DNA from: Flavihumibacter fluminis | GTDB taxonomy: Bacteria; Bacteroidota; Bacteroidia; Chitinophagales; Chitinophagaceae | Direction: 5' to 3' | NCBI RefSeq assembly: GCF_021491375.1 | Contig: NZ_JAKEVY010000002.1 | Span: 744,001-808,000, forward strand | Length of the DNA stretch: 64,000 bases | In this document: positions 1 to 64,000 of the stretch, piece by piece | How positions within the stretch are numbered: position 1 is the stretch's first letter | Layout of the letters: the number at the start of each line of letters is the position of its first letter | Translations under genes and position numbers: made by a program | Notes under the pieces: model-generated | Database searches by the model: none | The model's input: only the letters and a program-made list of their open reading frames with translations | What the model was told of the DNA's origin: nothing

Positions 1-1741
1 CAACAATTCTTCTCGTTCTTCCAGCCCATTCAATTTCTTTACCAACAGGGTTTTTAATGCCCATTACTTCTATTGCCGCTTTGTTGAATATCACCTGGTG
101 CGTGTCACTTGCAAGGAAGTCGCGACCATCCAGTAGTTTTGCCTGTACTGTTTTTACAAAATCCGCATCAGTGAACATGAAGCCTATAACCAGGTTATCC
201 GATTGGGGCATACCACTCATTCGAATACCGGATGTATAACCGAAGATATCTGTTATCTGGTTACCGGTTCTGTTGACAGATTCCACCCATCCTGTTGCAT
301 ACAATTCATTTTTAAAAGCAGAAAGTTGCCGGTCTAGCTGAGAAGAGGAGTTCACCATGAGCAGGTTTTCCTGTTTGTAACCAAGGTCTCTTTGCTGAAC
401 GAAGTTGATTTGCTGATAGATCAATAAGGTTGCAGAAATCAACAGGATGGATATCGTGAATTGTGCCGTAACCAATACTTTGCGTGGTGCGAGGTTGGCT
501 TTCCCCACTGAAAAACTACCTTTCAGAACTTTTACCGGATTAAAACCAGACAGATAAAATGCGGGGTAACTGCCTGCAATGATTCCAGTTAACAATACAA
601 TGCCTCCTCCAAGTAACCACCAAAAGGGATCCTGAAATGGTAAACGGATGGGTTGATTCAAAAGGCTGCTAAAGGGAGGAACAGTTATCCATACTATTAA
701 AATAGCGACCAGGAATGAAGCAATTGCCATTAGTACGGATTCTGCGATAAACTGAAATACCAGTTGGTTGCGCATAGAGCCCAAAGTTTTCCGGATGCCT
801 ACTTCTTTAGCTCTTTTTTCTGATCTGGCAGTGGAAAGGTTCATGAAATTGACACAGGCAATCAATAAAATCACTATTGCTATCCAGGTGAAAAGTTGCA
901 CATATTGAATCCGTCCGCCAGTATTAATACCCTCCCGGAATTCTTCGTATAACCGCCACCGCTCCATTGGATGAAGTATGATCTCTCCGCGTGTGGTAGG
1001 ATTTTCTGAGCCGGTTTTCTCTTTGATCAATGCCAGTGTTTTGGCTTCCACTGATTTTTTATCAGCGCCCTCCCGAAGCAGAAAAAAGACACGGTTGCCG
1101 CAATTCACCCAATCAGATTGGGCTTCTTTTACCCATTGTGCAGAAGGATTAAAGGATTGGAGCAGGTCAAATTGAACCGTGTTGGTTCGTGCTGGATCTT
1201 TTACAACTGCTTTTACATAAACAGTACGGTCATTATTTAATTTCACCGCTTCGCCAACAATGTTGATACGGTTAAAAAGGCTGCGAGCGGTAGATTCTGT
1301 AAGCAAAATACCATCCGGATCCTTCAATCCGCCTGGTTCACCTTCCATGAATTCAACAGTGAAAATATCCAGGAACTCAGGAGTTGTGGTCACTGATTGC
1401 CGGTTCAATTTCTTTTCTCCAACAGTAAGCTGTACTGAAGAAGGAAAACCTGTCACACTTGCTTTTTCCACTTCTGGTATCGAACTCATTGCTGCTGCCG
1501 GAAGCGGAAACATCATATCACTTCCGGTATTAATCTCTCCATTAAAATTCCGGTTCACCATTACATGGTGAATCCGGTCGTATTTTTCATTGTCTTTGTC
1601 CCAGGAACGTTCGCTATACACCCAAAGGAAAATGAGCAGGGTAGCAGCCATTCCGATGGATAATCCTGTAATGTTCAAGAAGGTAAAGAACCTGTTTTTG
1701 AGCAGGTTTCTGTAAGCCAGTTTAAAATAATTGAAAAGCAT
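1..1741 (-). CDS. MacB/FtsX-type ABC transporter permease (C-terminus beyond window)
   Basis: Membrane subunit of a MacB-like ABC system with large periplasmic domains. About 580 residues are visible and the 3' end runs off the window; relatives are about 780-800 residues. The start is ATG at 1741, giving MLFNYFKLAYRNLLKN. A first membrane segment lies at about residues 19-41, followed by a MacB-type periplasmic domain to about residue 265. Then comes the FtsX core, with segments beginning near QLFTWIAIVILLIACVNFMN and the typical cytoplasmic stretch RAKEVGIRKTLGS. It lies 12 bp downstream of the ATPase gene and is presumably the last gene of the HlyD-ATPase-permease operon. Bacteroidota carry many paralogues of this family, with roles in export of peptides, lipoproteins or envelope stress; the substrate cannot be read from sequence. 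The family call is firm. Confidence 0.9.
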   Translation of the reverse strand, partial: MLFNYFKLAYRNLLKNRFFTFLNITGLSIGMAATLLIFLWVYSERSWDKDNEKYDRIHHVMVNRNFNGEINTGSDMMFPLPAAAMSSIPEVEKASVTGFPSSVQLTVGEKKLNRQSVTTTPEFLDIFTVEFMEGEPGGLKDPDGILLTESTARSLFNRINIVGEAVKLNNDRTVYVKAVVKDPARTNTVQFDLLQSFNPSAQWVKEAQSDWVNCGNRVFFLLREGADKKSVEAKTLALIKEKTGSENPTTRGEIILHPMERWRLYEEFREGINTGGRIQYVQLFTWIAIVILLIACVNFMNLSTARSEKRAKEVGIRKTLGSMRNQLVFQFIAESVLMAIASFLVAILIVWITVPPFSSLLNQPIRLPFQDPFWWLLGGGIVLLTGIIAGSYPAFYLSGFNPVKVLKGSFSVGKANLAPRKVLVTAQFTISILLISATLLIYQQINFVQQRDLGYKQENLLMVNSSSQLDRQLSAFKNELYATGWVESVNRTGNQITDIFGYTSGIRMSGMPQSDNLVIGFMFTDADFVKTVQAKLLDGRDFLASDTHQVIFNKAAIEVMGIKNPVGKEIEWAGRTRRIV

Positions 1742-1753
1742 ATCAGAACTATG

Positions 1754-2431
1754 TTAGACCATGATATTTTCCATAACTGTCTGACCATCCAGCATCCGGA
1801 CGATGCGATGGCTGTACCGGGCATCGTGCTCGGAGTGGGTTACCATGATGATCGTGGTGCCCTGCTCGTTCAGGTCTGTTAACAGTTGCATTACTTCATT
1901 ACCATTGGAAGAATCGAGGTTTCCGGTCGGTTCATCCGCAAGTATCAGTTTGGGATTATTCACTACGGCCCTAGCTACCGCTACCCTTTGCTGTTGTCCG
2001 CCTGATAATTGCTGAGGATAGTGGTTACGGCGATGCATAATGACCATTTTGTCCAATACATCCTCCACGATCTTCTTTCTTTCGGCAGGTTTTACCCCGG
2101 TATAGATCAACGGAAGCTCAACATTTTCATATACTGTCAGTTCGTCTATGAGGTTGAAACTCTGAAATACGAAACCGATATTGTGTTTTCTGAGATCTGC
2201 CCGTTTGCGTTCGTTGAATCCGGCCACCTCAATTCCATTGAATAGGAAGGAACCTGCATCGGGGTCATCCAGGAGGCCCAGTATGTTAAGTAAGGTGGAC
2301 TTACCGCAACCGGAGGGACCCATGATGGCAACAAATTCTCCTTCTTTAACTTCCAGCGAAAGTTTATTTAAGGCAACCGTTTCTACTTCTTCGGTGCGGT
2401 AAATTTTTTCGAGATTACTGATCTTGATCAT
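1754..2431 (-). CDS. MacB/LolD-type ABC transporter ATP-binding protein
   Basis: 225-residue nucleotide-binding subunit that energises the FtsX-type permease just downstream. All motifs are intact: Walker A GPSGCGKS at 38-45, Q-loop around Q90, signature LSGGQ at 142-146, Walker B LILADEPTG at 162-170 and switch histidine H199. Length and the ADEPTGNLDS wording are typical of the MacB/LolD/FtsE branch. The start is ATG at 2431. It is expected to work as a dimer with the permease, in an operon with the upstream HlyD-like adaptor. The substrate is unknown; lipoprotein release (LolD) is less likely because the neighbours are a HlyD adaptor and a MacB-like permease. Confidence 0.95.
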   Translation of the reverse strand: MIKISNLEKIYRTEEVETVALNKLSLEVKEGEFVAIMGPSGCGKSTLLNILGLLDDPDAGSFLFNGIEVAGFNERKRADLRKHNIGFVFQSFNLIDELTVYENVELPLIYTGVKPAERKKIVEDVLDKMVIMHRRNHYPQQLSGGQQQRVAVARAVVNNPKLILADEPTGNLDSSNGNEVMQLLTDLNEQGTTIIMVTHSEHDARYSHRIVRMLDGQTVMENIMV

Positions 2432-2446
2432 ACAAGGGATGATTTA

Positions 2447-2647
2447 TTATATGGTTGTGAGAATAAAAAGAGGGGAGGACTCTTCCAGCGTGCTTTTAGA
2501 TTCCTCCTGGACAAGGTTTAATGGTTCTGCCTTACAGGCTGTTTGTTTAAATGGATTTACCGTGCAACGTTCTCCACTCATAAGAGGAGCTGTGCTGGAA
2601 ATCGCTAAGACCAGCAGCAGAAATATTTTTGTAAGCATGGAAGACAT
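2447..2647 (-). CDS. Small secreted peptide, unknown function, inside the export operon
   Basis: A 66-codon frame between the HlyD adaptor and the ATPase, on the same strand and 15 bp upstream of the ATPase start. It encodes a convincing signal peptide (short polar start, hydrophobic stretch ending near SSTAP) and then about 45 residues with two cysteines (GERCTV and TACKAE), an acidic stretch and a hydrophobic tail. ATG at 2647 or 2638 could be used. I do not recognise the family. Without this gene the interval would be an unusually long 300 bp gap in an otherwise tight operon. The alternative is a chance frame: a plus-strand frame also spans the region but lacks any signal-like feature. The heptad array lies directly upstream of the start. 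Confidence 0.5.
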   Translation of the reverse strand: MSSMLTKIFLLLVLAISSTAPLMSGERCTVNPFKQTACKAEPLNLVQEESKSTLEESSPLFILTTI

Positions 2648-2650
2648 TGT

Positions 2651-2741
2651 ATGGAATTATGAATTATGAATTATGAAGTTTGAAGTAGGAATTAGGAAAT
2701 AGATGTATTAATTCATACTTCCTAATTCACACTTCTCACTT
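2651..2741. repeat. Heptad repeat array R1 with inverted arms
   Basis: A run of imperfect 7-bp units (ATGAATT, ATGAATT, ATGAAGT, TTGAAGT, AGGAATT, AGGAAAT) is followed by the inverse type (TAATTCA, TACTTCC, TAATTCA, CACTTCT). The two arms could fold on each other imperfectly. Read on the minus strand, the array begins with AAGTGA, the last lysine codon and stop of the HlyD-like gene. The same unit family occurs at 38194, 43086 and 58741. This is seen directly in the sequence; the function is unknown. Confidence 0.8.
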
Positions 2742-3986
2742 TAATATGAGTTCCTGGTTATCGCCGAAGTTTTCATAGCTGGAAGTGATTACTTTATCTC
2801 CTGGCTGTAGGCCTTCGAGCACTTCATACGTATCCGGACTCTGCATTCCCAACTGCACATTTACCTTGTATGCCATTGTCCCGGCCTCGTTCAGTTTATA
2901 TACCCAGTTACCGCCGGTTTGCTGATAGAAACCACCTTTCGGTAGCAGAACAGCCTGCTTTTCATCAGAGAGCGCCAACCGGATCTGCAAGGTCTGACCG
3001 CGACGTATACCTTGGGGTACTTCCTTTTCGAATTCCATATCCACCTGGAACCGACCACCCGTAACCTGTGTATAAATCTTTTTGATCACCAGTGCATACT
3101 CTTTTCCCGCAAAGTTGAACGTTCCACGAAGTCCGGTGAAAATACGGGAGATATAGTGCTCATCTATATCCACCCGTACTTTGTATCCACTCATGACATC
3201 CAGTTGCCCGAGTCGCTCGCCTTTGTTTTTAGATTGACCGATTTCTGCATCCAGGGATGTAAGCTGTCCGTCTACGGGTGCTCTCACAATAAGGTCACCC
3301 ACTTTCTTTCGCATTAATTGCAATGCGTTTTGCATGCGCTCAAAACTTTGCTGCATTTGTGAAAGTTGTTGACGGTTGGAAACAGAATCTTTATTTAAGA
3401 TATCTACAGTCAGTGCTTTTCTGCGCACCTGGTATTCATAGAGATTTTTGCTCGACTGGTATTCTTGTTTACCGATGGCTTTCTGATTAAAGAGGCGCTC
3501 ATTAACTCTGTATAAACGCTCCGCCTCTTTCAGTGCATTGTCAACTTCTGCCATCTGATTGAGACGAGTAATGGTATTTTGATCGGCATTGTTTTTTGAA
3601 ATCTGCATTTGCGTTAATACATTGAATACCTGGGTCTCCTGGTTGGATAAACTCAATTCAAGATCCGTATTGCTCAGCCGGAGAATGGGTTGCCCCTTCG
3701 TCATCATCGCACCATCTTCCACATATTTTTCTTCGACCCGGCCACCTTCAGTAGCATCCAGATAGATAGTTGTTACGGGTAATACAATACCATTTACGGG
3801 AATATTTTCCTGGAAAACACCTTTGGTGATTTCACTGATGGTAATACGTGCCGGGTCCACATTCAGGCGACTTGCACCCTGGGTGAAATAATAGCTGCCA
3901 GCAAGCAGGGCTACCAACGCAACCACACCGCCGATTGTTACCAGCTTTTGGGATGACCATTTCTTTTTTTCGATGACTCTGTCCAC
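2736..3986 (-). CDS. HlyD/RND-type periplasmic adaptor protein
   Basis: 416-residue membrane-fusion protein linking an inner-membrane exporter to the outer membrane. One N-terminal anchor lies at about residues 16-34. A barrel/lipoyl half follows (from about 45), then a long alpha-helical hairpin (about 115-235, with coiled-coil composition), the second lipoyl half (APVDGQLTSLDAEIGQS) and a C-terminal barrel. The start is GTG: an in-frame TAA lies a few codons upstream and no ATG is available near the N-terminus. The stop codon lies inside heptad array R1. It is first in the operon with the small peptide, ATPase and permease, and a sigma-54-like promoter sits about 37 bp upstream. Export of a peptide, drug or envelope component is inferred. 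Confidence 0.92.
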   Translation of the reverse strand: MDRVIEKKKWSSQKLVTIGGVVALVALLAGSYYFTQGASRLNVDPARITISEITKGVFQENIPVNGIVLPVTTIYLDATEGGRVEEKYVEDGAMMTKGQPILRLSNTDLELSLSNQETQVFNVLTQMQISKNNADQNTITRLNQMAEVDNALKEAERLYRVNERLFNQKAIGKQEYQSSKNLYEYQVRRKALTVDILNKDSVSNRQQLSQMQQSFERMQNALQLMRKKVGDLIVRAPVDGQLTSLDAEIGQSKNKGERLGQLDVMSGYKVRVDIDEHYISRIFTGLRGTFNFAGKEYALVIKKIYTQVTGGRFQVDMEFEKEVPQGIRRGQTLQIRLALSDEKQAVLLPKGGFYQQTGGNWVYKLNEAGTMAYKVNVQLGMQSPDTYEVLEGLQPGDKVITSSYENFGDNQELILK

Positions 3987-4021
3987 GTTCTGAAATTTTT
4001 CTTGTTAGGCTCATACAGGTA

Positions 4022-4038
4022 GTCTAAACCCTGTGCCA
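4022..4038 (-). promoter_or_regulatory. Candidate sigma-54 (-24/-12) promoter for the HlyD-ABC operon
   Basis: On the minus strand the sequence reads TGGCACAGGGTTTAGA. The -24 half TGGCAC is perfect; the -12 half is TTAGA instead of TTGCA, at the correct spacing. It lies about 37 bp upstream of the GTG start of the adaptor. The divergent gene encodes a sigma-54-dependent activator, which makes the match more credible than chance. The non-consensus -12 element keeps confidence moderate. Confidence 0.5.
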
Positions 4039-4077
4039 AAATGTAAATCATTGATTATCAAAAAATAGTAAACCTAT

Positions 4078-4087
4078 CCTGATCAGG
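4078..4087. promoter_or_regulatory. 10-bp palindrome, possible upstream activator site
   Basis: A perfect palindrome CCTGATCAGG sits in the divergent region, about 40 bp upstream of the sigma-54-like element and about 85 bp upstream of the NtrC-type gene. It is a candidate enhancer for the NtrC-type regulator. Ten-base palindromes also occur by chance, so support is weak. Confidence 0.3.
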
Positions 4088-4151
4088 TGGTGTTCGCTTT
4101 TGATACAATTACTGTCCGCAATTGAGATATACGTACAGCAGAAATAAATCC

Positions 4152-4159
4152 TATACTTG
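4152..4159 (+). promoter_or_regulatory. Possible -7 element of the regulator gene
   Basis: TATACTTG matches the Bacteroidota -7 consensus TAnnTTTG at 7 of 8 positions and lies 12 bp before the start of the NtrC-type gene. No clear -33 element is found at the usual 19-23 bp spacing. Confidence 0.35.
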
Positions 4160-4171
4160 TGTCTCTGAATT

Positions 4172-5527
4172 ATGACACTGAAAAACGCATCCATACTGGT
4201 AATCGACGATGATACGGATGTACTCACAGCAGTACGTCTGTTACTAAAATCTGAAGTCAAAGAGGTAGTAACGGAGAAAAATCCGCAGGAAATCAATCAC
4301 CTGGTGCCTGGCAACCGCTTTGATGTCATTTTGTTGGATATGAATTTCAACAGTTCCCTGCATACTGGAAATGAGGGACTCTTCTGGTTGCGTCGTATCA
4401 AGGAATTGAAAAGTGATGCAGGAGTAATCATGATAACAGCTTATGGTGATGTAGATCTCGCGGTGCGGTCACTTAAGGAAGGTGCATCCGATTTTGTAGT
4501 GAAACCCTGGCACAACGACCGGCTGATCGCTACAATAAAAGAAGTATTAAAAAAGCGGGCGGGAAAAAATGCAGGAGAGCCTGCAGAAGCAAAAACGCTT
4601 ATTGGATCTGAGCTGTTGGGAGAATCGGAGCAGATGGAAGCGATATTCTACAAAATTGAAAAGATTGCACCCACAGATGCGAATATCCTGGTGCTCGGTG
4701 AAAACGGCACCGGAAAGGACCTGATAGCAAGAGCCATTCACCAACATTCCTTACGTGCAGCCGGACCCTTTGTTAAAGTGGATGTTGGAGCGCTCACTGA
4801 ATCCCTGTTTGAAAGTGAATTATTCGGGCATGTAAAAGGAGCGTTTACAGATGCCCGTGAGGACCGGATGGGGCGATTTGAAGCAGCCAACGGAGGTACA
4901 ATTTTCCTTGATGAAATTGGAAATATCAGTTTACAGCAACAGGCCAAGTTACTCTCTGTTTTGCAGAACCGAACCGTGACCCGCCTTGGATCCAATAAGG
5001 CAACACCAATAGATGTAAGATTGGTTTGTGCCACCAATCTTCCGATTCAGGAACTCGCCAATGAAAACCGGTTCCGGAAGGATCTGATCTACCGCATCAA
5101 CACCGTCGAAATTATTGTACCACCCCTTCGTAAAAGAGGCAAGGATATTTTATTGCTGGCTGATCATTTTAATGAATTATATAGTCAGAAATACATGAAG
5201 CCGCAATTGCCCTTTGATAAATCAGCCCGTGAAAAACTGCTGAGTTATCCGTTTCCGGGTAATGTGCGGGAATTGCAGTATACGATTGAGAGAGCAGTGA
5301 TCATGGCCGAGGGGGATGAACTGAAGGCAGCAGATCTGTTGTTCTCACCGATTGAATTTGCTGCGGAAGAGGGGGAAGAACCCAAAGAAACCAATTTAAG
5401 TACGGTGGAGAAAAATACCATTTTGAAAGTAATCGAAAAACACAACGGAAATATAACCAAGGCTGCTAAAGAATTGGGCTTAACCAGGACCGCATTATAC
5501 CGTCGACTCAGTAAATATGATATCTGA
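4172..5527 (+). CDS. NtrC-family sigma-54-dependent response regulator
   Basis: 451-residue transcription activator. The receiver domain (1-125) has acidic residues D12-D14, phosphoacceptor D56, T89 and K111. The AAA+ domain has Walker A GENGTGKD (176-183), a sigma-54 contact loop reading GAFTDA (223-228) rather than GAFTGA, and Walker B TIFLDEIG (243-250). A Fis-type helix-turn-helix ends the protein (about 422-450). The histidine kinase gene overlaps its 3' end by 11 bp, so the two are a cognate pair. The divergent HlyD-ABC operon, with its sigma-54-like promoter, is the probable target. The D in the contact loop is, as far as I recall, common in Bacteroidota homologues and should not be read as inactivation. 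Confidence 0.95.
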   Translation: MTLKNASILVIDDDTDVLTAVRLLLKSEVKEVVTEKNPQEINHLVPGNRFDVILLDMNFNSSLHTGNEGLFWLRRIKELKSDAGVIMITAYGDVDLAVRSLKEGASDFVVKPWHNDRLIATIKEVLKKRAGKNAGEPAEAKTLIGSELLGESEQMEAIFYKIEKIAPTDANILVLGENGTGKDLIARAIHQHSLRAAGPFVKVDVGALTESLFESELFGHVKGAFTDAREDRMGRFEAANGGTIFLDEIGNISLQQQAKLLSVLQNRTVTRLGSNKATPIDVRLVCATNLPIQELANENRFRKDLIYRINTVEIIVPPLRKRGKDILLLADHFNELYSQKYMKPQLPFDKSAREKLLSYPFPGNVRELQYTIERAVIMAEGDELKAADLLFSPIEFAAEEGEEPKETNLSTVEKNTILKVIEKHNGNITKAAKELGLTRTALYRRLSKYDI

Positions 5528-6860
5528 ATTCTGGGAAAATAATAAACTCTTTATCAAGATAGCACTGCTATTTGCTGTGTTGTGCCTGCTTTCCTGGTTG
5601 CTGGTGGCTGGGCATTTTCGTTTTCTAATACTGGTAATTCCTGTGGCTGCCTACCTGGTGTATGATTTATACCGCTACCAGAAAAAAGCGGAAGTAGAAT
5701 TGAAGCAGTTTGTAGAAAGTGTGCATTACCGTGACTTTACACGGTATTTTGACGTGAAACATGCTCCAACTGAATTGCAACCCTTGCGGCAGGGATTTAA
5801 TGAAATCAACACTGCTTTTAAGGTAATCAGTAAAGAAAAGGAAACCCAATACCAGTATTTGCAGCGAATCCTTGAATTGGTGGATACCGGTATACTTTCT
5901 TACGAATTGGCGACCGGTAATGTAGTATGGATGAATGAAGCATTGAAACGAATGTTGCAAATCCCTTACCTGAAATCACTTGATTCGCTTAGCAGGAGAG
6001 ACTCCGAGTTGGGAGAAGTGGTAAAAAATATCAAACCCGGAGAGGGGAAAATTGCGACCGCGCACAGGGAAAAAGATGCGTTTAAAATCCTGGTCAGCTG
6101 TTCGGCTTTTCAAACGGAATCACAAACGTACAAACTGATTGCTTTTCAGAATGTCAGTGAAGCGTTGGATGAAACGGAGAGCAAAGCCTGGCAACGCTTG
6201 CTGAGTGTAATGACTCATGAGATCATGAATTCGGTTGCACCGATTTCCTCTCTTGCAGATACATTGAAAAAAAGTTTGCAGAAAGCATCAACTGAGAAAT
6301 CCGGTAATGGCGGGTATGAGGATCTTGAGTTGGGTATTGAAACCATCAAGCGCAGAAGTGAGGGCCTCTTGCGCTTTGCTGAAACCTATCGTAACCTGAA
6401 TAAGATCACTAAACTGAACCTTCAGAAAGTACAGGTGCTGGATCTCTTTGTAAACCTCCAACAGCTGATGCAGCCAAAGCTGGAGCAGTTGCACATTGAG
6501 CTGGAGATCATATTAAAAGAACCGGGTATCACCATTGAAGCAGATACTAACCTGGTGGATCAGGTCCTCATCAATCTGCTGGTAAATGCAATGGATGCCG
6601 TTCGCGATCGTGAGCAACCTAGAATTATCCTATCAGCCAGTAAGGGCCCCAATAACCGGACCCTGCTCAAAGTGGCAGATAATGGCACAGGTATGCCAGC
6701 TGAAATCATGGATAAAATATTCATCCCCTTTTTTAGCACGAAAAAAAGTGGTAGCGGGATCGGCCTGAGTTTATGCAAGCAGATCATGATGTTGCACAAA
6801 GGCAATATCAGCGTACAAAGTGTGGAAGGCGAAGGAACAGCCTTTATCCTTCAGTTTTGA
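5517..6860 (+). CDS. Membrane sensor histidine kinase, partner of the NtrC-type regulator
   Basis: 447 residues. Two membrane helices near the N-terminus (about 12-31 and 34-52) are separated only by a short turn, so there is no large periplasmic sensor. A PAS-like region follows at about 110-215. The H-box VMTHEIMNSV places the phosphorylated histidine at H234. The ATPase domain has the N-box around N353-N357, DNGTG at 388-392 and GSGIGLS at 412-418. It overlaps the regulator gene by 11 bp, implying translational coupling. Its TGA stop directly abuts the stop of the convergent gene. The signal may come from the membrane or cytoplasm; this is inference from the topology. Confidence 0.94.
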   Translation: MISEFWENNKLFIKIALLFAVLCLLSWLLVAGHFRFLILVIPVAAYLVYDLYRYQKKAEVELKQFVESVHYRDFTRYFDVKHAPTELQPLRQGFNEINTAFKVISKEKETQYQYLQRILELVDTGILSYELATGNVVWMNEALKRMLQIPYLKSLDSLSRRDSELGEVVKNIKPGEGKIATAHREKDAFKILVSCSAFQTESQTYKLIAFQNVSEALDETESKAWQRLLSVMTHEIMNSVAPISSLADTLKKSLQKASTEKSGNGGYEDLELGIETIKRRSEGLLRFAETYRNLNKITKLNLQKVQVLDLFVNLQQLMQPKLEQLHIELEIILKEPGITIEADTNLVDQVLINLLVNAMDAVRDREQPRIILSASKGPNNRTLLKVADNGTGMPAEIMDKIFIPFFSTKKSGSGIGLSLCKQIMMLHKGNISVQSVEGEGTAFILQF

Positions 6861-7373
6861 TCAGGCAGATTGCAGAGGCAGTTTAGACTTCAGCCAGCTT
6901 TCTTTCACCGGAATAATCCAGTTGTTTTCCAGCTCAGCTTTGGTACCTGCCAGATTATTGAAATAAAGGGTATCCCCGGTTACAAAACCGCCTTGGATCG
7001 CTGGAGCCAGTTGTGCCATTGGAATCAGTTGAACTTTATCCTTTACGACAAAAGCAAGCAACTGCCGGTCGAACAGGCTTACGCCAAAGCGTTCTTCAAT
7101 TGCCTTGATCAGGCGAACCGAGCTGTCAGTTGAACAGCCACTCACTCCAGTTTGGGTTTCATCTGCCATTAACACAATGAACTGACCGAAGAAGAGGGTG
7201 GCAAACCCCTTAACTGGCGCGCCATGAGCTTGCCACTGATCGGTGAATGCGGTTAATATCTTTTCAACTTCAAGGGCTTCCATCATACCGAAAAGGCGGT
7301 TACTCTGATATATCCACACTCGGGAGCCGGAGTCAAAATTGGCCGGCAGTAAATTTTTGTATTCAAGGTTCAT
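6861..7373 (-). CDS. Conserved Bacteroidota protein of unknown function
   Basis: 170 residues, no signal peptide and no membrane helix. I recognise the family by its WIYQSNR start region, DETQTGVSGCSTDSSV core and C-terminal WIIPVKESW. Homologues in Bacteroidota are sometimes labelled ABC transporter ATPase, but this protein has no Walker A, signature or Walker B motif, so that name is not supported. A single conserved-looking cysteine lies in GVSGCSTD. It converges with the kinase gene: the two stop codons touch (TGA then TCA), leaving no room for a terminator between them. Confidence 0.85.
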   Translation of the reverse strand: MNLEYKNLLPANFDSGSRVWIYQSNRLFGMMEALEVEKILTAFTDQWQAHGAPVKGFATLFFGQFIVLMADETQTGVSGCSTDSSVRLIKAIEERFGVSLFDRQLLAFVVKDKVQLIPMAQLAPAIQGGFVTGDTLYFNNLAGTKAELENNWIIPVKESWLKSKLPLQSA

Positions 7374-7431
7374 ACTGCAAAGTTAGGGACTTGGCCAGAA
7401 ACAGCAGGGCGGTTCGGTGCTGGTTCGAATA

Positions 7432-8118
7432 TTATCCTTTCAATAATTTGAAAAAAGCTGCACGGTAGGTATCCGATACAGGGATGGAAACAGTTCCAAT
7501 GCGGATACCATCTTTATCAATGGACTCAATTTTGCTAAGGGAAACCATGTAGGATTTATGTACTCTGCAGATAGAGGTGCCGGCAAGATCTTCTTCCAGT
7601 TCACGGAAGGTTTGGAGTGTCATGATTTTGCGGTTGTTGGCCAAATGTAGTTTCCGGTAGTCGCGCATACCTTCGATATACAGGAGTTCATCCAGGTTGA
7701 TTTTTTCAATCTGATGAGCCGATTTTATAAACAGCCATTTTTTTTCCTGAACAGAAGGTTTGTGCAGATTATTCTTTGCTTTTTCCACTGCCTGGGAAAA
7801 GCGCTCAAAGCTATACGGTTTCAGGAGGTAATCAGTAACCTGGAGATCATAACCTTTAAGCGCATAATCTGAGTAGGCGGTAATCAGGATCACTTCAAAT
7901 CTTTTGCCCGTAGTTTCAAGTAGCTGGATGCCTGAAAGTTCTCCCAGGTTGATATCCAGAAAAACAATATCAATGGAATTTGTTTGCAGGTAAACCAATG
8001 CAGCTGCGCCATCTGAGAATTTCTCCCGGATGCTAAGCCAGGGGAAACGTGCAATATAGGTACAGAGCCTGTCCATTGCCAGGGGCTCATCTTCCACTAC
8101 GATACATTCCAGGTTCAT
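7432..8118 (-). CDS. LytTR-type response regulator
   Basis: About 228 residues from the ATG at 8118; a TTG two codons upstream is also possible. The receiver domain has E9/D10, phosphoacceptor D55 and K100. A LytTR DNA-binding domain occupies about 128-226 (IEKINLDELLYIEGMRDYRKL, then TLQTFRELEEDL, ICRVHKSYMV). The start overlaps the end of the LytS-type kinase gene by about 32 bp, so the two are a translationally coupled pair. LytTR proteins bind pairs of about 9-bp direct repeats two helical turns apart. Such a repeat lies upstream of the ABC operon (10939-10967), so autoregulation of this four-gene operon is the simplest model. Confidence 0.94.
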   Translation of the reverse strand: MNLECIVVEDEPLAMDRLCTYIARFPWLSIREKFSDGAAALVYLQTNSIDIVFLDINLGELSGIQLLETTGKRFEVILITAYSDYALKGYDLQVTDYLLKPYSFERFSQAVEKAKNNLHKPSVQEKKWLFIKSAHQIEKINLDELLYIEGMRDYRKLHLANNRKIMTLQTFRELEEDLAGTSICRVHKSYMVSLSKIESIDKDGIRIGTVSIPVSDTYRAAFFKLLKG

Positions 8119-9157
8119 GATCAAATATAAGCAGGTCTACAGAATAGGTTTGATTCTGGTTGGTGATGTTTAACTCATAATTTCCAGGATAGAGCAGTTC
8201 CAGTCTTTTGCGTAGTAATTCATTCCCAAGTCCTGAATGATCACCTGGCGTGTTGTCTTTTCGATATTTATTACTGCAGAAAAAATGAATTTGTTTGTCG
8301 TCTATATCAATGTTGATAATGATAGGGCTAGTTGCTTTTAATTGTTCACCGTGTTTGAATGCATTTTCTATATAGGATATAAAAAGAACGGGTGCAATGG
8401 TTCGGTTGGCAGGGTTTCCTGTAACCTTGTATTGAATAAAATCCGGATTGGCCGTTCGGATTCGTTGCAAATCCAGGTATTGTTCAATGTAGCTGATTTC
8501 TTTTTCAAGGGGTATCCACTCCGGCTGCGCTTCATAGAGCAGGAAGCGGAGCAGTCCGGATAATTTATTCAGATAGACAGAGGCTCGTGGGGCATCAGTT
8601 TCAATCAGTACATCAATATTATTGATAGTATTGAACAGGAAATGCGGATTGAGTTGGGATTTTATTAAGGCGAGTTCGGTTTGCATGTTTTTCTTTTCCA
8701 GGTCCGCTTTGATTTTGATTTCACCATACCAGGTAATGAAACCCCGAAGAATCAATCCGATTACACCGTGAATAATGGCAAGAAGGGAGAGCATTCCCCA
8801 AATAATCAGCCATTTATCGAACCTTTCAGTTACTTTCCAGGGGAACCCTGGTAAATACAGCAACAGAATGGGAATAACTCCGCTGACAAGAGCAGCAGCG
8901 AGGATTCCAACAAAAAAAGGTACTAATCTTTGTTGCGTTAACCACCGGGGAAATAAAATTGCATAACAGCTGTAAAAACAGATGACGCCTGGAAGGATGG
9001 TCATTAGGAGCAACGGACTTTCAAATGCAATGATTTTAAAAGTGGATGAAATTGCCTGTTTGGAACTGGCACTGAGGATGATCAGGAAACTGCTGATCAG
9101 TAACAGATACAATATCCAGTATCCTGCATGCAGCAGAATTTTAATGGATCGTTTCAT
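8087..9157 (-). CDS. LytS/YehU-type sensor histidine kinase
   Basis: 356 residues. There are four membrane helices (about 11-29, 45-67, 80-101 and 115-139), then the His_kinase domain with LNPHFLFNTINN (H172 as phosphoacceptor) and a short C-terminal ATPase domain with SYIENAFKHGE and GLGNELLRKRL. No extracellular sensor domain is present. In this class, kinases paired with ABC exporters often sense through the transporter itself. The gene starts 7 bp after the ABC permease gene and overlaps the regulator gene, supporting one ABC-ATPase/permease/kinase/regulator operon. Confidence 0.93.
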   Translation of the reverse strand: MKRSIKILLHAGYWILYLLLISSFLIILSASSKQAISSTFKIIAFESPLLLMTILPGVICFYSCYAILFPRWLTQQRLVPFFVGILAAALVSGVIPILLLYLPGFPWKVTERFDKWLIIWGMLSLLAIIHGVIGLILRGFITWYGEIKIKADLEKKNMQTELALIKSQLNPHFLFNTINNIDVLIETDAPRASVYLNKLSGLLRFLLYEAQPEWIPLEKEISYIEQYLDLQRIRTANPDFIQYKVTGNPANRTIAPVLFISYIENAFKHGEQLKATSPIIINIDIDDKQIHFFCSNKYRKDNTPGDHSGLGNELLRKRLELLYPGNYELNITNQNQTYSVDLLIFDHEPGMYRSGR

Positions 9158-9164
9158 GCAGTGC

Positions 9165-9938
9165 TTAGGTTTTATCTGCCTTGGTAAGATAAATTATATA
9201 ACTGATACCTGTAAATAGCAGGCAATATATTGCAGGGAGCCAATGAAAATTAAACTGTGTTGCTCCGATGGTGGATTTGCCGGAAAACTCATAACTGCTG
9301 TAGATATAGGGGAGTATATAGCCGTACTTCCAGTTCATGCCTATCATGGAAGCAACATAGAGACCAAACCCGGCTCCGATGGGTATCAGAAAATTCCGGA
9401 ATTGCAGACTCAGCAGGAACTGAAATGCAACTATCGGTAGCATATCCAGGAAAAATTTAGCATTCCCAAGCAACATTCCTTTGAAAGGGAAGGGGGCTTT
9501 TGGAAAGAATACATCCTGATAAAAAACAGCTGGCAAGGTAATCATGCCAAAGGTCGCCAGGTTGAATAAAACAAATCCAAGTAACAGGAGGCTAAGTATC
9601 ACCGTTAGTTTACTTAAGAAGATAATGCTGTAGGGCAGGGGCGCTGTATGTAGTTGTTTCCAGGTGTTATTCCGGACTTCCACCTGTGCCACAAGGCTGG
9701 TAACCAGTATGACGCCCATGGGCAGGAGCAGGTTTCCCATATAGTTCCAGGCTCTTGAGTAGAATTTCGTCCATACAATGGGAGCTGCATTTTCAGCCGG
9801 AATGAGTTCATGGTTATAAAATCGGCCTATCAGTAATATGACAGGAATAAGGAGTCCGCCGGTGATGACCAACCACCAGGCGGCGGATCTTTTTGTTTTC
9901 ATCCATTCAGCCTGAAGGCTTGCCGTCAAAAGTTTCAT
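9165..9938 (-). CDS. ABC-2-type transporter permease
   Basis: 257 residues with about six membrane helices (first at about 20-41, last at about 232-250). It resembles the ABC-2 permeases found in lantibiotic-immunity-like systems. The N-terminal LLTASLQAEWMKTKRSAAWWLVI is typical of this family: an amphipathic start and then the first helix. It follows the ATPase gene with almost no gap and precedes the kinase gene by 7 bp. Export or removal of a membrane-active compound is a reasonable inference from the operon, but the substrate is unknown. Confidence 0.88.
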   Translation of the reverse strand: MKLLTASLQAEWMKTKRSAAWWLVITGGLLIPVILLIGRFYNHELIPAENAAPIVWTKFYSRAWNYMGNLLLPMGVILVTSLVAQVEVRNNTWKQLHTAPLPYSIIFLSKLTVILSLLLLGFVLFNLATFGMITLPAVFYQDVFFPKAPFPFKGMLLGNAKFFLDMLPIVAFQFLLSLQFRNFLIPIGAGFGLYVASMIGMNWKYGYILPYIYSSYEFSGKSTIGATQFNFHWLPAIYCLLFTGISYIIYLTKADKT

Positions 9939-9939
9939 A

Positions 9940-10848
9940 TTAATTCTGATTGATAAGGTTCATGAAGGTTTGTTCAAGACTGGTTTCTGGTGCGTGTACC
10001 TGGAAGAGATCAATTCCTTCTTTCATAAGTTCCCGGTTGATCCGGGCAATTTCCTCACGGGGTAACAAAGGCAGAATCAGAGTGTCCTGGTCCATATCCA
10101 CCACAATGTTGCGTTGTCTGAGAAAGGTTTGAGCCGCAAGGTTGTCACTGGTCTTATAAAACAGGCTGCAGGCGGCTTGTTGTTGCTGCATGAGTTGGGA
10201 AAAAGTTCCTTGAAAAACCAGGCTTCCATTATTAATGATACCGGTATGAGTTGCCAGTTTTTCAATTTCCGACAACAGGTGACTGGAAATAAGGATCGTA
10301 ATACCCATATTTCGGTTGATAGACCGAAGCAGTTCCCGCATTTCGATAATGCCAGAAGGATCCAGACCATTGGTGGGCTCGTCAAGAATCAATAACCGTG
10401 GATTGTGCAGCAAGGCAACGGCGATGGCTAATCGCTGGTTCATGCCAAGCGAGAAAGAAGAACAGCGTTTATTCCCTGTATGTGAAAGCCCGGTAAGTTC
10501 CAGTACGTATGAAATCCGATTGGGATTACATTGATAAATCCGTTGATATAACAACAGGTTTTCCCGGGCTGTGAGATGCAGGTAGAGCGAAGGAGATTCA
10601 ATAAGGGAACCGGTTTGTTGCAGAATGGACAGGCGGTCAAAGTCAAGATCTTTACCAAAGATCCTGACCCTGCCCTTCTGCTTGCGTAGCAGACCCAACA
10701 CCAGTTTGAGGGTAGTGGTTTTGCCTGCACCGTTAGGTCCGAGGAATCCATATATGGAACCCTCGGGTACCTGTAATTGGATATTATTTAATACTGTTTC
10801 CTCTTTTCGGAACTGATAGGAGAGTCCTTCTGTTTCCAGCAGATACAT
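9940..10848 (-). CDS. ABC transporter ATP-binding protein (BcrA/DrrA-like)
   Basis: 302 residues: one nucleotide-binding domain plus a C-terminal accessory region of about 80 residues, as in the bacitracin/lantibiotic-exporter ATPases. Walker A GPNGAGKTT is at 37-45 and Walker B RLLILDEPT at 151-159, with the downstream H-loop in LISSHLLSEIE. The signature is a divergent FSLGM at 132-136 instead of LSGGQ; FSLGM is seen in other members of this branch. It is the first gene of the ABC/LytS/LytTR operon. A direct repeat resembling a LytTR site lies 91-119 bp upstream of the start. Confidence 0.93.
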   Translation of the reverse strand: MYLLETEGLSYQFRKEETVLNNIQLQVPEGSIYGFLGPNGAGKTTTLKLVLGLLRKQKGRVRIFGKDLDFDRLSILQQTGSLIESPSLYLHLTARENLLLYQRIYQCNPNRISYVLELTGLSHTGNKRCSSFSLGMNQRLAIAVALLHNPRLLILDEPTNGLDPSGIIEMRELLRSINRNMGITILISSHLLSEIEKLATHTGIINNGSLVFQGTFSQLMQQQQAACSLFYKTSDNLAAQTFLRQRNIVVDMDQDTLILPLLPREEIARINRELMKEGIDLFQVHAPETSLEQTFMNLINQN

Positions 10849-10938
10849 AGTAAAAGGTTGAATGGTTAATGGTATCTGCTGTAAAACTAGGCATGCGTGT
10901 TCGCCTTCTGGTAACCAATCTGTAAATGCCTATTTACT

Positions 10939-10967
10939 TTCTGCAAAAGGGCAAAAAGGTTCTGCAA
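10939..10967. promoter_or_regulatory. Direct repeat, candidate LytTR regulator site
   Basis: TTCTGCAA occurs twice in the same orientation, at 10939-10946 and 10960-10967. The 13-bp gap gives a 21-bp period, two helical turns. LytTR regulators typically recognise two 9-bp direct repeats separated by 12-13 bp. The repeat lies between the pirin stop and the start of the ABC operon, which contains its own LytTR gene. Assignment is inference from geometry and context. Confidence 0.5.
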
Positions 10968-10969
10968 GT

Positions 10970-11839
10970 TTAGTCCAGGGTTCCGAATTTTCCAGCCCTG
11001 AACTCTTCCATTGCTTCCATTAATTCAGCCTGGGTATTCATAACAAACGGACCATAACTGGCGATGGGTTCATCAATTGGTTCACCACTCATAACCAGGA
11101 GCACTGCATCTTTAGAAGCATGTATGGTAATGTCAGTTCCCTCCTGACCAAATAATGCCATATGATGTTCAGGGACAGTGGTGCCGTTTACTGCTACCTG
11201 GCCATGAAGAATAAGAATGGCGGTAGTATGACTTTCATCGATGGATGTCCTTAAATCAGCCCCCTTTTTTAAGCGGATATCCCACAAATTGACTGGCGTG
11301 TAGGTGTTTGCCGGACCTTTAATTCCGTTATAATTGCCTGCTATAACCCTGACAACACCCAGGTCTTCCGATAAAGTAACCTCTCTGATCAATTCATTTG
11401 TTAATGCCTGATAATGAGGTGCTTCCGTTTTGAAACGGGCTGGAAGGTTCACCCATAACTGGATCATTTCAAACTTGCCCCCCTTACTGCTGAATTCCCG
11501 CTCATGGTATTCCTTGTGTAGAATACCCGATCCGGCTGTCATCCATTGTACTTCACCCGGATAAATGATGCCATGATTACCTGCACTGTCGTGGTGTTCG
11601 ACCGCACCCTGGTAAGCAATCGTAACTGTTTCAAATCCTTTGTGCGGGTGCACATCCACACCACGCAGGTGTTGGGATGGGGGGAATTCAAATTCCGCCG
11701 CAAAATCAAGCATCAAAAAAGGGCTGATCCTTCTTTGGGATATAGGTCCACCGGGGAAATAATGATAAACACGAAAACCGTCTCCAACCATGCCCGGGTG
11801 CACTGGTCTGGATATAATTTTTTCAATTGCTTTTTCCAT
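10970..11839 (-). CDS. Pirin family protein
   Basis: 289 residues from the ATG at 11839; an upstream frame extension to 11875 has no plausible start context and overlaps the promoter. It is a double-cupin pirin. The metal site is visible in the N-terminal cupin: H64 and H66 in DVHPHKGFE, then H108 and E110 in GILHKEYHE. Pirins bind iron or another divalent metal and some oxidise quercetin; others act as redox-responsive co-regulators. No membrane segment or signal peptide is present. A perfect TATATTTG promoter element and an adjoining 14-bp palindrome lie just upstream, suggesting dedicated repression or activation. It probably forms a single-gene unit. Confidence 0.93.
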   Translation of the reverse strand: MEKAIEKIISRPVHPGMVGDGFRVYHYFPGGPISQRRISPFLMLDFAAEFEFPPSQHLRGVDVHPHKGFETVTIAYQGAVEHHDSAGNHGIIYPGEVQWMTAGSGILHKEYHEREFSSKGGKFEMIQLWVNLPARFKTEAPHYQALTNELIREVTLSEDLGVVRVIAGNYNGIKGPANTYTPVNLWDIRLKKGADLRTSIDESHTTAILILHGQVAVNGTTVPEHHMALFGQEGTDITIHASKDAVLLVMSGEPIDEPIASYGPFVMNTQAELMEAMEEFRAGKFGTLD

Positions 11840-11855
11840 GATAGATTGATTTATG

Positions 11856-11876
11856 CAAATATAATGTTTAAACATT
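11856..11876 (-). promoter_or_regulatory. Pirin promoter -7 element abutting a 14-bp palindromic operator
   Basis: On the minus strand TATATTTG (11863-11856) matches the Bacteroidota -7 consensus TAnnTTTG exactly, 17 bp before the pirin ATG. Directly upstream, sharing one base, is the perfect palindrome AATGTTTAAACATT (11863-11876), placed between the expected -33 and -7 positions. That is a classic position for a repressor. No obvious -33 TTTG is found, so activation is also possible. Confidence 0.55.
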
Positions 11877-11916
11877 GAAAATGCTGTTAAGGGATGTTTA
11901 ATACACTCAAAAAGAG

Positions 11917-13062
11917 CTACAAGTACTTCGCCAGGAAACTATCCGGGTTGTTCTGTTTAAACTGTCGGTAACGTACGCAGGCTGGGTAGAGGATTAACAC
12001 TGCGCATATCCATACCAGGTAGACTACTCCTAGCGAATAACCATTGGGTTGTTGTAAAGGGCGACCAAATCCAAAGCCTCCGAAATTTAATTGATCCAGG
12101 GTATATCCGTCAATAAATAATGTAATGATCAATGCTCCATGGATGAGATACCAATGAATGATATAATAGAATAACGGCACAGAACCATATACTTCCAGCA
12201 GGTTGTTGATGGGTTGAGGTAAGGTTTGTTTTTTCAGGATAGCATAAAGAAGCAGGGCCATACCCAGCATAAAAATGGTGAATAAAAGAGATGGGGGATA
12301 TTTCTCTACGCGGATAAAGGATAATCCAGTCAGAATGTTGTTTTTCTGTATTGCCCAGCCATTTGGATCACCAAATCCGGAAAAGGCGCGAAGCAAGATC
12401 CCGCCTGCCAGCAGGATTAATCCAAGTCTCGCAAACCAGGCAGCATTTTTAGTGCCCTGTTTAAAATAGGGGCCCATCCCAAACCCAATCAGCATGATGG
12501 CAAGCCAGGGTAAAGGTGGGTAAGCAACAATAAGGGTATGCGCTGGCCCCAGTTGCTGAACTACCAGGGTAGATAAAGCCGGTACATTGATAAATTGATT
12601 AACCGTGATGAGTAGCAGGCCTGTCAGCATGAGCAATCGGGGTGCGATTTGCTGAAGAAAAGCCATCGCTATAAAACCGGTTCCAATGGCTCCGATTACC
12701 TGGAACAATATTGAATTGAAGTGTACATTAAACCAGATACCGAAATTTACTACCGTAAGCTCCAGGAGTACCAGCCAACAACCACGTTTCAGCAGTTTGC
12801 TTTGAAGTGCAGCAGCGTTCTGTATTTTGTCCTGTTGAAGGTAGATGGAGACTCCAGAAAGAAAAACAAAGGTCGGGGCACAAAGATGTGTAATCCATCG
12901 GGTAAAAAACAGGAGAGGGGTTGTTGTATCCAGGTTGAGCGGATCTTCCGTCAGTGATCCTTCATGAAACAGATCCCTGGTATGATCCAGTGCCATAATA
13001 ATCATGACCAGCCCCCTCAATTGGTCTATGGAATGAATCCTTTTAAGAGATAAGGCCGCCAT
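11917..13062 (-). CDS. DUF1624 / heparan-alpha-glucosaminide N-acetyltransferase-like membrane protein
   Basis: 381 residues with about ten membrane helices. The N-terminal motif RIHSIDQLRGLVMIIMALDH followed by TRDLFH is diagnostic of the DUF1624/HGSNAT_cat family, multi-spanning acyltransferase-like proteins related to the lysosomal heparan acetyltransferase; bacterial substrates are mostly unknown. A conserved-looking histidine lies in ALDHTRD near the first helix. The gene is 15 bp downstream of the ModF-like ATPase gene and same-stranded, so co-transcription with it and the large sensor kinase is likely. Acylation of a cell-envelope glycan is a guess from the family only. Confidence 0.85.
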   Translation of the reverse strand: MAALSLKRIHSIDQLRGLVMIIMALDHTRDLFHEGSLTEDPLNLDTTTPLLFFTRWITHLCAPTFVFLSGVSIYLQQDKIQNAAALQSKLLKRGCWLVLLELTVVNFGIWFNVHFNSILFQVIGAIGTGFIAMAFLQQIAPRLLMLTGLLLITVNQFINVPALSTLVVQQLGPAHTLIVAYPPLPWLAIMLIGFGMGPYFKQGTKNAAWFARLGLILLAGGILLRAFSGFGDPNGWAIQKNNILTGLSFIRVEKYPPSLLFTIFMLGMALLLYAILKKQTLPQPINNLLEVYGSVPLFYYIIHWYLIHGALIITLFIDGYTLDQLNFGGFGFGRPLQQPNGYSLGVVYLVWICAVLILYPACVRYRQFKQNNPDSFLAKYL

Positions 13063-13077
13063 GGTTGCATGGTTTAT

Positions 13078-14592
13078 TTAGGTATCCTGAAAGGTAACCA
13101 TTTTGCCATTCTCCAGTACCAGCTGCCTGTTTACGGATGCGGGAATTTCATCAGCGTAATGACTTACATAGATCAGACTGATATGCGTTTGACGACATAG
13201 TTCATCGATCAGGTGTTTAATTTGTTCGGTTTGGTTAGGATCAAGTCCCTGGCAGGGTTCGTCGAGGATCAGGAGCGGCGGATACTTAACCAGAGCCCTT
13301 GCTATCAGCGTTAGTCGCTGTACACTGGTTGCTACCTGTTGCAATCTGTTCATTGCATAATCACCAATACCCAGTGCATTCATAACCGCAAGGATTAAGC
13401 TTTCATTTTCCATTACAGGAGTCCGGTATAATCCGATAGTATCGTATAATCCAGATTCAACTGCCTGAGCAACCGTGGTTTCTTGTGGGAAGTATTGAAA
13501 CAATTCAGGAGAAACAAATCCAATCTTTTTTTTGATTTCCCAGATGGATTCACCTGATCCTCTTTTCCTTCCAAACAATTTAATGTTGTTCGCATATGCC
13601 TGGGGGTTATCACCTGTAATCAGGCTGATCAGGGTAGATTTTCCGGCTCCATTATGGCCACTGATGGACCAACGCTCGCCTTTGGCGATTTTCCAGTTAA
13701 TGTTATCCAGGATGATACGGTTTCCGTATTGAACACGTCCGCTTTGAATCTCAACGATTTCATCAAATTCAGCAAAACGGCCCAATTTCAACCAGCTATC
13801 AAGTAGCATCTTGTGACTGCTTTCCGTTTGCTTTTTTTCCATCACCTGACGGTATTGTTCCCTTGTGGAAATGGTCTGGATTCGTCCATTCTTTAATTGC
13901 GCGATATGTGTTATCGAAGCGGGTAGTTCATGGTGTGATAGACTCATAACAACATGGATTCCGGATGCAATGATGCGGGCAAGCAATTGTTCAAATCCTA
14001 TTCTTGTAAGCCTGTCAAGTCCGGCTGTAGGATTATCCAGCAATAACAAAGCAGGGTTCTTTAATAATGCCAGACCAATTAATAACCTTCTGGTTTCGCC
14101 ATTTGACAACAGGATTACCTGTTTGTCGAGCAATTTTTCAAGCCTGCAAACAGCTATTACATTTTCTACCGTCCACCCAAACCAGGCCGGCTGGCTGCCT
14201 TCCTGGTTCAGCATCTCAGATACGGTCGGTGCATCTTCTGCATCACAGGAGTTGTATCGTTGCTGATAATAAAAAGTATTGGTATGGGAAAGGTTGGTAA
14301 ACCGATGCCTCGCATCAATAAAGGATACCAGGTTTCGCCAGGAAAACAAAGGGTCCTTAGGTATATTTCCGGACTTTTTGAGTGACTCAAAAAATGCGGC
14401 CTCCCATTTTCCCCCGGTAATGGGTAAATGGCCGGCAAGTGCTTTTAGTAAGCTGGTTTTTCCTGACCCGCTATCGCCAGTTAGCGCCCAGGTTTCTCCC
14501 TGCCGTATCGTAAAATCCAGTTCCTGGAACAGTCGTTTGTTCTGGTATTGTATGCAGCCTTTTTCAATTTTGAACAGTACAGTTGTTTCCAT
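13078..14592 (-). CDS. Double-NBD ABC ATPase, ModF/PhrA-like, with one degenerate site
   Basis: 504 residues, two fused ATP-binding domains and no membrane segment. NBD1: Walker A GDSGSGKT (39-46), signature LSNGE (162-166), Walker B LLLLDNPTAG with asparagine N187 in place of the catalytic glutamate. NBD2: Walker A GHNGAGKS (312-319), Walker B LLILDEPCQG with E445 intact, but the signature is degraded to VATSVQ (about 420-425). In a closed sandwich this leaves one consensus and one degenerate ATP site, as in asymmetric ABC proteins. E. coli ModF has the same two-domain architecture, but no molybdate transporter genes are nearby, so no molybdenum role is claimed. It starts 6 bp after the kinase gene. 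Confidence 0.88.
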   Translation of the reverse strand: METTVLFKIEKGCIQYQNKRLFQELDFTIRQGETWALTGDSGSGKTSLLKALAGHLPITGGKWEAAFFESLKKSGNIPKDPLFSWRNLVSFIDARHRFTNLSHTNTFYYQQRYNSCDAEDAPTVSEMLNQEGSQPAWFGWTVENVIAVCRLEKLLDKQVILLSNGETRRLLIGLALLKNPALLLLDNPTAGLDRLTRIGFEQLLARIIASGIHVVMSLSHHELPASITHIAQLKNGRIQTISTREQYRQVMEKKQTESSHKMLLDSWLKLGRFAEFDEIVEIQSGRVQYGNRIILDNINWKIAKGERWSISGHNGAGKSTLISLITGDNPQAYANNIKLFGRKRGSGESIWEIKKKIGFVSPELFQYFPQETTVAQAVESGLYDTIGLYRTPVMENESLILAVMNALGIGDYAMNRLQQVATSVQRLTLIARALVKYPPLLILDEPCQGLDPNQTEQIKHLIDELCRQTHISLIYVSHYADEIPASVNRQLVLENGKMVTFQDT

Positions 14593-14598
14593 TTTAGC

Positions 14599-17500
14599 TC
14601 AGGCTTGGAGTGGTGGGGTTTTAGGCAATGTAAAATAAAAAGTGCTGCCTTCTCCTGGCGTTGATTCTACCCAAATGGCTCCTCCCAGGTTTTCTACAAT
14701 TTTTTTAACTACAGCCAGTCCAATTCCTGTTCCTCCATAGTCTTCCCTTTTGTGCAAACGTTGAAAAATGATAAAGATCCGTTCGTGATATTCCTGAGCA
14801 ATTCCGATACCATTGTCTTCAATGGCAATTTTCCATTCAGTTTCTTCATCAGTTGCCCAAATGCGAATTGTTGGCGGCAAATCAGGTTTGCTGTATTTAA
14901 CTGCATTCGTAATAAGATTTTGAAATACCTGCCGGAGGGGAGAGTGGTAACTGGAGATAACCGGCAGGTCGTTCAATATCACTTTTGCCTTTTTTTCTTC
15001 CAGTAAATTCCTGTTCAGGGTGATGGTTTCTTCCACCAGTCGGTTCAGGTTTAATGCAGTTGATTTTTCTTTCTGCTTTCCTATTCTTGAAAAATCAAGC
15101 AGATCCAGGATGATTTGCCGCATTCGTTTCGCACCATCTGTTGCATAGTAAATATATTGATGTGCTTTCTCATCGAGGTATCCATGATATTTTTTCTCCA
15201 ATTGCGTTAGAAATCCGGTTACCATTCGAAGTGGTTCCTGCAGATCATGGGACGCAACATAGGCAAACTGTTCAAGTTCCTGGTTGGATATGGCCAGTTC
15301 CTTTACTTTTTTCTCCAACTCCTGGTTTAGCTCTTCCAAAGAGCTTTCATACTCTTTGCGATGCGAGATATCAGACATAGCACCCAGGGCACGAAGAACC
15401 TGTCCTTTTTCATTTCTGAGAAAGATGGCTTTATCAGATACGAATGCATATTCTCCGGTTGATTTTAAGAACCGATATTCTTCATCCCAGGTTTCTGAAG
15501 CAATACTTCCACTCATATAACCCTGAATTTTTGCAACAACCTGTTCCCTGTCGTCAGGATGAATCAGGCTTATCAGGAGTGGAAAATTTGGTTTGATTTC
15601 ATGGGGATTGTAGCCAAATAAGGAATAAAATCCCTGGCCCCAGAATAATTTATCTTTTTCTACATCATAATCCCAGATGGCATCATTGGTTGCCCGGGTG
15701 ATTATTTCAAATCGTTCATTGGATTGCTGAATTTGGGCTTCAGCTATTTTTCGATTGGTAATGTCACGGATAAAAACTGAATTACCGTTACCTGCAGGAT
15801 AAATTTCAATATCAAACCACTGGTTAGTTGACTCTTTATGAATTTCTATGGACTTTTTTTCCCGGCTGTAAAAAGTGTGAAGCAGTATATCTGACTCGGG
15901 TATCTGCAAGGCTTCAGCCAGCACGCTTGCTGCTGTTCTTTTTTCAACCTGCTGTCTTGGAAGGTTGAAAATTGTTTCCGCCTGTTTATTCCAATAGGTA
16001 ATTTTTCCTTCCTGGCTAATGGCACAAAATCCGTCACCAATACTTTCTAAAATCGTATTCCTTTCAAACAGCGCATGCTCCAGTTGTAGCTGATTGTTTT
16101 TGCGCTGAATGGCTGCTGCCAGATTAACCGTAACATTGGTAAGAAAACTGATTTCAGATTCTTCCCAAAATCGTTCTTCCCTGCAGGCATCGAAACCAAT
16201 CAGACCCACACATTGATTCTCTACCATTACCGGTAATGCCAGGCAGGATTTGATCTGCTGATTTTCCAGGATCCAATAAAGATCTGCATCCTTCACTTTT
16301 GCTGTAACCAGTTGCACAGGAGAACCGTTCAATAATGGATCAAAAAAACCTGGATAATTCTGAACTGGTACTTGTTGAAGGTATGGATTGTCAATTTCTT
16401 TTGATATATCATCCCTGGTCCATTCGTAACGCTGACTTGAAAGTATGGTACCAGTTTGTGTATCCTGGTGCAATTCAAAATAATACACCCTGTCAACTTC
16501 CGCTGTTTGTCCGGTTATTTCAAAGATTCCCGGTAGTATGGTTGTCCAGTCTTCAACCTGCAAAAAGCCACTGATTATTATCGATAAGGTGTCCAGTAAC
16601 CGGTTCTTTCTTGAAAGTTCCAGTTCATTTGTCTTTTGATGATGAATGTCCTGAATACTTCCATATACCTTGTTGCATTGATTGTCAATCCATTCAGCTT
16701 GTCCAATTATCCGAACCCATTTTTTATTACCTGTATAGGTTGTTACAGGAAGTTCAAGATCAAACTCAAGTGCATCCAGCATTAATTTATCTACAGCCTG
16801 CCTGAGTTGTTCTTTTGATGGACCTACTGCCAAATTCAGGAAGTCTTGCCAGCTGGGAGAAAGTAAGGGTCCGGTTTCCAGAATTTGCCGGGCTATTTCA
16901 GAGCAGGTAAATGCAGGCTTATCAATATGGCTAAAATTGAGTTCCCAGCCCCCAACAAGTGCCAGTTTGGAAGCATTATCCAGCAATTTCTGCAATTCTT
17001 TAGTTTCTGTGGTATCGCGCATTAGGCCAACCATTCTCACAGGTTTGCCATTCGCGTCTCTTAAAATATGGCCAATTTCTTCCACACTGGCATACATCCC
17101 TTCTTTTCTGCGAAATCGGTAACTGTATTCCCACCTTTCCATTTGAGGGTCTGCCAAAAACAGCGCAAGGCTCTCGGATACCTGTTGAACTTCATCCGGA
17201 TGAATCCGTTCCATCCATCTGTCCATTTGAATTGGCTTGTTAACCTGTTCTGTATACCCAAATAAACGACCGTACCCCTCACCGAATACCAGGTGATCCT
17301 TTTCAATATCCCAATCATAAATCGCGTCTTTGGTACCACGATTGATCAGTTCAAAACGATCATTGCTGATCTTTAGATTTTCAAGGTTGTCAAATTTGGT
17401 AATCACCAGCGATAACAAGCGCTGTGATCTTTCAATGGCAAACTCTTCAAATGCGTTTGGCCACCGGGGAGTTGAGAAATAAAGAGCGAGTGTGGCAACT

Positions 17501-18672
17501 ACTTCCCCCTGATCATTTAGCAAGGGATGCGACCAGCAGGCTGCAAATCCAAATTTTTCAGGCAAGGTAATGTGGGTTGCCCATCGTTCATCATCAAATA
17601 CATTTCCTGCGATTACTTTTTCTTTAAGATAGGCAGCAGTGCCACAGGAGCCTTGGTTGATTCCGATTTTTATCCCATTAATAGCTTTACAATAGGCTGA
17701 AGGAAGTGAAGGAGCTGCCAATACATACATAGCGCCATTCTGAATTTTCATAACCGATGCCTTCATATCCGGAAATAGTTTTTCCAGATCCAGGAGGTAA
17801 GCTTCAATAATATTAAATAGCCGGGTGTCCTGGTGAATGGCGGCTTCCAGTAATTTTTTTTCAATTTTATCCAGATCGCCGTAAAAATAACTTGAAGAAA
17901 CATCCAGCATAAGGCCGGTTAGTTTTACTGGTTTGCCTTCCTTGGACATTACTTTTACGCGGTCATGAATCCATACGTAAGAGCCTGATCGGGTTCGAAA
18001 ACGATAATCGAAAATATGGTTGTTTAGCGCAGCAGTTTCACTATGGCAAAATCGAATGGCTGCATCCCGGTCTTCTGGGTGTATGTGGTTACTCCAGAAA
18101 TTCGGATCCGCCAACCACTCTTCAGGAGAATATCCGGTTATTTCTTCAACTTGGGGAGAAATATAGGTAAAACGAAAATCTGTTGCATCTGTTGCCCAAA
18201 AAATACCATCCGCATTTTCCAGCAAGAGGTGACTGGTATGGCGGGCTTCTTCCAGTTGTTGCCTTATTTCAACAAACTCAGTTATATCATGAAAAACACC
18301 TATTAACTTGATTGGCTTTCCCAATTCATCTCTGATGATGGATGCTTTGGATTGCACCAGTATGGCCTGGCCGCAGCTGTTAATAAGCCTTTTGGTTATG
18401 TTGTATTCCAGATTTTTCTGAAGCACATCCTGCATGTGCTGTATAGCTCGTTTGCGGTCATCGGGATGAATGGTATTGGTTCCAACTTCAAAATCAACAG
18501 CGAAGCATTGCGGCTCATAGCCCAACATTCTAAACACACCGTCAGACCAATATATCGCATTCTGTTGCAGATCAAAGATCCAGGTGCCTGCTTTAATCAG
18601 CGTTTCTACATGATGCAATTGGGTTAGTTCAGTAGAAATTGGATTGTTTAAAATACTTGACATATCCTGCAT
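14599..18672 (-). CDS. Multi-PAS/GAF sensor histidine kinase
   Basis: About 1357 residues from the ATG at 18672, the first plausible start (an in-frame TTG extension to 18708 is less likely). No membrane helix is seen, so it is a cytoplasmic kinase. Several PAS domains are visible (VFRMLGYEP, ITGYSPEEW, RLFGYTEQ, SLFGYNPHE). They are interleaved with two GAF-type regions (about 290-450 and 690-850) and end in a HisKA domain with YVASHDLQEPLRM, phosphohistidine H1142. The ATPase domain has NLITNAVKYS, EDNGIGI and GGTGIGLAV. No response regulator is adjacent; the partner must be encoded elsewhere. It heads a minus-strand run with the ModF-like ATPase and the DUF1624 protein. Cue unknown. Confidence 0.93.
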   Translation of the reverse strand: MQDMSSILNNPISTELTQLHHVETLIKAGTWIFDLQQNAIYWSDGVFRMLGYEPQCFAVDFEVGTNTIHPDDRKRAIQHMQDVLQKNLEYNITKRLINSCGQAILVQSKASIIRDELGKPIKLIGVFHDITEFVEIRQQLEEARHTSHLLLENADGIFWATDATDFRFTYISPQVEEITGYSPEEWLADPNFWSNHIHPEDRDAAIRFCHSETAALNNHIFDYRFRTRSGSYVWIHDRVKVMSKEGKPVKLTGLMLDVSSSYFYGDLDKIEKKLLEAAIHQDTRLFNIIEAYLLDLEKLFPDMKASVMKIQNGAMYVLAAPSLPSAYCKAINGIKIGINQGSCGTAAYLKEKVIAGNVFDDERWATHITLPEKFGFAACWSHPLLNDQGEVVATLALYFSTPRWPNAFEEFAIERSQRLLSLVITKFDNLENLKISNDRFELINRGTKDAIYDWDIEKDHLVFGEGYGRLFGYTEQVNKPIQMDRWMERIHPDEVQQVSESLALFLADPQMERWEYSYRFRRKEGMYASVEEIGHILRDANGKPVRMVGLMRDTTETKELQKLLDNASKLALVGGWELNFSHIDKPAFTCSEIARQILETGPLLSPSWQDFLNLAVGPSKEQLRQAVDKLMLDALEFDLELPVTTYTGNKKWVRIIGQAEWIDNQCNKVYGSIQDIHHQKTNELELSRKNRLLDTLSIIISGFLQVEDWTTILPGIFEITGQTAEVDRVYYFELHQDTQTGTILSSQRYEWTRDDISKEIDNPYLQQVPVQNYPGFFDPLLNGSPVQLVTAKVKDADLYWILENQQIKSCLALPVMVENQCVGLIGFDACREERFWEESEISFLTNVTVNLAAAIQRKNNQLQLEHALFERNTILESIGDGFCAISQEGKITYWNKQAETIFNLPRQQVEKRTAASVLAEALQIPESDILLHTFYSREKKSIEIHKESTNQWFDIEIYPAGNGNSVFIRDITNRKIAEAQIQQSNERFEIITRATNDAIWDYDVEKDKLFWGQGFYSLFGYNPHEIKPNFPLLISLIHPDDREQVVAKIQGYMSGSIASETWDEEYRFLKSTGEYAFVSDKAIFLRNEKGQVLRALGAMSDISHRKEYESSLEELNQELEKKVKELAISNQELEQFAYVASHDLQEPLRMVTGFLTQLEKKYHGYLDEKAHQYIYYATDGAKRMRQIILDLLDFSRIGKQKEKSTALNLNRLVEETITLNRNLLEEKKAKVILNDLPVISSYHSPLRQVFQNLITNAVKYSKPDLPPTIRIWATDEETEWKIAIEDNGIGIAQEYHERIFIIFQRLHKREDYGGTGIGLAVVKKIVENLGGAIWVESTPGEGSTFYFTLPKTPPLQA

Positions 18673-18732
18673 GAAAGGGTTTAGGAATTGGACTAAGTAA
18701 ATGTACAAATTCTAAACCCAAATAAGGATGTC

Positions 18733-20433
18733 TTATTGCAGAACCAGGGGAACTATTTTTTTACCAGCTTTCAGATAATAAATTCCAGCTGTTTGACCAT
18801 CAAGTGAAACGCTGGATCGACCTGCTGGCACGGTTTTCGTCAAAATCAAAGCACCTCCGCTGGTAAAGAGTTGAATGGTGGTCGGCATGCTTACTTCCAA
18901 CTGAAGCTGGCCCCCAATAACCGGATTGGATAGAACCCTGACCAGAACAGCTGCCTCCTGATTATACTGCACCTTTATGACTTTACTGGTTGTTTGGCGA
19001 CCGTTCAGATCACGTTGAACAATCCGGTAAAAATTGCTGCCCTGTACTGGTTGTTGATCGTTCCAGGTATACTGTCTTACTCCCTGCGCAGAACCCGCTG
19101 CAGACAACTGTCCAATAGTTTGCCATTGTTGTGAATTGGAGCTTCTTTCAATTACAAAATCAAAGGTTTGTTGTTCCTGGCTGGTGCTCCAGTTCAACTG
19201 AATGGAACTGCTTTTAAGCTGGCCGCTAAAACTTACCCAGTTTAATGGTAACAGCGTGCTGTAAATCAGGGGGTCTGAAATTGCCGGACTCAGACTGGAG
19301 GAACTGAAACGCAGGGTATGCGTGTTGTTTCCATTTAATGAAAGGTCATGGAAGAAGGCAATGCCATTTGCATCCGTATACTGCGTAAGGGTTCCTGCGA
19401 CCTGTCCGTTTCCGGATTCAACAGTCACTGTTATGGCCACATTGGGTTGAAGAATCGGTTGATTAAAACTATTCAGTAGTCGCACCTGGAATGCAGGATT
19501 CAGTACCTGGTTTGTTTGATAAATAGTTGGCTGTGCAGATATGCCCAGCCGCGTTGGCAAGTTTACCGATGGTTCATTAAATGCAACAAATGCAGGATCT
19601 GATTGCCCGGATGTTGTATATACCAGCTGTGTTACCTGCGTATAGTTGCTGGTTGTAATACCGAGTTGTGAAAGATCCAGTGCCAGCATCACGATAGGCC
19701 GGATTGTATTGATAAAACTGGTGGTGGTTTGTGTACTGTTGATATTATAGAAATCTGCCCGCCAATTGGCAAGTCGCGGGAACATGGCAGAGCTTGATAG
19801 GTTAAAAGTAAATTCGGTTCCAACCGTTGCACCGCTGCTGTTTATGAATTTCAACCGGTCGCCGACTGAACTTGGATCAGCTATCTGAACAAATAATACA
19901 TCGGGAATACCATCTCCGATTGCACTTGCTGATATACCGCTGGAACCTAAATTAAATTGCAAAACAGAACCTGCCGGAATATTGGCTAGGCCGGTACCTA
20001 CATTCAGACCATTAATGCCATCTGTCAGAAAAGAGGCCAGTGTGCTGGCACTCGCCGGACTGCCCTGAAAGGGTTGGCTGGAACTGTTATTTACACCGTT
20101 GTGCACGCCATCATATAATTGTCCTAGTCCTACAAAATAGCTACTGCCCCCACTGACAGGAACATTGTTAAGCGGGATAGCGCGAAATGTTTGAGGTACA
20201 AAACTTACACCATTGGCAGTAAGTTTCGAATCATCCACACCGGTTGAATAAGTAGTGCCATTATAGGTAAAGCCAAGCAGATTATGACTGTTATCAGGCA
20301 ATACCGTATTGATTTTATTTGATTGCGATGAAAAAAAACCGTTGTAATCGGTTATAATCCTGGTTACCCTGGCCTGGCTAAAAACTACCAGTTGCAATAG
20401 GAGAATCCAGCAAATAAGTATAAGTTTTTTCAC
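18733..20433 (-). CDS. Secreted protein with T9SS C-terminal sorting domain
   Basis: 566 residues. The start is GTG at 20433 (MKKLILICWILLLQLVVFSQA), giving a clear signal peptide of about 20 residues; no ATG fits. A serine/asparagine-rich region (about 25-290) contains repeated statements of calculated-value style and no recognised domain. An Ig/invasin-like module follows (about 300-395, VNLPTRLGISAQPTIYQTNQ onward), then a fibronectin-like segment (about 395-490). The C-terminal about 75 residues (VRVLSNPVIGGQLQLEV to LKAGKKIVPLVLQ) form a type A sorting domain for the type IX secretion system. Expected at the cell surface or secreted. Function unknown. Confidence 0.85.
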   Translation of the reverse strand: MKKLILICWILLLQLVVFSQARVTRIITDYNGFFSSQSNKINTVLPDNSHNLLGFTYNGTTYSTGVDDSKLTANGVSFVPQTFRAIPLNNVPVSGGSSYFVGLGQLYDGVHNGVNNSSSQPFQGSPASASTLASFLTDGINGLNVGTGLANIPAGSVLQFNLGSSGISASAIGDGIPDVLFVQIADPSSVGDRLKFINSSGATVGTEFTFNLSSSAMFPRLANWRADFYNINSTQTTTSFINTIRPIVMLALDLSQLGITTSNYTQVTQLVYTTSGQSDPAFVAFNEPSVNLPTRLGISAQPTIYQTNQVLNPAFQVRLLNSFNQPILQPNVAITVTVESGNGQVAGTLTQYTDANGIAFFHDLSLNGNNTHTLRFSSSSLSPAISDPLIYSTLLPLNWVSFSGQLKSSSIQLNWSTSQEQQTFDFVIERSSNSQQWQTIGQLSAAGSAQGVRQYTWNDQQPVQGSNFYRIVQRDLNGRQTTSKVIKVQYNQEAAVLVRVLSNPVIGGQLQLEVSMPTTIQLFTSGGALILTKTVPAGRSSVSLDGQTAGIYYLKAGKKIVPLVLQ

Positions 20434-20579
20434 AGCGGGTACGGTTTTCTAAGTAGAAATTTGTAATTGCACTACAAAATTGCACTTATTCCTTCCGCTG
20501 TCTAAACTTATTCGACGGTAGGCTACATATTTTCTTTAAATGGAATTAAGTATATTCTTTAGAGTAGAAATACGAACTA

Positions 20580-22949
20580 TTATTTCAGTTGAACCCTTCT
20601 TTGCAGGATCTGCTGATGGTGCAGTAACTTCAATTCAACCTGGCCCTGCCAGCTGTTTTGCTGCATGGCTGTAAAAAGGTCTGTCAGGTTATTAACAGCT
20701 TGGCCATTAATGGCCAGGATAATATCTCCGGCTTCCAGTTTGTTGCTGGCTGCCTGGCTTCCTTTGGGAACCTCAACCAATAAAACGCCATTTCGGTCGG
20801 TGGCACCAGAGGCGGACTGTTCTCCAAGCGTTTCTATGTTTTTCACGCTGGCTCCAAGCCAGGTCATTATATCAGTGGAAGTTTCCTTTTGTAAAAACAA
20901 AACTGGCAACACAGGTGGCTGAAGTGCCATCCTTTTCAGCTCTGCGGAACGAACACCGAATTGATTCTGATCAATTGATTGAATACCCAATGCGAAAACA
21001 GGTGAGTTTGGCAGTAGTCCGTAATTTCCTTCCTGAGGTTTAATGAATAAGGGATCACCGCTCATGCTGTTAGCATCTGTATGCAGTTTGCGTGCTTCCT
21101 GCAATCCCTGGGGATGGATGAAAAAATTGGAATCAACTTTCAACCCCCAGTTGCGAACACGAATGGGCGCATAAGCGGTTGTTACAATATTGCGGGTAAA
21201 TACATCCTTGCTGCTGGCATACCAGACGTGAGGATGAAAGGTATTATTGATAATAAAGTTATTACTCACTACGCGATCAAATCCTTCGCGCAATTTCAGA
21301 CCACCATTGAGGCAAATATTATTATAGATCCGGTAGCGACTGCTACCATCATCCAGGTCTATGTCCCATCCATGAGCACAATGAAATCGGTTATTACTGA
21401 TGGTTATCGGTTTAATTATGTCTAGATAGGGAAGCTGCGGATGTTTTTCAACCAGGCTGTCAACTGCTTCAATGGAAGGAAGCCAGTAACGGTCTCTTCC
21501 CCAGGAGTTGAAAGCTCCATGATCTCCTGTTTCCTGTACGGTATTGAATACATCATTTTGACTGATGATATGTCCGCCCCAGCAACCATCCCCAATATTA
21601 ATGCCTGCCCTTGGTACGTTATAAATGGTATTTGATTGCACCCATATATCCATTGACATACTGATCTGAACTCCTGCCACCTGTTTCTCGATGGTCCCGA
21701 TATCATGAATCAGGTTGTCTTCAACCTTGCATTCGGCCGGGTAATGCACCGACTTTGGCCCTGGAGTAAGATCCATTTCCTCCAGCGTTTGAGTTTGTTC
21801 ATACCTGAACAGTGGTGAACGCACTGCGCCGGGATCTCCGACAAATGCAATTCCATTTCCACCGATAGAATGGATGTGATTCGATAGGGCCTGCCCCCTG
21901 CGGTTGTATCTGCTGAAAAAAATTGCATGTCCTCCCAACTCAGTGAACTCATTGCGTTCAATCCGGATATCTTCCGTGCCTTCTATATATAGGGCAGCAC
22001 CCCGGTTGATCGTCCAGTCACTTCTCAGCAACGGCTCTCGGTTATGCATAAACGTACGGTTGGTGCCTGTAAGTGTTAAACCGCTTATAGTCAGATTTTT
22101 TACAGGCTTTTGAGCAGTTCCTTCAATATGAAACAACTCATCCAGTTGGGAAATTGAAAAACGGGTGCTTGATAGGTTCACGCCAATCGGTGGAATGATA
22201 TAAAGAAAACCAGATTTTGAATCGTAATACCATTCGCCAGGGGCATCGAGTTCTTCCCAAATATTTTCCACAAACCGGTGTTGCCGATGCATGGGGGATG
22301 GGCGGTTGTTTTGCCAACCTCCCTCCATTTTCAAACTGTCTTTTCCTGTTTTGCCAAGTATCCTGAAATGAAGGTCACCCCACTCAGCCTGGTGAAGGGC
22401 ATGTATGTATCCGCCTGCCGGATTTGTCCAGGTTTTGATCCGCTCAGGTTGCAACGCGTCTGCCGATGTTCCTTTAAAAAAGCGGGCGCTGGAGTCCAGG
22501 TTTGGAAATCTTGCCATGGGCAGTGAGCGGCCTTCGCAAAACAACTGGTCCACTTTTTTAGATTTCCCGATGAAGGTTTTCCATTTTCCCTGACTTTCCG
22601 GAGTCCAGTTACCGGAAAGAGGAGCTGCGCCACTAATTACTACTTTTTCGTTTTCGGCTGACATGATTTTTACTACATGCTCTTTTAAAACAGCAGGGGT
22701 AATCCGTATCGTCTTTGGCAGGAAATACGTTCCTTCCCGTAAAATCAGGTGAACAGGTCCGGAGGGGGCGGAAGAAATCCTGGAAATGGCAGCAGCGAGG
22801 TTTTTCAACGGTTTTTCCTTTGTGCCGCTATTGCGGTCACTACCATTAGGAGCAATATAAATGCTTGTTTGAGCCCAGACCGAAAAGTTCAGAAGCGCCA
22901 GACAGTAGGCGGTGGTTAAAAAGGGGACTATTTTTTCTTTTACCTTCAT
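20580..22949 (-). CDS. Secreted right-handed beta-helix protein with C-terminal PDZ domain
   Basis: 789 residues with a signal peptide (about 1-27). SIYIAPNGSDRNSGTKEKPL is the usual opening of secreted beta-helix proteins, with parallel beta-helix repeats from about 300 to 640 (many N-x-I/F-N turns such as IERNEFTEL, SNTIYNV, SNNRFHC). The last about 100 residues form a PDZ-like domain (GVLLVEVPKGSQAASNKLEAGDIIL). Beta-helix folds of this type are carbohydrate-active enzymes or binding proteins acting on polysaccharides such as pectin, alginate or glycosaminoglycans. I cannot assign a catalytic residue. The PDZ fusion suggests interaction with a peptide C-terminus or partner protein and is uncommon in simple lyases. 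It is monocistronic by spacing. Confidence 0.82.
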   Translation of the reverse strand: MKVKEKIVPFLTTAYCLALLNFSVWAQTSIYIAPNGSDRNSGTKEKPLKNLAAAISRISSAPSGPVHLILREGTYFLPKTIRITPAVLKEHVVKIMSAENEKVVISGAAPLSGNWTPESQGKWKTFIGKSKKVDQLFCEGRSLPMARFPNLDSSARFFKGTSADALQPERIKTWTNPAGGYIHALHQAEWGDLHFRILGKTGKDSLKMEGGWQNNRPSPMHRQHRFVENIWEELDAPGEWYYDSKSGFLYIIPPIGVNLSSTRFSISQLDELFHIEGTAQKPVKNLTISGLTLTGTNRTFMHNREPLLRSDWTINRGAALYIEGTEDIRIERNEFTELGGHAIFFSRYNRRGQALSNHIHSIGGNGIAFVGDPGAVRSPLFRYEQTQTLEEMDLTPGPKSVHYPAECKVEDNLIHDIGTIEKQVAGVQISMSMDIWVQSNTIYNVPRAGINIGDGCWGGHIISQNDVFNTVQETGDHGAFNSWGRDRYWLPSIEAVDSLVEKHPQLPYLDIIKPITISNNRFHCAHGWDIDLDDGSSRYRIYNNICLNGGLKLREGFDRVVSNNFIINNTFHPHVWYASSKDVFTRNIVTTAYAPIRVRNWGLKVDSNFFIHPQGLQEARKLHTDANSMSGDPLFIKPQEGNYGLLPNSPVFALGIQSIDQNQFGVRSAELKRMALQPPVLPVLFLQKETSTDIMTWLGASVKNIETLGEQSASGATDRNGVLLVEVPKGSQAASNKLEAGDIILAINGQAVNNLTDLFTAMQQNSWQGQVELKLLHHQQILQRRVQLK

Positions 22950-23021
22950 AAGGATAACAAAATAATGAACAGTTCATCAGTTGATTTGTAAAAGGAGAAA
23001 AATCGATAATTATTTGCATTT

Positions 23022-23768
23022 ATGAAACAAGTCTGCCTGCTTTTGATGCTCCTGATTTTGGCCATATCCGGCCGCGCTCAAACGGATGCCATTACTACCA
23101 GTAAAGGAATACTTGAAATCCATCCGGTTTACCATGGATCTTTCTGGATGAACTGGAACAATGTGAATATCGCTGTTGATCCTTATGGCGGGGCAGAGCG
23201 CTACAAAGAAATGGGTAAAGCCAACCTGGTATTAATCACGGATATACACGGAGATCACCTGGATAGCAGCACACTGGTTAAACTGGACCTGGTGAATACC
23301 GTACTTGTAGCTCCCAAAGCGGTTAAAGAACGATTGATAAAATTTCTTCCTCAGGATCAGAAAATACTGGAGTTAGCTAATGGTGATTCATTGGAATGGA
23401 ATGGCATTCGGGTTCATGCGATACCAATGTATAATCTGCCGGATACGGCCGGGTCCAGGCATCCCAAGGGTAGGGGAAATGGCTATGTACTTACTATGGG
23501 CGGAAAGAGAATTTATATTTCCGGTGATACCGAAGACGTTCCCGAAATGCGGAACCTGAAAAGAATAGATATTGCCTTCTTATGCATGAACAAACCCTAT
23601 ACAATGGATATTCAGCAGGCTGCAAGTGCCGCTTTAGCATTCCAACCGGCTATTGTATATCCTTTTCATTTCCGCCAGCCCGGAGGATTCAGTGATGTAA
23701 AAGAGTTTGCCCGACTGGTGAAGGAAAGCAATACTGCCATTGAAGTAAGGTTAAGGTCCTGGTACTAA
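23022..23768 (+). CDS. Periplasmic UlaG-like metallo-beta-lactamase-fold hydrolase
   Basis: 248 residues with a signal peptide ending near GRAQ. The MBL-fold metal motif is present as ITDIHGDHLDSS (HxxDH-like: H, D and H in IHGDHLD). Further ligands are likely D in ISGDTEDVPE and H in PFHFRQPGG. The wording NVNIAVDPYGGAERY and the loop order match the L-ascorbate-6-phosphate-lactonase-like (UlaG) branch rather than true beta-lactamases. The substrate is unknown, and an exported location argues against sugar-phosphate lactone metabolism in the cytosol. A strong hairpin terminator follows the stop codon. Confidence 0.88.
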   Translation: MKQVCLLLMLLILAISGRAQTDAITTSKGILEIHPVYHGSFWMNWNNVNIAVDPYGGAERYKEMGKANLVLITDIHGDHLDSSTLVKLDLVNTVLVAPKAVKERLIKFLPQDQKILELANGDSLEWNGIRVHAIPMYNLPDTAGSRHPKGRGNGYVLTMGGKRIYISGDTEDVPEMRNLKRIDIAFLCMNKPYTMDIQQAASAALAFQPAIVYPFHFRQPGGFSDVKEFARLVKESNTAIEVRLRSWY

Positions 23769-23782
23769 ACAACTACAATTAC

Positions 23783-23828
23783 TGGGGAAAGGATATCCAA
23801 ATGGGTATTCCTTTCCCCATTTCGTTTT
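23783..23828 (+). terminator. Rho-independent-like terminator after the MBL gene
   Basis: Arms TGGGGAAAGGA (23783-23793) and TCCTTTCCCCA (23809-23819) pair perfectly over 11 bp. The 15-base loop can pair further. TTTCGTTTT follows. It sits 15 bp after the stop codon of the metallo-hydrolase gene. Confidence 0.75.
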
Positions 23829-23905
23829 GTAAAGGGCATTGGTACTGTTACATACAGGCATGGCATAATCGTTGAATAGGTGTTCGTGAACCTAAATACA
23901 ACATT

Positions 23906-24547
23906 ATGAAATCAAGACAGTATTTAATCATGATTGGAATAGCAGCCTCTTCGCTGGTTGCCTGCGAGAATAACAGTGCAAAAGATGAACAGCTTGCTGA
24001 TGATATTGACAATTATGTAGATTCAGTGACTACCAATGTGTCAAACTATACAAAAGAAACATGGGACGATATCAGCGCCACATATGCTGCAAAAAAAGCG
24101 GAGTTGAAAGCGGAGGGCCGTGAATTGTCTGCTGAAGTAAAAGAAGAATTGGACGAAGCTGAACAAAAATTTGCGTCTCTCAGAACCAAGTTTGAGTCGA
24201 ATATAAAAGCCATAGAATCAAAGCAGGCCATGCGGGATGAGCTTTTCGGTGCAGGTAAAGTTGGCAATGATCTGTCATTTGCCTGGGTAACAGCTGCCAA
24301 TGCAAAAGAAGTGTATGTGAACTTTGTAAATACCGTTGAAAGAAATAAGGATCGTTATACACGTGAAGACTGGGACGAAATAAAAGTACTTTACGAAGCG
24401 CTTGACAATCGCAAAAATGAAATTGAAAAGGATCTTGCAGGTGCTGATAACCGTGAGATTGCCAAACAAAAAGTAAGATTTGTAGGAATTAAGGCTGTCA
24501 ATCGCCTCACCGCAAAAGTGGATGAAAATACAGACTCCAAAAAATAA
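23906..24547 (+). CDS. Coiled-coil lipoprotein, DUF6565-like
   Basis: 213 residues. The N-terminus MKSRQYLIMIGIAASSLVACENNS has a lipobox (LVAC), so the mature protein begins at C20 and is lipid-anchored. The rest is strongly charged and predicted helical, with two repeats of the form KETWDDISATYAAKKAEL and REDWDEIKVLYEALDNRK. These resemble the DUF6565 domain as I recall it. Presumably it faces the periplasm or surface; the function is unknown. The gene stands alone between two terminators: one upstream after the MBL gene and a strong one just downstream. Confidence 0.8.
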   Translation: MKSRQYLIMIGIAASSLVACENNSAKDEQLADDIDNYVDSVTTNVSNYTKETWDDISATYAAKKAELKAEGRELSAEVKEELDEAEQKFASLRTKFESNIKAIESKQAMRDELFGAGKVGNDLSFAWVTAANAKEVYVNFVNTVERNKDRYTREDWDEIKVLYEALDNRKNEIEKDLAGADNREIAKQKVRFVGIKAVNRLTAKVDENTDSKK

Positions 24548-24582
24548 GTAAGTAAATAAAAGCTTAGCAGGACGGTTGGTTT

Positions 24583-24617
24583 AGCCCCTTATCTCTCGGG
24601 ATAAGGGGCTTTTTTTA
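24583..24617. terminator. Strong terminator between convergent genes
   Basis: AGCCCCTTAT (24583-24592) pairs with ATAAGGGGCT (24601-24610), with two further pairs possible across a short loop, and is followed by a seven-base T run. It lies after the lipoprotein gene and touches the stop of the convergent CCG-domain gene, so it may serve mainly the plus strand. Confidence 0.88.
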
Positions 24618-25391
24618 TATACTGGATGCAATTAATTCGGCTATATCCAATACCTGCATGCTGTCTTCCTTCTCTTTGTTTTTAATACCATCTGTCATCA
24701 TGGTATTGCAAAATGGACATGCTGAAGCTACCACTGTAGCACCGGTTTCTATGGCTTCTGCAGTTCGTTCCCAGTTTACCCGGGTTGTTCCTTTCTCTTC
24801 TTCCTTGAACATCTGTGCACCACCTGCCCCACAACAGAGTCCGTTACTGCGGCATCGTTTCATCTCCACCAATTCTGCATCCAGGGCTTCCAATACCTTA
24901 CGGGGCGCTTCATAAATATTATTGGCTCTTCCCAGGTAACAGCTATCATGGAAAGTGATTTTTTTCCCTTTGTAACTACCGCCATCCGTTACCCGCACTT
25001 TCCCTGCATCAATCAGTTCCTGGAGATAAGTGGCATGGTGTACTACTTCATAGTTGCCACCCAGCTCGGGGTATTCATTTTTGAGTGTGTTGAAGCAATG
25101 CGGACAGGTGGTGACAATTTTCTTAATACCATATCCATTCAGGATCTGGATATTCTGGTAGGCCATCATCTGAAACATAAATTCATTTCCAGCTCTGCGG
25201 ACAGGGTCACCGGTACACATTTCTTCCTTTCCCAATATGGCAAAACGAACGCCCACCGTGTTTAATATATGAACAAAGGCTTTGGTGATTTTTTGAGCAC
25301 GCTGATCAAAACTTCCTGCACAGCCTACCCAGAATAAGATTTCCGGTTGCTCGCCGCTCGCCATCAATTCTGCCATTGTTGGTACCTGCAT
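24615..25391 (-). CDS. CCG-domain (Fe-S)-binding oxidoreductase subunit
   Basis: 258 residues with two cysteine-rich CCG domains of the heterodisulfide-reductase/GlpC/LutA type. Cysteines: C24 (WVGCAGS), C59, C96 and C99 (CPHC), C151 (DSCYLG), C180, and C186-C187 (CCGAGG), then CPFC near the C-terminus. Such domains hold an Fe-S cluster and shuttle electrons, often in glycolate, lactate or glycerol-3-phosphate oxidation. In Bacteroidota the partner (a 4Fe-4S dicluster protein, about 400-450 residues) is usually next to it. Here the upstream neighbour is the divergent Crp/Fnr gene, so the partner must be elsewhere. Cytoplasmic side of the membrane is likely. Confidence 0.9.
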   Translation of the reverse strand: MQVPTMAELMASGEQPEILFWVGCAGSFDQRAQKITKAFVHILNTVGVRFAILGKEEMCTGDPVRRAGNEFMFQMMAYQNIQILNGYGIKKIVTTCPHCFNTLKNEYPELGGNYEVVHHATYLQELIDAGKVRVTDGGSYKGKKITFHDSCYLGRANNIYEAPRKVLEALDAELVEMKRCRSNGLCCGAGGAQMFKEEEKGTTRVNWERTAEAIETGATVVASACPFCNTMMTDGIKNKEKEDSMQVLDIAELIASSI

Positions 25392-25488
25392 AGTAGTCGC
25401 AATTTTTTGTAAATCTAGAGGAAATGAACGAAATCTCCCTGCAACTGTAGAGCAGAATTTAGGTAAATTGCCGTAAACTGTTCAATGA

Positions 25489-26184
25489 ATGGGTGCAACG
25501 GATCAGCTGCTGCTAATACGTAATTACAACCTTTGGTCTGATTTATCAGATGAAGAATATGAGGAGTTAAATCTTATTCATCATTTTAAGGAGGCAAAAC
25601 GAAACGAATACCTCTATTTTGAATCTCATCACCACAACAAAATTTATTTTTTGAAAGACGGTTTTATTAGAATTGGGTATATAGATGAACATGGGAGGGA
25701 GGTTGTAAAAGAAATCATTCGAAAAGGTGAGGTATTTGGGCAAATTACATTGGAACCATACAATCTTAACGGCGAGTTTGCCCAGGCCTATAAGGGTGAT
25801 GTTAGTTTGTGTGCTTTTAATATTGATGATTTTGAAAAGTTATTGAACCGCAAACCCCGTATTGCACTACGCTACAGCAAACTTGTAGGTCAGCAAATGA
25901 GACGGGTGGAAAGCAGATTGATCAGTCTGCTGCATAAAGACGTAAAAACAAGGCTTGCCGGTTTTTTTCTGCTGATACTGGATAAGGAAAACCTTCAGGG
26001 GAATACAGCCAGCATCCCCAATTTTTTGCGCCATGAAGATATTGCCCAGTTAATAGGGGCTTCCCGCCAAACCGTAAGCACGACCATCTCAGAACTCGAA
26101 ACAGCCGGACTGGTGACATTTTCACGCAGCCTTATTTTTCTTTCGAATGTTAAGGCACTGCAAAAGCTGGCATCTGTCGGCTAG
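25489..26184 (+). CDS. Crp/Fnr-family transcriptional regulator
   Basis: 231 residues. The N-terminal cyclic-nucleotide-binding-type beta barrel (about 20-130) is followed by the dimer helix and a Crp-type winged helix. The recognition region is LRHEDIAQLIGASRQTVSTT (from about 181). Only one cysteine is present (DVSLCAFN), so this is not an oxygen-sensing [4Fe-4S] FNR. The barrel lacks an obvious cAMP phosphate-binding cassette, so the ligand is uncertain. It is 51 bp upstream of the YHS gene on the same strand, and an inverted repeat lies in that gap, so regulation of the YHS-DoxX-DM13-OMP-YceI cluster is likely. Confidence 0.92.
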   Translation: MGATDQLLLIRNYNLWSDLSDEEYEELNLIHHFKEAKRNEYLYFESHHHNKIYFLKDGFIRIGYIDEHGREVVKEIIRKGEVFGQITLEPYNLNGEFAQAYKGDVSLCAFNIDDFEKLLNRKPRIALRYSKLVGQQMRRVESRLISLLHKDVKTRLAGFFLLILDKENLQGNTASIPNFLRHEDIAQLIGASRQTVSTTISELETAGLVTFSRSLIFLSNVKALQKLASVG

Positions 26185-26212
26185 CTGACATGAAATCGAT
26201 CATAAGCTTGCT

Positions 26213-26235
26213 AGTTTTAGGTATAAACTAAAGCT
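26213..26235. promoter_or_regulatory. Inverted repeat directly before the YHS gene
   Basis: AGTTTTAG (26213-26220) and CTAAAGCT (26228-26235) pair over 7 of 8 bases around a 7-base spacer and end at the base before the ATG. It could be a dimeric regulator site for the upstream Crp/Fnr protein, or an RNA hairpin covering the initiation region. The TTTTAG/CTAAAG half-sites do not match the E. coli CRP or FNR consensus. Confidence 0.4.
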
Positions 26236-26688
26236 ATGAGGTCAATCTTTGTTATGGTACTGGTTTTGATATTCAACCAGTTTGCAAGTGCTCAGTCTGC
26301 AACTATTCATTGGAACCTGGAAAAAGGAATCGCCTTGCAAGGGTACGATGCAGTTGCCTATCATACACAAAAAAAAGCTGTCAAGGGTAAACAAACCTTT
26401 TCCTTGTCGCATGGCGGTGCTCTCTGGTATTTTGCAAGTGCAGCCAACCGCGATCTCTTTCTCAAATCGCCGGCAACCTATGAACCGGCTTATGGTGGCT
26501 GGTGTGCCTTTGCTATGGGCGATTATGGAAAAAAAGTAGAAGTTGACCCCGAAACCTTTAAACTGATTGATGGCAAACTCTACCTCTTTTACAATAAATA
26601 TTTCAATAATACCCTGACCAGCTGGAATAAAAATGAAGCTGCTTTGAAAAAACAGGGGGACAGTAACTGGGCAAAGCTCATTCAATAA
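26236..26688 (+). CDS. Secreted YHS-domain protein
   Basis: 150 residues with a signal peptide (cleaved near FASAQ). It carries a YHS-like domain: LQGYDAVAYHTQ, then WYFASAANRDLFLKSPATYEPAYGGWC. In this secreted branch the tyrosine-histidine-serine trio is replaced by similar wording, and the domain is thought to bind a metal. A single cysteine (GGWCAFAMG) could contribute. First of five closely spaced genes with DoxX, DM13, an outer-membrane protein and YceI, suggesting a periplasmic metal or redox role. Confidence 0.87.
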   Translation: MRSIFVMVLVLIFNQFASAQSATIHWNLEKGIALQGYDAVAYHTQKKAVKGKQTFSLSHGGALWYFASAANRDLFLKSPATYEPAYGGWCAFAMGDYGKKVEVDPETFKLIDGKLYLFYNKYFNNTLTSWNKNEAALKKQGDSNWAKLIQ

Positions 26689-26706
26689 GTTCAACATTAC
26701 AAAATC

Positions 26707-27099
26707 ATGAAAAAGAACTGGATACAATGGAGCTGCCGAATTATTGCAGCCCTTCTTTTAGTACAAACGCTTTTCTTCAAATTTACTGCACATCCTGAAT
26801 CAGTTTTGTTATTTACTACACTTGGAATCGAACCCTGGGGGCGTATTTTAACCGGTATATTGGAGCTGATAACCTCGATTCTCTTACTCTGGCCACCCTT
26901 TACACGTTATGGTGCCCTTATGGGAGCAGGTACAATGGCAGGAGCAATCTTTTCCCATCTCACAATCCTTGGTATTGTATTTAACGGAGATATTCTGCTA
27001 TTCGTTTATGCATGCCTGGTATTTGGTTGTTGTTTTGTTTTGCTATGGTTGGAAAGGGAGAAACTTTATTCTTTACTATCAAAATTTAAAAAGTCATGA
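26707..27099 (+). CDS. DoxX/MauE-like small membrane protein
   Basis: 130 residues and four membrane helices (about 9-28, 45-66, 72-94 and 98-118). Size and the motif FFKFTAHPESVLLFTTLG place it in the DoxX-like family. DoxX-type proteins are linked in other bacteria to thiol or quinone redox homeostasis, which would fit a cluster with YceI (lipid/quinone-binding fold) and DM13 (proposed redox domain). Its stop overlaps the DM13 start by 4 bp (ATGA), so translation is coupled. Confidence 0.85.
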   Translation: MKKNWIQWSCRIIAALLLVQTLFFKFTAHPESVLLFTTLGIEPWGRILTGILELITSILLLWPPFTRYGALMGAGTMAGAIFSHLTILGIVFNGDILLFVYACLVFGCCFVLLWLEREKLYSLLSKFKKS

Positions 27100-27512
27100 A
27101 ATCAAAACTGCTTTGGGTATTATTTACTCTTTTGTTCATTTCCTGTTCAAAGGAAAAAGAAACGGCCACTGATATATCGAATGATATCATTCCGGCAAAC
27201 AGCGTTGAATTATATGATGGCGATTTTGTAAGTGCTGCACATCCCACTAGTGGAAAAGCCAGGATAGTTTCTGCGGAAGGCAAATGGTATTTGGTGTTAG
27301 AAAATTTTTCAACAGATCGCGGACCTGACTTGAAACTGTATTTGTCAAGTAATCGGGGTGCTGCTCAGTTTGTGAACCTGGGAAATTTAAAATCTACGAA
27401 TGGTCAGCAGGTTTATGCTATTTCAGGTATGCCTGATCCGAAAGAATATCCTTATGTGCTGATTTGGTGTCAGCAGTTTTCCGTTCTGTTTGGAGTCGCC
27501 AGACTTTCTTAA
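27096..27512 (+). CDS. DM13-domain lipoprotein
   Basis: 138 residues. The N-terminus MKSKLLWVLFTLLFISCSKEK has a lipobox, with C17 the expected lipid-anchored residue. The rest is a DM13 domain: LYDGDFVSAAHPTSGKARIV, FSTDRGPDLKLYLSS, then LGNLKSTNGQQVYAI and YVLIWCQQFSVLFGVARL. DM13 has been proposed in the literature to act in electron transfer or copper binding, and the cysteine in WCQQF is the conserved one. It overlaps the DoxX gene by 4 bp and precedes the outer-membrane protein gene by 29 bp. Confidence 0.88.
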   Translation: MKSKLLWVLFTLLFISCSKEKETATDISNDIIPANSVELYDGDFVSAAHPTSGKARIVSAEGKWYLVLENFSTDRGPDLKLYLSSNRGAAQFVNLGNLKSTNGQQVYAISGMPDPKEYPYVLIWCQQFSVLFGVARLS

Positions 27513-27541
27513 CTAATTATATCAATTTTTAAACCTCAGGT

Positions 27542-28252
27542 ATGAAACATGTTCTAACCATTTTATTGGTTTTTATGATAGGCACGGTTCAAGCTCAGAA
27601 CCGACTCAGACCTACTGTTGATCTTACACTTGCTGCGGGAAGTTCACAGGCAACTTTCAGTTTGGTTGGATGGCATCAATGGCAGCTGGGTAGAAAACAG
27701 CGACTCTCCATTGGAGTAGGACCCAGAATAACTTCCTACGTTGGAAATAAAAAGGATTTCTGGACGGCACCGGCAAGTATTGCACGTGGCAGTTCTACTC
27801 CTTTTCTTGTTGTACTCTCATCCCAGGAAACACAAAATTGGGATACACTGAATGTGCAGCGCCCGTTTGTTTTTTCCATGAATGCAGCCGTTCAGGTAGC
27901 ACACCAGATTGGCAAACGGTTTCGGGCTGGTTTCAATATCGACCTGGTCGGCTTTTCCGTTGGAAGAACTTCAGCAGCAGTATTTACATCGGATGGAAGA
28001 CAAGAGACAACGGAAGCAAAGCCCGTACCATTTAACCTCCTGCTAACAGGAGACCTTGACCAGGGTTCCCTTAATTCAGAATTCTTCGTACAATACAGGT
28101 TGAAAGAAAAATGGAGTCTTCGGGCTGTTTACCAGTTTTATTTTGTTGAATATAAAACCAATACCAGCATACAGCAACTACCCGAACCCAATGACCGGTT
28201 CAGGAACAAAGCGAATCTGCTGGGTATCGGACTCAGTTATTCCTTAAATTAG
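27542..28252 (+). CDS. Predicted outer-membrane beta-barrel protein, unknown function
   Basis: 236 residues with a signal peptide (about 1-19, ending VQAQ). Alternating hydrophobic and polar strands and a C-terminal aromatic strand (NLLGIGLSYSLN) indicate a small outer-membrane barrel of about eight to ten strands. I do not recognise the family. It is embedded between the DM13 and YceI genes, 5 bp from the latter, so it probably belongs to the same module. Confidence 0.75.
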   Translation: MKHVLTILLVFMIGTVQAQNRLRPTVDLTLAAGSSQATFSLVGWHQWQLGRKQRLSIGVGPRITSYVGNKKDFWTAPASIARGSSTPFLVVLSSQETQNWDTLNVQRPFVFSMNAAVQVAHQIGKRFRAGFNIDLVGFSVGRTSAAVFTSDGRQETTEAKPVPFNLLLTGDLDQGSLNSEFFVQYRLKEKWSLRAVYQFYFVEYKTNTSIQQLPEPNDRFRNKANLLGIGLSYSLN

Positions 28253-28257
28253 AGTAT

Positions 28258-28791
28258 ATGGTAAGGATTCTGTTTGTTTTTTGTATGCTGGTACCGTATT
28301 TCCTGGTGGCGCAGGCACTACATCCTGTAGATACCCCCGGTGCTGTCAGTTTTATCATAAACAACTTTGGGTCGGGGGTAGATGGCAGTTTCAAAGGGCT
28401 TAAAGGCGAAATCAGGTTTGATCCCACAAAGCTCACAGAGTCGAATATGAATGTTACGGTTGACGCTGTTACCATTGAAACAGGCATCAATATGCGAAAC
28501 CGGCACCTCCGGGGTGAAAAGTATTTTTATGTAGACAAATTCCCTGTTATTTCTATTTTGGGCACTCAGCTTAAATCCGCCGGTAAACCGGATACGTATA
28601 ATATGACAGCCAGGGTAACAATCAAAGGTGTCAGCAAAACATTCTCTTTGACCTTTACTGCCAAACCCCAAAAAAATGGCTTCTTTTTTGAAGGGAGTTT
28701 TACCCTGAACCGTAGGGATTTTAACATTGGTTCCGGTAGTATTTCCCTTGCAGATGAGGTGACTGTTCGGCTGAAAGTACTGGCCCAATAA
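28258..28791 (+). CDS. YceI-family periplasmic protein
   Basis: 177 residues with a signal peptide ending around VAQA. It is a YceI-type lipocalin-like barrel: VDTPGAVSFIINNFGSGVDGSFKGLKGEI, then ITIETG-like segments, RNRHLRGEKYFYVDKFPVISI and a C-terminal RRDFNIGSGSISLADEVTV. The family binds isoprenoid or quinone-like lipids. Last gene of the Crp-YHS-DoxX-DM13-OMP run by spacing (5 bp after the barrel gene), and about 65 bp before the next gene. Confidence 0.92.
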   Translation: MVRILFVFCMLVPYFLVAQALHPVDTPGAVSFIINNFGSGVDGSFKGLKGEIRFDPTKLTESNMNVTVDAVTIETGINMRNRHLRGEKYFYVDKFPVISILGTQLKSAGKPDTYNMTARVTIKGVSKTFSLTFTAKPQKNGFFFEGSFTLNRRDFNIGSGSISLADEVTVRLKVLAQ

Positions 28792-28855
28792 TAATTCATT
28801 CGAAAAATTATGGAAATCATAAAAAGACTAAATTCGAAACCAAGATTTTAAATTC

Positions 28856-29356
28856 ATGCATTTACAGTTAGCTGTTCAGAATGCATTTGGTCAGATGACA
28901 GATGTTATGGATCAACTGACCGATGCCCAATACACCCAACCCTGTGTAAACTTATCAGGTGCTACCATCGGTCAGCATACCCGCCATATTATTGAAATGT
29001 ATCAATGTTTATTGGTTGGACTGCAGGACGGAGTGGTGAATTATGAGGCCCGGCAAAGGGATATCCGGATCGAATCGGATAAGGAATTCGCTGCCCAATT
29101 ACTCTCAACTATTGAAAAAAAGATTGATCAGCCCAACCAATCCCTTTACCTCTGTGCCGGGTTTGATACCGATACCAGGGAACAGGTGCAACTCGATACC
29201 AATTTTTACCGGGAAATTGCATATAACCTCGAACATACCATCCATCATATGGCGCTTATTAAAGTTGGACTGCTGGAGATTTCTGGAATTACTATTCCAG
29301 AGGGCTTTGGCGTTGCATCTTCCACCATCAAGTACAGACGTTCATGTGCACTGTGA
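28856..29356 (+). CDS. DinB-superfamily protein (candidate thiol transferase)
   Basis: 166 residues, four-helix-bundle DinB/YfiT type. The candidate metal-binding histidines are H41 and H44 (TIGQHTRHIIEMY) and the late cluster in YNLEHTIHHMALI. Members of this superfamily include metal-dependent bacillithiol and mycothiol S-transferases. The same window carries bshC, so a bacillithiol-dependent role is plausible but unproven. Its 3' end overlaps the NRDE gene by 13 bp, so it heads a coupled four-gene run. Confidence 0.82.
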   Translation: MHLQLAVQNAFGQMTDVMDQLTDAQYTQPCVNLSGATIGQHTRHIIEMYQCLLVGLQDGVVNYEARQRDIRIESDKEFAAQLLSTIEKKIDQPNQSLYLCAGFDTDTREQVQLDTNFYREIAYNLEHTIHHMALIKVGLLEISGITIPEGFGVASSTIKYRRSCAL

Positions 29357-30075
29357 GTTTTATTCCCGTACCCGGAGGCGCCCTGATCTGTTCCAACAGG
29401 GATGAAAAAATACAGAGAGCCCGTGCCATTCCTCCCAAATGGTACCAGGTAAATGGAAGTTCACTCTTATTTCCAAAGGATCCCGATGCACAAGGTTCCT
29501 GGATTGCTATGAAACCCAATGGCCAGATGGCTGTTTTGCTAAACGGCGGTTGGGTCAAACATGAACCTGCTTATCCGTACAGAAAAAGCCGGGGTCTGGT
29601 ATTCCTCGAAATCTGTTCAGCCGATCAGTTGCTGGATGGTTTCGACGCTGTTCAACTGGACAAAATCGAGCCATTTACCGTGATTGTTTTTCAGGATGGT
29701 ATTCTCCAGGAAAATCGCTGGGATGGTGTTCAGAAGTATAGCCGGCAATTACCTGCTTCGGATCCCCATATCTGGTCCTCCGTTACCTTGTACGACCCTT
29801 CCACAATTGAAAGAAGGAAATCCTGGTTTACTGGCTGGCTTAGTGAAAATCCTGAACCCAACGCCAGTTCTATTCAACGTTTTCACGAATTCGGCGGTGA
29901 GGGAGACCAGGAAAATGACCTGCTCATGAACCGACGCAATGAAATGCTGACGGTCAGTATCACCTGCATGGAATGGAACCGGGATACTGCCTGTATGTAT
30001 TATACAGATCTGCAAAGCCGGGAACAATTTGAATGTCGTTTGGATGCTTTTTCACTTTCTGAACTCTCTTCATGA
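29344..30075 (+). CDS. NRDE/TANGO2-family protein
   Basis: 243 residues. It begins MCTVSFIP, with C2 exposed after methionine removal, and has the family's NRDE motif at residues 18-21 (ICSNRDEK). The TANGO2/NRDE family has an Ntn-hydrolase-like fold. In animals TANGO2 affects lipid, CoA or heme handling; the bacterial function is not established. C2 is in the position of an Ntn nucleophile, which makes a hydrolase or acyltransferase activity possible. It overlaps the DinB gene by 13 bp and the ATP-grasp gene by 4 bp. Confidence 0.88.
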   Translation: MCTVSFIPVPGGALICSNRDEKIQRARAIPPKWYQVNGSSLLFPKDPDAQGSWIAMKPNGQMAVLLNGGWVKHEPAYPYRKSRGLVFLEICSADQLLDGFDAVQLDKIEPFTVIVFQDGILQENRWDGVQKYSRQLPASDPHIWSSVTLYDPSTIERRKSWFTGWLSENPEPNASSIQRFHEFGGEGDQENDLLMNRRNEMLTVSITCMEWNRDTACMYYTDLQSREQFECRLDAFSLSELSS

Positions 30076-31136
30076 ATTTACTGCAAAAGGTACTCCACCA
30101 CCCCTTTTTTATACGGCTGTTTAATTGGGAATACTGGTCATTTGGAACAGTATACACACCTGTAATACCTATCTGGCTCTGGTACTGCCTCCGTGCCCGC
30201 TCTTTCTTCTTCTTCTCTGCTTCCAATCCCTCCATTGAAAACGGGGGATTCCTGATGGAATCGAAAAAGAAAATCTATGATCTGATTCCGGAAGCCTACT
30301 ACCCAAAGACAATTTATGTTGAACTACCTGCAGATCCCCAAAATGTGGTGAACCAGGTCAAAAACAAAGGACTACAGTATCCTCTTATAGCCAAACCGGA
30401 TATTGGTGCCCGTGGAATGGGAGTGCGGAAATTAAATCAACCAGAAGACTTACAACGATACTGCCTTGAATCACCCCTGGCTTTCCTGGTGCAGGAATAT
30501 GCCGATCTGCCCCTGGAAGCCGGCATCTTTTATTGCCGGCTGCCAGGTGAAAAGAAGGGGCGTATCACCGGCATTGTTACCAAAGAATTTTTAACAGTTT
30601 ACGGCGATGGCCGGCATACCATCCGGGAACTCTGCCAGCAGGACAAACGTTTTATTCTGCAACTTACCGCTCTGGAGAAAATGCATGGAGACAAGCTGAA
30701 CGAAGTATTGCCGAGCGGGATAGCAAAAGAATTGGTTCCCTATGGAAATCATGCCAGAGGGGCCAAATTTATTGATGATTCACACCGGGCTTCACCTGCG
30801 CTGGAAATGCAAATAGACAAGATTCTGCAGCAGGTAACCGGTTTTTATTACGGACGAATGGATATACGGTTTCGTTCATGGGAAGAATTGGAGCAAGGCC
30901 TTCATTTTTCCATCATTGAATTAAATGGTGCCGGTTCGGAACCCACACATATGTACGATCCAAGGCATTCCATATTTTTTGCCTGGAAGGAGATCATCCG
31001 GCATTGGGACTGGTGTTATCGCATCAGTAAAATCAATCACCGGAAAGGAATACCCTACATGAGTTTCCGGGATGGACGAAAAATGTTTCGGGAAAATGCT
31101 CAATTTGAAAAGACGATTGCGCAACTTTATATCTAG
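30072..31136 (+). CDS. ATP-grasp ligase, D-Ala-D-Ala-ligase-like, membrane-associated
   Basis: 354 residues. A hydrophobic N-terminal stretch (about 20-45, TVYTPVIPIWLWYCLRAR) suggests membrane attachment. Then comes SASNPSIENGGFLMESK and an ATP-grasp core: PLIAKPDIGARGMGVRKL (lysine and glycine-rich loop), FLVQEYADLPLEAGIFY, and the metal site in FSIIELNGAGSEPTHMYD. Databases often label such proteins D-alanine-D-alanine ligase, but the size, N-terminus and absence of peptidoglycan genes argue for another carboxylate-amine ligation. It overlaps the NRDE gene (ATGA) and is 11 bp before the exporter gene, suggesting it makes a small amide product. Confidence 0.85.
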   Translation: MNLLQKVLHHPFFIRLFNWEYWSFGTVYTPVIPIWLWYCLRARSFFFFSASNPSIENGGFLMESKKKIYDLIPEAYYPKTIYVELPADPQNVVNQVKNKGLQYPLIAKPDIGARGMGVRKLNQPEDLQRYCLESPLAFLVQEYADLPLEAGIFYCRLPGEKKGRITGIVTKEFLTVYGDGRHTIRELCQQDKRFILQLTALEKMHGDKLNEVLPSGIAKELVPYGNHARGAKFIDDSHRASPALEMQIDKILQQVTGFYYGRMDIRFRSWEELEQGLHFSIIELNGAGSEPTHMYDPRHSIFFAWKEIIRHWDWCYRISKINHRKGIPYMSFRDGRKMFRENAQFEKTIAQLYI

Positions 31137-31147
31137 CCGACTTTTTC

Positions 31148-31903
31148 ATGAGTGCATTATTTCTACTCTTTGGTGCCGGACTGCTGATCAGTTTTCTCGG
31201 AAGTCTTCCGCTGGGAACACTGAACATAACCGCCATGCAGATTGCGATCCAGGAAAATACGCGTCGTGCTATGTCCTATGCGGTTGGGGTGGCGATCGTT
31301 GAACTGATGTATGTTCGGCTTTCATTAAAAGGAATCGACTGGATACTGGCCAATCAAAGGATTTTTTATTATATGGAATGGGCAACAGTGGTGCTGTTTT
31401 TAATTCTTGGACTAAGCAGTCTGGTGGCCGCCAGGAAAAAAACAGGAACCGCAAAACCCATTCAGCTCAACAACAGGATGCATCGTTTCTGGCTGGGTGT
31501 TTCCATGAGTGCCATTAATCCGGTTCAGATTCCTTTCTGGTTCTTATGGAGCAGTTATTTGTTCAGTACAAAACTCCTGCAGTCAGATTCGCTGCATTTC
31601 AATGTATATACCATTGGCATTGCAGTGGGAACAGTAAGCGGACTGCTGCTTTTTATTTTCGGAGGCAGGTGGCTGGTGAACAGGATTAATGCTTCCCAGC
31701 GAATTATCAATTTACTGGTAGCCGCCATTTTTTTGCTGTCAGCAATTATTCAGTTGTTCCGGGTGCTGAATAAGCCTATGCAGGAACGGCTGCAACCAAC
31801 TGCTTTCTCAGCACCAGCCCGGTTGGACTCGATTGCCGAAACACCAGTTGTTCTTCCCCCATTTTCGTATATCCATGCCTGTAGTAAAACTCCTGTGCTC
31901 TGA
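31148..31903 (+). CDS. LysE/RhtB-family exporter with an extended C-terminus
   Basis: 251 residues. About six membrane helices (first at about 5-27, with FLGSLPLGTLNITAM, typical of LysE/RhtB amino-acid exporters; last at about 180-200). The family is usually about 200-215 residues. From about residue 210 the frame runs antisense through the last 128 bp of the convergent GNAT gene, adding a 42-residue tail with no membrane character. The exporter may once have ended earlier and lost its stop. Position at the end of the DinB-NRDE-ATP-grasp run makes export of that pathway's product possible. Confidence 0.85.
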   Translation: MSALFLLFGAGLLISFLGSLPLGTLNITAMQIAIQENTRRAMSYAVGVAIVELMYVRLSLKGIDWILANQRIFYYMEWATVVLFLILGLSSLVAARKKTGTAKPIQLNNRMHRFWLGVSMSAINPVQIPFWFLWSSYLFSTKLLQSDSLHFNVYTIGIAVGTVSGLLLFIFGGRWLVNRINASQRIINLLVAAIFLLSAIIQLFRVLNKPMQERLQPTAFSAPARLDSIAETPVVLPPFSYIHACSKTPVL

Positions 31904-32312
31904 CATTGGGAATATAAACGTGCAACCAGATATGCCTGAAGCCACGCTTACTGCTTTCTTCTTCAGCCATTTTCAGCATGGCAGAACCCCAGCCTCCTGA
32001 ACGATGCGCTGCGTCGAGGTAAAAACGTGCCAGTTCAATTCCCGTCAAATCTGGTTTTGACAGTGCCAGTGTCGGACTACCCATGCGCAGGCATCCAACT
32101 ACTTTATCCTGATGAACCAATACCAGATAAAACCGATCCGATTTTTCAAGGTCTGCTTCAATGGCTGTAGCTGAATAGTGTAACTCACAAAACAGGACCA
32201 GGTCTTCGGGTACAAATCCGCTCTCATGTACCCTGGCAAAACCGGAACTGCATAATGCAGCAATGGCCCCTGCATCAGGGGCCATTGCGTATCGAATTTC
32301 ATATTGATCCAT
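31776..32312 (-). CDS. GNAT-family N-acetyltransferase
   Basis: 178 residues. The acetyl-CoA-binding region is visible as DAAHRSGGWGSAMLKMAEEE, with the preceding strand GIELARFYL. A tyrosine (FYYRHGYTKMGEE) lies at the usual acid/base position. Acceptor unknown. The last 43 codons lie antisense to the tail of the LysE-family gene. It starts 3 bp after the TonB-type receptor stop codon on the same strand, so they may be co-transcribed. Confidence 0.9.
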   Translation of the reverse strand: MDQYEIRYAMAPDAGAIAALCSSGFARVHESGFVPEDLVLFCELHYSATAIEADLEKSDRFYLVLVHQDKVVGCLRMGSPTLALSKPDLTGIELARFYLDAAHRSGGWGSAMLKMAEEESSKRGFRHIWLHVYIPNVRAQEFYYRHGYTKMGEEQLVFRQSSPTGLVLRKQLVAAVPA

Positions 32313-32315
32313 ACA

Positions 32316-34958
32316 TCAGAATTGAACCCCTTCACTCATATTTTGCATGTTCTGCATATCTCCTTTAATGTTCTTACGCTTAAAGAGTGAGGTGTCAAAT
32401 TTACCAAATCTCCAGCTGAAATTAAGACGCAGGATCTGCGGATCGCGCAATCTCCAGGTATTTTGTTCAAAGCTGGGAGAGGAGCTAAACTGATCATAGC
32501 GGTTGGTGCGGAAGATATCGTTGATGGCCAGGGTCAGGTTCGCTCTTCTTTCTTTCAGGAATTCATACCGAAGAGCAGCTTCCACTTCATAACGCGGACG
32601 AATAAAGCCCTGTGCTGTGGTTTGCGGTCCGCCAAACATAAAGCCACCACCGCCACCACCACCAGGAGGAAGAATGGTTTTGGAAGTATAACTTCCGCTT
32701 AATTGCAGCGTAAGCTGTTTTGCCAGTTTGATATTATTATTGATTTTGACAAAATAAGATGTTATCGCTTCCTGGTTTGGAATTCCCGGCTGATTGGCAT
32801 TGATCTTTGATTGGTAAAGGTTGAAGTTGGAGATCAGTTCCCACCACTTTGTCAGTTTATTTCGTCCAATCAGTTCAATACCCCCAATCTGGCTGTTATC
32901 CGCATTGATATAGCTGATCACCAGTTCCTCGTTTTTATTGAAAGGATTGATAAGCTCAACCTGGTTGCGGGTGATAAGATTTGTTGTGTACTTATAATAG
33001 GCACTCGCAATAAATGAATTACCATTTCCATATTTTTTCTGGTAGCTCAGTTCAAAAGATGCGGTAAACTCCGGCCGCAGGTTTGGATTACCACGGGTGA
33101 GGTTCAACGTATCTGAATAATCCGTAAAAGGAAAGAGCTGGAAGAAATTCGGACGGTTGATCCGGCGTGTAATATTGAAAGCCAGCTCATCATCATCAGT
33201 TAGCTGATAAGTCAGGAAGGCACTCGGGAAAAGACTAAGCGGAAAACTGTTGCCGTAGGTCAGGAGTGTATCCTTGCTTCCGGGAGGAGGGGTGGTAGTC
33301 AGCACCTCTCCATCGTAGTCAGAACTTTCTGCCCGCAATCCTAACTGGTAGCCAAGTTTTTTCCATTTGTTTGTATAGGTAACATAACCGGCATAGACGC
33401 GATCTGTATAATCAAATTGAGAAGAAAGAGAAGGAATAAAAACAGCATTTCCATTCCCATCCACCAGGCTGATATTATTCACGCTTTCCTGGCTCCGGAC
33501 ATTCAGACGTAAGCCTGTTTCCAGCTTTGCATTACCATTTAAAGGATTCACGAAATCAGTCTGGAATGTGATATTGGAACTGCTGCCATTACCGGTATTC
33601 AACTGACCGAACCGGCGTATAATGGAACCATTGGGAGCAGTTAATACATCGTTACTAATCGTGGTATTGTTATCGTTTTTGCTGCGGTTATAGTTGATAT
33701 CAGCAGTGAATTCGCGACCAGGTTTGGTGAAGAGACGTTTGTAATAAACCGAAGATCCGAGATTCCGGAAAGAACGTTCTCCATCTGATATACGACGACT
33801 GAAGCTGGATTGTGTATCTCCCGGAAACAGACTGTCTGTCTGGATGTTACTTTCATTATCAAAGTTGAAACTTCCCCGAACCGCATTCACGGAGAACCCA
33901 ACAGTATTTCGGTTATTCATGAAATAGTCAAGTCCCGCCCTTCCAAACATGAACTGACCTGTGTTTACATTATAGTCATCCTGATCGAGGACTGTTACAG
34001 GGTCTTTAATAAATGTTGTACGCGAGGTATTACCTTCTGATATAGACTTCCTGGTGCGGATATTACCACTGGCAAACATATTCACCTTACCCTGTTTAAC
34101 ATTGATGTCAGCGCCACCATTGGGTTGCCAGCGGCTGTCAATACCTGCCCTGATACTTCCGTTATAACCTGCTTTCCTGTTTTTCTTCAAAACAATATTC
34201 AGGATTCCGGCAGTACCTCCGGAGGCATCAAATTTGGCAGAAGGGTTAGTGATAAGTTCCACACTTTCGATGGCATCGGCCGGAATTTGATCGAGTGTTA
34301 GTGTTGTAGGGCGGCCATCCACAAAGATCTGTGGAGCAGCATTCCGGAGAGTTACACTGCCATCAATATCGACCTGCAGGGAAGGAATATTGCGCATGAT
34401 ATCTTCCGCGGTATTGCCGGTAGAAACCAGGTTTTTATCTACGTTGTACACTTTCCTGTCGATACCCATCGACATCAATGGTTTGGCCGCCGTCACAGTA
34501 ACGGATTCCAGCATTTTCGGATCGGCTTCCAATTTGATATTGCCGAGGTCTTTATCAACGCCGGCAAGTGCTTTTTGCATATCGCCACCTGCCATGTTTA
34601 ATTCAAAGCCAACTTTTTGTTCAATTTCTTTAAACCCGATTGCAGAAATGACTAGTTTGTAAGATGCTGCTACAGGAAGCCCCTCAAAGCTGAATTCACC
34701 TCTTCGGTCGGTAAGCATTCCCGCGATGATGGTATCTTTTCTCTTTTTGGTTGCGGCATCAAATTTGTTCTGAATCAGTTGAACGGAAGCTGCGTCAACC
34801 CCTTTATTGGTTGCGGCATCAATAATCCTTCCGTAAAATCGGCCGATATTCATGTTGCCACCGCCTGGCCGGCCTCCGGGAGCACCCACCCCGGCAGGTA
34901 TTTGTGCAAAGCTGAAGGTTCCGATAAAAATGGTCAATAAGACCAATACATGTTTCAT
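32316..34958 (-). CDS. TonB-dependent-receptor-like outer-membrane protein
   Basis: About 880 residues from the ATG at 34958 (MKHVLVLLTIFIGTFSFAQ, a clean signal peptide; the frame extends 13 codons further but without signal character). Order: glycine-rich linker, carboxypeptidase-regulatory-like domain (about 40-135), plug domain (about 150-255, with NIPSLQVDIDGSVTL and DGRPTTLTLDQIP), then a large beta-barrel of the OMP_b-brl_3 type. The barrel has the loop motifs RRINRPNFFQLFPF and RGNPNLRPE. It lacks the classic aromatic C-terminus. The substrate is unknown and there is no SusD partner beside it, so a polysaccharide-uptake pair is unlikely; metal-complex or peptide uptake is possible. 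Confidence 0.9.
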   Translation of the reverse strand: MKHVLVLLTIFIGTFSFAQIPAGVGAPGGRPGGGNMNIGRFYGRIIDAATNKGVDAASVQLIQNKFDAATKKRKDTIIAGMLTDRRGEFSFEGLPVAASYKLVISAIGFKEIEQKVGFELNMAGGDMQKALAGVDKDLGNIKLEADPKMLESVTVTAAKPLMSMGIDRKVYNVDKNLVSTGNTAEDIMRNIPSLQVDIDGSVTLRNAAPQIFVDGRPTTLTLDQIPADAIESVELITNPSAKFDASGGTAGILNIVLKKNRKAGYNGSIRAGIDSRWQPNGGADINVKQGKVNMFASGNIRTRKSISEGNTSRTTFIKDPVTVLDQDDYNVNTGQFMFGRAGLDYFMNNRNTVGFSVNAVRGSFNFDNESNIQTDSLFPGDTQSSFSRRISDGERSFRNLGSSVYYKRLFTKPGREFTADINYNRSKNDNNTTISNDVLTAPNGSIIRRFGQLNTGNGSSSNITFQTDFVNPLNGNAKLETGLRLNVRSQESVNNISLVDGNGNAVFIPSLSSQFDYTDRVYAGYVTYTNKWKKLGYQLGLRAESSDYDGEVLTTTPPPGSKDTLLTYGNSFPLSLFPSAFLTYQLTDDDELAFNITRRINRPNFFQLFPFTDYSDTLNLTRGNPNLRPEFTASFELSYQKKYGNGNSFIASAYYKYTTNLITRNQVELINPFNKNEELVISYINADNSQIGGIELIGRNKLTKWWELISNFNLYQSKINANQPGIPNQEAITSYFVKINNNIKLAKQLTLQLSGSYTSKTILPPGGGGGGGFMFGGPQTTAQGFIRPRYEVEAALRYEFLKERRANLTLAINDIFRTNRYDQFSSSPSFEQNTWRLRDPQILRLNFSWRFGKFDTSLFKRKNIKGDMQNMQNMSEGVQF

Positions 34959-35114
34959 TCTTCTGTTTTTTCTCTGAGTGTGTGCAAAATTGGGCAAATA
35001 TGGATGCCTAAACGTTGCGATTGGGATGAATGGTATATGACAATTGAACGGCTACTAAGTTTAACAGTTTGGGACGGGTGGACTTTTTTTGGTATGAGCG
35101 GTAACAAATATGGA

Positions 35115-35723
35115 TCAGGAACCTGCCAAAAATGTGATGGCGATCTGTACCAGCCCGATCAAGAAGCCTAAAATCGCTCCAATTATCTCTACAAAACGGA
35201 ATTCTCTTGCCATTATCTGGTAAAGGATCTGTTCCAGCTTATCGGAAGAAAAGGCCCTGACTTTTTCTACCACGATCTTTTCAAGGTCCAGTTGATCTTT
35301 TAGTGTTCCCATATATTTTTCCATGATTACCGGGAATAACAAGCGGAGTTCTTCCAGGAAAACGGCTTTTAACTGGGCGATGGTTTTATCTCCTATGAAC
35401 ATACTGATCATTGGCATGGTTTCCTTCAGTTTTACCCGAAGAAAATGATCTATGTGTTCTTCAATATAGGGGGAAAGACGGTCAAGGTTTTCCGGGCTGG
35501 TAAGTTTGTTGGAAATGTCAGAAAAAGATAACAATTCCTGGCTGACCAGTTTCCCCAGTTTTTCTGCAAACTGCTGTTGACGTTTGGGAAAAATCCCCTG
35601 GAAAGTGATACCCAGGAAATTCCGGGGCTCGCGGGGATGAAACAACATCTTGATGGCAATCCAGTTGGTAAACCATCCGATAAATGCGGAAATCAGCGGT
35701 AGTAATAAAAGCCAGGGCGACAT
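35115..35723 (-). CDS. DUF445-family membrane protein
   Basis: 202 residues from the ATG at 35723 (MSPWLLLLPLISAFIGWFTNW). The longer open frame to 35936 runs through the tRNA gene and its terminator and is not real. One membrane helix lies at each end, with a long soluble helical stretch between. The motif WIAIKMLFHPREPRNFLGITFQGIFPKRQ is characteristic of DUF445. It is a compact version (many members are about 400 residues). The function is unknown. It lies 12 bp downstream of the tRNA-His terminator on the same strand. Confidence 0.88.
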   Translation of the reverse strand: MSPWLLLLPLISAFIGWFTNWIAIKMLFHPREPRNFLGITFQGIFPKRQQQFAEKLGKLVSQELLSFSDISNKLTSPENLDRLSPYIEEHIDHFLRVKLKETMPMISMFIGDKTIAQLKAVFLEELRLLFPVIMEKYMGTLKDQLDLEKIVVEKVRAFSSDKLEQILYQIMAREFRFVEIIGAILGFLIGLVQIAITFLAGS

Positions 35724-35735
35724 AATTACAGAATT

Positions 35736-35761
35736 AAAAATCCCCCACAACAGTGGGGGAT
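35736..35761 (-). terminator. Terminator of the tRNA-His transcript
   Basis: On the minus strand a 9-bp perfect stem (ATCCCCCAC / GTGGGGGAT, loop of 4) is followed by TTTTT, a strong intrinsic terminator. It begins about 6 bp past the 3' end of the tRNA and lies just before the DUF445 start. Confidence 0.85.
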
Positions 35762-35766
35762 GGGAG

Positions 35767-35841
35767 GGAGGCTGATGGGTCTCGAACCCACGACCCTCAG
35801 AACCACAATCTGATGCTCTAACCAACTGAGCTACAGCCTCC
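35767..35841 (-). tRNA. tRNA-His (anticodon GTG)
   Basis: 75-nt cloverleaf on the minus strand. The acceptor arm is preceded by the extra G(-1) typical of tRNA-His and opposes a C at position 73. D-arm GCTCAGTTGGTTAGAGC, anticodon loop in CAGATTGTGGTTCTG with GTG, T-arm GGGTTCGAGACCC. CCA is not encoded. Terminator directly downstream. Confidence 0.97.
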
Positions 35842-36006
35842 ATGCGGGTTATCGCAATGCTTTTTTCAAAGCGGGCACAAAAATAAGTAAAAAATTGAAT
35901 CCTGATACAGGAGCTAAAAAAAATGTCAGAAACCACTCATCATAATCCATTGTTAATTGGTGCTGTTGGCAACAAGCCTGGTTGTTTTATCGTTATTTTT
36001 GGAATA

Positions 36007-38193
36007 ATGCAAAATCTGGTGAAAATTATGTTTAGTAAAAGAAGCCTGCCCGTGTTGTTGGTACTGTTGTGTTGTGCCCTGTTCATCGGTTTCCGTTCAA
36101 TGGGAACCAACCATGCTGATCCACCTGGTAAATATGAAAAAATCCTTCACAATGTTGCAGATATTCTGCAACAGGTTCATTATAACCCGAAGAAGATAAA
36201 CGATGAGTTTTCAAAAGAAATTTTTTCCAAGTACCTGGAAACGGTGGATGTAGAAAAGAATGTCTTTTTGCAGAGCGATATCCAGGCACTGAAAAAATAT
36301 GAACTGAAAATTGATGAGGAGTTGCTGGGTGGTACTGTAGAATTTGTACCTGCTCTATCTGAGATATATAAAAAACGGGTACTGGAAGCTGAACAACTTA
36401 CCAAAGAGATTCTTGCTAAACCTTTCGAATTCCAGACGGATGAAACGATCATTCGCGACAGTGAAAAACTGGAGTTTCCCAAAAACCTGGATGAGAAAAA
36501 AGACCGTTGGAGAAAACGCCTCAAATACATGACCCTTGAGCGTTTTGCCGATATGCAGGAGAACCAGGAAAAGAACAAGGGCAAGGAAGGCTTTAAAGCA
36601 CAAACAGCCGCTGAAATGGAAGCCAGTGCACGCGAAGGTGTAGCAAAAGTTGTTGGTAGAATGTTTGACAGGCTCAAACTTAAATACAATGACGACGAAC
36701 GTTTCAACCAGTTCGTAAATGTGATCACCAGCACCATGGATCCGCATACCACATTCTTTCCTCCCCGCGACAAGCGTTATTTTGATGAACAAATGAGCGG
36801 GCGGTTTTTTGGTATCGGAGCTTCTCTGACATCACAGGAGGGAAATATCAAAATTGCCTCCGTAATTACCGGGTCACCAGCCTGGAAGACAAATGAAGTA
36901 ACCGTGGGTGATGTAGTGCTGAAAGTGGCCCAGGGTGCGAACGAACCGGTTGACCTTACAGGATTTGATGTTGAGGACGCCGTTAAAATTATCCGGGGCA
37001 GCAAAGGAACCGAAGTTCGACTTACACTACGCAAAGCTGATGGCTCTGTAAAGGTGGTTTCCATCATACGGGATGAAATTGTTCAGGACGAAAGCTTTGC
37101 AAGAAGTGCAGTAGTGGGCAATGGTAAGAGTAAAATTGGATACATTATGCTTCCGGAATTCTACGCCGATTTTGAAAATCCGCGTGGGGCTCGCAGTGCA
37201 GTGGATGTAGCTAAGGAAGTGATCAAACTGAAAGAACAGAAAGTTGACGGAATTATCATAGATCTCAGGAATAATGGTGGAGGATCTTTATATGATGTGG
37301 TTCAAATGGCCGGACTATTTATCGAAGACGGCCCCATAGTACAAGTCAAAGACCGTGACGGGAAGCCGAGCATTTTAAAGGATCGTGACAAGAGTGTATT
37401 GTATGATGGTCCGCTTGCCGTAATGGTAAATGAATTCAGTGCATCCGCTTCTGAGATCTTTGCAGCCGCCATACAGGACTATAAAAGAGGGATTGTGATA
37501 GGCAGTACCTCAACCTATGGTAAGGGAACTGTGCAGCGCAATATCGGATTGGATAAGGAAACCGGAATGTTCAGCTCCAACAGTGAACTGGGTACCATTA
37601 AATTAACCCTGCAAAAATTCTATCGCATTAATGGAGGCTCAACGCAGCTGAAAGGCGTGGCTTCAGATATTGTTGTACCCGATGTACTGGAAAAAAGTAA
37701 GGTCCGTGAAAAAGACGAGCCTACTGCACTAGGATGGGATGAAATCGCGAAAGCGCAATACAATACCTGGAAGTCGCCATATGATCTTAACCAGGTTGTG
37801 CGTAACAGCCAGGAACGTGTTAATCAGAATCCGGCATTCAACCTGATCAAAACAAATACAGATTGGCTGGCTGAACAAAACGATCGCGTTTATTCCCTGA
37901 ATCTGCAGAAGTTCAAAGAGGAAAAGAAAAAAGTAAACTCAACAGTAAAGCAAATTGAGGCCCTGTACAAATTGAGTCAGGAGCTGGAAGTGGAAAGTAT
38001 TCCAGGTGATGAAGAAAAGTTTGCAACAGATCCGGACAAATTGACTCGCTATAAAGCATGGAAGAAAAATCTCCGCAATGATATTTATCTGGATGAAACG
38101 ATCAATGCGGTAAACGACATGATTTACCAGCAGAACCTGGCAATTAAAAAAAGTGCTGACAGCAAACTGGAGAAATCGAAGCAGGAAAATTAA
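36007..38193 (+). CDS. Carboxy-terminal-processing protease (S41, tail-specific protease type)
   Basis: About 728 residues from ATG 36007 (a later ATG at 36028 is possible; the frame extends to 35923 through the tRNA promoter region and is unlikely to start there). Membrane-anchor or signal segment near residues 8-28. An N-terminal domain of the long Tsp/Prc type follows, then a PDZ domain (about 245-340). The S41 catalytic domain has the Ser/Lys dyad: S480 in FSASASEIF and K506 in TYGKGTVQ. The C-terminal DUF3340-like helical region is present. Related E. coli Prc degrades SsrA-tagged and envelope proteins. The stop is directly followed by heptad array R2. Confidence 0.93.
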   Translation: MQNLVKIMFSKRSLPVLLVLLCCALFIGFRSMGTNHADPPGKYEKILHNVADILQQVHYNPKKINDEFSKEIFSKYLETVDVEKNVFLQSDIQALKKYELKIDEELLGGTVEFVPALSEIYKKRVLEAEQLTKEILAKPFEFQTDETIIRDSEKLEFPKNLDEKKDRWRKRLKYMTLERFADMQENQEKNKGKEGFKAQTAAEMEASAREGVAKVVGRMFDRLKLKYNDDERFNQFVNVITSTMDPHTTFFPPRDKRYFDEQMSGRFFGIGASLTSQEGNIKIASVITGSPAWKTNEVTVGDVVLKVAQGANEPVDLTGFDVEDAVKIIRGSKGTEVRLTLRKADGSVKVVSIIRDEIVQDESFARSAVVGNGKSKIGYIMLPEFYADFENPRGARSAVDVAKEVIKLKEQKVDGIIIDLRNNGGGSLYDVVQMAGLFIEDGPIVQVKDRDGKPSILKDRDKSVLYDGPLAVMVNEFSASASEIFAAAIQDYKRGIVIGSTSTYGKGTVQRNIGLDKETGMFSSNSELGTIKLTLQKFYRINGGSTQLKGVASDIVVPDVLEKSKVREKDEPTALGWDEIAKAQYNTWKSPYDLNQVVRNSQERVNQNPAFNLIKTNTDWLAEQNDRVYSLNLQKFKEEKKKVNSTVKQIEALYKLSQELEVESIPGDEEKFATDPDKLTRYKAWKKNLRNDIYLDETINAVNDMIYQQNLAIKKSADSKLEKSKQEN

Positions 38194-38266
38194 TGAAGTG
38201 AGAAGTCAGACGTGAGACGTGAGAAGTCCTAGATGTCTTTTTCACCTTTCACTTCTCACCTTTCAC
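38194..38266. repeat. Heptad repeat array R2 with inverted arms
   Basis: It begins at the base after the protease stop codon: TGAAGTG, AGAAGTC, AGACGTG, AGACGTG, AGAAGTC, then inverse units TTCACCT, TTCACTT, CTCACCT, TTCAC. It lies between convergent genes and next to a strong bidirectional terminator. Same unit family as 2651, 43086 and 58741. Confidence 0.8.
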
Positions 38267-38297
38267 AAAAAAGCCGGCATTAGCCGGCTTTTTTTAT
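38265..38297. terminator. Bidirectional terminator between convergent genes
   Basis: AAGCCGGC (38271-38278) and GCCGGCTT (38283-38290) form an 8-bp GC-rich stem with a 4-base loop, flanked by A-runs on the left and T-runs on the right. Either strand therefore shows stem plus U-tract. It serves the protease gene and the DinB-type gene. Confidence 0.9.
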
Positions 38298-38794
38298 AGA
38301 TACCTTTCCTGTAAAATAGTAAGGTGGTGTTTTACATGTCCGGCCATGATGAAACAAATCGCAACAGCTGTTATCGGGTTGTTGGATGCATTTCCTTCGG
38401 CATTCAGTTGTTCATCTGTGAAAGATTTGATCATCCGCAGGTTGCTTTTCCTGAGCTGGCGCAGTTCCTTGAGCATGTCTTCCCAACTGCGGGTGGAAAC
38501 AATTGCATTAGCGGCATACAGATTTTCGTCAAAGCCAGGGAGGGGAGTGGTATCCAGGCGGGCAATTCGTAATGCACGGTAAGCAAAAATCCGTTCCGCA
38601 TCGATCAGGTGCTGCACTACCTGTTTAATGGTCCACTTTCCTTCGGCATACGCATAATCCAGCTTTTCTTCCGGGATGGTTTCCAGGAATTCCAGCATCT
38701 CCTCGGTATTTTCTTTTAAGGTTTTCCGAAGATTATCCGATTTTACCAATTGTACGTAATTCTCAAAATAAGGAGCGTAAATCAGGTTGTACAT
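38294..38794 (-). CDS. DinB-superfamily protein
   Basis: 166 residues, four-helix bundle with the DinB_2-type features: KWTIKQVVQHLIDAERIFAYRALRIAR (a histidine in QHLIDAE) and GHVKHHLTILQERYL at the C-terminus (metal-ligand histidines in GHVKHH). Likely metal-dependent, possibly a small-thiol S-transferase. A different subfamily from the 28856 gene; the two share only the fold pattern. The substrate is unknown. It is preceded by the long hairpin between it and the subtilase gene. Confidence 0.85.
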   Translation of the reverse strand: MYNLIYAPYFENYVQLVKSDNLRKTLKENTEEMLEFLETIPEEKLDYAYAEGKWTIKQVVQHLIDAERIFAYRALRIARLDTTPLPGFDENLYAANAIVSTRSWEDMLKELRQLRKSNLRMIKSFTDEQLNAEGNASNNPITAVAICFIMAGHVKHHLTILQERYL

Positions 38795-38809
38795 AACAGT
38801 TGTTTTGGG

Positions 38810-38850
38810 TTCATTTCACCCGACCGATAACACCGGTCGGGTAAAATGAA
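38810..38850 (-). terminator. Long hairpin directly after the subtilase stop codon
   Basis: Arms of 17 bases (38810-38826 and 38834-38850) pair throughout except for one G-T wobble, with a 7-base loop ATAACAC. It starts one base after the subtilase stop codon. There is no T-run on the minus strand, so it is either an mRNA 3'-end stabiliser or an atypical terminator. Confidence 0.6.
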
Positions 38851-38851
38851 A

Positions 38852-40561
38852 TTATCCTTTTTTGTCTTTTTTCAGGGTTGATTTGGGAGCTGGTTTGCTC
38901 TTTTTCTCTGCTTCCAACGTAGCTGCAACTTTGGCTGCTTCAAATGCATTCAATAATCCACCGGTTTTGCTGATTTCAGCGAGTTCCACTTCTTCATCAG
39001 AGCCAGGAATCTTAACCGTCATATCCGGACCAACAGCTGATTTTTCAATCGCTTCTTTAATCTGCTGGGGTGTTAATGTTGGATAATAACTCATCAGGAA
39101 AGCGGCAACACCGGCAACAACAGGGGAAGCCATACTGGTGCCCTGGGCATTACCGTATGTATTACCACCCGGTATGGTAGAATAAATTTTGGTACCAGGC
39201 GCAAAAACATCCACTTCTGATTTTCCATAGTTGGAGAAAGATGCAGTCAGGCTCCTGAAACCGGGCTCTGCAAGCGGGTCAGAACTTGCACCCACAGTAA
39301 TCCAGTTGGAAGCTCTGTATTTGTTCTTCAGGAAAACGGGATTTGGAAAATTGTCAACGGAATCAATATTAGAGGCGTCGTTACCTGCTGCATGTACCAG
39401 TAACACTCCTTTGGTTTCTGCATATTTAACGGCATCATCCACCCAGTTTTTCTCTGGGGAGAAGCTTTTACCAAAGCTCATATTGATCACTTTTGCTCCG
39501 TTGTCTACCGCATAGCGGATGGCCAGTGCGATATCTTTATCATGCTCATCGCCATCGGGTACAGCACGAATCGCCATAATGCGAACATTGTCGGCCACAC
39601 CATCCATTCCCACTCCATTTTTACGCTTTGCGGCAATAATACCTGCCACGTGGGTGCCGTGGAAGGGTGTATTTGCCATTACATCGTTGTTTCCATAAAA
39701 ACGGTCGTTGATATCATTGTAATTGTCTCCAACAATTGCCCCGCGGTAGTCTTCCGGTGCTTTTTCAGCCGCTTCTTTTTTTCTTTCTTCTCCGCTTACG
39801 AAATCTGCGAAGCCTTCCAGGAACTCACCATTACCGGTTTCCATCATATTGAAGGCTTTCAGTATATAGAGCATGCCGGCTTTCGCTTTCTGAGCTTCGG
39901 GGGTAGAAGGGGCAAATTTTTCAAGTTCTTTTCCGGTATAGGAAGAAGTATCCATAGCTACGCGTAGCAGACTATCATTTTTCTGGCTGCTCTCCAAAGC
40001 TCGCTTCAGGAAAATCAGATCTGCACCACCACCGCCTGCATCGCCTTCTACTTTATCCTTCGCTTTTTTCCACATTTCATAGGTAGCTTTCTCGTCTGCA
40101 GACAGATTGCCGGGATTGAAATCCGCAGCTCCATATTTTGCTTTATACTTGTGATACACACGCGCACCTTCATAGCTGTCCTGCTTCACATTACGGCCAT
40201 CTTTGCCTCCGATAAAATTCCAGCCATAGATATCATCTATGTATCCATTCTGATCATCATCAATTCCATTTCCGGGAATCTCTTTCGGATTTCTCCAGAG
40301 AACAGGCTTTAGGTCTTCATGCAGTGTATCAATTCCACTGTCAATTACAGCAACCACAACGGTTTTACTGGGACGGTTCTTCACAAATTCATAGGCCTGA
40401 TCCAGGCTAATACCATAAAATCCGTCCTTGGCACGGTCAGCCAGGTGCCAACCTTTGGGAAGTTCCTTGTTCACATTTGATGTTGTTCCCTGTGCGGATG
40501 CGTTTCCGAGGCTAAGGATCGCCAGGGCCGCGGTGGCTGGCAAGATTCGTAGAAAATTCAT
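38852..40561 (-). CDS. Secreted subtilisin-family (S8) protease with a large insertion
   Basis: 569 residues from the ATG at 40561, with a signal peptide ending near NASAQG. Catalytic triad: D74 (AVIDSGID), H301 (HGTHVAG) and S476 (GTSMASP), with oxyanion N394 (AAGND). The D-to-H spacing is 227 residues versus roughly 35 in subtilisin. The extra about 190 residues (about 95-290) include charged helical segments (KAKDKVEGDAGGGGADLIFL). Similar long insertions are known in some Bacteroidota S8 proteases. The C-terminus is lysine-rich, with no T9SS sorting domain visible, so it is probably periplasmic. Confidence 0.92.
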   Translation of the reverse strand: MNFLRILPATAALAILSLGNASAQGTTSNVNKELPKGWHLADRAKDGFYGISLDQAYEFVKNRPSKTVVVAVIDSGIDTLHEDLKPVLWRNPKEIPGNGIDDDQNGYIDDIYGWNFIGGKDGRNVKQDSYEGARVYHKYKAKYGAADFNPGNLSADEKATYEMWKKAKDKVEGDAGGGGADLIFLKRALESSQKNDSLLRVAMDTSSYTGKELEKFAPSTPEAQKAKAGMLYILKAFNMMETGNGEFLEGFADFVSGEERKKEAAEKAPEDYRGAIVGDNYNDINDRFYGNNDVMANTPFHGTHVAGIIAAKRKNGVGMDGVADNVRIMAIRAVPDGDEHDKDIALAIRYAVDNGAKVINMSFGKSFSPEKNWVDDAVKYAETKGVLLVHAAGNDASNIDSVDNFPNPVFLKNKYRASNWITVGASSDPLAEPGFRSLTASFSNYGKSEVDVFAPGTKIYSTIPGGNTYGNAQGTSMASPVVAGVAAFLMSYYPTLTPQQIKEAIEKSAVGPDMTVKIPGSDEEVELAEISKTGGLLNAFEAAKVAATLEAEKKSKPAPKSTLKKDKKG

Positions 40562-40592
40562 GCAGAGCTTATTTTGTTTCTGATACAAAATG

Positions 40593-40627
40593 ACGCAAAA
40601 AGGCGGTATTTAGTTTGCCGCTTGCGT
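40593..40627 (-). terminator. Possible hairpin between the ALDH and subtilase genes
   Basis: On the plus strand ACGCAA (40593-40598) pairs with TTGCGT (40622-40627) and GCGG with CCGC, with a 4-base bulge on one side. On the minus strand a CTTTTTG tract follows the inner stem, resembling a weak terminator for the ALDH gene. Confidence 0.4.
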
Positions 40628-40656
40628 AAATTTTGCATCCTGTTAAATGGATATTG

Positions 40657-42180
40657 TTAAAGATCAAATTTAATACCTTGAGCCAGAGGCAGTTTGGTGG
40701 TATAATTGATAGTGTTGGTCTGCCTGCGCATATAGGCTTTCCAGGCATCGGAACCACTTTCACGTCCGCCGCCGGTTTCTTTTTCTCCTCCAAATGCGCC
40801 GCCGATTTCAGCCCCGCTGGTACCAATATTAACGTTGGCGATGCCACAATCACTTCCTGCCGCACTTAGGAATTGTTCCGCTTCCCGAAGGTTGAGGGTC
40901 ATAATTGCTGAGGATAAACCCTGAGGAACCCCATTTTGAAGCGCGATAGCTTCATCGATGGTTTTGTATTTCAGCAGGTATAAAATGGGGGCAAAGGTCT
41001 CGTGCTGTACAATCTGGTAATGATTTTCAGCCTCGGCGATACAGGGCTTTACATAACAACCACTTTCATAACCTTCTCCTTCCAGTATGCCTCCTTCTAC
41101 TACAAAGTTGCCACCTTCTTTTTTACAGGCCTCAATGGAGTTGAGGTACTGTTGTACGGCATCTTTATCAATCAGCGGACCAACATGATTTTGCTGGTCG
41201 AGCGGGTTACCAATGCGTAACTGTTTGTACGCATTAACCAATTTGTTCTTGAACGTTTCATACACCGATTCATGAATTATCAATCTACGGGTAGTAGTAC
41301 AACGTTGTCCGGCTGTACCTACAGCCCCGAACACTGCACCAATAAGAGACATATCCAGGTCTGCGTCCTGGGTAATGATGATTGCATTATTGCCACCCAG
41401 TTCCAATATACTTTTACCCAATCTTGCGCCTACTGCTGCTCCAACGGCTTTACCCATGCGGGTGGATCCGGTGGCAGATATCAGCGGGATGCGGGTATCA
41501 TGGCTCAACCATTCACCCAAATCACGACCGCCATTCACGATGCAGCTGACACCTTCCGGTACATTGTTCTTTTTGAAAACTTCATTGATGATATTCTGGC
41601 ATGCAATGGAGCAAAGCGGCGTTTTTTCAGATGCTTTCCAGATGCAGACATCACCGCAAACCCATGCCAGCGCTGCGTTCCAGCTCCATACTGCTACCGG
41701 GAAATTAAAAGCGGAAATAATTCCAACAATACCCAGGGGATGCCATTGTTCATACATACGGTGACCCGGTCTTTCACTGTGCATGGTCAGGCCATACAAC
41801 TGGCGAGATAAGCCTACTGCAAAATCGCAGATATCGATCATTTCCTGCACCTCACCATATCCTTCCTGCAGGCTTTTTCCCATTTCGTAGGATACCAGTT
41901 TGCCCAAGTTTTCCTTTTGCGCACGAAGAGCTTCACCCACCTGCCGAACAATTTCCCCTCTGCGAGGAGCCGGCCACTGTCTCCATTCCAGGAAAGCAGC
42001 ACCTGCCTGCTTAAGAATGGCCTCATAGGCAGCTTTATCGGTTGTCTGTACAGAACCTATCAATTTACCGTCAACGGGAGAATAAGACGAGATGGATGGG
42101 CCGGTTGATTCAAGCCAGTTTGATCCGGTAGAACTGCCAATATTTTGAGCATCTACCCCAAGTGTGCGTAAAAATTCCAT
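40657..42180 (-). CDS. Aldehyde dehydrogenase, ALDH7-like (aminoadipate-semialdehyde type)
   Basis: 507 residues from the ATG at 42180; an upstream extension to 42219 lacks support. NAD-dependent ALDH fold: N159 in SAFNFPVAVW, E260 in LELGGNN and catalytic C294 in GQRCTTTRR. The order of motifs (SAFNFPVAVW, GGAFGGEKETGGGRESGSDAW, YMRRQTNTIN) matches the ALDH7/antiquitin family. That family oxidises alpha-aminoadipic semialdehyde in lysine catabolism and other aldehydes. No other lysine-degradation gene is nearby, so the substrate is not certain. It follows panB by about 55 bp. Confidence 0.92.
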   Translation of the reverse strand: MEFLRTLGVDAQNIGSSTGSNWLESTGPSISSYSPVDGKLIGSVQTTDKAAYEAILKQAGAAFLEWRQWPAPRRGEIVRQVGEALRAQKENLGKLVSYEMGKSLQEGYGEVQEMIDICDFAVGLSRQLYGLTMHSERPGHRMYEQWHPLGIVGIISAFNFPVAVWSWNAALAWVCGDVCIWKASEKTPLCSIACQNIINEVFKKNNVPEGVSCIVNGGRDLGEWLSHDTRIPLISATGSTRMGKAVGAAVGARLGKSILELGGNNAIIITQDADLDMSLIGAVFGAVGTAGQRCTTTRRLIIHESVYETFKNKLVNAYKQLRIGNPLDQQNHVGPLIDKDAVQQYLNSIEACKKEGGNFVVEGGILEGEGYESGCYVKPCIAEAENHYQIVQHETFAPILYLLKYKTIDEAIALQNGVPQGLSSAIMTLNLREAEQFLSAAGSDCGIANVNIGTSGAEIGGAFGGEKETGGGRESGSDAWKAYMRRQTNTINYTTKLPLAQGIKFDL

Positions 42181-42235
42181 TGCAAGCTGTTTTAGCCGGC
42201 AAAGGTACAGTTTTCCCAATCAGTATGAGGATACC

Positions 42236-43051
42236 TCAGTATTGTTCCTGTTCATTAGGGAAATCACCGCTGCGAACATCTTTCACATAATGTCCAACTG
42301 CTCCGAGGATCTGATCGTGCAGGTTCAAATATTTCCGTAGGAAGCGAGGATTAAAATCATTGTTGATGCCCAGCATGTCATGCATTACCAGTACCTGTCC
42401 ATCGCACTGGTTGCCTGCTCCGATACCGATAGTTGGTATGGTAAGTGATTCGCTCACTTCTTTCGCCAGGGTGGCTGGAATTTTTTCAAGTACAATGGCA
42501 AAACAGCCGGCTTCCTGCAATAGCAAAGCATCCTTTTTCAGTTTTTCTGCTTCGGCTTCTTCTTTAGCTCTAACAGTATAAGTGCCAAATTTGTAAATGG
42601 ATTGCGGTGTTAGTCCAAGATGCCCCATCACTGGTATGCCTGCATGCACAATCCTCCGGATACTCTCTGCCACTTCCTCACCACCCTCCAGTTTAATGGA
42701 ATGTCCGCCGGTTTCTTTCATGATCCGGATGGCACTTGCCAGTGCAATATCAGAATTCGACTGATAAGAACCGAATGGAAGATCCACCACCACCAGCGCT
42801 CGGTTTACCCCTCGTACCACACATTGTGCATGATAGATCATATGTTCCAGTGTGATGGGAACGGTTGTATCATGGCCAGCCATTACGTTACTGGCAGAAT
42901 CACCCACCAATAATACATCTACACCCGCTTCATCAAAAATCCGGGCAAAAGAATAATCATAAGCCGTAAGCATGGCTATCTTTTCCCCCGCAGATTTCAT
43001 TTTCAGCAGGGTATTGGTAGTAACCTTTTTAACTTCTTTATGAACCGACAT
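42236..43051 (-). CDS. panB: 3-Methyl-2-oxobutanoate hydroxymethyltransferase (PanB)
   Basis: 271 residues, full length for PanB. First committed enzyme of pantothenate synthesis: transfers a hydroxymethyl group from methylene-tetrahydrofolate to alpha-ketoisovalerate. Motifs: [47 protein letters not shown] (metal-associated), [14 protein letters not shown] and the late [11 protein letters not shown] and [21 protein letters not shown]. The TIM-barrel layout is complete. It is 80 bp downstream of the exopolyphosphatase gene, separated by heptad array R3. No panC or panD is in the window. Confidence 0.97.
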
Positions 43052-43085
43052 GAAATACTGTTATATAAATTGAATATTGATAGTG

Positions 43086-43155
43086 CTCTCACTTCTCACT
43101 TCTCACTTCTCACTTCTGACGTTTCACCTTTCACTTTTCCCCTTTCACTTCTTCA
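43086..43155. repeat. Heptad repeat array R3 (single orientation)
   Basis: Four near-perfect copies of CTCACTT, then CTGACGT, TTCACCT, TTCACTT, TTCCCCT, TTCACTT. No inverted arm is visible nearby. It covers the end of the exopolyphosphatase gene: the minus-strand codons for its last residues and its TGA stop are part of the repeat. Confidence 0.8.
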
Positions 43156-44018
43156 TAAAGTATATGCACCAATCCATCCGCCAAACCAATTTTGGGAACA
43201 AAAATTTCCTTTGCATCGGCCCATCGCATCACATTAATGTAGATGCTAAGGGCAGGAACAATAACATCCGCACGGTCCTCCCGCAAATTGTAGAGCCGCA
43301 TCCGTTGTGATACGGTGAAACTGCTAAGTTCACGATGATAATCTTTGAGAAGTTCCAGGGGAAGTGATTTGCCATCTTTCTTCTTGGACATAGAGAATAT
43401 TTTGTTGATATTCCCCCCGGATCCTATACAAGTAACAGATTTTGCGCCTTTGGTGAATTGCCGGATCGTTTCCTTCATGTCATCCCAATGTGCTTCAGTT
43501 ACCTGGTTTTTCAGGATACGGATCGTACCTATGTTGAAAGATTTTTTGTAAGCAAGTTTACCTTCGTTGAAAAAGGTTAATTCTGTACTGCCTCCACCCA
43601 CATCAATGTAGAGATAGGATTGATCTTTATCCATATTCTCGGCAATGTGATTTTCATAAATAAAGGAGGCTTCCTGGTCGCCGGAAATGATATCAATCTG
43701 AATGCCCGTTTCTTTTTTTATATGATCGATAATTGCCGGACCATTGCTTGCATCCCGCATCGCAGAAGTAGCACAGGCTTTATAATGCTCAACACCATAA
43801 ACATCAATCAGTGCCCTGTAGGCCCGAATGGTTTTTATAATATGTTCCTCCTTTTGCGGAGAGATCGTCTGATTTTCAAACACATCAAACCCTAACCGGA
43901 GCGGAACCCTGACCAGGTTTAACTTATTAAAACGTTCATTGCCCTGGTCGTCTGTGATTACCTCTGTTATCAGTAAACGTGCGGCATTACTTCCAATATC
44001 GATAGCGGCTAATTTCAA
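43131..44018 (-). CDS. ppx: Exopolyphosphatase, Ppx/GppA family
   Basis: 295 residues; hydrolyses polyphosphate or guanosine pentaphosphate. The actin-like phosphate loops are clear: AAIDIGSNAARLLI at the N-terminus and YLYIDVGGGSTELTFF, with CIGSGGNINKIF later. It is the short, two-domain form without the C-terminal HD-type domain of E. coli Ppx. The start is TTG at 44018: an in-frame TGA lies upstream and no ATG is available until far inside. It is 22 bp after ppk1, so the two polyphosphate enzymes are co-transcribed. The last residues and stop are encoded in array R3. Confidence 0.93.
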   Translation of the reverse strand: MKLAAIDIGSNAARLLITEVITDDQGNERFNKLNLVRVPLRLGFDVFENQTISPQKEEHIIKTIRAYRALIDVYGVEHYKACATSAMRDASNGPAIIDHIKKETGIQIDIISGDQEASFIYENHIAENMDKDQSYLYIDVGGGSTELTFFNEGKLAYKKSFNIGTIRILKNQVTEAHWDDMKETIRQFTKGAKSVTCIGSGGNINKIFSMSKKKDGKSLPLELLKDYHRELSSFTVSQRMRLYNLREDRADVIVPALSIYINVMRWADAKEIFVPKIGLADGLVHILYEEVKGEK

Positions 44019-44040
44019 GGCTGCTGATTTTCAGAAATAC

Positions 44041-46179
44041 TTATGTTTCGGTTGCTTCCATTGCAGGCAGCTGGTTGAGGCTGTCTGTGATCTGCTGGCG
44101 GCTTCGCTTGGATTGAAGGTAGTTGTATTGTTCCACTTGGGACCTTACTTTTTTCCCTTTGTTCCTAACATATTGGTTCTGTAGATGATTGTCCAGAACT
44201 CTCGCTTTCACGTTATCATTCAGTTGAATTTCCAACATGTTCTTCAACACTTTTTGAATATCCGGATCAAAAATCGGACAAGTGATTTCAACCCTATGAT
44301 CCAGGTTGCGAACCATCCAGTCGGCCGAAGATATATAAACTTTCTCTTTGCCTCCGTTGTGAAACCAAAACACTCTTGCATGCTCCAGGTATTCATCCAC
44401 GATGCTAATCGCCTGTACCGTTTTTTTGTATTTCTTGCTCTCTGAATACATACAGAAAATTCCTCTTACAATTAAGCGTACAGGTACACCTGTCCGCGCT
44501 GCTTCGTATAATTTTTCAATCAACAGCTCGTCAGAAAGCGAATTCATTTTCAGGGTGATGCCGCTTGGCTTTTTTTTCCTCGCTGCCCTTATTTCATGAT
44601 TGATGAGTTTAATCAGTTCTCTTCTAAGTGTACCGGGGCAAGGAATAAGTGATTTACAGCCTTTAAGAATGTCAGGTGAAGTGCGATGTTTCTCGAGGTA
44701 TAAAAACACACGGTTGATATCCGCCATAATACCCCGGTGAGCTGTCAGCAGGCAATGATCTCCATAGATAGTAGCCGTACTTTCATTCATGTTGCCGGTA
44801 CTTACAAATCCGTATTGTATAGTCCGGTTATTGATTCGTTTGCGGATGATGCAACATTTCGCATGTACTTTCATGTTAGGAATGCCGATCAGTACCCGAA
44901 CACCTTCCTCTTCCAGTTTTTCCTTCCATTCAAGGTTGGCTTCTTCTTCAAATCTTGCCCGGAGTTCCATCATCACGGTTACTTCTTTTCCGTTTCGGAC
45001 AGCATTGATCAGGGCATTGATAATTTTGGAATTGGAAGCCAGTCGATATGCGGTGATCTTGATCGACACCACATCTTTATCAATAGCGGCTTCTCGTAAA
45101 AGATCGATCACCGGGTTAAAGGAATGGTAGGGGAAATGCAGCATAATGTCCTGCTCCAATACGATGTCTGTTACCCGGGAAGTACCTGCCAGCAAAGGAT
45201 GCTGAAAGGGTTTTTTCCGTTGTGATTTTTTGCTGAAGACATTTGGAAAATCCATGAAATGACGGAAGTTGTGAATGCGCCCGCCCGGTATCAGGTTGTC
45301 TTTACTGGTCAGGTTCATTTTGCGCATCAGAAATTCAAGTAATGCGGCATCCATCTCTTTTTCATACACGAAGCGTACCGGTTTTCCTCTCCGGCGGTTC
45401 TTGACGCCTTTTTCAATTTTCTGAATCAGGGTAGTGGATACATCATTGTCAATGTCAATTTCTGCATCCCTGGTCATTTTAAAGATCCAGGATTCAAATT
45501 TTTCATAGCCAAAATAAGAGAAGATAGAAGGCAGATTAAAACGGATGATATCTTCCAGCAGGATGATGTGTTTTTCACCATCAGGGGAGGGAAGCTGGAT
45601 AAAGCGACCGACAGCTTTTGTAGGTATTTCTATCAATGCATATTTGCGTGCAAAATCTGCAGATTTCCGGCTCATCAGTACAGCGAGAAACAGGGATTTA
45701 TCGCGTAAGTAAGGAAAATTCGGAACCTGATCAATCATAAGAGGAATGGTATTTACCCTCACTTCTTCTTCAAAAAACTGTTTGACAAACAGCTTTTGTT
45801 CACGATTGAGCTGTTTTTCTGTGATCAGGAATATTTTTTCCTTTCTCAGATCGGCCTGTATCATTCCCCAGATCCGGTTGAACTCATGTTGCTGCTGCAG
45901 TACCCGAATCATGATCTCTTCCAGGATTTTTTCCGGTGAGATTTCCAGGTGCATATTCAGTTTGGCCTTTTTAGTATTACCCAGCTCAATCATTCGTTTC
46001 AGGGTGGCTACACGAACCCGGAAAAATTCATCCATATTGTTGGAGAAAATACCCAGGAACTTAATGCGCTCCCGCAGTGGATTGGTCGGATCTGCTGCTT
46101 CCTGCAAAACCCTGGCATTAAACGCAAGCCAGCTAATATCCCGGGGTATCGTCTTTCTTTTTCCATCCATATCTGTCAT
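44041..46179 (-). CDS. ppk1: Polyphosphate kinase 1
   Basis: 712 residues, full length. It makes long-chain polyphosphate from ATP. The N-terminal domain opens PRDISWLAFNARVLQEA, with FLGIFSNNMDEFFRVR typical of PPK1. The catalytic part contains SIKITAYRLASNSKI, MMELRARFEEEANLEW, the phospho-histidine region in PNMKVHAKCCIIRKR and NMNESTATIYGDHCLL. The C-terminal domain is intact (IVRGIFCMY, SSADWMVRNLDHRVE). It is divergent from rpmB and heads the ppk1-ppx-panB run. Confidence 0.97.
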   Translation of the reverse strand: MTDMDGKRKTIPRDISWLAFNARVLQEAADPTNPLRERIKFLGIFSNNMDEFFRVRVATLKRMIELGNTKKAKLNMHLEISPEKILEEIMIRVLQQQHEFNRIWGMIQADLRKEKIFLITEKQLNREQKLFVKQFFEEEVRVNTIPLMIDQVPNFPYLRDKSLFLAVLMSRKSADFARKYALIEIPTKAVGRFIQLPSPDGEKHIILLEDIIRFNLPSIFSYFGYEKFESWIFKMTRDAEIDIDNDVSTTLIQKIEKGVKNRRRGKPVRFVYEKEMDAALLEFLMRKMNLTSKDNLIPGGRIHNFRHFMDFPNVFSKKSQRKKPFQHPLLAGTSRVTDIVLEQDIMLHFPYHSFNPVIDLLREAAIDKDVVSIKITAYRLASNSKIINALINAVRNGKEVTVMMELRARFEEEANLEWKEKLEEEGVRVLIGIPNMKVHAKCCIIRKRINNRTIQYGFVSTGNMNESTATIYGDHCLLTAHRGIMADINRVFLYLEKHRTSPDILKGCKSLIPCPGTLRRELIKLINHEIRAARKKKPSGITLKMNSLSDELLIEKLYEAARTGVPVRLIVRGIFCMYSESKKYKKTVQAISIVDEYLEHARVFWFHNGGKEKVYISSADWMVRNLDHRVEITCPIFDPDIQKVLKNMLEIQLNDNVKARVLDNHLQNQYVRNKGKKVRSQVEQYNYLQSKRSRQQITDSLNQLPAMEATET

Positions 46180-46330
46180 AATCAGCCATTTATATCCAAA
46201 ATTCCGGATCTGGCAGATGTACCCAAATTAAGGAATTGTTAGCGAACCAATCTTCGATTAGAGTGATTACCTAAAGGTTACCTCATAGTTACCTCATCCT
46301 AACCTGGCTTTTTATTTTTTTAGTTTTAGT

Positions 46331-46362
46331 TTTGATTTTATTAAGATTTACTCCTACCTTTG
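46331..46362 (+). promoter_or_regulatory. Consensus Bacteroidota promoter of the rpmB operon
   Basis: TTTG at 46331-46334 and TACCTTTG at 46355-46362, separated by 20 bp, match the -33 (TTTG) and -7 (TAnnTTTG) consensus exactly. The rpmB ATG is 22 bp downstream. Confidence 0.85.
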
Positions 46363-46383
46363 CCGTCCTAAATTTTGACAGTC

Positions 46384-46620
46384 ATGGCTAGAGTATGTCA
46401 GGTTACGGGTAAGACTCCGATCACTGGTCATCGGGTTTCTCACTCAAATATTAAGACAAAGCGCAGATTTTTACCAAATTTGCTGACAAAGCGGTTTTAT
46501 ATCGCTGAAGAAGACAAGTGGATTACATTGAAACTGTCTGCTGAAGGACTGCGGACCATCAATAAAAATGGTCTGTATGCAGTAGTAAAGGAATTGAGAG
46601 CAAAAGGAGTTAAAATCTAA
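46384..46620 (+). CDS. rpmB: 50S ribosomal protein bL28
   Basis: 78 residues from the ATG at 46384 ([22 protein letters not shown], the typical bL28 opening; an upstream in-frame start at 46375 is not needed). The core [18 protein letters not shown] is highly conserved. The single cysteine (VCQV) is not part of a full zinc site. First gene of the rpmB-rpmG-DUF4295 operon, behind a perfect promoter. Confidence 0.97.
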
Positions 46621-46668
46621 AAGAAATTAATTGCCGCTTCGGTGGCGATCCTTATAAAACGCATTACA

Positions 46669-46851
46669 ATGGCAAAGAAAGGTAACCGAGTTCAGGTGAT
46701 TATGGAATGTACCGAGCATAAGACCAGTGGTCAGCCTGGTACCAGCCGTTATATCACTACCAAGAACAAGAAGAACACTCCTGAGCGTCTGGAGTTGAAG
46801 AAGTACAATCCCATTCTGAAGAAAGTGACTGTACACAAAGAAATCAAATAA
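46669..46851 (+). CDS. rpmG: 50S ribosomal protein bL33
   Basis: 60 residues from the ATG at 46669 ([21 protein letters not shown]). The [24 protein letters not shown] stretch is the bL33 signature, followed by a basic C-terminus. Only one cysteine, so it is the zinc-free type. It lies 48 bp after rpmB, in the order usual for Bacteroidota. Confidence 0.97.
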
Positions 46852-46893
46852 GACGCGTAAACCTGATTTACAAATTTTCTAATTTATTATACC

Positions 46894-47067
46894 ATGGCAA
46901 AAGCAGCAAAAACCGCGATCAAGACCAAAGACCAGAAGGCAGCAGCTGAAGCTAAGAACTGGACCAAAGTGATCAAGGCTGTTCGTAGTCCCAAGACCGG
47001 TGCCTATACGTTCAAAGAGGCAATCGTTCACAAGGACAAAATCAAAGAATTCCTGGGCGAAAAATAA
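46894..47067 (+). CDS. DUF4295 small basic protein, probable ribosomal protein
   Basis: 57 residues: alanine/lysine-rich start (MAKAAKTAIKTKDQKAAAEA), then WTKVIKAVRSPKTGAYTFKE and a charged end. This is the DUF4295 family, found in Bacteroidota directly after rpmG. Its basic composition, size and position argue for a ribosome-associated protein. A Bacteroidota-specific ribosomal protein called bL38 has been reported from a Flavobacterium ribosome structure, and this could be the same family, which I cannot verify here. A strong terminator follows. Confidence 0.9.
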   Translation: MAKAAKTAIKTKDQKAAAEAKNWTKVIKAVRSPKTGAYTFKEAIVHKDKIKEFLGEK

Positions 47068-47091
47068 TTCCGGGTACTTAATTACCTGATG

Positions 47092-47121
47092 AGCTGTTCT
47101 GATATTCGGAACAGCTTTTTC
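47092..47121 (+). terminator. Terminator of the rpmB-rpmG-DUF4295 operon
   Basis: AGCTGTTCTGA (47092-47102) and TCGGAACAGCT (47106-47116) pair over 11 bp with one wobble and a three-base loop, followed by TTTTT. It separates the ribosomal operon from ftsY. Confidence 0.88.
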
Positions 47122-47175
47122 TGTTTTATCCAATTCCGGTTCAGAAGGGAATCCTGAAAAACCAGCTGGGAATCT

Positions 47176-47183
47176 TACCTTTG
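47176..47183 (+). promoter_or_regulatory. ftsY promoter -7 element
   Basis: TACCTTTG, an exact match to TAnnTTTG, lies 60 bp before the ftsY ATG and just after the operon terminator. No clear TTTG is found at the -33 position. Confidence 0.6.
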
Positions 47184-47243
47184 GCATCCCATTCAGGGAA
47201 GACATTTGCCAATTTTTACAACTACCATTTTACAATACCGCAT

Positions 47244-48206
47244 ATGGGTTTTTTTGATAAATTATTCGGAAAGAAAGAAAAGGAGTCGTTGGACCAGGGG
47301 CTGCAGAAAACCAAGGAAAGTTTTTTAAGCAAGATCACCAAAGCGGTAGCTGGAAAAAGTTCAGTGGATGACGAAGTGCTGGATAGCCTGGAAGAAGCAC
47401 TGGTTACAGCTGATGTGGGAATAGAAACCACCGTTCAGATTATTGAGCGAATCGAAAAAAGAGTTTCCCGCGATAAATACCTCAATACCTCAGAACTCAA
47501 CAATATTCTACAGGATGAAATCCGTGGCGTATTAGTGGACGCACCGGAAAGTAATACCTACTCCTTCCAATCGGACCTTCCCAACAAACCTTATGTAATC
47601 CTGGTCGTTGGCGTGAATGGAGTAGGTAAAACCACTACTATTGGAAAGCTGGCTTATAATTTCAAGAAAGCAGGAAAATCGGTATTACTGGGTGCTGCTG
47701 ATACCTTCCGTGCTGCTGCGGTTGACCAGTTAACAATCTGGAGTGATAGGGTAGGAGTTCCAATTGTAAAACAGGATATGGGGTCTGATCCGGCTGCCGT
47801 TGCATTTGATACAGTTCAAAGTGGTGTTGCACGCGGTACGGATGTTATTATTATTGATACAGCGGGTCGCCTTCATAACAAGGCTCACCTGATGGATGAG
47901 CTGGGTAAAATCCGGCGGGTAATCCAGAAAGTAATCCCAAATGCTCCTCATGAAGTGCTGCTTGTTTTAGATGGTTCAACCGGACAAAACGCCCTTGAAC
48001 AGGCAAAGCATTTTACAGCCACTACAGAAGTTAGTGCACTTGCCATTACCAAACTGGATGGAACAGCAAAAGGAGGTGTAGTGCTGGCCATTGCCAACCA
48101 GTTCAAAATACCCGTGAAGTTTATTGGAGTAGGTGAAAAAATGGAAGACCTCCTGGTTTTCGATAAGCACGAATTTGTGGATAGCCTCTTCAGCCTTCAG
48201 TCCTGA
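47244..48206 (+). CDS. ftsY: Signal recognition particle receptor FtsY
   Basis: 320 residues from the ATG at 47244 (MGFFDKLFGKKEKES); the longer frame from 47181 spans the promoter. N-domain four-helix bundle (about 15-95), then the GTPase: G1 VVGVNGVGKTTTIGKLA, G2/G3 region DTFRAAAVDQL and DTAGRLHNK, G4 TKLDGTAKGG and the closing loop GVGEKMEDLLVFD. The acidic A-domain of E. coli FtsY is absent, as in most non-proteobacteria. Targets ribosome-SRP complexes to the membrane. Complete and typical. Confidence 0.97.
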   Translation: MGFFDKLFGKKEKESLDQGLQKTKESFLSKITKAVAGKSSVDDEVLDSLEEALVTADVGIETTVQIIERIEKRVSRDKYLNTSELNNILQDEIRGVLVDAPESNTYSFQSDLPNKPYVILVVGVNGVGKTTTIGKLAYNFKKAGKSVLLGAADTFRAAAVDQLTIWSDRVGVPIVKQDMGSDPAAVAFDTVQSGVARGTDVIIIDTAGRLHNKAHLMDELGKIRRVIQKVIPNAPHEVLLVLDGSTGQNALEQAKHFTATTEVSALAITKLDGTAKGGVVLAIANQFKIPVKFIGVGEKMEDLLVFDKHEFVDSLFSLQS

Positions 48207-48273
48207 ACCCTGCCTGTTTTGCCGCTAAAACAAAAAAATTTTCCAAACTGTTTTGCAGCCTGGGAACTGCCCC

Positions 48274-48304
48274 TTTCCCCAGCGAGGGGAAAAGCGTAAC
48301 TTTG
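48274..48304 (+). promoter_or_regulatory. rimO promoter with an embedded short hairpin
   Basis: TAACTTTG (48297-48304) is an exact TAnnTTTG match. TTTC at 48274-48277 is near the -33 position with 19-bp spacing. The same stretch forms a 7-bp stem TTTCCCC / GGGGAAA (48274-48280 and 48286-48292). Start codon 20 bp downstream. Confidence 0.6.
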
Positions 48305-48323
48305 CGCCTTATTAAAATTGCAC

Positions 48324-49640
48324 ATGAAAGCCAGAACGCTGAAGAAGGACAAAGTGAATATCATTACCCTGGGGTGTAGTAAAAATATGGTGGACAGTGA
48401 GGTGCTCAGCGGTCAGTTGCTCGCCAATGATATCCAGGTAGTGCATGAAAATGCAAAACTGGATCATAACATCGTTGTGGTTAATACCTGTGGTTTCATT
48501 GATAAGGCCAAGGAAGAATCCATCAATACCATACTAGATCAGGTTTCCCTTAAACAGAAAGGTAAACTGGATAAAGTATATGTTACCGGCTGTCTTAGTC
48601 AGCGGTATCGGGACGATTTGGAAAAAGAAATCCCTGAAGTGGATGCCTGGTTCGGCACTATGGAACTGCCGCTGATTTTAAAAGAGCTGGAAGCAGATTA
48701 CAAGGCTGAGTTGCTGGGAGAGCGTATGCTGGCTACGCCAAAACATTATGCCTATCTGAAAATTTCGGAAGGCTGCAATCGCACCTGCTCTTTTTGTGCC
48801 ATTCCCCTGATGCGGGGTGGCCACGTTAGCCGGCCGATAGAAGAACTTGTAAAAGAAGCGGAGTCCCTTGTTAAAAAAGGCGTGAAGGAAATCATGCTGA
48901 TTGCGCAGGAACTCACCTATTACGGCCTTGATCTGTATAAAAAAAGACAATTGCCGGAATTGCTTCATCAATTGGCTGCCGTGCCTGGTATCGAATGGAT
49001 CCGACTGCATTATGCCTACCCATCCAAGTTTCCAATGGAAATCCTGGATGCCATCAAAGCCCATCCTACTATCTGTAATTACCTGGATATGCCCCTGCAG
49101 CACGCTTCCAACAATATGTTAAAAGCCATGAAGCGGCAGATTACAAGAGAGGAGATGGAGACACTCATAGCTGCTATACGTGAACAGGTGCCAGGAATCT
49201 GTATCCGAACCACCCTGATCACCGGATTTCCTGGAGAAACCCGGGAGGATGTGGAAGAACTGAAAGACTTTTTAAAGCGGATGCGGTTCGACAGAGTGGG
49301 TATCTTTACCTATTCACACGAAGAAAATACAACAGCTCACGACCTGGAAGACAATATCCCGGCGGAAGAGAAAGAAGCGCGTGCGCAGGAAATTATGGAA
49401 GTTCAGCAGGAAATCAGCCTGGAAAAAAACCAGGAAAAACTGGGCCAGATTTTTAAGGTAATAGTTGATAAAAAAGAGGCAGGTCGTTATCTTGGAAGAA
49501 CGGAATTTGACAGTGTGGAAGTAGATAACGAAGTGGTGATTAATACCAGTGAAAAACTGGTGCCCGGACAATTCGTTCAGGTAAAAATTACAAAAGCCTA
49601 TGATTATGACCTTGAAGGCGAACTGATTAATATAATATAG
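48324..49640 (+). CDS. rimO: Ribosomal protein uS12 methylthiotransferase RimO
   Basis: 438 residues from the ATG at 48324; a TTG two codons earlier is possible. N-terminal UPF0004 domain with its three cysteines (LGCSKNMVDSE, NTCGFIDKAKEES, VTGCLSQRY). Radical-SAM domain with the cluster motif SEGCNRTCSFCAIPLMRGG. C-terminal TRAM domain. Adds a methylthio group to an aspartate of ribosomal protein S12. SKNMVDSE and SFCAIPLMRG distinguish RimO from MiaB. Likely transcribed with the cytochrome c gene 15 bp downstream, though the functions look unrelated. Confidence 0.97.
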   Translation: MKARTLKKDKVNIITLGCSKNMVDSEVLSGQLLANDIQVVHENAKLDHNIVVVNTCGFIDKAKEESINTILDQVSLKQKGKLDKVYVTGCLSQRYRDDLEKEIPEVDAWFGTMELPLILKELEADYKAELLGERMLATPKHYAYLKISEGCNRTCSFCAIPLMRGGHVSRPIEELVKEAESLVKKGVKEIMLIAQELTYYGLDLYKKRQLPELLHQLAAVPGIEWIRLHYAYPSKFPMEILDAIKAHPTICNYLDMPLQHASNNMLKAMKRQITREEMETLIAAIREQVPGICIRTTLITGFPGETREDVEELKDFLKRMRFDRVGIFTYSHEENTTAHDLEDNIPAEEKEARAQEIMEVQQEISLEKNQEKLGQIFKVIVDKKEAGRYLGRTEFDSVEVDNEVVINTSEKLVPGQFVQVKITKAYDYDLEGELINII

Positions 49641-49655
49641 CATAACCAAACGCAC

Positions 49656-50060
49656 ATGAAAAAAATTGCTGTTGCATCCGTACTTACGATTAGTGTAATA
49701 ATGTTCTCGGCCTTTGTACAGAATCCGAAAGAGGCCAGTATAAAACGTGGTAAAGAAGTTTATGACAACAATTGTATGAGTTGTCACCAGGAAAACGGGG
49801 AAGGTATTGAAGGAAGTTTTCCTCCACTTGCCAAATCTGATTATTTCCAGAAGGATCCAAAAAAGATTATTACAGTTATTCTGAAAGGCCTTAATGAAGA
49901 AATAAAGGTGAATGGCAAAACCTATAACATGATGATGCCCGAGCAATCTTATCTTTCAGATGAAGAGATTGCCGATGTAACCAACTATGTGGCCAACAGC
50001 TGGGGTAATAAATCCAAAGCGGTTTTCACTCCCGCCCAGGTAAAAGCGGCACGCAATTAA
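49656..50060 (+). CDS. Periplasmic class I cytochrome c
   Basis: 134 residues with a signal peptide (about 1-20). One heme-binding motif CMSCH (C40, C43, H44), with an axial methionine expected from the M92-M94 run in NMMMPEQSYLSDEEIADVTNYV. It is a typical electron carrier of the mono-heme type, with a C-terminal tail of about 20 residues. It is convergent with the molybdenum hydroxylase gene, whose relatives often pass electrons to cytochromes c; the pairing here is suggestive but not operonic. Confidence 0.93.
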   Translation: MKKIAVASVLTISVIMFSAFVQNPKEASIKRGKEVYDNNCMSCHQENGEGIEGSFPPLAKSDYFQKDPKKIITVILKGLNEEIKVNGKTYNMMMPEQSYLSDEEIADVTNYVANSWGNKSKAVFTPAQVKAARN

Positions 50061-50063
50061 ATC

Positions 50064-50094
50064 AATCTGCCGTTGCTTATGCTTCCGGCAGATT
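50064..50094. terminator. Hairpin between convergent cytochrome c and molybdenum hydroxylase genes
   Basis: AATCTGCCG (50064-50072) pairs perfectly with CGGCAGATT (50086-50094) around a 13-base loop. It overlaps the last codons of the hydroxylase gene. No T-run follows on either strand, so termination is uncertain. Confidence 0.45.
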
Positions 50095-52257
50095 GGTCAG
50101 CGAAAAAGGAAGTTTTCGAATACGCTTTCCCGTTAAGTCATAAATCGCATTACACAAAGCAGGTGCCAGAGGAGGAAGACTCGGTTCTCCAACGCCACCT
50201 GCTTTTTCGTCGTTTTCCATGATGATCACTTCAATTTCAGGCGTATCCTGTATTCTTGATAAGCGATATTGATGGAAATTGGTTTCTATTGCCTTGCCAT
50301 CTCTGAAATTAGTGGCGTGAATGGTTGCTGCACCCAGGGCCATGATTACACTCCCTTCCACCTGCTGTTCAATAATGGTTGGGTTTACATACCAGCCGCA
50401 GTCAATTACAACAGTTACTTTGTTTACCTTCACACCATTCTCGCCGTTTTTGGATACCTGTACTACTTCTCCAATGATGGAACCAAAACACTCGGCAAAT
50501 GCAACACCATATCCCTTTCCCCGTTTATCCCAATTCGTTACCTCCTTCAACTTGTCAATCAGTTTATGGTAGCGGTCATGGTTATCCCAAATATGTGCTT
50601 TCCTGAATGCCAGCGGATCCTTCCCGGCCGCTACTGCCATCTCATCCCAAAAACTTTCAAATGCAAAAGCATTGGTGGATGAATAAACAGATCTCCACCA
50701 CATCACAGGTACAGGCGATTCTGTTGGAATATCAGCAAAGCGATAATTCGGTATGCTTTCAAAATAAGGCTCCAGCCAACCTTCTGTAGTACTGCGATTG
50801 TAATCCATTTTATCCGGGTTGGGTGACCATTGATGATCCATATTCTGACCGGACAATTTGATCTCCAGCGCATTGATCCTGTCACCCTGTAAAACTGCCT
50901 TGCATCCATAAACACCACCTGGACGGAAAGGTCCCTGGGTCATATCATCTTCCCTTGTCCAAACCACCTGAACCGGTGCATTGATCGCTTTGGAAATATA
51001 TACTGCTTCTGCCGGGTAATCGGTAAATGCTTTTCTTCCAAATCCACCACCCAGGAAAGTCATATTTACTTCCACTTTTTCTATTGGCAGTTTATACCGC
51101 GTTGATAAATCCGATTGAATCCAATCAGGTCCCTGGATGGGCCCCCAAACCCGTATGCTATCCGAAGTATAATGAGCCGTGCAATTCAATGGTTCCATTG
51201 CACTATGACTTTCATAGGGCGTTTCATAAATGAGGTCCAGTTTTTTCTCTGCCTTATCAAAAAACCGAACCGGATCTCCCAGCGCTTTTTGGGGAAGTCC
51301 GGGTTTGGCCAGGTCCTCCTTCATCCGCTGGTAGAGAGACTCTGTACTTACCCGTTCAATTCCGGTATCTTCCCATTCAATTTCCAGCATTTTTTTTGCT
51401 TTCAATGCAGCCCAAGTATTGTCCGCAATTACTGCTACACCTTCACGGGTTCCTGAAAAAACAGGCATTTCCACTTTGATTACATCAATCACTCCTTTAA
51501 CCGCACGGGCTTTTTTGTCATTGAAGGATTTGACTTTACCATGGAAACGAGGGCTGCGCTCCACTGCAGCATATTTCATTCCGGGTAAACTGACATCAAT
51601 TCCAAAAACTGCCTTACCGGTTATTTTATCTGGGTTATCTAGTCTGCTAACCGGCTTGCCAATATATCTGTAATCTTTTCTTGCTTTTAATTTTACGGAT
51701 GCAGGTGGAGTTAAGCCCGATGCTTTTTCCACCAATTCGCCGTAACCCAGTTTTTTTCCACTGGGACGATGAATTACCTGACCTTCCGATGCATAACATG
51801 CCTCAGGATCCACCTGCCAGGTTTGGGCCGCTGCGGTAATTAACATTTCCCTGGCTGCTGCACCCGTATTCAGGAGTGCTTTAAAAGATCCCCTTACGGT
51901 TGAGCTACCTCCCGTTATCTGGCTGCCGTATTTGGAGGGGTGGCCTTTTGCGAATTCAACTTTTACTTTAGATAAATCAACTTCCAGTTCTTCCGCCACA
52001 ATTTGCGGAATGCTCTGGTAGGCGCCCTGACCCATCTCGGCACGGTGACTAAAAATCGTTACAAGGCCTGTTTTGTCGATTCGTATCCACGCTGTTAGAT
52101 CAATTCCCGCGCTCGCTGCTTCTGCTGTGCTCATAATGGTTGGTTTTCCGTTGGCAAGTGCCGGCACGAAAAAACCGATTGTCAATGCAGCTCCGGTCAA
52201 ACCGGAAAGCCGAAGAAAATTTCTTCTGCTGAGTGAAGAAGAAGTCTGGTCGCTCAT
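50077..52257 (-). CDS. Exported molybdenum hydroxylase large subunit (IorB/xanthine-dehydrogenase type)
   Basis: 726 residues. The N-terminus SLSRRNFLRLSGLTGAALTIGFFVPALA is a twin-arginine signal (R11, R12), so the folded protein is exported with its cofactor. The body has the molybdopterin-binding regions of the xanthine-dehydrogenase family: WGPIQGPDWIQSDLSTRY, VNMTFLGGGFGRKAF and the C-terminal GGVGEPSLPPLAPAL with catalytic base E691. It is closest to the isoquinoline 1-oxidoreductase beta-subunit type. The small 2Fe-2S subunit usually encoded beside it is absent in this window. Confidence 0.92.
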   Translation of the reverse strand: MSDQTSSSLSRRNFLRLSGLTGAALTIGFFVPALANGKPTIMSTAEAASAGIDLTAWIRIDKTGLVTIFSHRAEMGQGAYQSIPQIVAEELEVDLSKVKVEFAKGHPSKYGSQITGGSSTVRGSFKALLNTGAAAREMLITAAAQTWQVDPEACYASEGQVIHRPSGKKLGYGELVEKASGLTPPASVKLKARKDYRYIGKPVSRLDNPDKITGKAVFGIDVSLPGMKYAAVERSPRFHGKVKSFNDKKARAVKGVIDVIKVEMPVFSGTREGVAVIADNTWAALKAKKMLEIEWEDTGIERVSTESLYQRMKEDLAKPGLPQKALGDPVRFFDKAEKKLDLIYETPYESHSAMEPLNCTAHYTSDSIRVWGPIQGPDWIQSDLSTRYKLPIEKVEVNMTFLGGGFGRKAFTDYPAEAVYISKAINAPVQVVWTREDDMTQGPFRPGGVYGCKAVLQGDRINALEIKLSGQNMDHQWSPNPDKMDYNRSTTEGWLEPYFESIPNYRFADIPTESPVPVMWWRSVYSSTNAFAFESFWDEMAVAAGKDPLAFRKAHIWDNHDRYHKLIDKLKEVTNWDKRGKGYGVAFAECFGSIIGEVVQVSKNGENGVKVNKVTVVIDCGWYVNPTIIEQQVEGSVIMALGAATIHATNFRDGKAIETNFHQYRLSRIQDTPEIEVIIMENDEKAGGVGEPSLPPLAPALCNAIYDLTGKRIRKLPFSLTNLPEA

Positions 52258-52318
52258 ATTCAGTCGATTTAAATTGGTGGTGAAAAGTTACAGAATCTAC
52301 CAATTTGTTCCATACCGT

Positions 52319-52987
52319 TTATCCAGCATGTTTTAAGGCTTCCCGTTTAGCGAGGCCGTTAATGCCAGCTGATTCAACAAAAGCTTCCACTTTCCCTGGC
52401 GCAACTCGGTGATACTGCCGGAGCGACCAGCCGATGGCTTTTTGAATAAAAAACTCCTTTTTTCCTTTCAATTCATGGATAGCCCAAAAAAGAAAATCAG
52501 GATCGGTTTTTTCTTTATAAAACAATTGAAACAGAAGGGTTGTCCGGTTTTTCCATATATTTTCTGATGCAACCCATTTTTTCATGATGCTTCGATCGGT
52601 TTTATGCTGCAAACAGCCACCGATCAATTTGGCTGCTATAAAATCAACCGTATCCCACCAGGATTTTTCCGTTACCAGAGAAAGGAAAAACTTTTCAGCT
52701 GCAGGATTCCATTTTTTACGTTCTGCATAGAGCAATTCCATCGCCACATATTGATATTCACGCTCCGGTAATTCCCATAGTTCAGCAGCATACTGCAGGA
52801 TTTCAGCCATGTCCAGTTTTTTTGCCGCCTTAATAAACGGTTTTGATAACTCTTTCCGTATCGGTTGGTTTATTCCCAGGTATATAAATTTGCCCTTCAT
52901 ATAGCGGGACATCTGCTCCGCTTTTTCAGGATCACGATGAAATTCCATGGCCTCCTGTAATTCTCTTACTGTCCTACTGGTTTTCAT
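52319..52987 (-). CDS. AlkD-like DNA alkylation repair protein
   Basis: 222 residues of HEAT-like helical repeats, with the family wording MSRYMKGKFIYLGINQPIRKEL, ELWELPEREYQYVAMELL and SWWDTVDFIAAKLIGG. AlkD-type glycosylases remove bulky or cationic alkylated bases without base flipping. The aspartate of WWDTVD is at the position of the conserved catalytic-region aspartate. Start ATG at 52987, 79 bp from the divergent GH140-like gene. No other repair gene nearby. Confidence 0.9.
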   Translation of the reverse strand: MKTSRTVRELQEAMEFHRDPEKAEQMSRYMKGKFIYLGINQPIRKELSKPFIKAAKKLDMAEILQYAAELWELPEREYQYVAMELLYAERKKWNPAAEKFFLSLVTEKSWWDTVDFIAAKLIGGCLQHKTDRSIMKKWVASENIWKNRTTLLFQLFYKEKTDPDFLFWAIHELKGKKEFFIQKAIGWSLRQYHRVAPGKVEAFVESAGINGLAKREALKHAG

Positions 52988-53066
52988 TTATTTCTTTGGA
53001 AAAGATTACAATTAAGATAGTAATTCTGTCGTTGTATATGTATTTTACCGCGATAAACTCCGGTTG

Positions 53067-54479
53067 ATGAATAAAATCCAATACCCGATACTGCTTTTAG
53101 TGGCAGTGCTGTTGTCAATTCCCTGCTTCTCTCAGCATCAATGGAAGCATGGCAGATTGAGAGTGAGTGCAGACGCACATTACCTTGAAACTACTAACGG
53201 TCGCCCTTTTTTCTGGCTGGGTGATACCGGATGGGAATTGTTTCACAGACTCAGTTTTGAAGAGATCGTTCAATACCTGAACGACCGCCATAAGAAGGGC
53301 TTTAATGTAATCCAGGCCGTTGTCCTGGCAGAACACGACGGACTTACGAAGGCAAACCGCTATTCGGCACTTCCGCTTTTTCAGAACGATCCACTCAAGC
53401 CCAATCCCAAATATTTCCAGCTGATTGATACTACCATCCGTATGGCAGCTGAAATTGATATGTTTGTTGCTCTCCTGCCCACCTGGGGCGATAAGGTATC
53501 CAAGGAATGGGGAAAAGGCCCGGTTATCTTCAACGAACGAAATGCCTATCTATATGGCAAATGGCTTGGCAACCGGTACAGAAATGATGAAAACATTATC
53601 TGGATGTTAGGAGGTGATCGCCTTCCGGTAAAGGATTCCAATGACTTCAGACCCATCTGGAGAGCTATGGCCCGGGGGATCCAGGAAGCTACTGACTACA
53701 AAGCTTTTATTACCTATCATATTTCCGGTGGAGAATCCACTTCCAAATACCTGCATAAAGAAACCTGGCTGAATATGAACACTGTTCAAAGCGGTCATGG
53801 TAGCGGCCATGATGTGCCCGTGTGGAAATGGATTGAGCGCGATTTCAACCTGCCGTCTCCCAAACCTACAATGGATGCAGAACCTAATTACGAAGATCAC
53901 CCGGTGGATCCCTGGCCAAAATGGGATGAAAAAAAGGGTTATTTCACGGAGTATGATGTTCGGAAGCAAAGCTATCGTTCGGTTTTTGCCGGCGGATGTG
54001 GTGTTACGTATGGCCATCATGGTGTATGGCAGTTCTACAGCGAACGCGAAGAGCCCATCACGTATGCTGACTGGAGCTGGACGGCCGGAATGGATCGCCC
54101 CGGTGCCTACCAGGTAGGTTATCTGCGCAAGATCATTGAATCACGTCCCTACCTCGGCAGGGTATATGACCCTAAGATGATTGTAGAGGGACAAAGCATG
54201 AAGAATTCCGAATTCATTACCGCTTTTCGCGGCAAGGACAATGATTTCGCTATGATCTATATGCCGGTGGGCAAGACCATCAAAGTGGATACCCGTTTCA
54301 TGAAAAGCTCTGATATCAAGATCTGGTTTGTGGATCCAAGGATCGGGCATGTAGTTCGAGGTATCTCTACCTACCGCAAAGACGTGCTTGAAATCAAGCC
54401 GCCTACCCTCGGAGTCGGTCAGGATTGGGTTATTGTTTTGGATAACCCCGATTCACAGTACCGTCCGCCTATGGAGTAA
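53067..54479 (+). CDS. Secreted GH140-like glycoside hydrolase (DUF4038)
   Basis: 470 residues from the ATG at 53067, with a signal peptide ending PCFSQ. The DUF4038 TIM barrel starts FFWLGDTGWELFHRLSFEEI. Acidic candidates are D184 (LGGDRLP) and E272 (TMDAEPNYED), matching the pattern expected for the acid/base and nucleophile of the family. A C-terminal beta domain follows (about 380-470, KVDTRFMKSSDIKIWFVDP). GH140 members include an apiosidase acting on pectin side chains; the substrate here is inferred only from the family. The stop overlaps the convergent gene by 11 bp. Confidence 0.9.
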   Translation: MNKIQYPILLLVAVLLSIPCFSQHQWKHGRLRVSADAHYLETTNGRPFFWLGDTGWELFHRLSFEEIVQYLNDRHKKGFNVIQAVVLAEHDGLTKANRYSALPLFQNDPLKPNPKYFQLIDTTIRMAAEIDMFVALLPTWGDKVSKEWGKGPVIFNERNAYLYGKWLGNRYRNDENIIWMLGGDRLPVKDSNDFRPIWRAMARGIQEATDYKAFITYHISGGESTSKYLHKETWLNMNTVQSGHGSGHDVPVWKWIERDFNLPSPKPTMDAEPNYEDHPVDPWPKWDEKKGYFTEYDVRKQSYRSVFAGGCGVTYGHHGVWQFYSEREEPITYADWSWTAGMDRPGAYQVGYLRKIIESRPYLGRVYDPKMIVEGQSMKNSEFITAFRGKDNDFAMIYMPVGKTIKVDTRFMKSSDIKIWFVDPRIGHVVRGISTYRKDVLEIKPPTLGVGQDWVIVLDNPDSQYRPPME

Positions 54480-55728
54480 GTGATGGACGTGATTGCTGCC
54501 TTACAAAATAATAAACTACCAGCGTTGAGCCGATAAAATAACTGGCCAGGAAAACCGGAAGGAAAGTTCCGAGTGAACTCAATCCAAACCAATCGCGCTG
54601 GTAATAAAGAATGGATAAGCCCAGCAGGTTTTTCGCAATTTCCCAGTAAAGCGCATCACGGTGGTTGTCCATCAGCTCGGTGTATGCGTAGACCATCAGG
54701 AAAACAAACAAACCGTAGAGAAATATTCCGGGGGAACCTATCTGTGCTATATAACCGAAAAGATAACTGATCAGCAACAGGCAGATCAAGATCTGAAATA
54801 AGCTCCACCACCGTACAGTGGCAGGAACTGTCGGTTCATATTTTTCAAAATGATAAGGATCTTCAATTTTAAAAACCGGGTATTTTTCTTCTACATCTTT
54901 TGGTCGCCAGCCTGTTGGCATCAGCCAAATGCGGAATTTATCTTTCCAGCTTTGAGCCCTCCAGGCATCCTGGATCAGCAGCCATAAATGCATGAAATTG
55001 ATTTTTACGGGGTTCCAGGTTCTCACTGGTCGGGTAATACCGTATACAGCAGGAACCGAATCCAGTTCTTCCTGGTAGGTACCAAAGAGCTTGTCCCAGA
55101 ATATGAAGATCTGTCCGTAATTCTTATCCAGGTATTCGGGATTCAATGCATGATGCACGCGATGGTGGGAAGGAGTTACAATAATTTTTTCCAGCCATCC
55201 CATTTTATTGATATGCTGGGTATGATACCAGAATTGCGCAAATAAATGAAGTGGAGCAACTACTGCTACAACCTGTTCCGGTACTCCAAAAAGAGCGGCT
55301 GGCAACAGGAAAATAGTAAACAGTTTTACAATAGAGGAAATACTTTGCCGAAGTGCACAAGCCAGGTTGAAATCTTCACTACTGTGATGAATGATATGAT
55401 TGTTCCAGAAAAAATTATACTCATGTGCGATGCGGTGCGTCCAGTATCCGGCAAAGTCGAGTGCAATAAAAGCAATTACATAGGTAGGCCATCCATCCGG
55501 AACTTTTACAATCGCAAGATGATCTGCCAGCCATCCATAACTGATGATAGCAATACTTAATCCTAATACATCTTTGGTAACATTGGTGATGCCTGAACTC
55601 AGGCTTGAGATCATGTCCATCGTACGGACGGTTTCTTTACCCTTTCTCCATCCGTACCATTTTTCAAAAAGAACAAGCAGCAAAAAGACCGGCATAGCAA
55701 TCAGCAATATCCTTCCGTAAGTTTCCAT
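54469..55728 (-). CDS. Sterol desaturase/fatty acid hydroxylase superfamily protein
   Basis: 419 residues, integral membrane. The di-iron histidine boxes are present: HRIAHEYNFFWNNHIIHHSSED and YHTQH, then TPSHHRVHHALNPEYLDKNYG. Extra helices follow C-terminally, making it longer than the usual about 270-300 residues and resembling Bacteroidota paralogues of alkylglycerol-monooxygenase type. Likely hydroxylates or desaturates a lipid using O2; the substrate is unknown. It is divergent from the DadA-like gene (60 bp apart) and overlaps the GH140-like gene tail-to-tail. Confidence 0.9.
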   Translation of the reverse strand: METYGRILLIAMPVFLLLVLFEKWYGWRKGKETVRTMDMISSLSSGITNVTKDVLGLSIAIISYGWLADHLAIVKVPDGWPTYVIAFIALDFAGYWTHRIAHEYNFFWNNHIIHHSSEDFNLACALRQSISSIVKLFTIFLLPAALFGVPEQVVAVVAPLHLFAQFWYHTQHINKMGWLEKIIVTPSHHRVHHALNPEYLDKNYGQIFIFWDKLFGTYQEELDSVPAVYGITRPVRTWNPVKINFMHLWLLIQDAWRAQSWKDKFRIWLMPTGWRPKDVEEKYPVFKIEDPYHFEKYEPTVPATVRWWSLFQILICLLLISYLFGYIAQIGSPGIFLYGLFVFLMVYAYTELMDNHRDALYWEIAKNLLGLSILYYQRDWFGLSSLGTFLPVFLASYFIGSTLVVYYFVRQQSRPSLTP

Positions 55729-55788
55729 GTGCAGGAATCGTTTCTACTAATTTAGGCAATTCTGTACATTCGTTGCATTTATCAAACT

Positions 55789-57036
55789 ATGAAAGCAATC
55801 ATCATTGGGGGTGGGATAGTGGGACTTAGTTCAGCTCTGTACCTGCGTCGTTCTGGTTGGGAGGTTACAGTTATTGACCGGAACGACTTGAGCGATAATT
55901 GCAGCTATGGCAATGCGGGATATGTATGTCCTTCGCATTTTGTACCCCTGGCAACTCCAGGCATCATCAAACAGGGGTTTAAATGGATGTGGAACAGTAA
56001 AAGTCCGTTTTATGTTCAGCCCCGGCTTAGTAAATCACTGATCGACTGGGGCTTGCTGTTCATGAAATCTGCCACTCCGGAGAAAGTGAAAGCGGCGGCC
56101 ATTCCCCTTCGGGATATCGGTCTGCTAAGCCAGCAGGCGTATCTTTCCTGGCAGTCAATTCCGGGGATTGAAATGGCCTACGAGCACAAGGGGTTGATGG
56201 AATATTTCCAGACTCCTGAGAAAGAGGAACACGCGCATCATTTTTGCGAGGATGCCCTGAAACTGGGATTGGAAGCAGAGCTGCTCAGTTATGAGCAGGT
56301 ACAGGCCCTGGAACCACAAACCCGGCTCAATATAAAAGGAGCACTCTGGTTCAAATGTGATGCTCATGTGTACCCTAACAAAGTTATGATCAGCTTGCGC
56401 CAACACCTGTTTGCAAATGGCGTGGTGTTTCGTTCGAATGAAGAAGTAACTGGATTTGATAAAAAAGCAGGAACAATTACGCATGTTCGAACTACCAAAG
56501 GGGTATACGAATCAGATAAAATAATACTGGCAGCTGGAAGTTGGAGTCGTGAATTGGCGGCGCAACTGGATACCCGCCTTCCCATGGTTGGTGGAAGAGG
56601 TTACTCTGTTACACTGGAAGATTCACCCAATAAACTCAATCATCCTGCCGTATTGATGGAAGGCAGGGTAGCGCTAACGCCCATGGATGGGAATAAAATC
56701 CGGTTTGGGGGCACTATGGAAATAACATCCCTGAATAAACCACCCCGGTTAAGCAGGGTAGAAGGTATTTTAAATGCCGTTCAGCGATATTTCCCCGATT
56801 TTCAATTACCCAGGGCAGATGAGGCAAATGTTTGGTATGGGTTCCGCCCCTGTTCAGCGGATGGTCTGCCTTATATAGGGAGAAGTTCCAGGTATAAAAA
56901 CCTGTTATTCGCCACAGGGCATTCAATGGTTGGCATGAGCCTGGGAGCCGGTACTGGACAATTAATCAGTGAACTGGCGAATGAAGAGAAACCCTCCATG
57001 GATTTGCGGCCATTTGATCCGGAACGGTTTAACTAG
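55789..57036 (+). CDS. DadA-like FAD-dependent D-amino-acid dehydrogenase
   Basis: 415 residues. The FAD-binding Rossmann motif GGGIVG (7-12) opens the protein, with the second strand acidic residue in VTVIDRND and C-terminal FAD contacts in FATGHSMVGMSLGAGTGQLISEL. Layout matches DadA and related D-amino acid or hydroxyproline-epimer dehydrogenases. No proline racemase or dihydrodipicolinate-like gene is present, so a hydroxyproline route is not indicated. Confidence 0.92.
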   Translation: MKAIIIGGGIVGLSSALYLRRSGWEVTVIDRNDLSDNCSYGNAGYVCPSHFVPLATPGIIKQGFKWMWNSKSPFYVQPRLSKSLIDWGLLFMKSATPEKVKAAAIPLRDIGLLSQQAYLSWQSIPGIEMAYEHKGLMEYFQTPEKEEHAHHFCEDALKLGLEAELLSYEQVQALEPQTRLNIKGALWFKCDAHVYPNKVMISLRQHLFANGVVFRSNEEVTGFDKKAGTITHVRTTKGVYESDKIILAAGSWSRELAAQLDTRLPMVGGRGYSVTLEDSPNKLNHPAVLMEGRVALTPMDGNKIRFGGTMEITSLNKPPRLSRVEGILNAVQRYFPDFQLPRADEANVWYGFRPCSADGLPYIGRSSRYKNLLFATGHSMVGMSLGAGTGQLISELANEEKPSMDLRPFDPERFN

Positions 57037-57138
57037 GTTTGGTTCATCGAATCCTAATAAGGATTTATAACTTTATTGGCAGCAACTTGTTCTATCTGCA
57101 TGGAACTTCGTGCTTCTTTTACATCTGATTATATTAAC

Positions 57139-58758
57139 ATGACCCATACAACCAGTCTGTCTTCTGTTAGTAGTCTGCCTTATGCAGCTACCGGATTTTA
57201 TAACGATATCGTACTGGATTATATAAGCGGAGATGAAAAACTTCGTCCTTTTTATCAGCATGCCGTTTCCTGGGCGGGCATGGAAGCTGCAATGAATGCA
57301 CGTGAGCTTGCTCCGGTGAACCGGAAGGTATTGGTGGAAGCATTGGAACAACAATACAAAGCGGCCGGACTGAATGGTGAGGCAGCAGTTGATAAGGCAA
57401 TCCAATTGTTGGCAGAGCCAACTACCTATACAGTGTGTACGGCACATCAGCCCAATATTTTTACGGGATATTTATATTTCATATATAAAATTCTGCATGC
57501 GATCAGGCTTGCTGAAAGTTTGAGGGAGCGGTATCCAACGTCCTCTTTTGTACCGGTTTTTTATATGGGCAGTGAGGATGCCGACCTGGATGAACTGGGA
57601 AAAATCAATCTGGGCGGGGAGAAGCTTGTTTGGAATACAAATCAGAAAGGAGCAGTGGGACGGATGCAAACAAAAGGGCTTGAACCTTTACTGCAACGAA
57701 TTGAGGGCCAACTTTCTGTACTTCCTTACGGCCCGCAATTAGTGGGACTGCTACGAACAGCTTATCTTGGTTCAAAGGATATACAAACCGCCACCTTCCA
57801 CCTGGTGCATGAATTATTCAGGCAATATGGATTGGTGGTGCTGATCGCTGATCAACCAGATTTAAAAAGAATCATGCAGCCGGTATTTGAAGATGATCTC
57901 TTTAATCAAACGGCATCTGCCATAGTAACGGATACGGTTAGTCGCTTATCAACTTCCTATAAAGTACAGGCCAATCCTCGTTCCATTAATTTATTTTATT
58001 TGAAAGATGATATCCGAAACCGGATTGAAAGAACGGAGAATGGGTTTGCGGTAGTAGATACCGGAATTGCGTTTACAGAGGAGGAAATGAAAAACGAGTT
58101 GGAGCAATTTCCTGAACGGTTCAGTCCGAATGTAATCCTTCGTGGTTTGTACCAGGAAACGATTCTACCCAATATCGCTTTTATAGGGGGTGGGGGAGAA
58201 TTGGCTTATTGGCTTGAATTGAAAGAGTTGTTTCAGCATTACAAAGTTCCCTATCCTGTTCAGGTGTTACGTAATTCATTTTTACTGATACCGGAAAACC
58301 TGGCGGCCAAAATTGATCGCATGGGCTTTACCCTTCCTGATTTTTTTCAGCCAACGGATGAATTGATGAATCAACTGGTGAAACGTGATAGTTCTGTACA
58401 GGTGCATTTAAGTTCAGAGTTGCGTGATTCGCAAGCCTTTTATCAGCATCTTCAAAACCTTGCCGGAAAAATAGATACCACCTTGGTGCCCCATGTGCAG
58501 GCATTGGAAAAACAAATGCTGCATCGGTTAAAGGAACTGGAGAAAAAAATGCTTCGTGCTGAAAAAAGAAAATTCAGTGATCAGTCGCGCCAGTTACAAG
58601 CTATTCGAAACATCCTTTTTCCCAATAATGCATTACAGGAAAGAGTAGAGAATTTTCTGCCTTACTATGCACAGCATGGGCCGGCATTTATTGATAAAAT
58701 CTATTCTGAAAGCCCGCCATTGGAACAGGCATTTAGAATTGTGAAGTATGAATTGTGA
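57139..58758 (+). CDS. bshC: Bacillithiol biosynthesis cysteine-adding enzyme BshC
   Basis: 539 residues from ATG 57139; earlier in-frame starts at 57100 (ATG) and 57076 (TTG) exist. 539 is the length I recall for the Bacillus enzyme. Attaches cysteine to glucosaminyl-malate in the last step of bacillithiol synthesis. Motifs: HQPNIFTGYLYFIYKI, YMGSEDADLDELGKI, FIGGGGELAYWLEL and a C-terminal coiled coil (about 445-500, EKQMLHRLKELEKKMLRAEK). The two DinB-family genes in the window could use bacillithiol. The last residues (KYEL and stop) are encoded by heptad array R4. Confidence 0.93.
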   Translation: MTHTTSLSSVSSLPYAATGFYNDIVLDYISGDEKLRPFYQHAVSWAGMEAAMNARELAPVNRKVLVEALEQQYKAAGLNGEAAVDKAIQLLAEPTTYTVCTAHQPNIFTGYLYFIYKILHAIRLAESLRERYPTSSFVPVFYMGSEDADLDELGKINLGGEKLVWNTNQKGAVGRMQTKGLEPLLQRIEGQLSVLPYGPQLVGLLRTAYLGSKDIQTATFHLVHELFRQYGLVVLIADQPDLKRIMQPVFEDDLFNQTASAIVTDTVSRLSTSYKVQANPRSINLFYLKDDIRNRIERTENGFAVVDTGIAFTEEEMKNELEQFPERFSPNVILRGLYQETILPNIAFIGGGGELAYWLELKELFQHYKVPYPVQVLRNSFLLIPENLAAKIDRMGFTLPDFFQPTDELMNQLVKRDSSVQVHLSSELRDSQAFYQHLQNLAGKIDTTLVPHVQALEKQMLHRLKELEKKMLRAEKRKFSDQSRQLQAIRNILFPNNALQERVENFLPYYAQHGPAFIDKIYSESPPLEQAFRIVKYEL

Positions 58759-58841
58759 AGTATGAATTAGAGACTAACACGTAATCCTGATTCTCAATTC
58801 ATACTTCATAATTCTCACTTCTTACTTCATAAATCATACTT
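58741..58841. repeat. Heptad repeat array R4 with inverted arms
   Basis: Left arm GTGAAGTATGAATT repeated, right arm its inverse (CTCAATTCATACTTCATAATT and further units). The arms can pair over about 22 bp with a one-base bulge and a 20-base loop. Left end encodes KYEL-stop of bshC; right end, read on the minus strand, encodes KYDL-stop of purE. A putative bidirectional terminator and stop cassette. Confidence 0.85.
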
Positions 58842-59354
58842 GTTGGGGTTTCCGTTTTGCTTTAGTTTTTCCACTTTTACCAATACTTCTGATTCGAGTT
58901 GTTGCTTGTAGGCGGTTACTTTATTACCAATAGCGCTGTCAAAAGCACCGATCATGGTAGCGGCGAGAATACCTGCGTTTTTAGCTGCATTAAGGGCGAC
59001 CGTTGCTACCGGTATACCATTTGGCATTTGAAGTATGGATAAAACGGAATCCCATCCATCGATGGAATTGGATGATTTGATAGGAACACCTATTACCGGA
59101 AGGGACGTGATGGATGCTACCATTCCAGGAAGATGAGCTGCGCCACCTGCTCCTGCTATAATAATCTTCAGTCCTCTTTCTCTTGCGGTTTGCGCATAAC
59201 TCACCATTCTGAGCGGGGTCCTGTGGGCGGAAACCACGGTCAGTTCATAGGCAATCCCAAATTCTGTTAAGATATCTGCTGCAGCCTGCATAATGGGAAG
59301 ATCAGAATCGGATCCCATTATGATGCCTACCTGTGGATTTGTTGAAGTTGACAT
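58827..59354 (-). CDS. purE: N5-carboxyaminoimidazole ribonucleotide mutase PurE
   Basis: 175 residues, class I PurE. Rearranges N5-CAIR to CAIR in purine synthesis. Phosphate-binding motif [13 protein letters not shown] at the N-terminus, catalytic VVSAHRTP with its histidine, then [14 protein letters not shown] and [22 protein letters not shown]. It lies 41 bp after the TolC-like gene on the same strand. No purK is seen. Its stop is inside heptad array R4. Confidence 0.97.
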
Positions 59355-59395
59355 ATAGAATGGCGGGTATTTGTTTGCGCAAAGAACCGGAATTT

Positions 59396-60712
59396 CTAGT
59401 ATTCAGTCACACCTTTTAAGCGCATTAATTCAATTTCAGCGAGTTTGGCATTGAATCGGGCTGCAATCAGCCGGTTATAACCATCAGCCAGGCTGATCTG
59501 TGCTTCTCTTAATTCAAGGTAGGTGCTGACTCCCTGTTTGAATCGTTCAAGTGCAATGAATACATTTTCCTTGGCAAGCAGTATGTTGTCCTCTTCAAGA
59601 GCCAGGTTCTTCTTTTGTAACTCATAATCGCGAAATGCATTGTTAATCTGCACATCCAGCAGCGTACGGGTATTATCCAGTAACAATTCCTGCTGCATGA
59701 TACCGATCCTGGCCTGTTGTTGCAGCCGTTTGGCATTTAAGCCATTCAGTATCGGTAAGGTTACACTAAGTCCGTAATTAAAGCCCAGGTTTCGGTTGAA
59801 GAGGGGGGTAAAGTTGTTGATAACAGCCTGGTTGGTCAATCGGTTCAGGTTATAAGCCGAATTGAAACTGACAACAGGATATCTGTCTCCAACACGTTCT
59901 TTGAACACCAGTTTGGCAATATCAATGTTTTTGCGGGCCAAAAGCAATTGCGGACTCTGATTTTCCAGATCGGTGCGGATTTCATCCAGCGTAAGATCCT
60001 GTCTGATAGGGATGGAATCCACTACTTCATAGACCGCGTTCTTGTCAAAGCCAATCAATTGATTAAGCTGTTCCTTTAATTGTTCGATTAGGGTGTTTTG
60101 CTGGTATTGCGAGGCGGTAAATGCATTCAGATCGACTTTGGCCTGTAATAATTCTGGCTTTGCTCCTAGTCCGACACTCAATTTTTTATCAGCCAGTTTC
60201 ACTCTTTCCTCGCTGATACTCTTTTGTTCGAGTATGGCTTTCAATTGTTGCTTTTGGCGAACAATATTATAGTAATTGCTGATCACCGCTGCCGTTGTGT
60301 TCACCACCTGGTTGCGTAACGACAGGATGCCCAGTTTTTCAATTTCGGCTACCCGTTCCCGTGTGGCAAACATTTTGAATCCGTCAAACAGGGTGAGGTT
60401 CATATTGAGGGATGCCTGCAGGGTACTCGAACGCAATCCGGAAGTGTCTCTTTTGGAACCATTGGCCAGCTCCTGTTTTTGGGCATTGGTATTCCAGATT
60501 TTGGTAGCTGTACCATTGAATCTCGGCAAAAAGGCGGCCCATGCATAATCGTTGTCCAATGCAAAGGAACTGGAGTCGTTTTTCGCCAACCGGATATCAT
60601 AATTATTCCGGAGTGCCAGGTCAACGGCCGCTTCCACTGTCAGCACCTGCTGTGCCATGCTTTGGTTCAGGGAAAGAATTACAAGTAGTATAAGAAGTAG
60701 GCTGCGTGTCAT
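59396..60712 (-). CDS. TolC-family outer-membrane efflux protein
   Basis: 438 residues with a signal peptide (about 1-20, ending SMAQ). Two OEP halves with long helical segments (about 130-220 and 335-430) form the periplasmic alpha-barrel. [21 protein letters not shown] and [22 protein letters not shown] are typical. The outer-membrane channel for the RND pump encoded 16 bp upstream. Confidence 0.94.
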
Positions 60713-60728
60713 AAAACTGTTCGATTGA

Positions 60729-63700
60729 TCAGGCAGATACCGGAACGGTAATTACCTCATCGAGTTCACTATGCGTTTTTTTCTTGGACGATAAATAGGA
60801 GTACATGGCAGGAATCACATAAAGGGTAAGGATCAGTGAAAACATGATACCTCCTGTGATTACAATACCTAATGGAATACGGCTGGTGGAAGCGGCTCCC
60901 AGGGAAAGTGCCAGGGGTAAAGCTCCCAGTGCCATAGCCAGACTGGTCATCAGAATGGGGCGCAGCCTGCTTACTGCCGCATCAATTACTGCCGGAGATT
61001 TTGCCATTCCCTCCATGCGTTTGTGGTTCGCGAATTCCACAATAAGAATACCATTTTTGGTAACCAGTCCGATCAGCATGATCATCCCGATCTGTGAAAA
61101 AATATTAAGGGTCTGGTCAAAGATCCACAAGGCAATCAGCGCTCCGGCTATTGCCAGCGGAACGGTAAACATGATAATGAATGGATCAATAAAACTTTCA
61201 AACTGCGCTGCAAGGATCAGGAAAATCAATCCCAATGCCAGCAGGAATGCAAAGCTGGTATTACTTGAGCTTTCCTGGAAATCTCTTGAGGACCCCGATA
61301 ATGCAGTTGAAAAACTTTCATCCAGTAAGCCATCTGCAATCTTTTCCATTTCTTTAATCCCATCACCGATGGTTTTACCAGGTGCGAGTCCGGCTGATAC
61401 TGTTGCGGATTTATATCTGTTAAAATGGTAGATGGTTGGTGGGGTGGTTTCCTCTTCAAAGCTTACAATATTATCAAGCGATACTACCTGCCCTGTAGAA
61501 CTCCGTACATATACAGTTTTTAAATCAGTAGGCTCATCCCGATCGTTTCTGGCCAGCTGCCCGATTACCTGGTATTGTTTACCGTCTTTCGTAAAATAGC
61601 CGAGGCGACGATTGCTGAGCGCCAGTTGTAGTGTGGATGATATATCTTCTACTGAAATACCAAGCTGACTTGCCTTAAGACGATCTATATTCAGGCGCAG
61701 TTCTGGTTTGTTGAATTTCAAATCGGCATCAACCCCCTGGAATACCGGGCTTCGATTGGCTTCTTCCAGGAATTTCGGAAGTATTTCCCGGATCTTTTCA
61801 AAGTTTACATTCTGGATTACAAACTGAACCGGCAATCCACCTCTTCTGTTCACCTGGATGGTCTGCTCCTGGATTGCGAAAGCGCGACCTTCATTAAACC
61901 TTCCCAGGTTACGGTTTACCATATCTACAATCTGTTGCTGACTTCGAACTCTCTCATCAGGATCCACGAGCGTCATCCGCAGGAAACCGGTGTTCACTGA
62001 ACCTGTACCTGAAAAACCGGGAGCTGTAACGGTGATCATTACACGCTTTTCAGGAACTGAATCCAGCATGAAACTTCCGATCCGGTCAATATAGTTATCC
62101 ATGTAATCAAAGGAAGTTCCTTCGGGTGCCGTTATAGACAAACGGAACTGGCTGCGATCTTCCATTGGAGCCAGTTCAGACTGCATATTGGTGCCAATAA
62201 AATAAATGGCTGCAAAACATATTGCAATGATCAGGAAGGCAATCCAGCGTACTCTCATAAACCCGGACAGGGTACGGCGATACAGATTTTCCATTCCCAC
62301 GAAAAAGGGCTCTGTTTTCCGATAGAACCAGGATGGTTTCTGTGATTTTCGGGTGAGCTTTACGTTTAGTACAGGTGTGAGTGTTAGTGATACAAATGCC
62401 GATATTAATACCGCCCCTGCCACAACAATTCCAAATTCACGGAAGAGTCGTCCAACAAACCCTTCCAGGAAAACGATCGGCAGGAATACCACGGCGAGTG
62501 TAATGGAGGTCGCAATTACTGCAAAGTATATTTCTTTTGAGCCTTCCTTTGCAGCCTGCCATTTATCCATGCCCTTCTCCATTTTTTTGAAGATATTTTC
62601 TGTTACCACAATACCATCATCCACCACCAGGCCGGTTGCCAGTACAATTGCCAGCAGGGTCAGTACATTGATGGTAAATCCAAAAAGGTACATAATGAAA
62701 AAGGCTCCTATCAATGACACAGGGATATCAATCAGCGGTCGGATGGCTATGATCCAGTCGCGGAAAAAGAAATAAATAATCAATACCACCAAAACAAAGG
62801 CAATGATCAGGGTTTCTTCTACTTCCAGTATGGAGCGCTTGATAAATTTCGTCTGATCCAGTGCGATGTCAAGAGAAATGTCCTCCGGCACATCTTTTTT
62901 GATCTGTTCATAGCGTTTGTAGAACTCATCACTGATGGCTACATAGTTTGAACCTGGCTGAGGCACAAGGGCCAGGGCAATCATTGGGATAGTACTTTCT
63001 TTCAGCACGGTTTCTTCATTCTCAGGTCCCAATACGGCTTCACCAATATCTTTCAGTTTGATATCGGAGCCTGCCACGTTTTTAATAATGATATTATTGA
63101 ATTCTTCTTCGGTATTGAGTAAGCCGAAGGTTCGTACGGAAAGTTCAGTAGCATTACCGGATATTTTTCCGGAGGGTAATTCAATGTTTTGGGTTCTTAA
63201 AGCGGTCTGTACATCCCCTGGAGTTAATCCATAGGCTGATAATTTAGCCGGATCGAACCAGATCCGCATGGCATACCGTTTCTCACCCCAGATCTGTATT
63301 CCACTTACACCCGGAATGGTTTGAAGTCGCTCCAGCAGGTTATTGGTGGCATACTCTGTTACCTGTAACTGGTTGCGCGTATTACTCTGAACGGTCATGG
63401 AGATGATTACATCGGAGCTGGCGTCTGCTTTGGACACAACCGGGGGGGCATCCAGATCATCTGGTAGAGATCGAACTGCTTGTGAAACCTTATCCCGAAC
63501 ATCATTGGCGGCAGCTTCGAGGTCGATGGATAAATCAAACTCAACGGTAATATTGGAAGTGCCCTGGCTACTGCTGGAAGTAATATTTTTTACACCGGCA
63601 ATACCATTCACGGCTTTTTCCAGGGGCTCTGTAATCTGGGATTCTATGATGTCTGCGTTGGCTCCGGGGTAAGAGGTTCGAACGTTAACAACAGGGGGAT

Positions 63701-63821
63701 CAATCGCCGGGTAATCCCGAACCCCCAGAAATTTATAACCGATCAATCCGAAAACGATGATCACCACATTCATTACGATGGCCAGAACCGGCCGCCGTAA
63801 ACTCAGTTCGGATATATTCAT
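60729..63821 (-). CDS. RND multidrug efflux permease (HAE1 family)
   Basis: 1030 residues, full length. Twelve membrane helices with two large periplasmic loops. The proton-relay aspartates are D401-D402 (GLVVDDGIVV). N-terminal MNISELSLRRPVLAIVM and the docking region LNIDRLKASQLGIS fit AcrB-like pumps. Inner-membrane proton-driven component of a tripartite exporter: adaptor 6 bp upstream, TolC-like protein downstream. Substrate range cannot be predicted; drug, detergent or secondary-metabolite efflux is typical. Confidence 0.96.
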   Translation of the reverse strand: MNISELSLRRPVLAIVMNVVIIVFGLIGYKFLGVRDYPAIDPPVVNVRTSYPGANADIIESQITEPLEKAVNGIAGVKNITSSSSQGTSNITVEFDLSIDLEAAANDVRDKVSQAVRSLPDDLDAPPVVSKADASSDVIISMTVQSNTRNQLQVTEYATNNLLERLQTIPGVSGIQIWGEKRYAMRIWFDPAKLSAYGLTPGDVQTALRTQNIELPSGKISGNATELSVRTFGLLNTEEEFNNIIIKNVAGSDIKLKDIGEAVLGPENEETVLKESTIPMIALALVPQPGSNYVAISDEFYKRYEQIKKDVPEDISLDIALDQTKFIKRSILEVEETLIIAFVLVVLIIYFFFRDWIIAIRPLIDIPVSLIGAFFIMYLFGFTINVLTLLAIVLATGLVVDDGIVVTENIFKKMEKGMDKWQAAKEGSKEIYFAVIATSITLAVVFLPIVFLEGFVGRLFREFGIVVAGAVLISAFVSLTLTPVLNVKLTRKSQKPSWFYRKTEPFFVGMENLYRRTLSGFMRVRWIAFLIIAICFAAIYFIGTNMQSELAPMEDRSQFRLSITAPEGTSFDYMDNYIDRIGSFMLDSVPEKRVMITVTAPGFSGTGSVNTGFLRMTLVDPDERVRSQQQIVDMVNRNLGRFNEGRAFAIQEQTIQVNRRGGLPVQFVIQNVNFEKIREILPKFLEEANRSPVFQGVDADLKFNKPELRLNIDRLKASQLGISVEDISSTLQLALSNRRLGYFTKDGKQYQVIGQLARNDRDEPTDLKTVYVRSSTGQVVSLDNIVSFEEETTPPTIYHFNRYKSATVSAGLAPGKTIGDGIKEMEKIADGLLDESFSTALSGSSRDFQESSSNTSFAFLLALGLIFLILAAQFESFIDPFIIMFTVPLAIAGALIALWIFDQTLNIFSQIGMIMLIGLVTKNGILIVEFANHKRMEGMAKSPAVIDAAVSRLRPILMTSLAMALGALPLALSLGAASTSRIPLGIVITGGIMFSLILTLYVIPAMYSYLSSKKKTHSELDEVITVPVSA

Positions 63822-63827
63822 GGCTGC

Positions 63828-64000
63828 TTAATTAAGTTTGGATATGGCAATTTTGGCTTCCGGTTTAATGGAAAGCAGGCCGGTTGTTACAATAGTATCT
63901 CCCGCTTTCAATCCTTCTATGATTTGTACATAACTGCTATCTCTTACTCCGGTTGTTACGGTTTCAAATACGGCAGTTCCATCCCGGTAAACAATCACTT
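63828..64000 (-). CDS. RND efflux adaptor protein, C-terminal part
   Basis: The last 57 codons of a periplasmic adaptor (the rest is beyond the window): a beta-rich end with YVQIIEGLKAGDTIVTTG, the membrane-proximal-domain signature, then LSIKPEAKIAISKLN and stop. It ends 6 bp before the RND permease start on the same strand. First visible gene of the adaptor-pump-TolC operon. Confidence 0.9.
   Translation of the reverse strand, partial: VIVYRDGTAVFETVTTGVRDSSYVQIIEGLKAGDTIVTTGLLSIKPEAKIAISKLN

Follow-up and report, generated by a model that had tools for sequence, protein, structure and literature searches.

Degenerate heptad arrays at gene 3' ends in Flavihumibacter, and an inverted array that holds the stop codons of convergent bshC and purE

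Tandem repeats of 7 nt are found between genes in filamentous cyanobacteria, where they form the STRR heptamer repeats. Direct repeats of another heptamer, TAACTGA, occur in marine Beggiatoaceae, Cyanobacteria and five Bacteroidetes (MacGregor 2015, PMC4679880). According to the parts of that paper that deal with their distribution, the Maribeggiatoa genome holds 169 direct TAACTGA sets and one indirect set, most of them just upstream of a start codon, heptamers related to TAACTGA are rarely repeated, and forward repeats had already been seen to affect the ends of genes. The same source cites long heptamer simple sequence repeats in prokaryotes, for which slippage was proposed (Mrazek et al. 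2007, cited in PMC4679880). The arrays described here resemble the TAACTGA repeats, as these parts of PMC4679880 present them, in being 7-nt tandem repeats with many intergenic sets, forward stops in three frames and some overlaps with gene ends. They differ in three respects. Instead of one fixed unit they consist of degenerate families, with units GT[GC]A[AG]AN and [AGT][TAG]GAA[GT]T and not TAACTGA; they lie mainly at gene 3' ends and not mostly 5' of starts; and they often come as mirror-image plus-minus arms. Inverted arms and gene ends are likewise absent from the passage of PMC4679880 on Mrazek et al. 2007. A literature search, which was also run with five unit strings, returned no account of these arrays; it yielded nothing in print on mirror-image order at 3' ends, on degenerate units or on the retention of sites under fast unit change.

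The locus under study lies in a 64,000-nucleotide stretch of Flavihumibacter fluminis DNA (the window; its genome is G000 below). Here two convergent genes, identified by NCBIfam profiles as bshC and purE, run into the two arms of an inverted heptad array (Table 1). An earlier note on this DNA had claimed that both genes take their stops and the endings KYEL and KYDL from such an array, and the sequence bears this out: BshC ends in FRIVKYEL before a TGA in the left arm, and PurE ends in GNPNKYDL before a TGA (58829-58827, minus strand) in the right arm. The left arm reads GAATTGT, GAAGTAT, GAATTGT, GAAGTAT and GAATTA. The array is where the note had put it (58741-58841), with HMM arms (58731-58769 and 58785-58841) that are slightly wider. 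A hairpin of about 22 bp with a one-base bulge had also been proposed, in good agreement with the main helix of the folded plus strand RNA, in which 19 bp, a one-base bulge and 4 bp make up 23 bp. Folding of the whole stretch gave −35.8 kcal/mol for the plus strand (z −6.9) and −37.1 kcal/mol for the minus strand (z −6.3), with none of 200 shuffled sequences folding as well in either case. The locus thus has a stable hairpin, as intrinsic terminators do, with both stops lying within its stem. Like intrinsic (Rho-independent) terminators, it is a hairpin between convergent genes and is the same on both strands. Unlike them, it has an AT-rich stem that contains the stops and is not followed by a U-tract, no U run being found directly 3' of the stem; ordinary terminators are separate from the arrays at some loci. 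No terminator-like site was found at the array, the sole one in 58500-59100 lying inside purE (59069-59048), and all nine Rfam matches scored under the gathering score of their family.

Table 1. Features of the bshC-purE locus and of the sister arrays in the window
Feature	Position	Strand	Details
bshC (TIGR03998)	57139..58758	+	ends RIVKYEL; TGA 58756-58758 within left arm; start ATG 57139 inferred
Left arm, heptad array (unit family B)	58731..58769	+	TGA-bearing strand is bshC coding strand; HMM, TRF, sequence
Inverted repeat, hairpin possible on either strand	58736..58835	.	main plus strand helix 23 bp, one-base bulge
Loop of 15 nt separating arms	58770..58784	.	from HMM arm ends
Right arm, heptad array	58785..58841	-	TGA-bearing strand is purE coding strand; HMM, TRF
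purE (TIGR01162)	58827..59354	-	stop 58827-58829 within right arm
Sister array, plus-minus arms	2654..2741	.	3' end of a minus strand gene, HlyD-like by eye; TRF, lag scan, HMM
Sister array, plus-minus arms (GTGAGAA/GTGAAAG type)	38195..38266	.	directly 3' of S41 protease gene, then GC-rich terminator; TRF, HMM
Sister array, single minus arm	43087..43152	-	holds stop of Ppx/GppA phosphatase gene, tail VKGEK; TRF, lag scan, HMM

The origin of the two endings was addressed by comparing congeners. Ten of them have the convergent pair (G014, G002, G012, G011, G009, G013, G006, G010, G001 and G003), with gaps of −16 to 47 nt between the genes, and no HMM arm was found between bshC and purE in any of the ten. 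Two further congeners were left out of this set: G005, which is incomplete, and G007 (locus L048), where a purE-like frame downstream of bshC runs in the same direction and not convergently as in the other compared congeners. In Flavihumibacter cheonanensis WS16 (G004) the array and both endings are as in G000, with an array identity of 0.98. G008, which is placed in the same genus and whose BshC is 92% identical to that of the window, has an array of ATGAATT-type units at this junction; its BshC ends in FRIIMI and its PurE in PNNYDL. With none of the ten comparable congeners carrying the array, its origin most likely falls in the lineage that G000, G004 and G008 share. The proposal that it entered the 3' ends of both genes fits such an appearance after the split from array-free relatives.

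The claim that the shared ending stems from the repeat and not from homology holds for one of the two proteins. BshC tails of the ten array-free congeners diverge past a conserved F (QQFIISIL before the stop in G014 and G002, different endings in the others), and so the BshC tail KYEL is array-made. By contrast, PurE ends in N-x-F-D plus 0 to 9 extra residues in all ten. The Y-D of the PurE tail matches this conserved F-D, so that only the last residue and the stop are clearly array-derived; K-Y-D-L overlays the conserved F-D, with the change from F to Y perhaps derived from the array. At the position where an array unit would give GAA, the purE arm reads GAT, as expected if the aspartate was retained. 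Comparison with array-free relatives therefore upholds the expectation of different endings for BshC and only in part for PurE. A short lag-7 stretch (score 9.5) at the purE end of G011 is perhaps an early stage of an array.

What the one-window reading missed is that the array is no lone element. It belongs to a class of degenerate heptad arrays spread over the whole genome and sited for the most part where genes end. In the window, self-similarity at lags 7, 14 and 21 is strong at 2.6, 43.1 and 58.7 kb, and TRF adds a site at 38.2 kb. A scan over lags 4 to 21 gave four clusters at lag 7 (three array sites, with bshC-purE counted as two arms), four at lag 14, two at lag 21, one at lag 6 and none elsewhere. 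Throughout the genome, a degenerate-unit search allowing up to one mismatch found 218+228 places on the two strands, compared with 11+21 for the reversed pattern. Forty loci chosen for such unit places, together with the window, contained 81 lag-7 arrays, compared with 0 to 9 at each of ten other lags. Two unit families were learned by HMM, A (GT[GC]A[AG]AN) and B ([AGT][TAG]GAA[GT]T). The second, to which the bshC-purE array belongs, was added because a single-family HMM missed this locus, and it was seeded with words from bshC-purE and similar loci. In a contiguous 403-kb stretch of G000 that was not chosen for its content, the HMM found 37 arms in 28 clusters, of which 19 are single arms and nine are pairs. 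Reversed sequences still gave 8, 15 and 1 arrays against 37, 37 and 25, the 8 being from the 403-kb stretch read backwards, perhaps owing to partly symmetric units. We therefore turned to third-order Markov copies of the 403-kb stretch (G000 only), and heptad arrays were found in neither of two trials. The anatomy and the family of the arrays are well supported. Units without a stop, such as GTCAGAC, are common (45 of 676). At three loci (L102 4820-4896, L117 3049-3165 and L125 6813-6879) the arrays continue as T-less, stop-free purine heptads such as GGGAGAC and GGAAGAC.

We examined where these arrays lie relative to genes. In the 403 kb, 11 clusters are at convergent, 14 at tandem and one at divergent junctions, and two are inside genes; the junction totals, from genes called by a simple custom caller, are 44, 228 and 45, respectively. 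In eight genomes, 92 of 157 lag-7 arrays are at gene 3' ends, nine at 5' ends and 56 at neither. In the 403 kb and 35 chosen loci, 42 genes of G000 have their stop inside an arm on the same strand, and 37 of these stops are TGA. By hand count, 16 of the 42 have at least 12 nt including the stop in the arm, and the rest have the stop plus up to 6 nt. Among G000 genes with an ortholog in G004, TGA is used by 13 of 14 with the stop in an arm and by 63 of 279 others. The tails VKREK, VKGEK, VKSER, VRREK, KYEL, KYEV and KYDL recur on different genes, and KYEL/KYDL is one case of these array-written tails. A period of 7 cannot be divided by 3, and a run of units with one stop each therefore places stops in every reading frame.

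The arrays also have an orientation: most arms, though not all, have their stop-bearing strand in common with the gene whose 3' end they adjoin. For single arms at tandem junctions, the coding strand is the one used in 8 of 10 cases in the unchosen 403 kb, with two against, and in 17 of 27 at chosen loci, with 10 against. When lag-7 arrays at gene 3' ends were collected from seven genomes, with identical arrays counted once, the coding strand had more frames closed than the other strand in 54, fewer in five and an equal number in 15 (n=74). Part of this signal is forced, because no forward array can extend into a gene without including the stop of that gene. Restricting the test to the 37 arrays with the gene stop outside left 26 for, four against and seven ties (p 6e-5), and the 28 of these from stretches not chosen by pattern gave 18 for, four against and six ties (p 0.004). 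Of the HMM arms that begin only after the stop, 35 have the orientation of the coding strand and eight the opposite one (G000, G004 and G008, which share ancestry). However, the coding strand of the arrays is purine-rich as well, in 68 of 74, so that stops are not the sole property possibly under selection; of random heptads with five purines, 45% contain a stop. Four loci (L109 4962-5026, L110 11591-11627, L118 4721-4747 and L138 8940-8966) show the opposite of the common placement: there a plus gene has its called start 5 to 11 bases after a single minus arm.

The order of neighbouring arms is strongly one-sided. Among 54 arm pairs within 150 nt in sequences of G000, G004 and G008, where an orthologous locus may enter once per genome and such entries are not independent, 50 are plus-minus, none minus-plus, three plus-plus and one minus-minus. 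In G049, from another genus of the family, 13 of the 22 plus clusters listed have a minus cluster at most 200 nt downstream, and none has one upstream (hand count). A replication-strand bias in G049 was considered and set aside: the first matches listed are plus only, minus places lie tens to about 100 bases downstream of many of them, and the order of the list is the likely cause. In a swap test, true partners matched each other better than exchanged arms did in G000 (p 0.001, n=32) and in G008 (p 0.005, n=7); in G004 the difference was not significant (p 0.10, n=11). The unit classes of left and right arms are not correlated in G000 (rho 0.11, p 0.62, n=22), and the share of type B in the two arms shows a moderate correlation (rho 0.42, n=31, p 0.018). 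By eye, the two arms at junctions 8, 41 and 245 clearly seem to have changed together, but the case for concerted change is weak. At 38195-38293 of the window, a heptad hairpin is directly followed by an ordinary GC-rich terminator with a T-run. Both G004 and G008 have kept this terminator, and the heptads have changed.

Sites were kept while their sequences turned over. Among 317 junctions conserved between G000 and G004, arrays are present in both genomes at 18, in neither at 248 and in one only at none, and 51 are not comparable. With G008 included, nine junctions keep arrays in all three genomes, one is without an array in G008 and 119 are empty. The median identity of arrays between G000 and G004 is 0.60 (14 of the 18 shared-array junctions, those with gaps of 40 to 500 nt), compared with 0.95 for 126 array-free intergenic regions (p 1.6e-5); at 0.98, the bshC-purE array is an exception to this turnover. 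Identity with G008 is 0.62 (7) for arrays and 0.87 (66) for array-free regions (p 0.007). The tails of genes with the stop in an arm are somewhat less conserved than other tails, both against G004 (p 0.027, both medians 1.00) and against G008 (0.88 versus 1.00, p 0.012). Recurring 25-28-mers at unrelated loci had suggested copying between loci, and this was rejected, as the sharing of unit strings fits a first-order Markov chain. For strings of 3, 4 and 5 units, observed and expected sharing are 336 versus 323, 36 versus 30.6 (sd 9.8) and 1 versus 2.4 in G000; 18 versus 49, 0 versus 8.5 and 0 versus 1.2 in G004; and 8 versus 15.8, 1 versus 1.4 and 0 versus 0.1 in G008.

Heptad arrays extend beyond Flavihumibacter. 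Exact matches to RTGARNN are present in 51 of 98 genomes of the family and absent from 47, and are present in 43 of 118 genomes drawn from the phylum, among them G000 and a few family members. The reversed-pattern control equals the count in some family genomes (such as G017 and G115) and is higher in several of the phylum survey, so that the counts of such genomes, which are kept in the tallies, are no evidence. When 20 genomes were sampled at 40 kb each, eight of them had lag-7 arrays, most in G017 (16) and G022 (18), and in 12 none were found. Units outside Flavihumibacter include TAAGTAN, TTGAAAR, AATTARG and GTGTAAG; the genera of G017 and G022 thus use units different from those of Flavihumibacter and have the 7-nt period in common. 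Whole-genome searches allowing one mismatch, with patterns picked after stop-bearing units had been seen, gave 185+187 places for TAAGTAN in G017 versus 0+0 in the control, and 544+525 for TTGAAAR in G022 versus 107+109. Just downstream of bshC in G022 (L054) lie intergenic inverted repeats of a different repeat family, GAGACGCAT...ATGCGTCTC.

The reading we prefer is that a mutable heptad repeat is retained at gene 3' ends as an all-frame stop plus hairpin, to which we assign a probability of about 0.45; as to function, neutral tolerance at gene ends comes close behind. For the present locus, the array would have arisen in the G000/G004/G008 lineage, given BshC its new tail KYEL and put a different end and stop on PurE. 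Turnover of units would come from slippage of the 7-nt repeats, with some arm-to-arm copying via the hairpin. The advantage of keeping an array would be that stops in all frames, with a hairpin after them, end the genes of either strand safely: runaway ribosomes would be stopped and, as a prediction on the transcript side, read-through or decay would be limited. In favour of this reading are the size of the class and its place at gene 3' ends, the genes with stops in same-strand arms, the plus-minus order, the orientation of arrays with the gene stop outside, the retention of sites despite turnover and the swap test in G000 and G008. Among the observations that count against it, the single-arm majority (19 of 28) cannot form a hairpin, and the ten congeners with the convergent pair do without the array; others are the lack of a terminator-like site at bshC-purE, the tandem single arms that face against the coding strand, the swap test in G004, the uncorrelated unit classes, the purine-rich coding strand and the common stop-free units. 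The single-arm majority and the array-free congeners are at ease with a neutral account, a serious though tentative contender, in which 7-base duplications and hairpin copying occur anywhere and survive only where they are harmless, after stops, with no function. Forward arrays growing back into a gene would become its new end, and those in promoters or coding sequence would be removed. It was pointed out, in the part of MacGregor 2015 (PMC4679880) on gene ends, that the overlap of forward TAACTGA repeats with the end of a gene cannot exceed 18 nt, which is probably a major factor in their distribution. The near absence of clusters from divergent junctions (1 of 28), the 10 of 27 single arms at chosen loci that face the other way between tandem genes, and the fit of 4-unit sharing in G000 to the Markov null all agree with neutrality. 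What argues against it is that the orientation bias persists with the stop outside the array (26 versus 4, and 35 versus 8 for HMM arms in three related genomes), and that all 18 comparable G000-G004 sites were kept despite fast unit turnover.

Other explanations appear less probable. That the hairpin itself is a bidirectional intrinsic terminator ending both transcripts seems unlikely: the strong fold on both strands speaks for it, and the AT-rich stem and the lack of a terminator-like site at bshC-purE speak against it. Among convergent junctions of at least 45 nt, an ordinary terminator is present in 14 of the 23 that have no array; where there is an array, single arms have one in 6 of 9, long-loop pairs in 3 of 6 and short-loop pairs in 3 of 11. 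The low last figure, which comes from four loci in up to three genomes with all three positives at one locus, favours a terminator role, and on such sequence comparisons the array hairpin may stand in for a terminator. However, several long-loop pairs enclose an ordinary GC-rich terminator and other pairs precede one, and the values for long-loop pairs and single arms, from small and non-independent counts, point the same way. At tandem junctions of at least 45 nt the corresponding figures are 48 of 286 without an array, 1 of 18 for single arms, and 1 of 3 and 0 of 8 for pairs. We consider it improbable that the arrays serve as binding sites, in RNA or in DNA, for a cold-shock protein or some other protein that reads in steps of 7 nt. 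As candidate binders of TAACTGA repeats, the pertinent part of MacGregor 2015 (PMC4679880) named the S1, Csp and CsrA families, and a 7-nt period kept while units differ between genera would suit such a reader; units that differ both between genera and within a genome would not. Least credible is a dispersed REP- or MITE-type mobile element inserted at gene ends. It would explain many similar copies with inverted arms at unrelated loci, yet neither the length nor the ends of the arrays are constant, their units differ from copy to copy and also inside one copy, longer strings are shared no more than a unit-level Markov chain gives, and in two further genera of the family the 7-nt period goes with different units.

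Returning to retention as an all-frame stop plus hairpin, a broader form of it is possible, if on the doubtful side: the arrays may form a class of gene-end punctuation made of self-renewing heptads, with units that vary by genus while the period, the all-frame stops on the coding strand and the mirror order persist. Selection would then keep a reading property and not a sequence, leaving shared tails such as VK[GRS]E[KR] and KYE[LV]. If functional, the arrays would mark gene ends through their period and reading frame instead of their sequence, a kind of signal that motif searches would miss. Even if they are neutral, the repeat goes on changing where ordinary genes stop and which residues come last. 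Because it rewrites gene ends, differences between orthologs of this group in their C-terminal tails can be by-products of mutation, and the tails are not to be read as adaptation.
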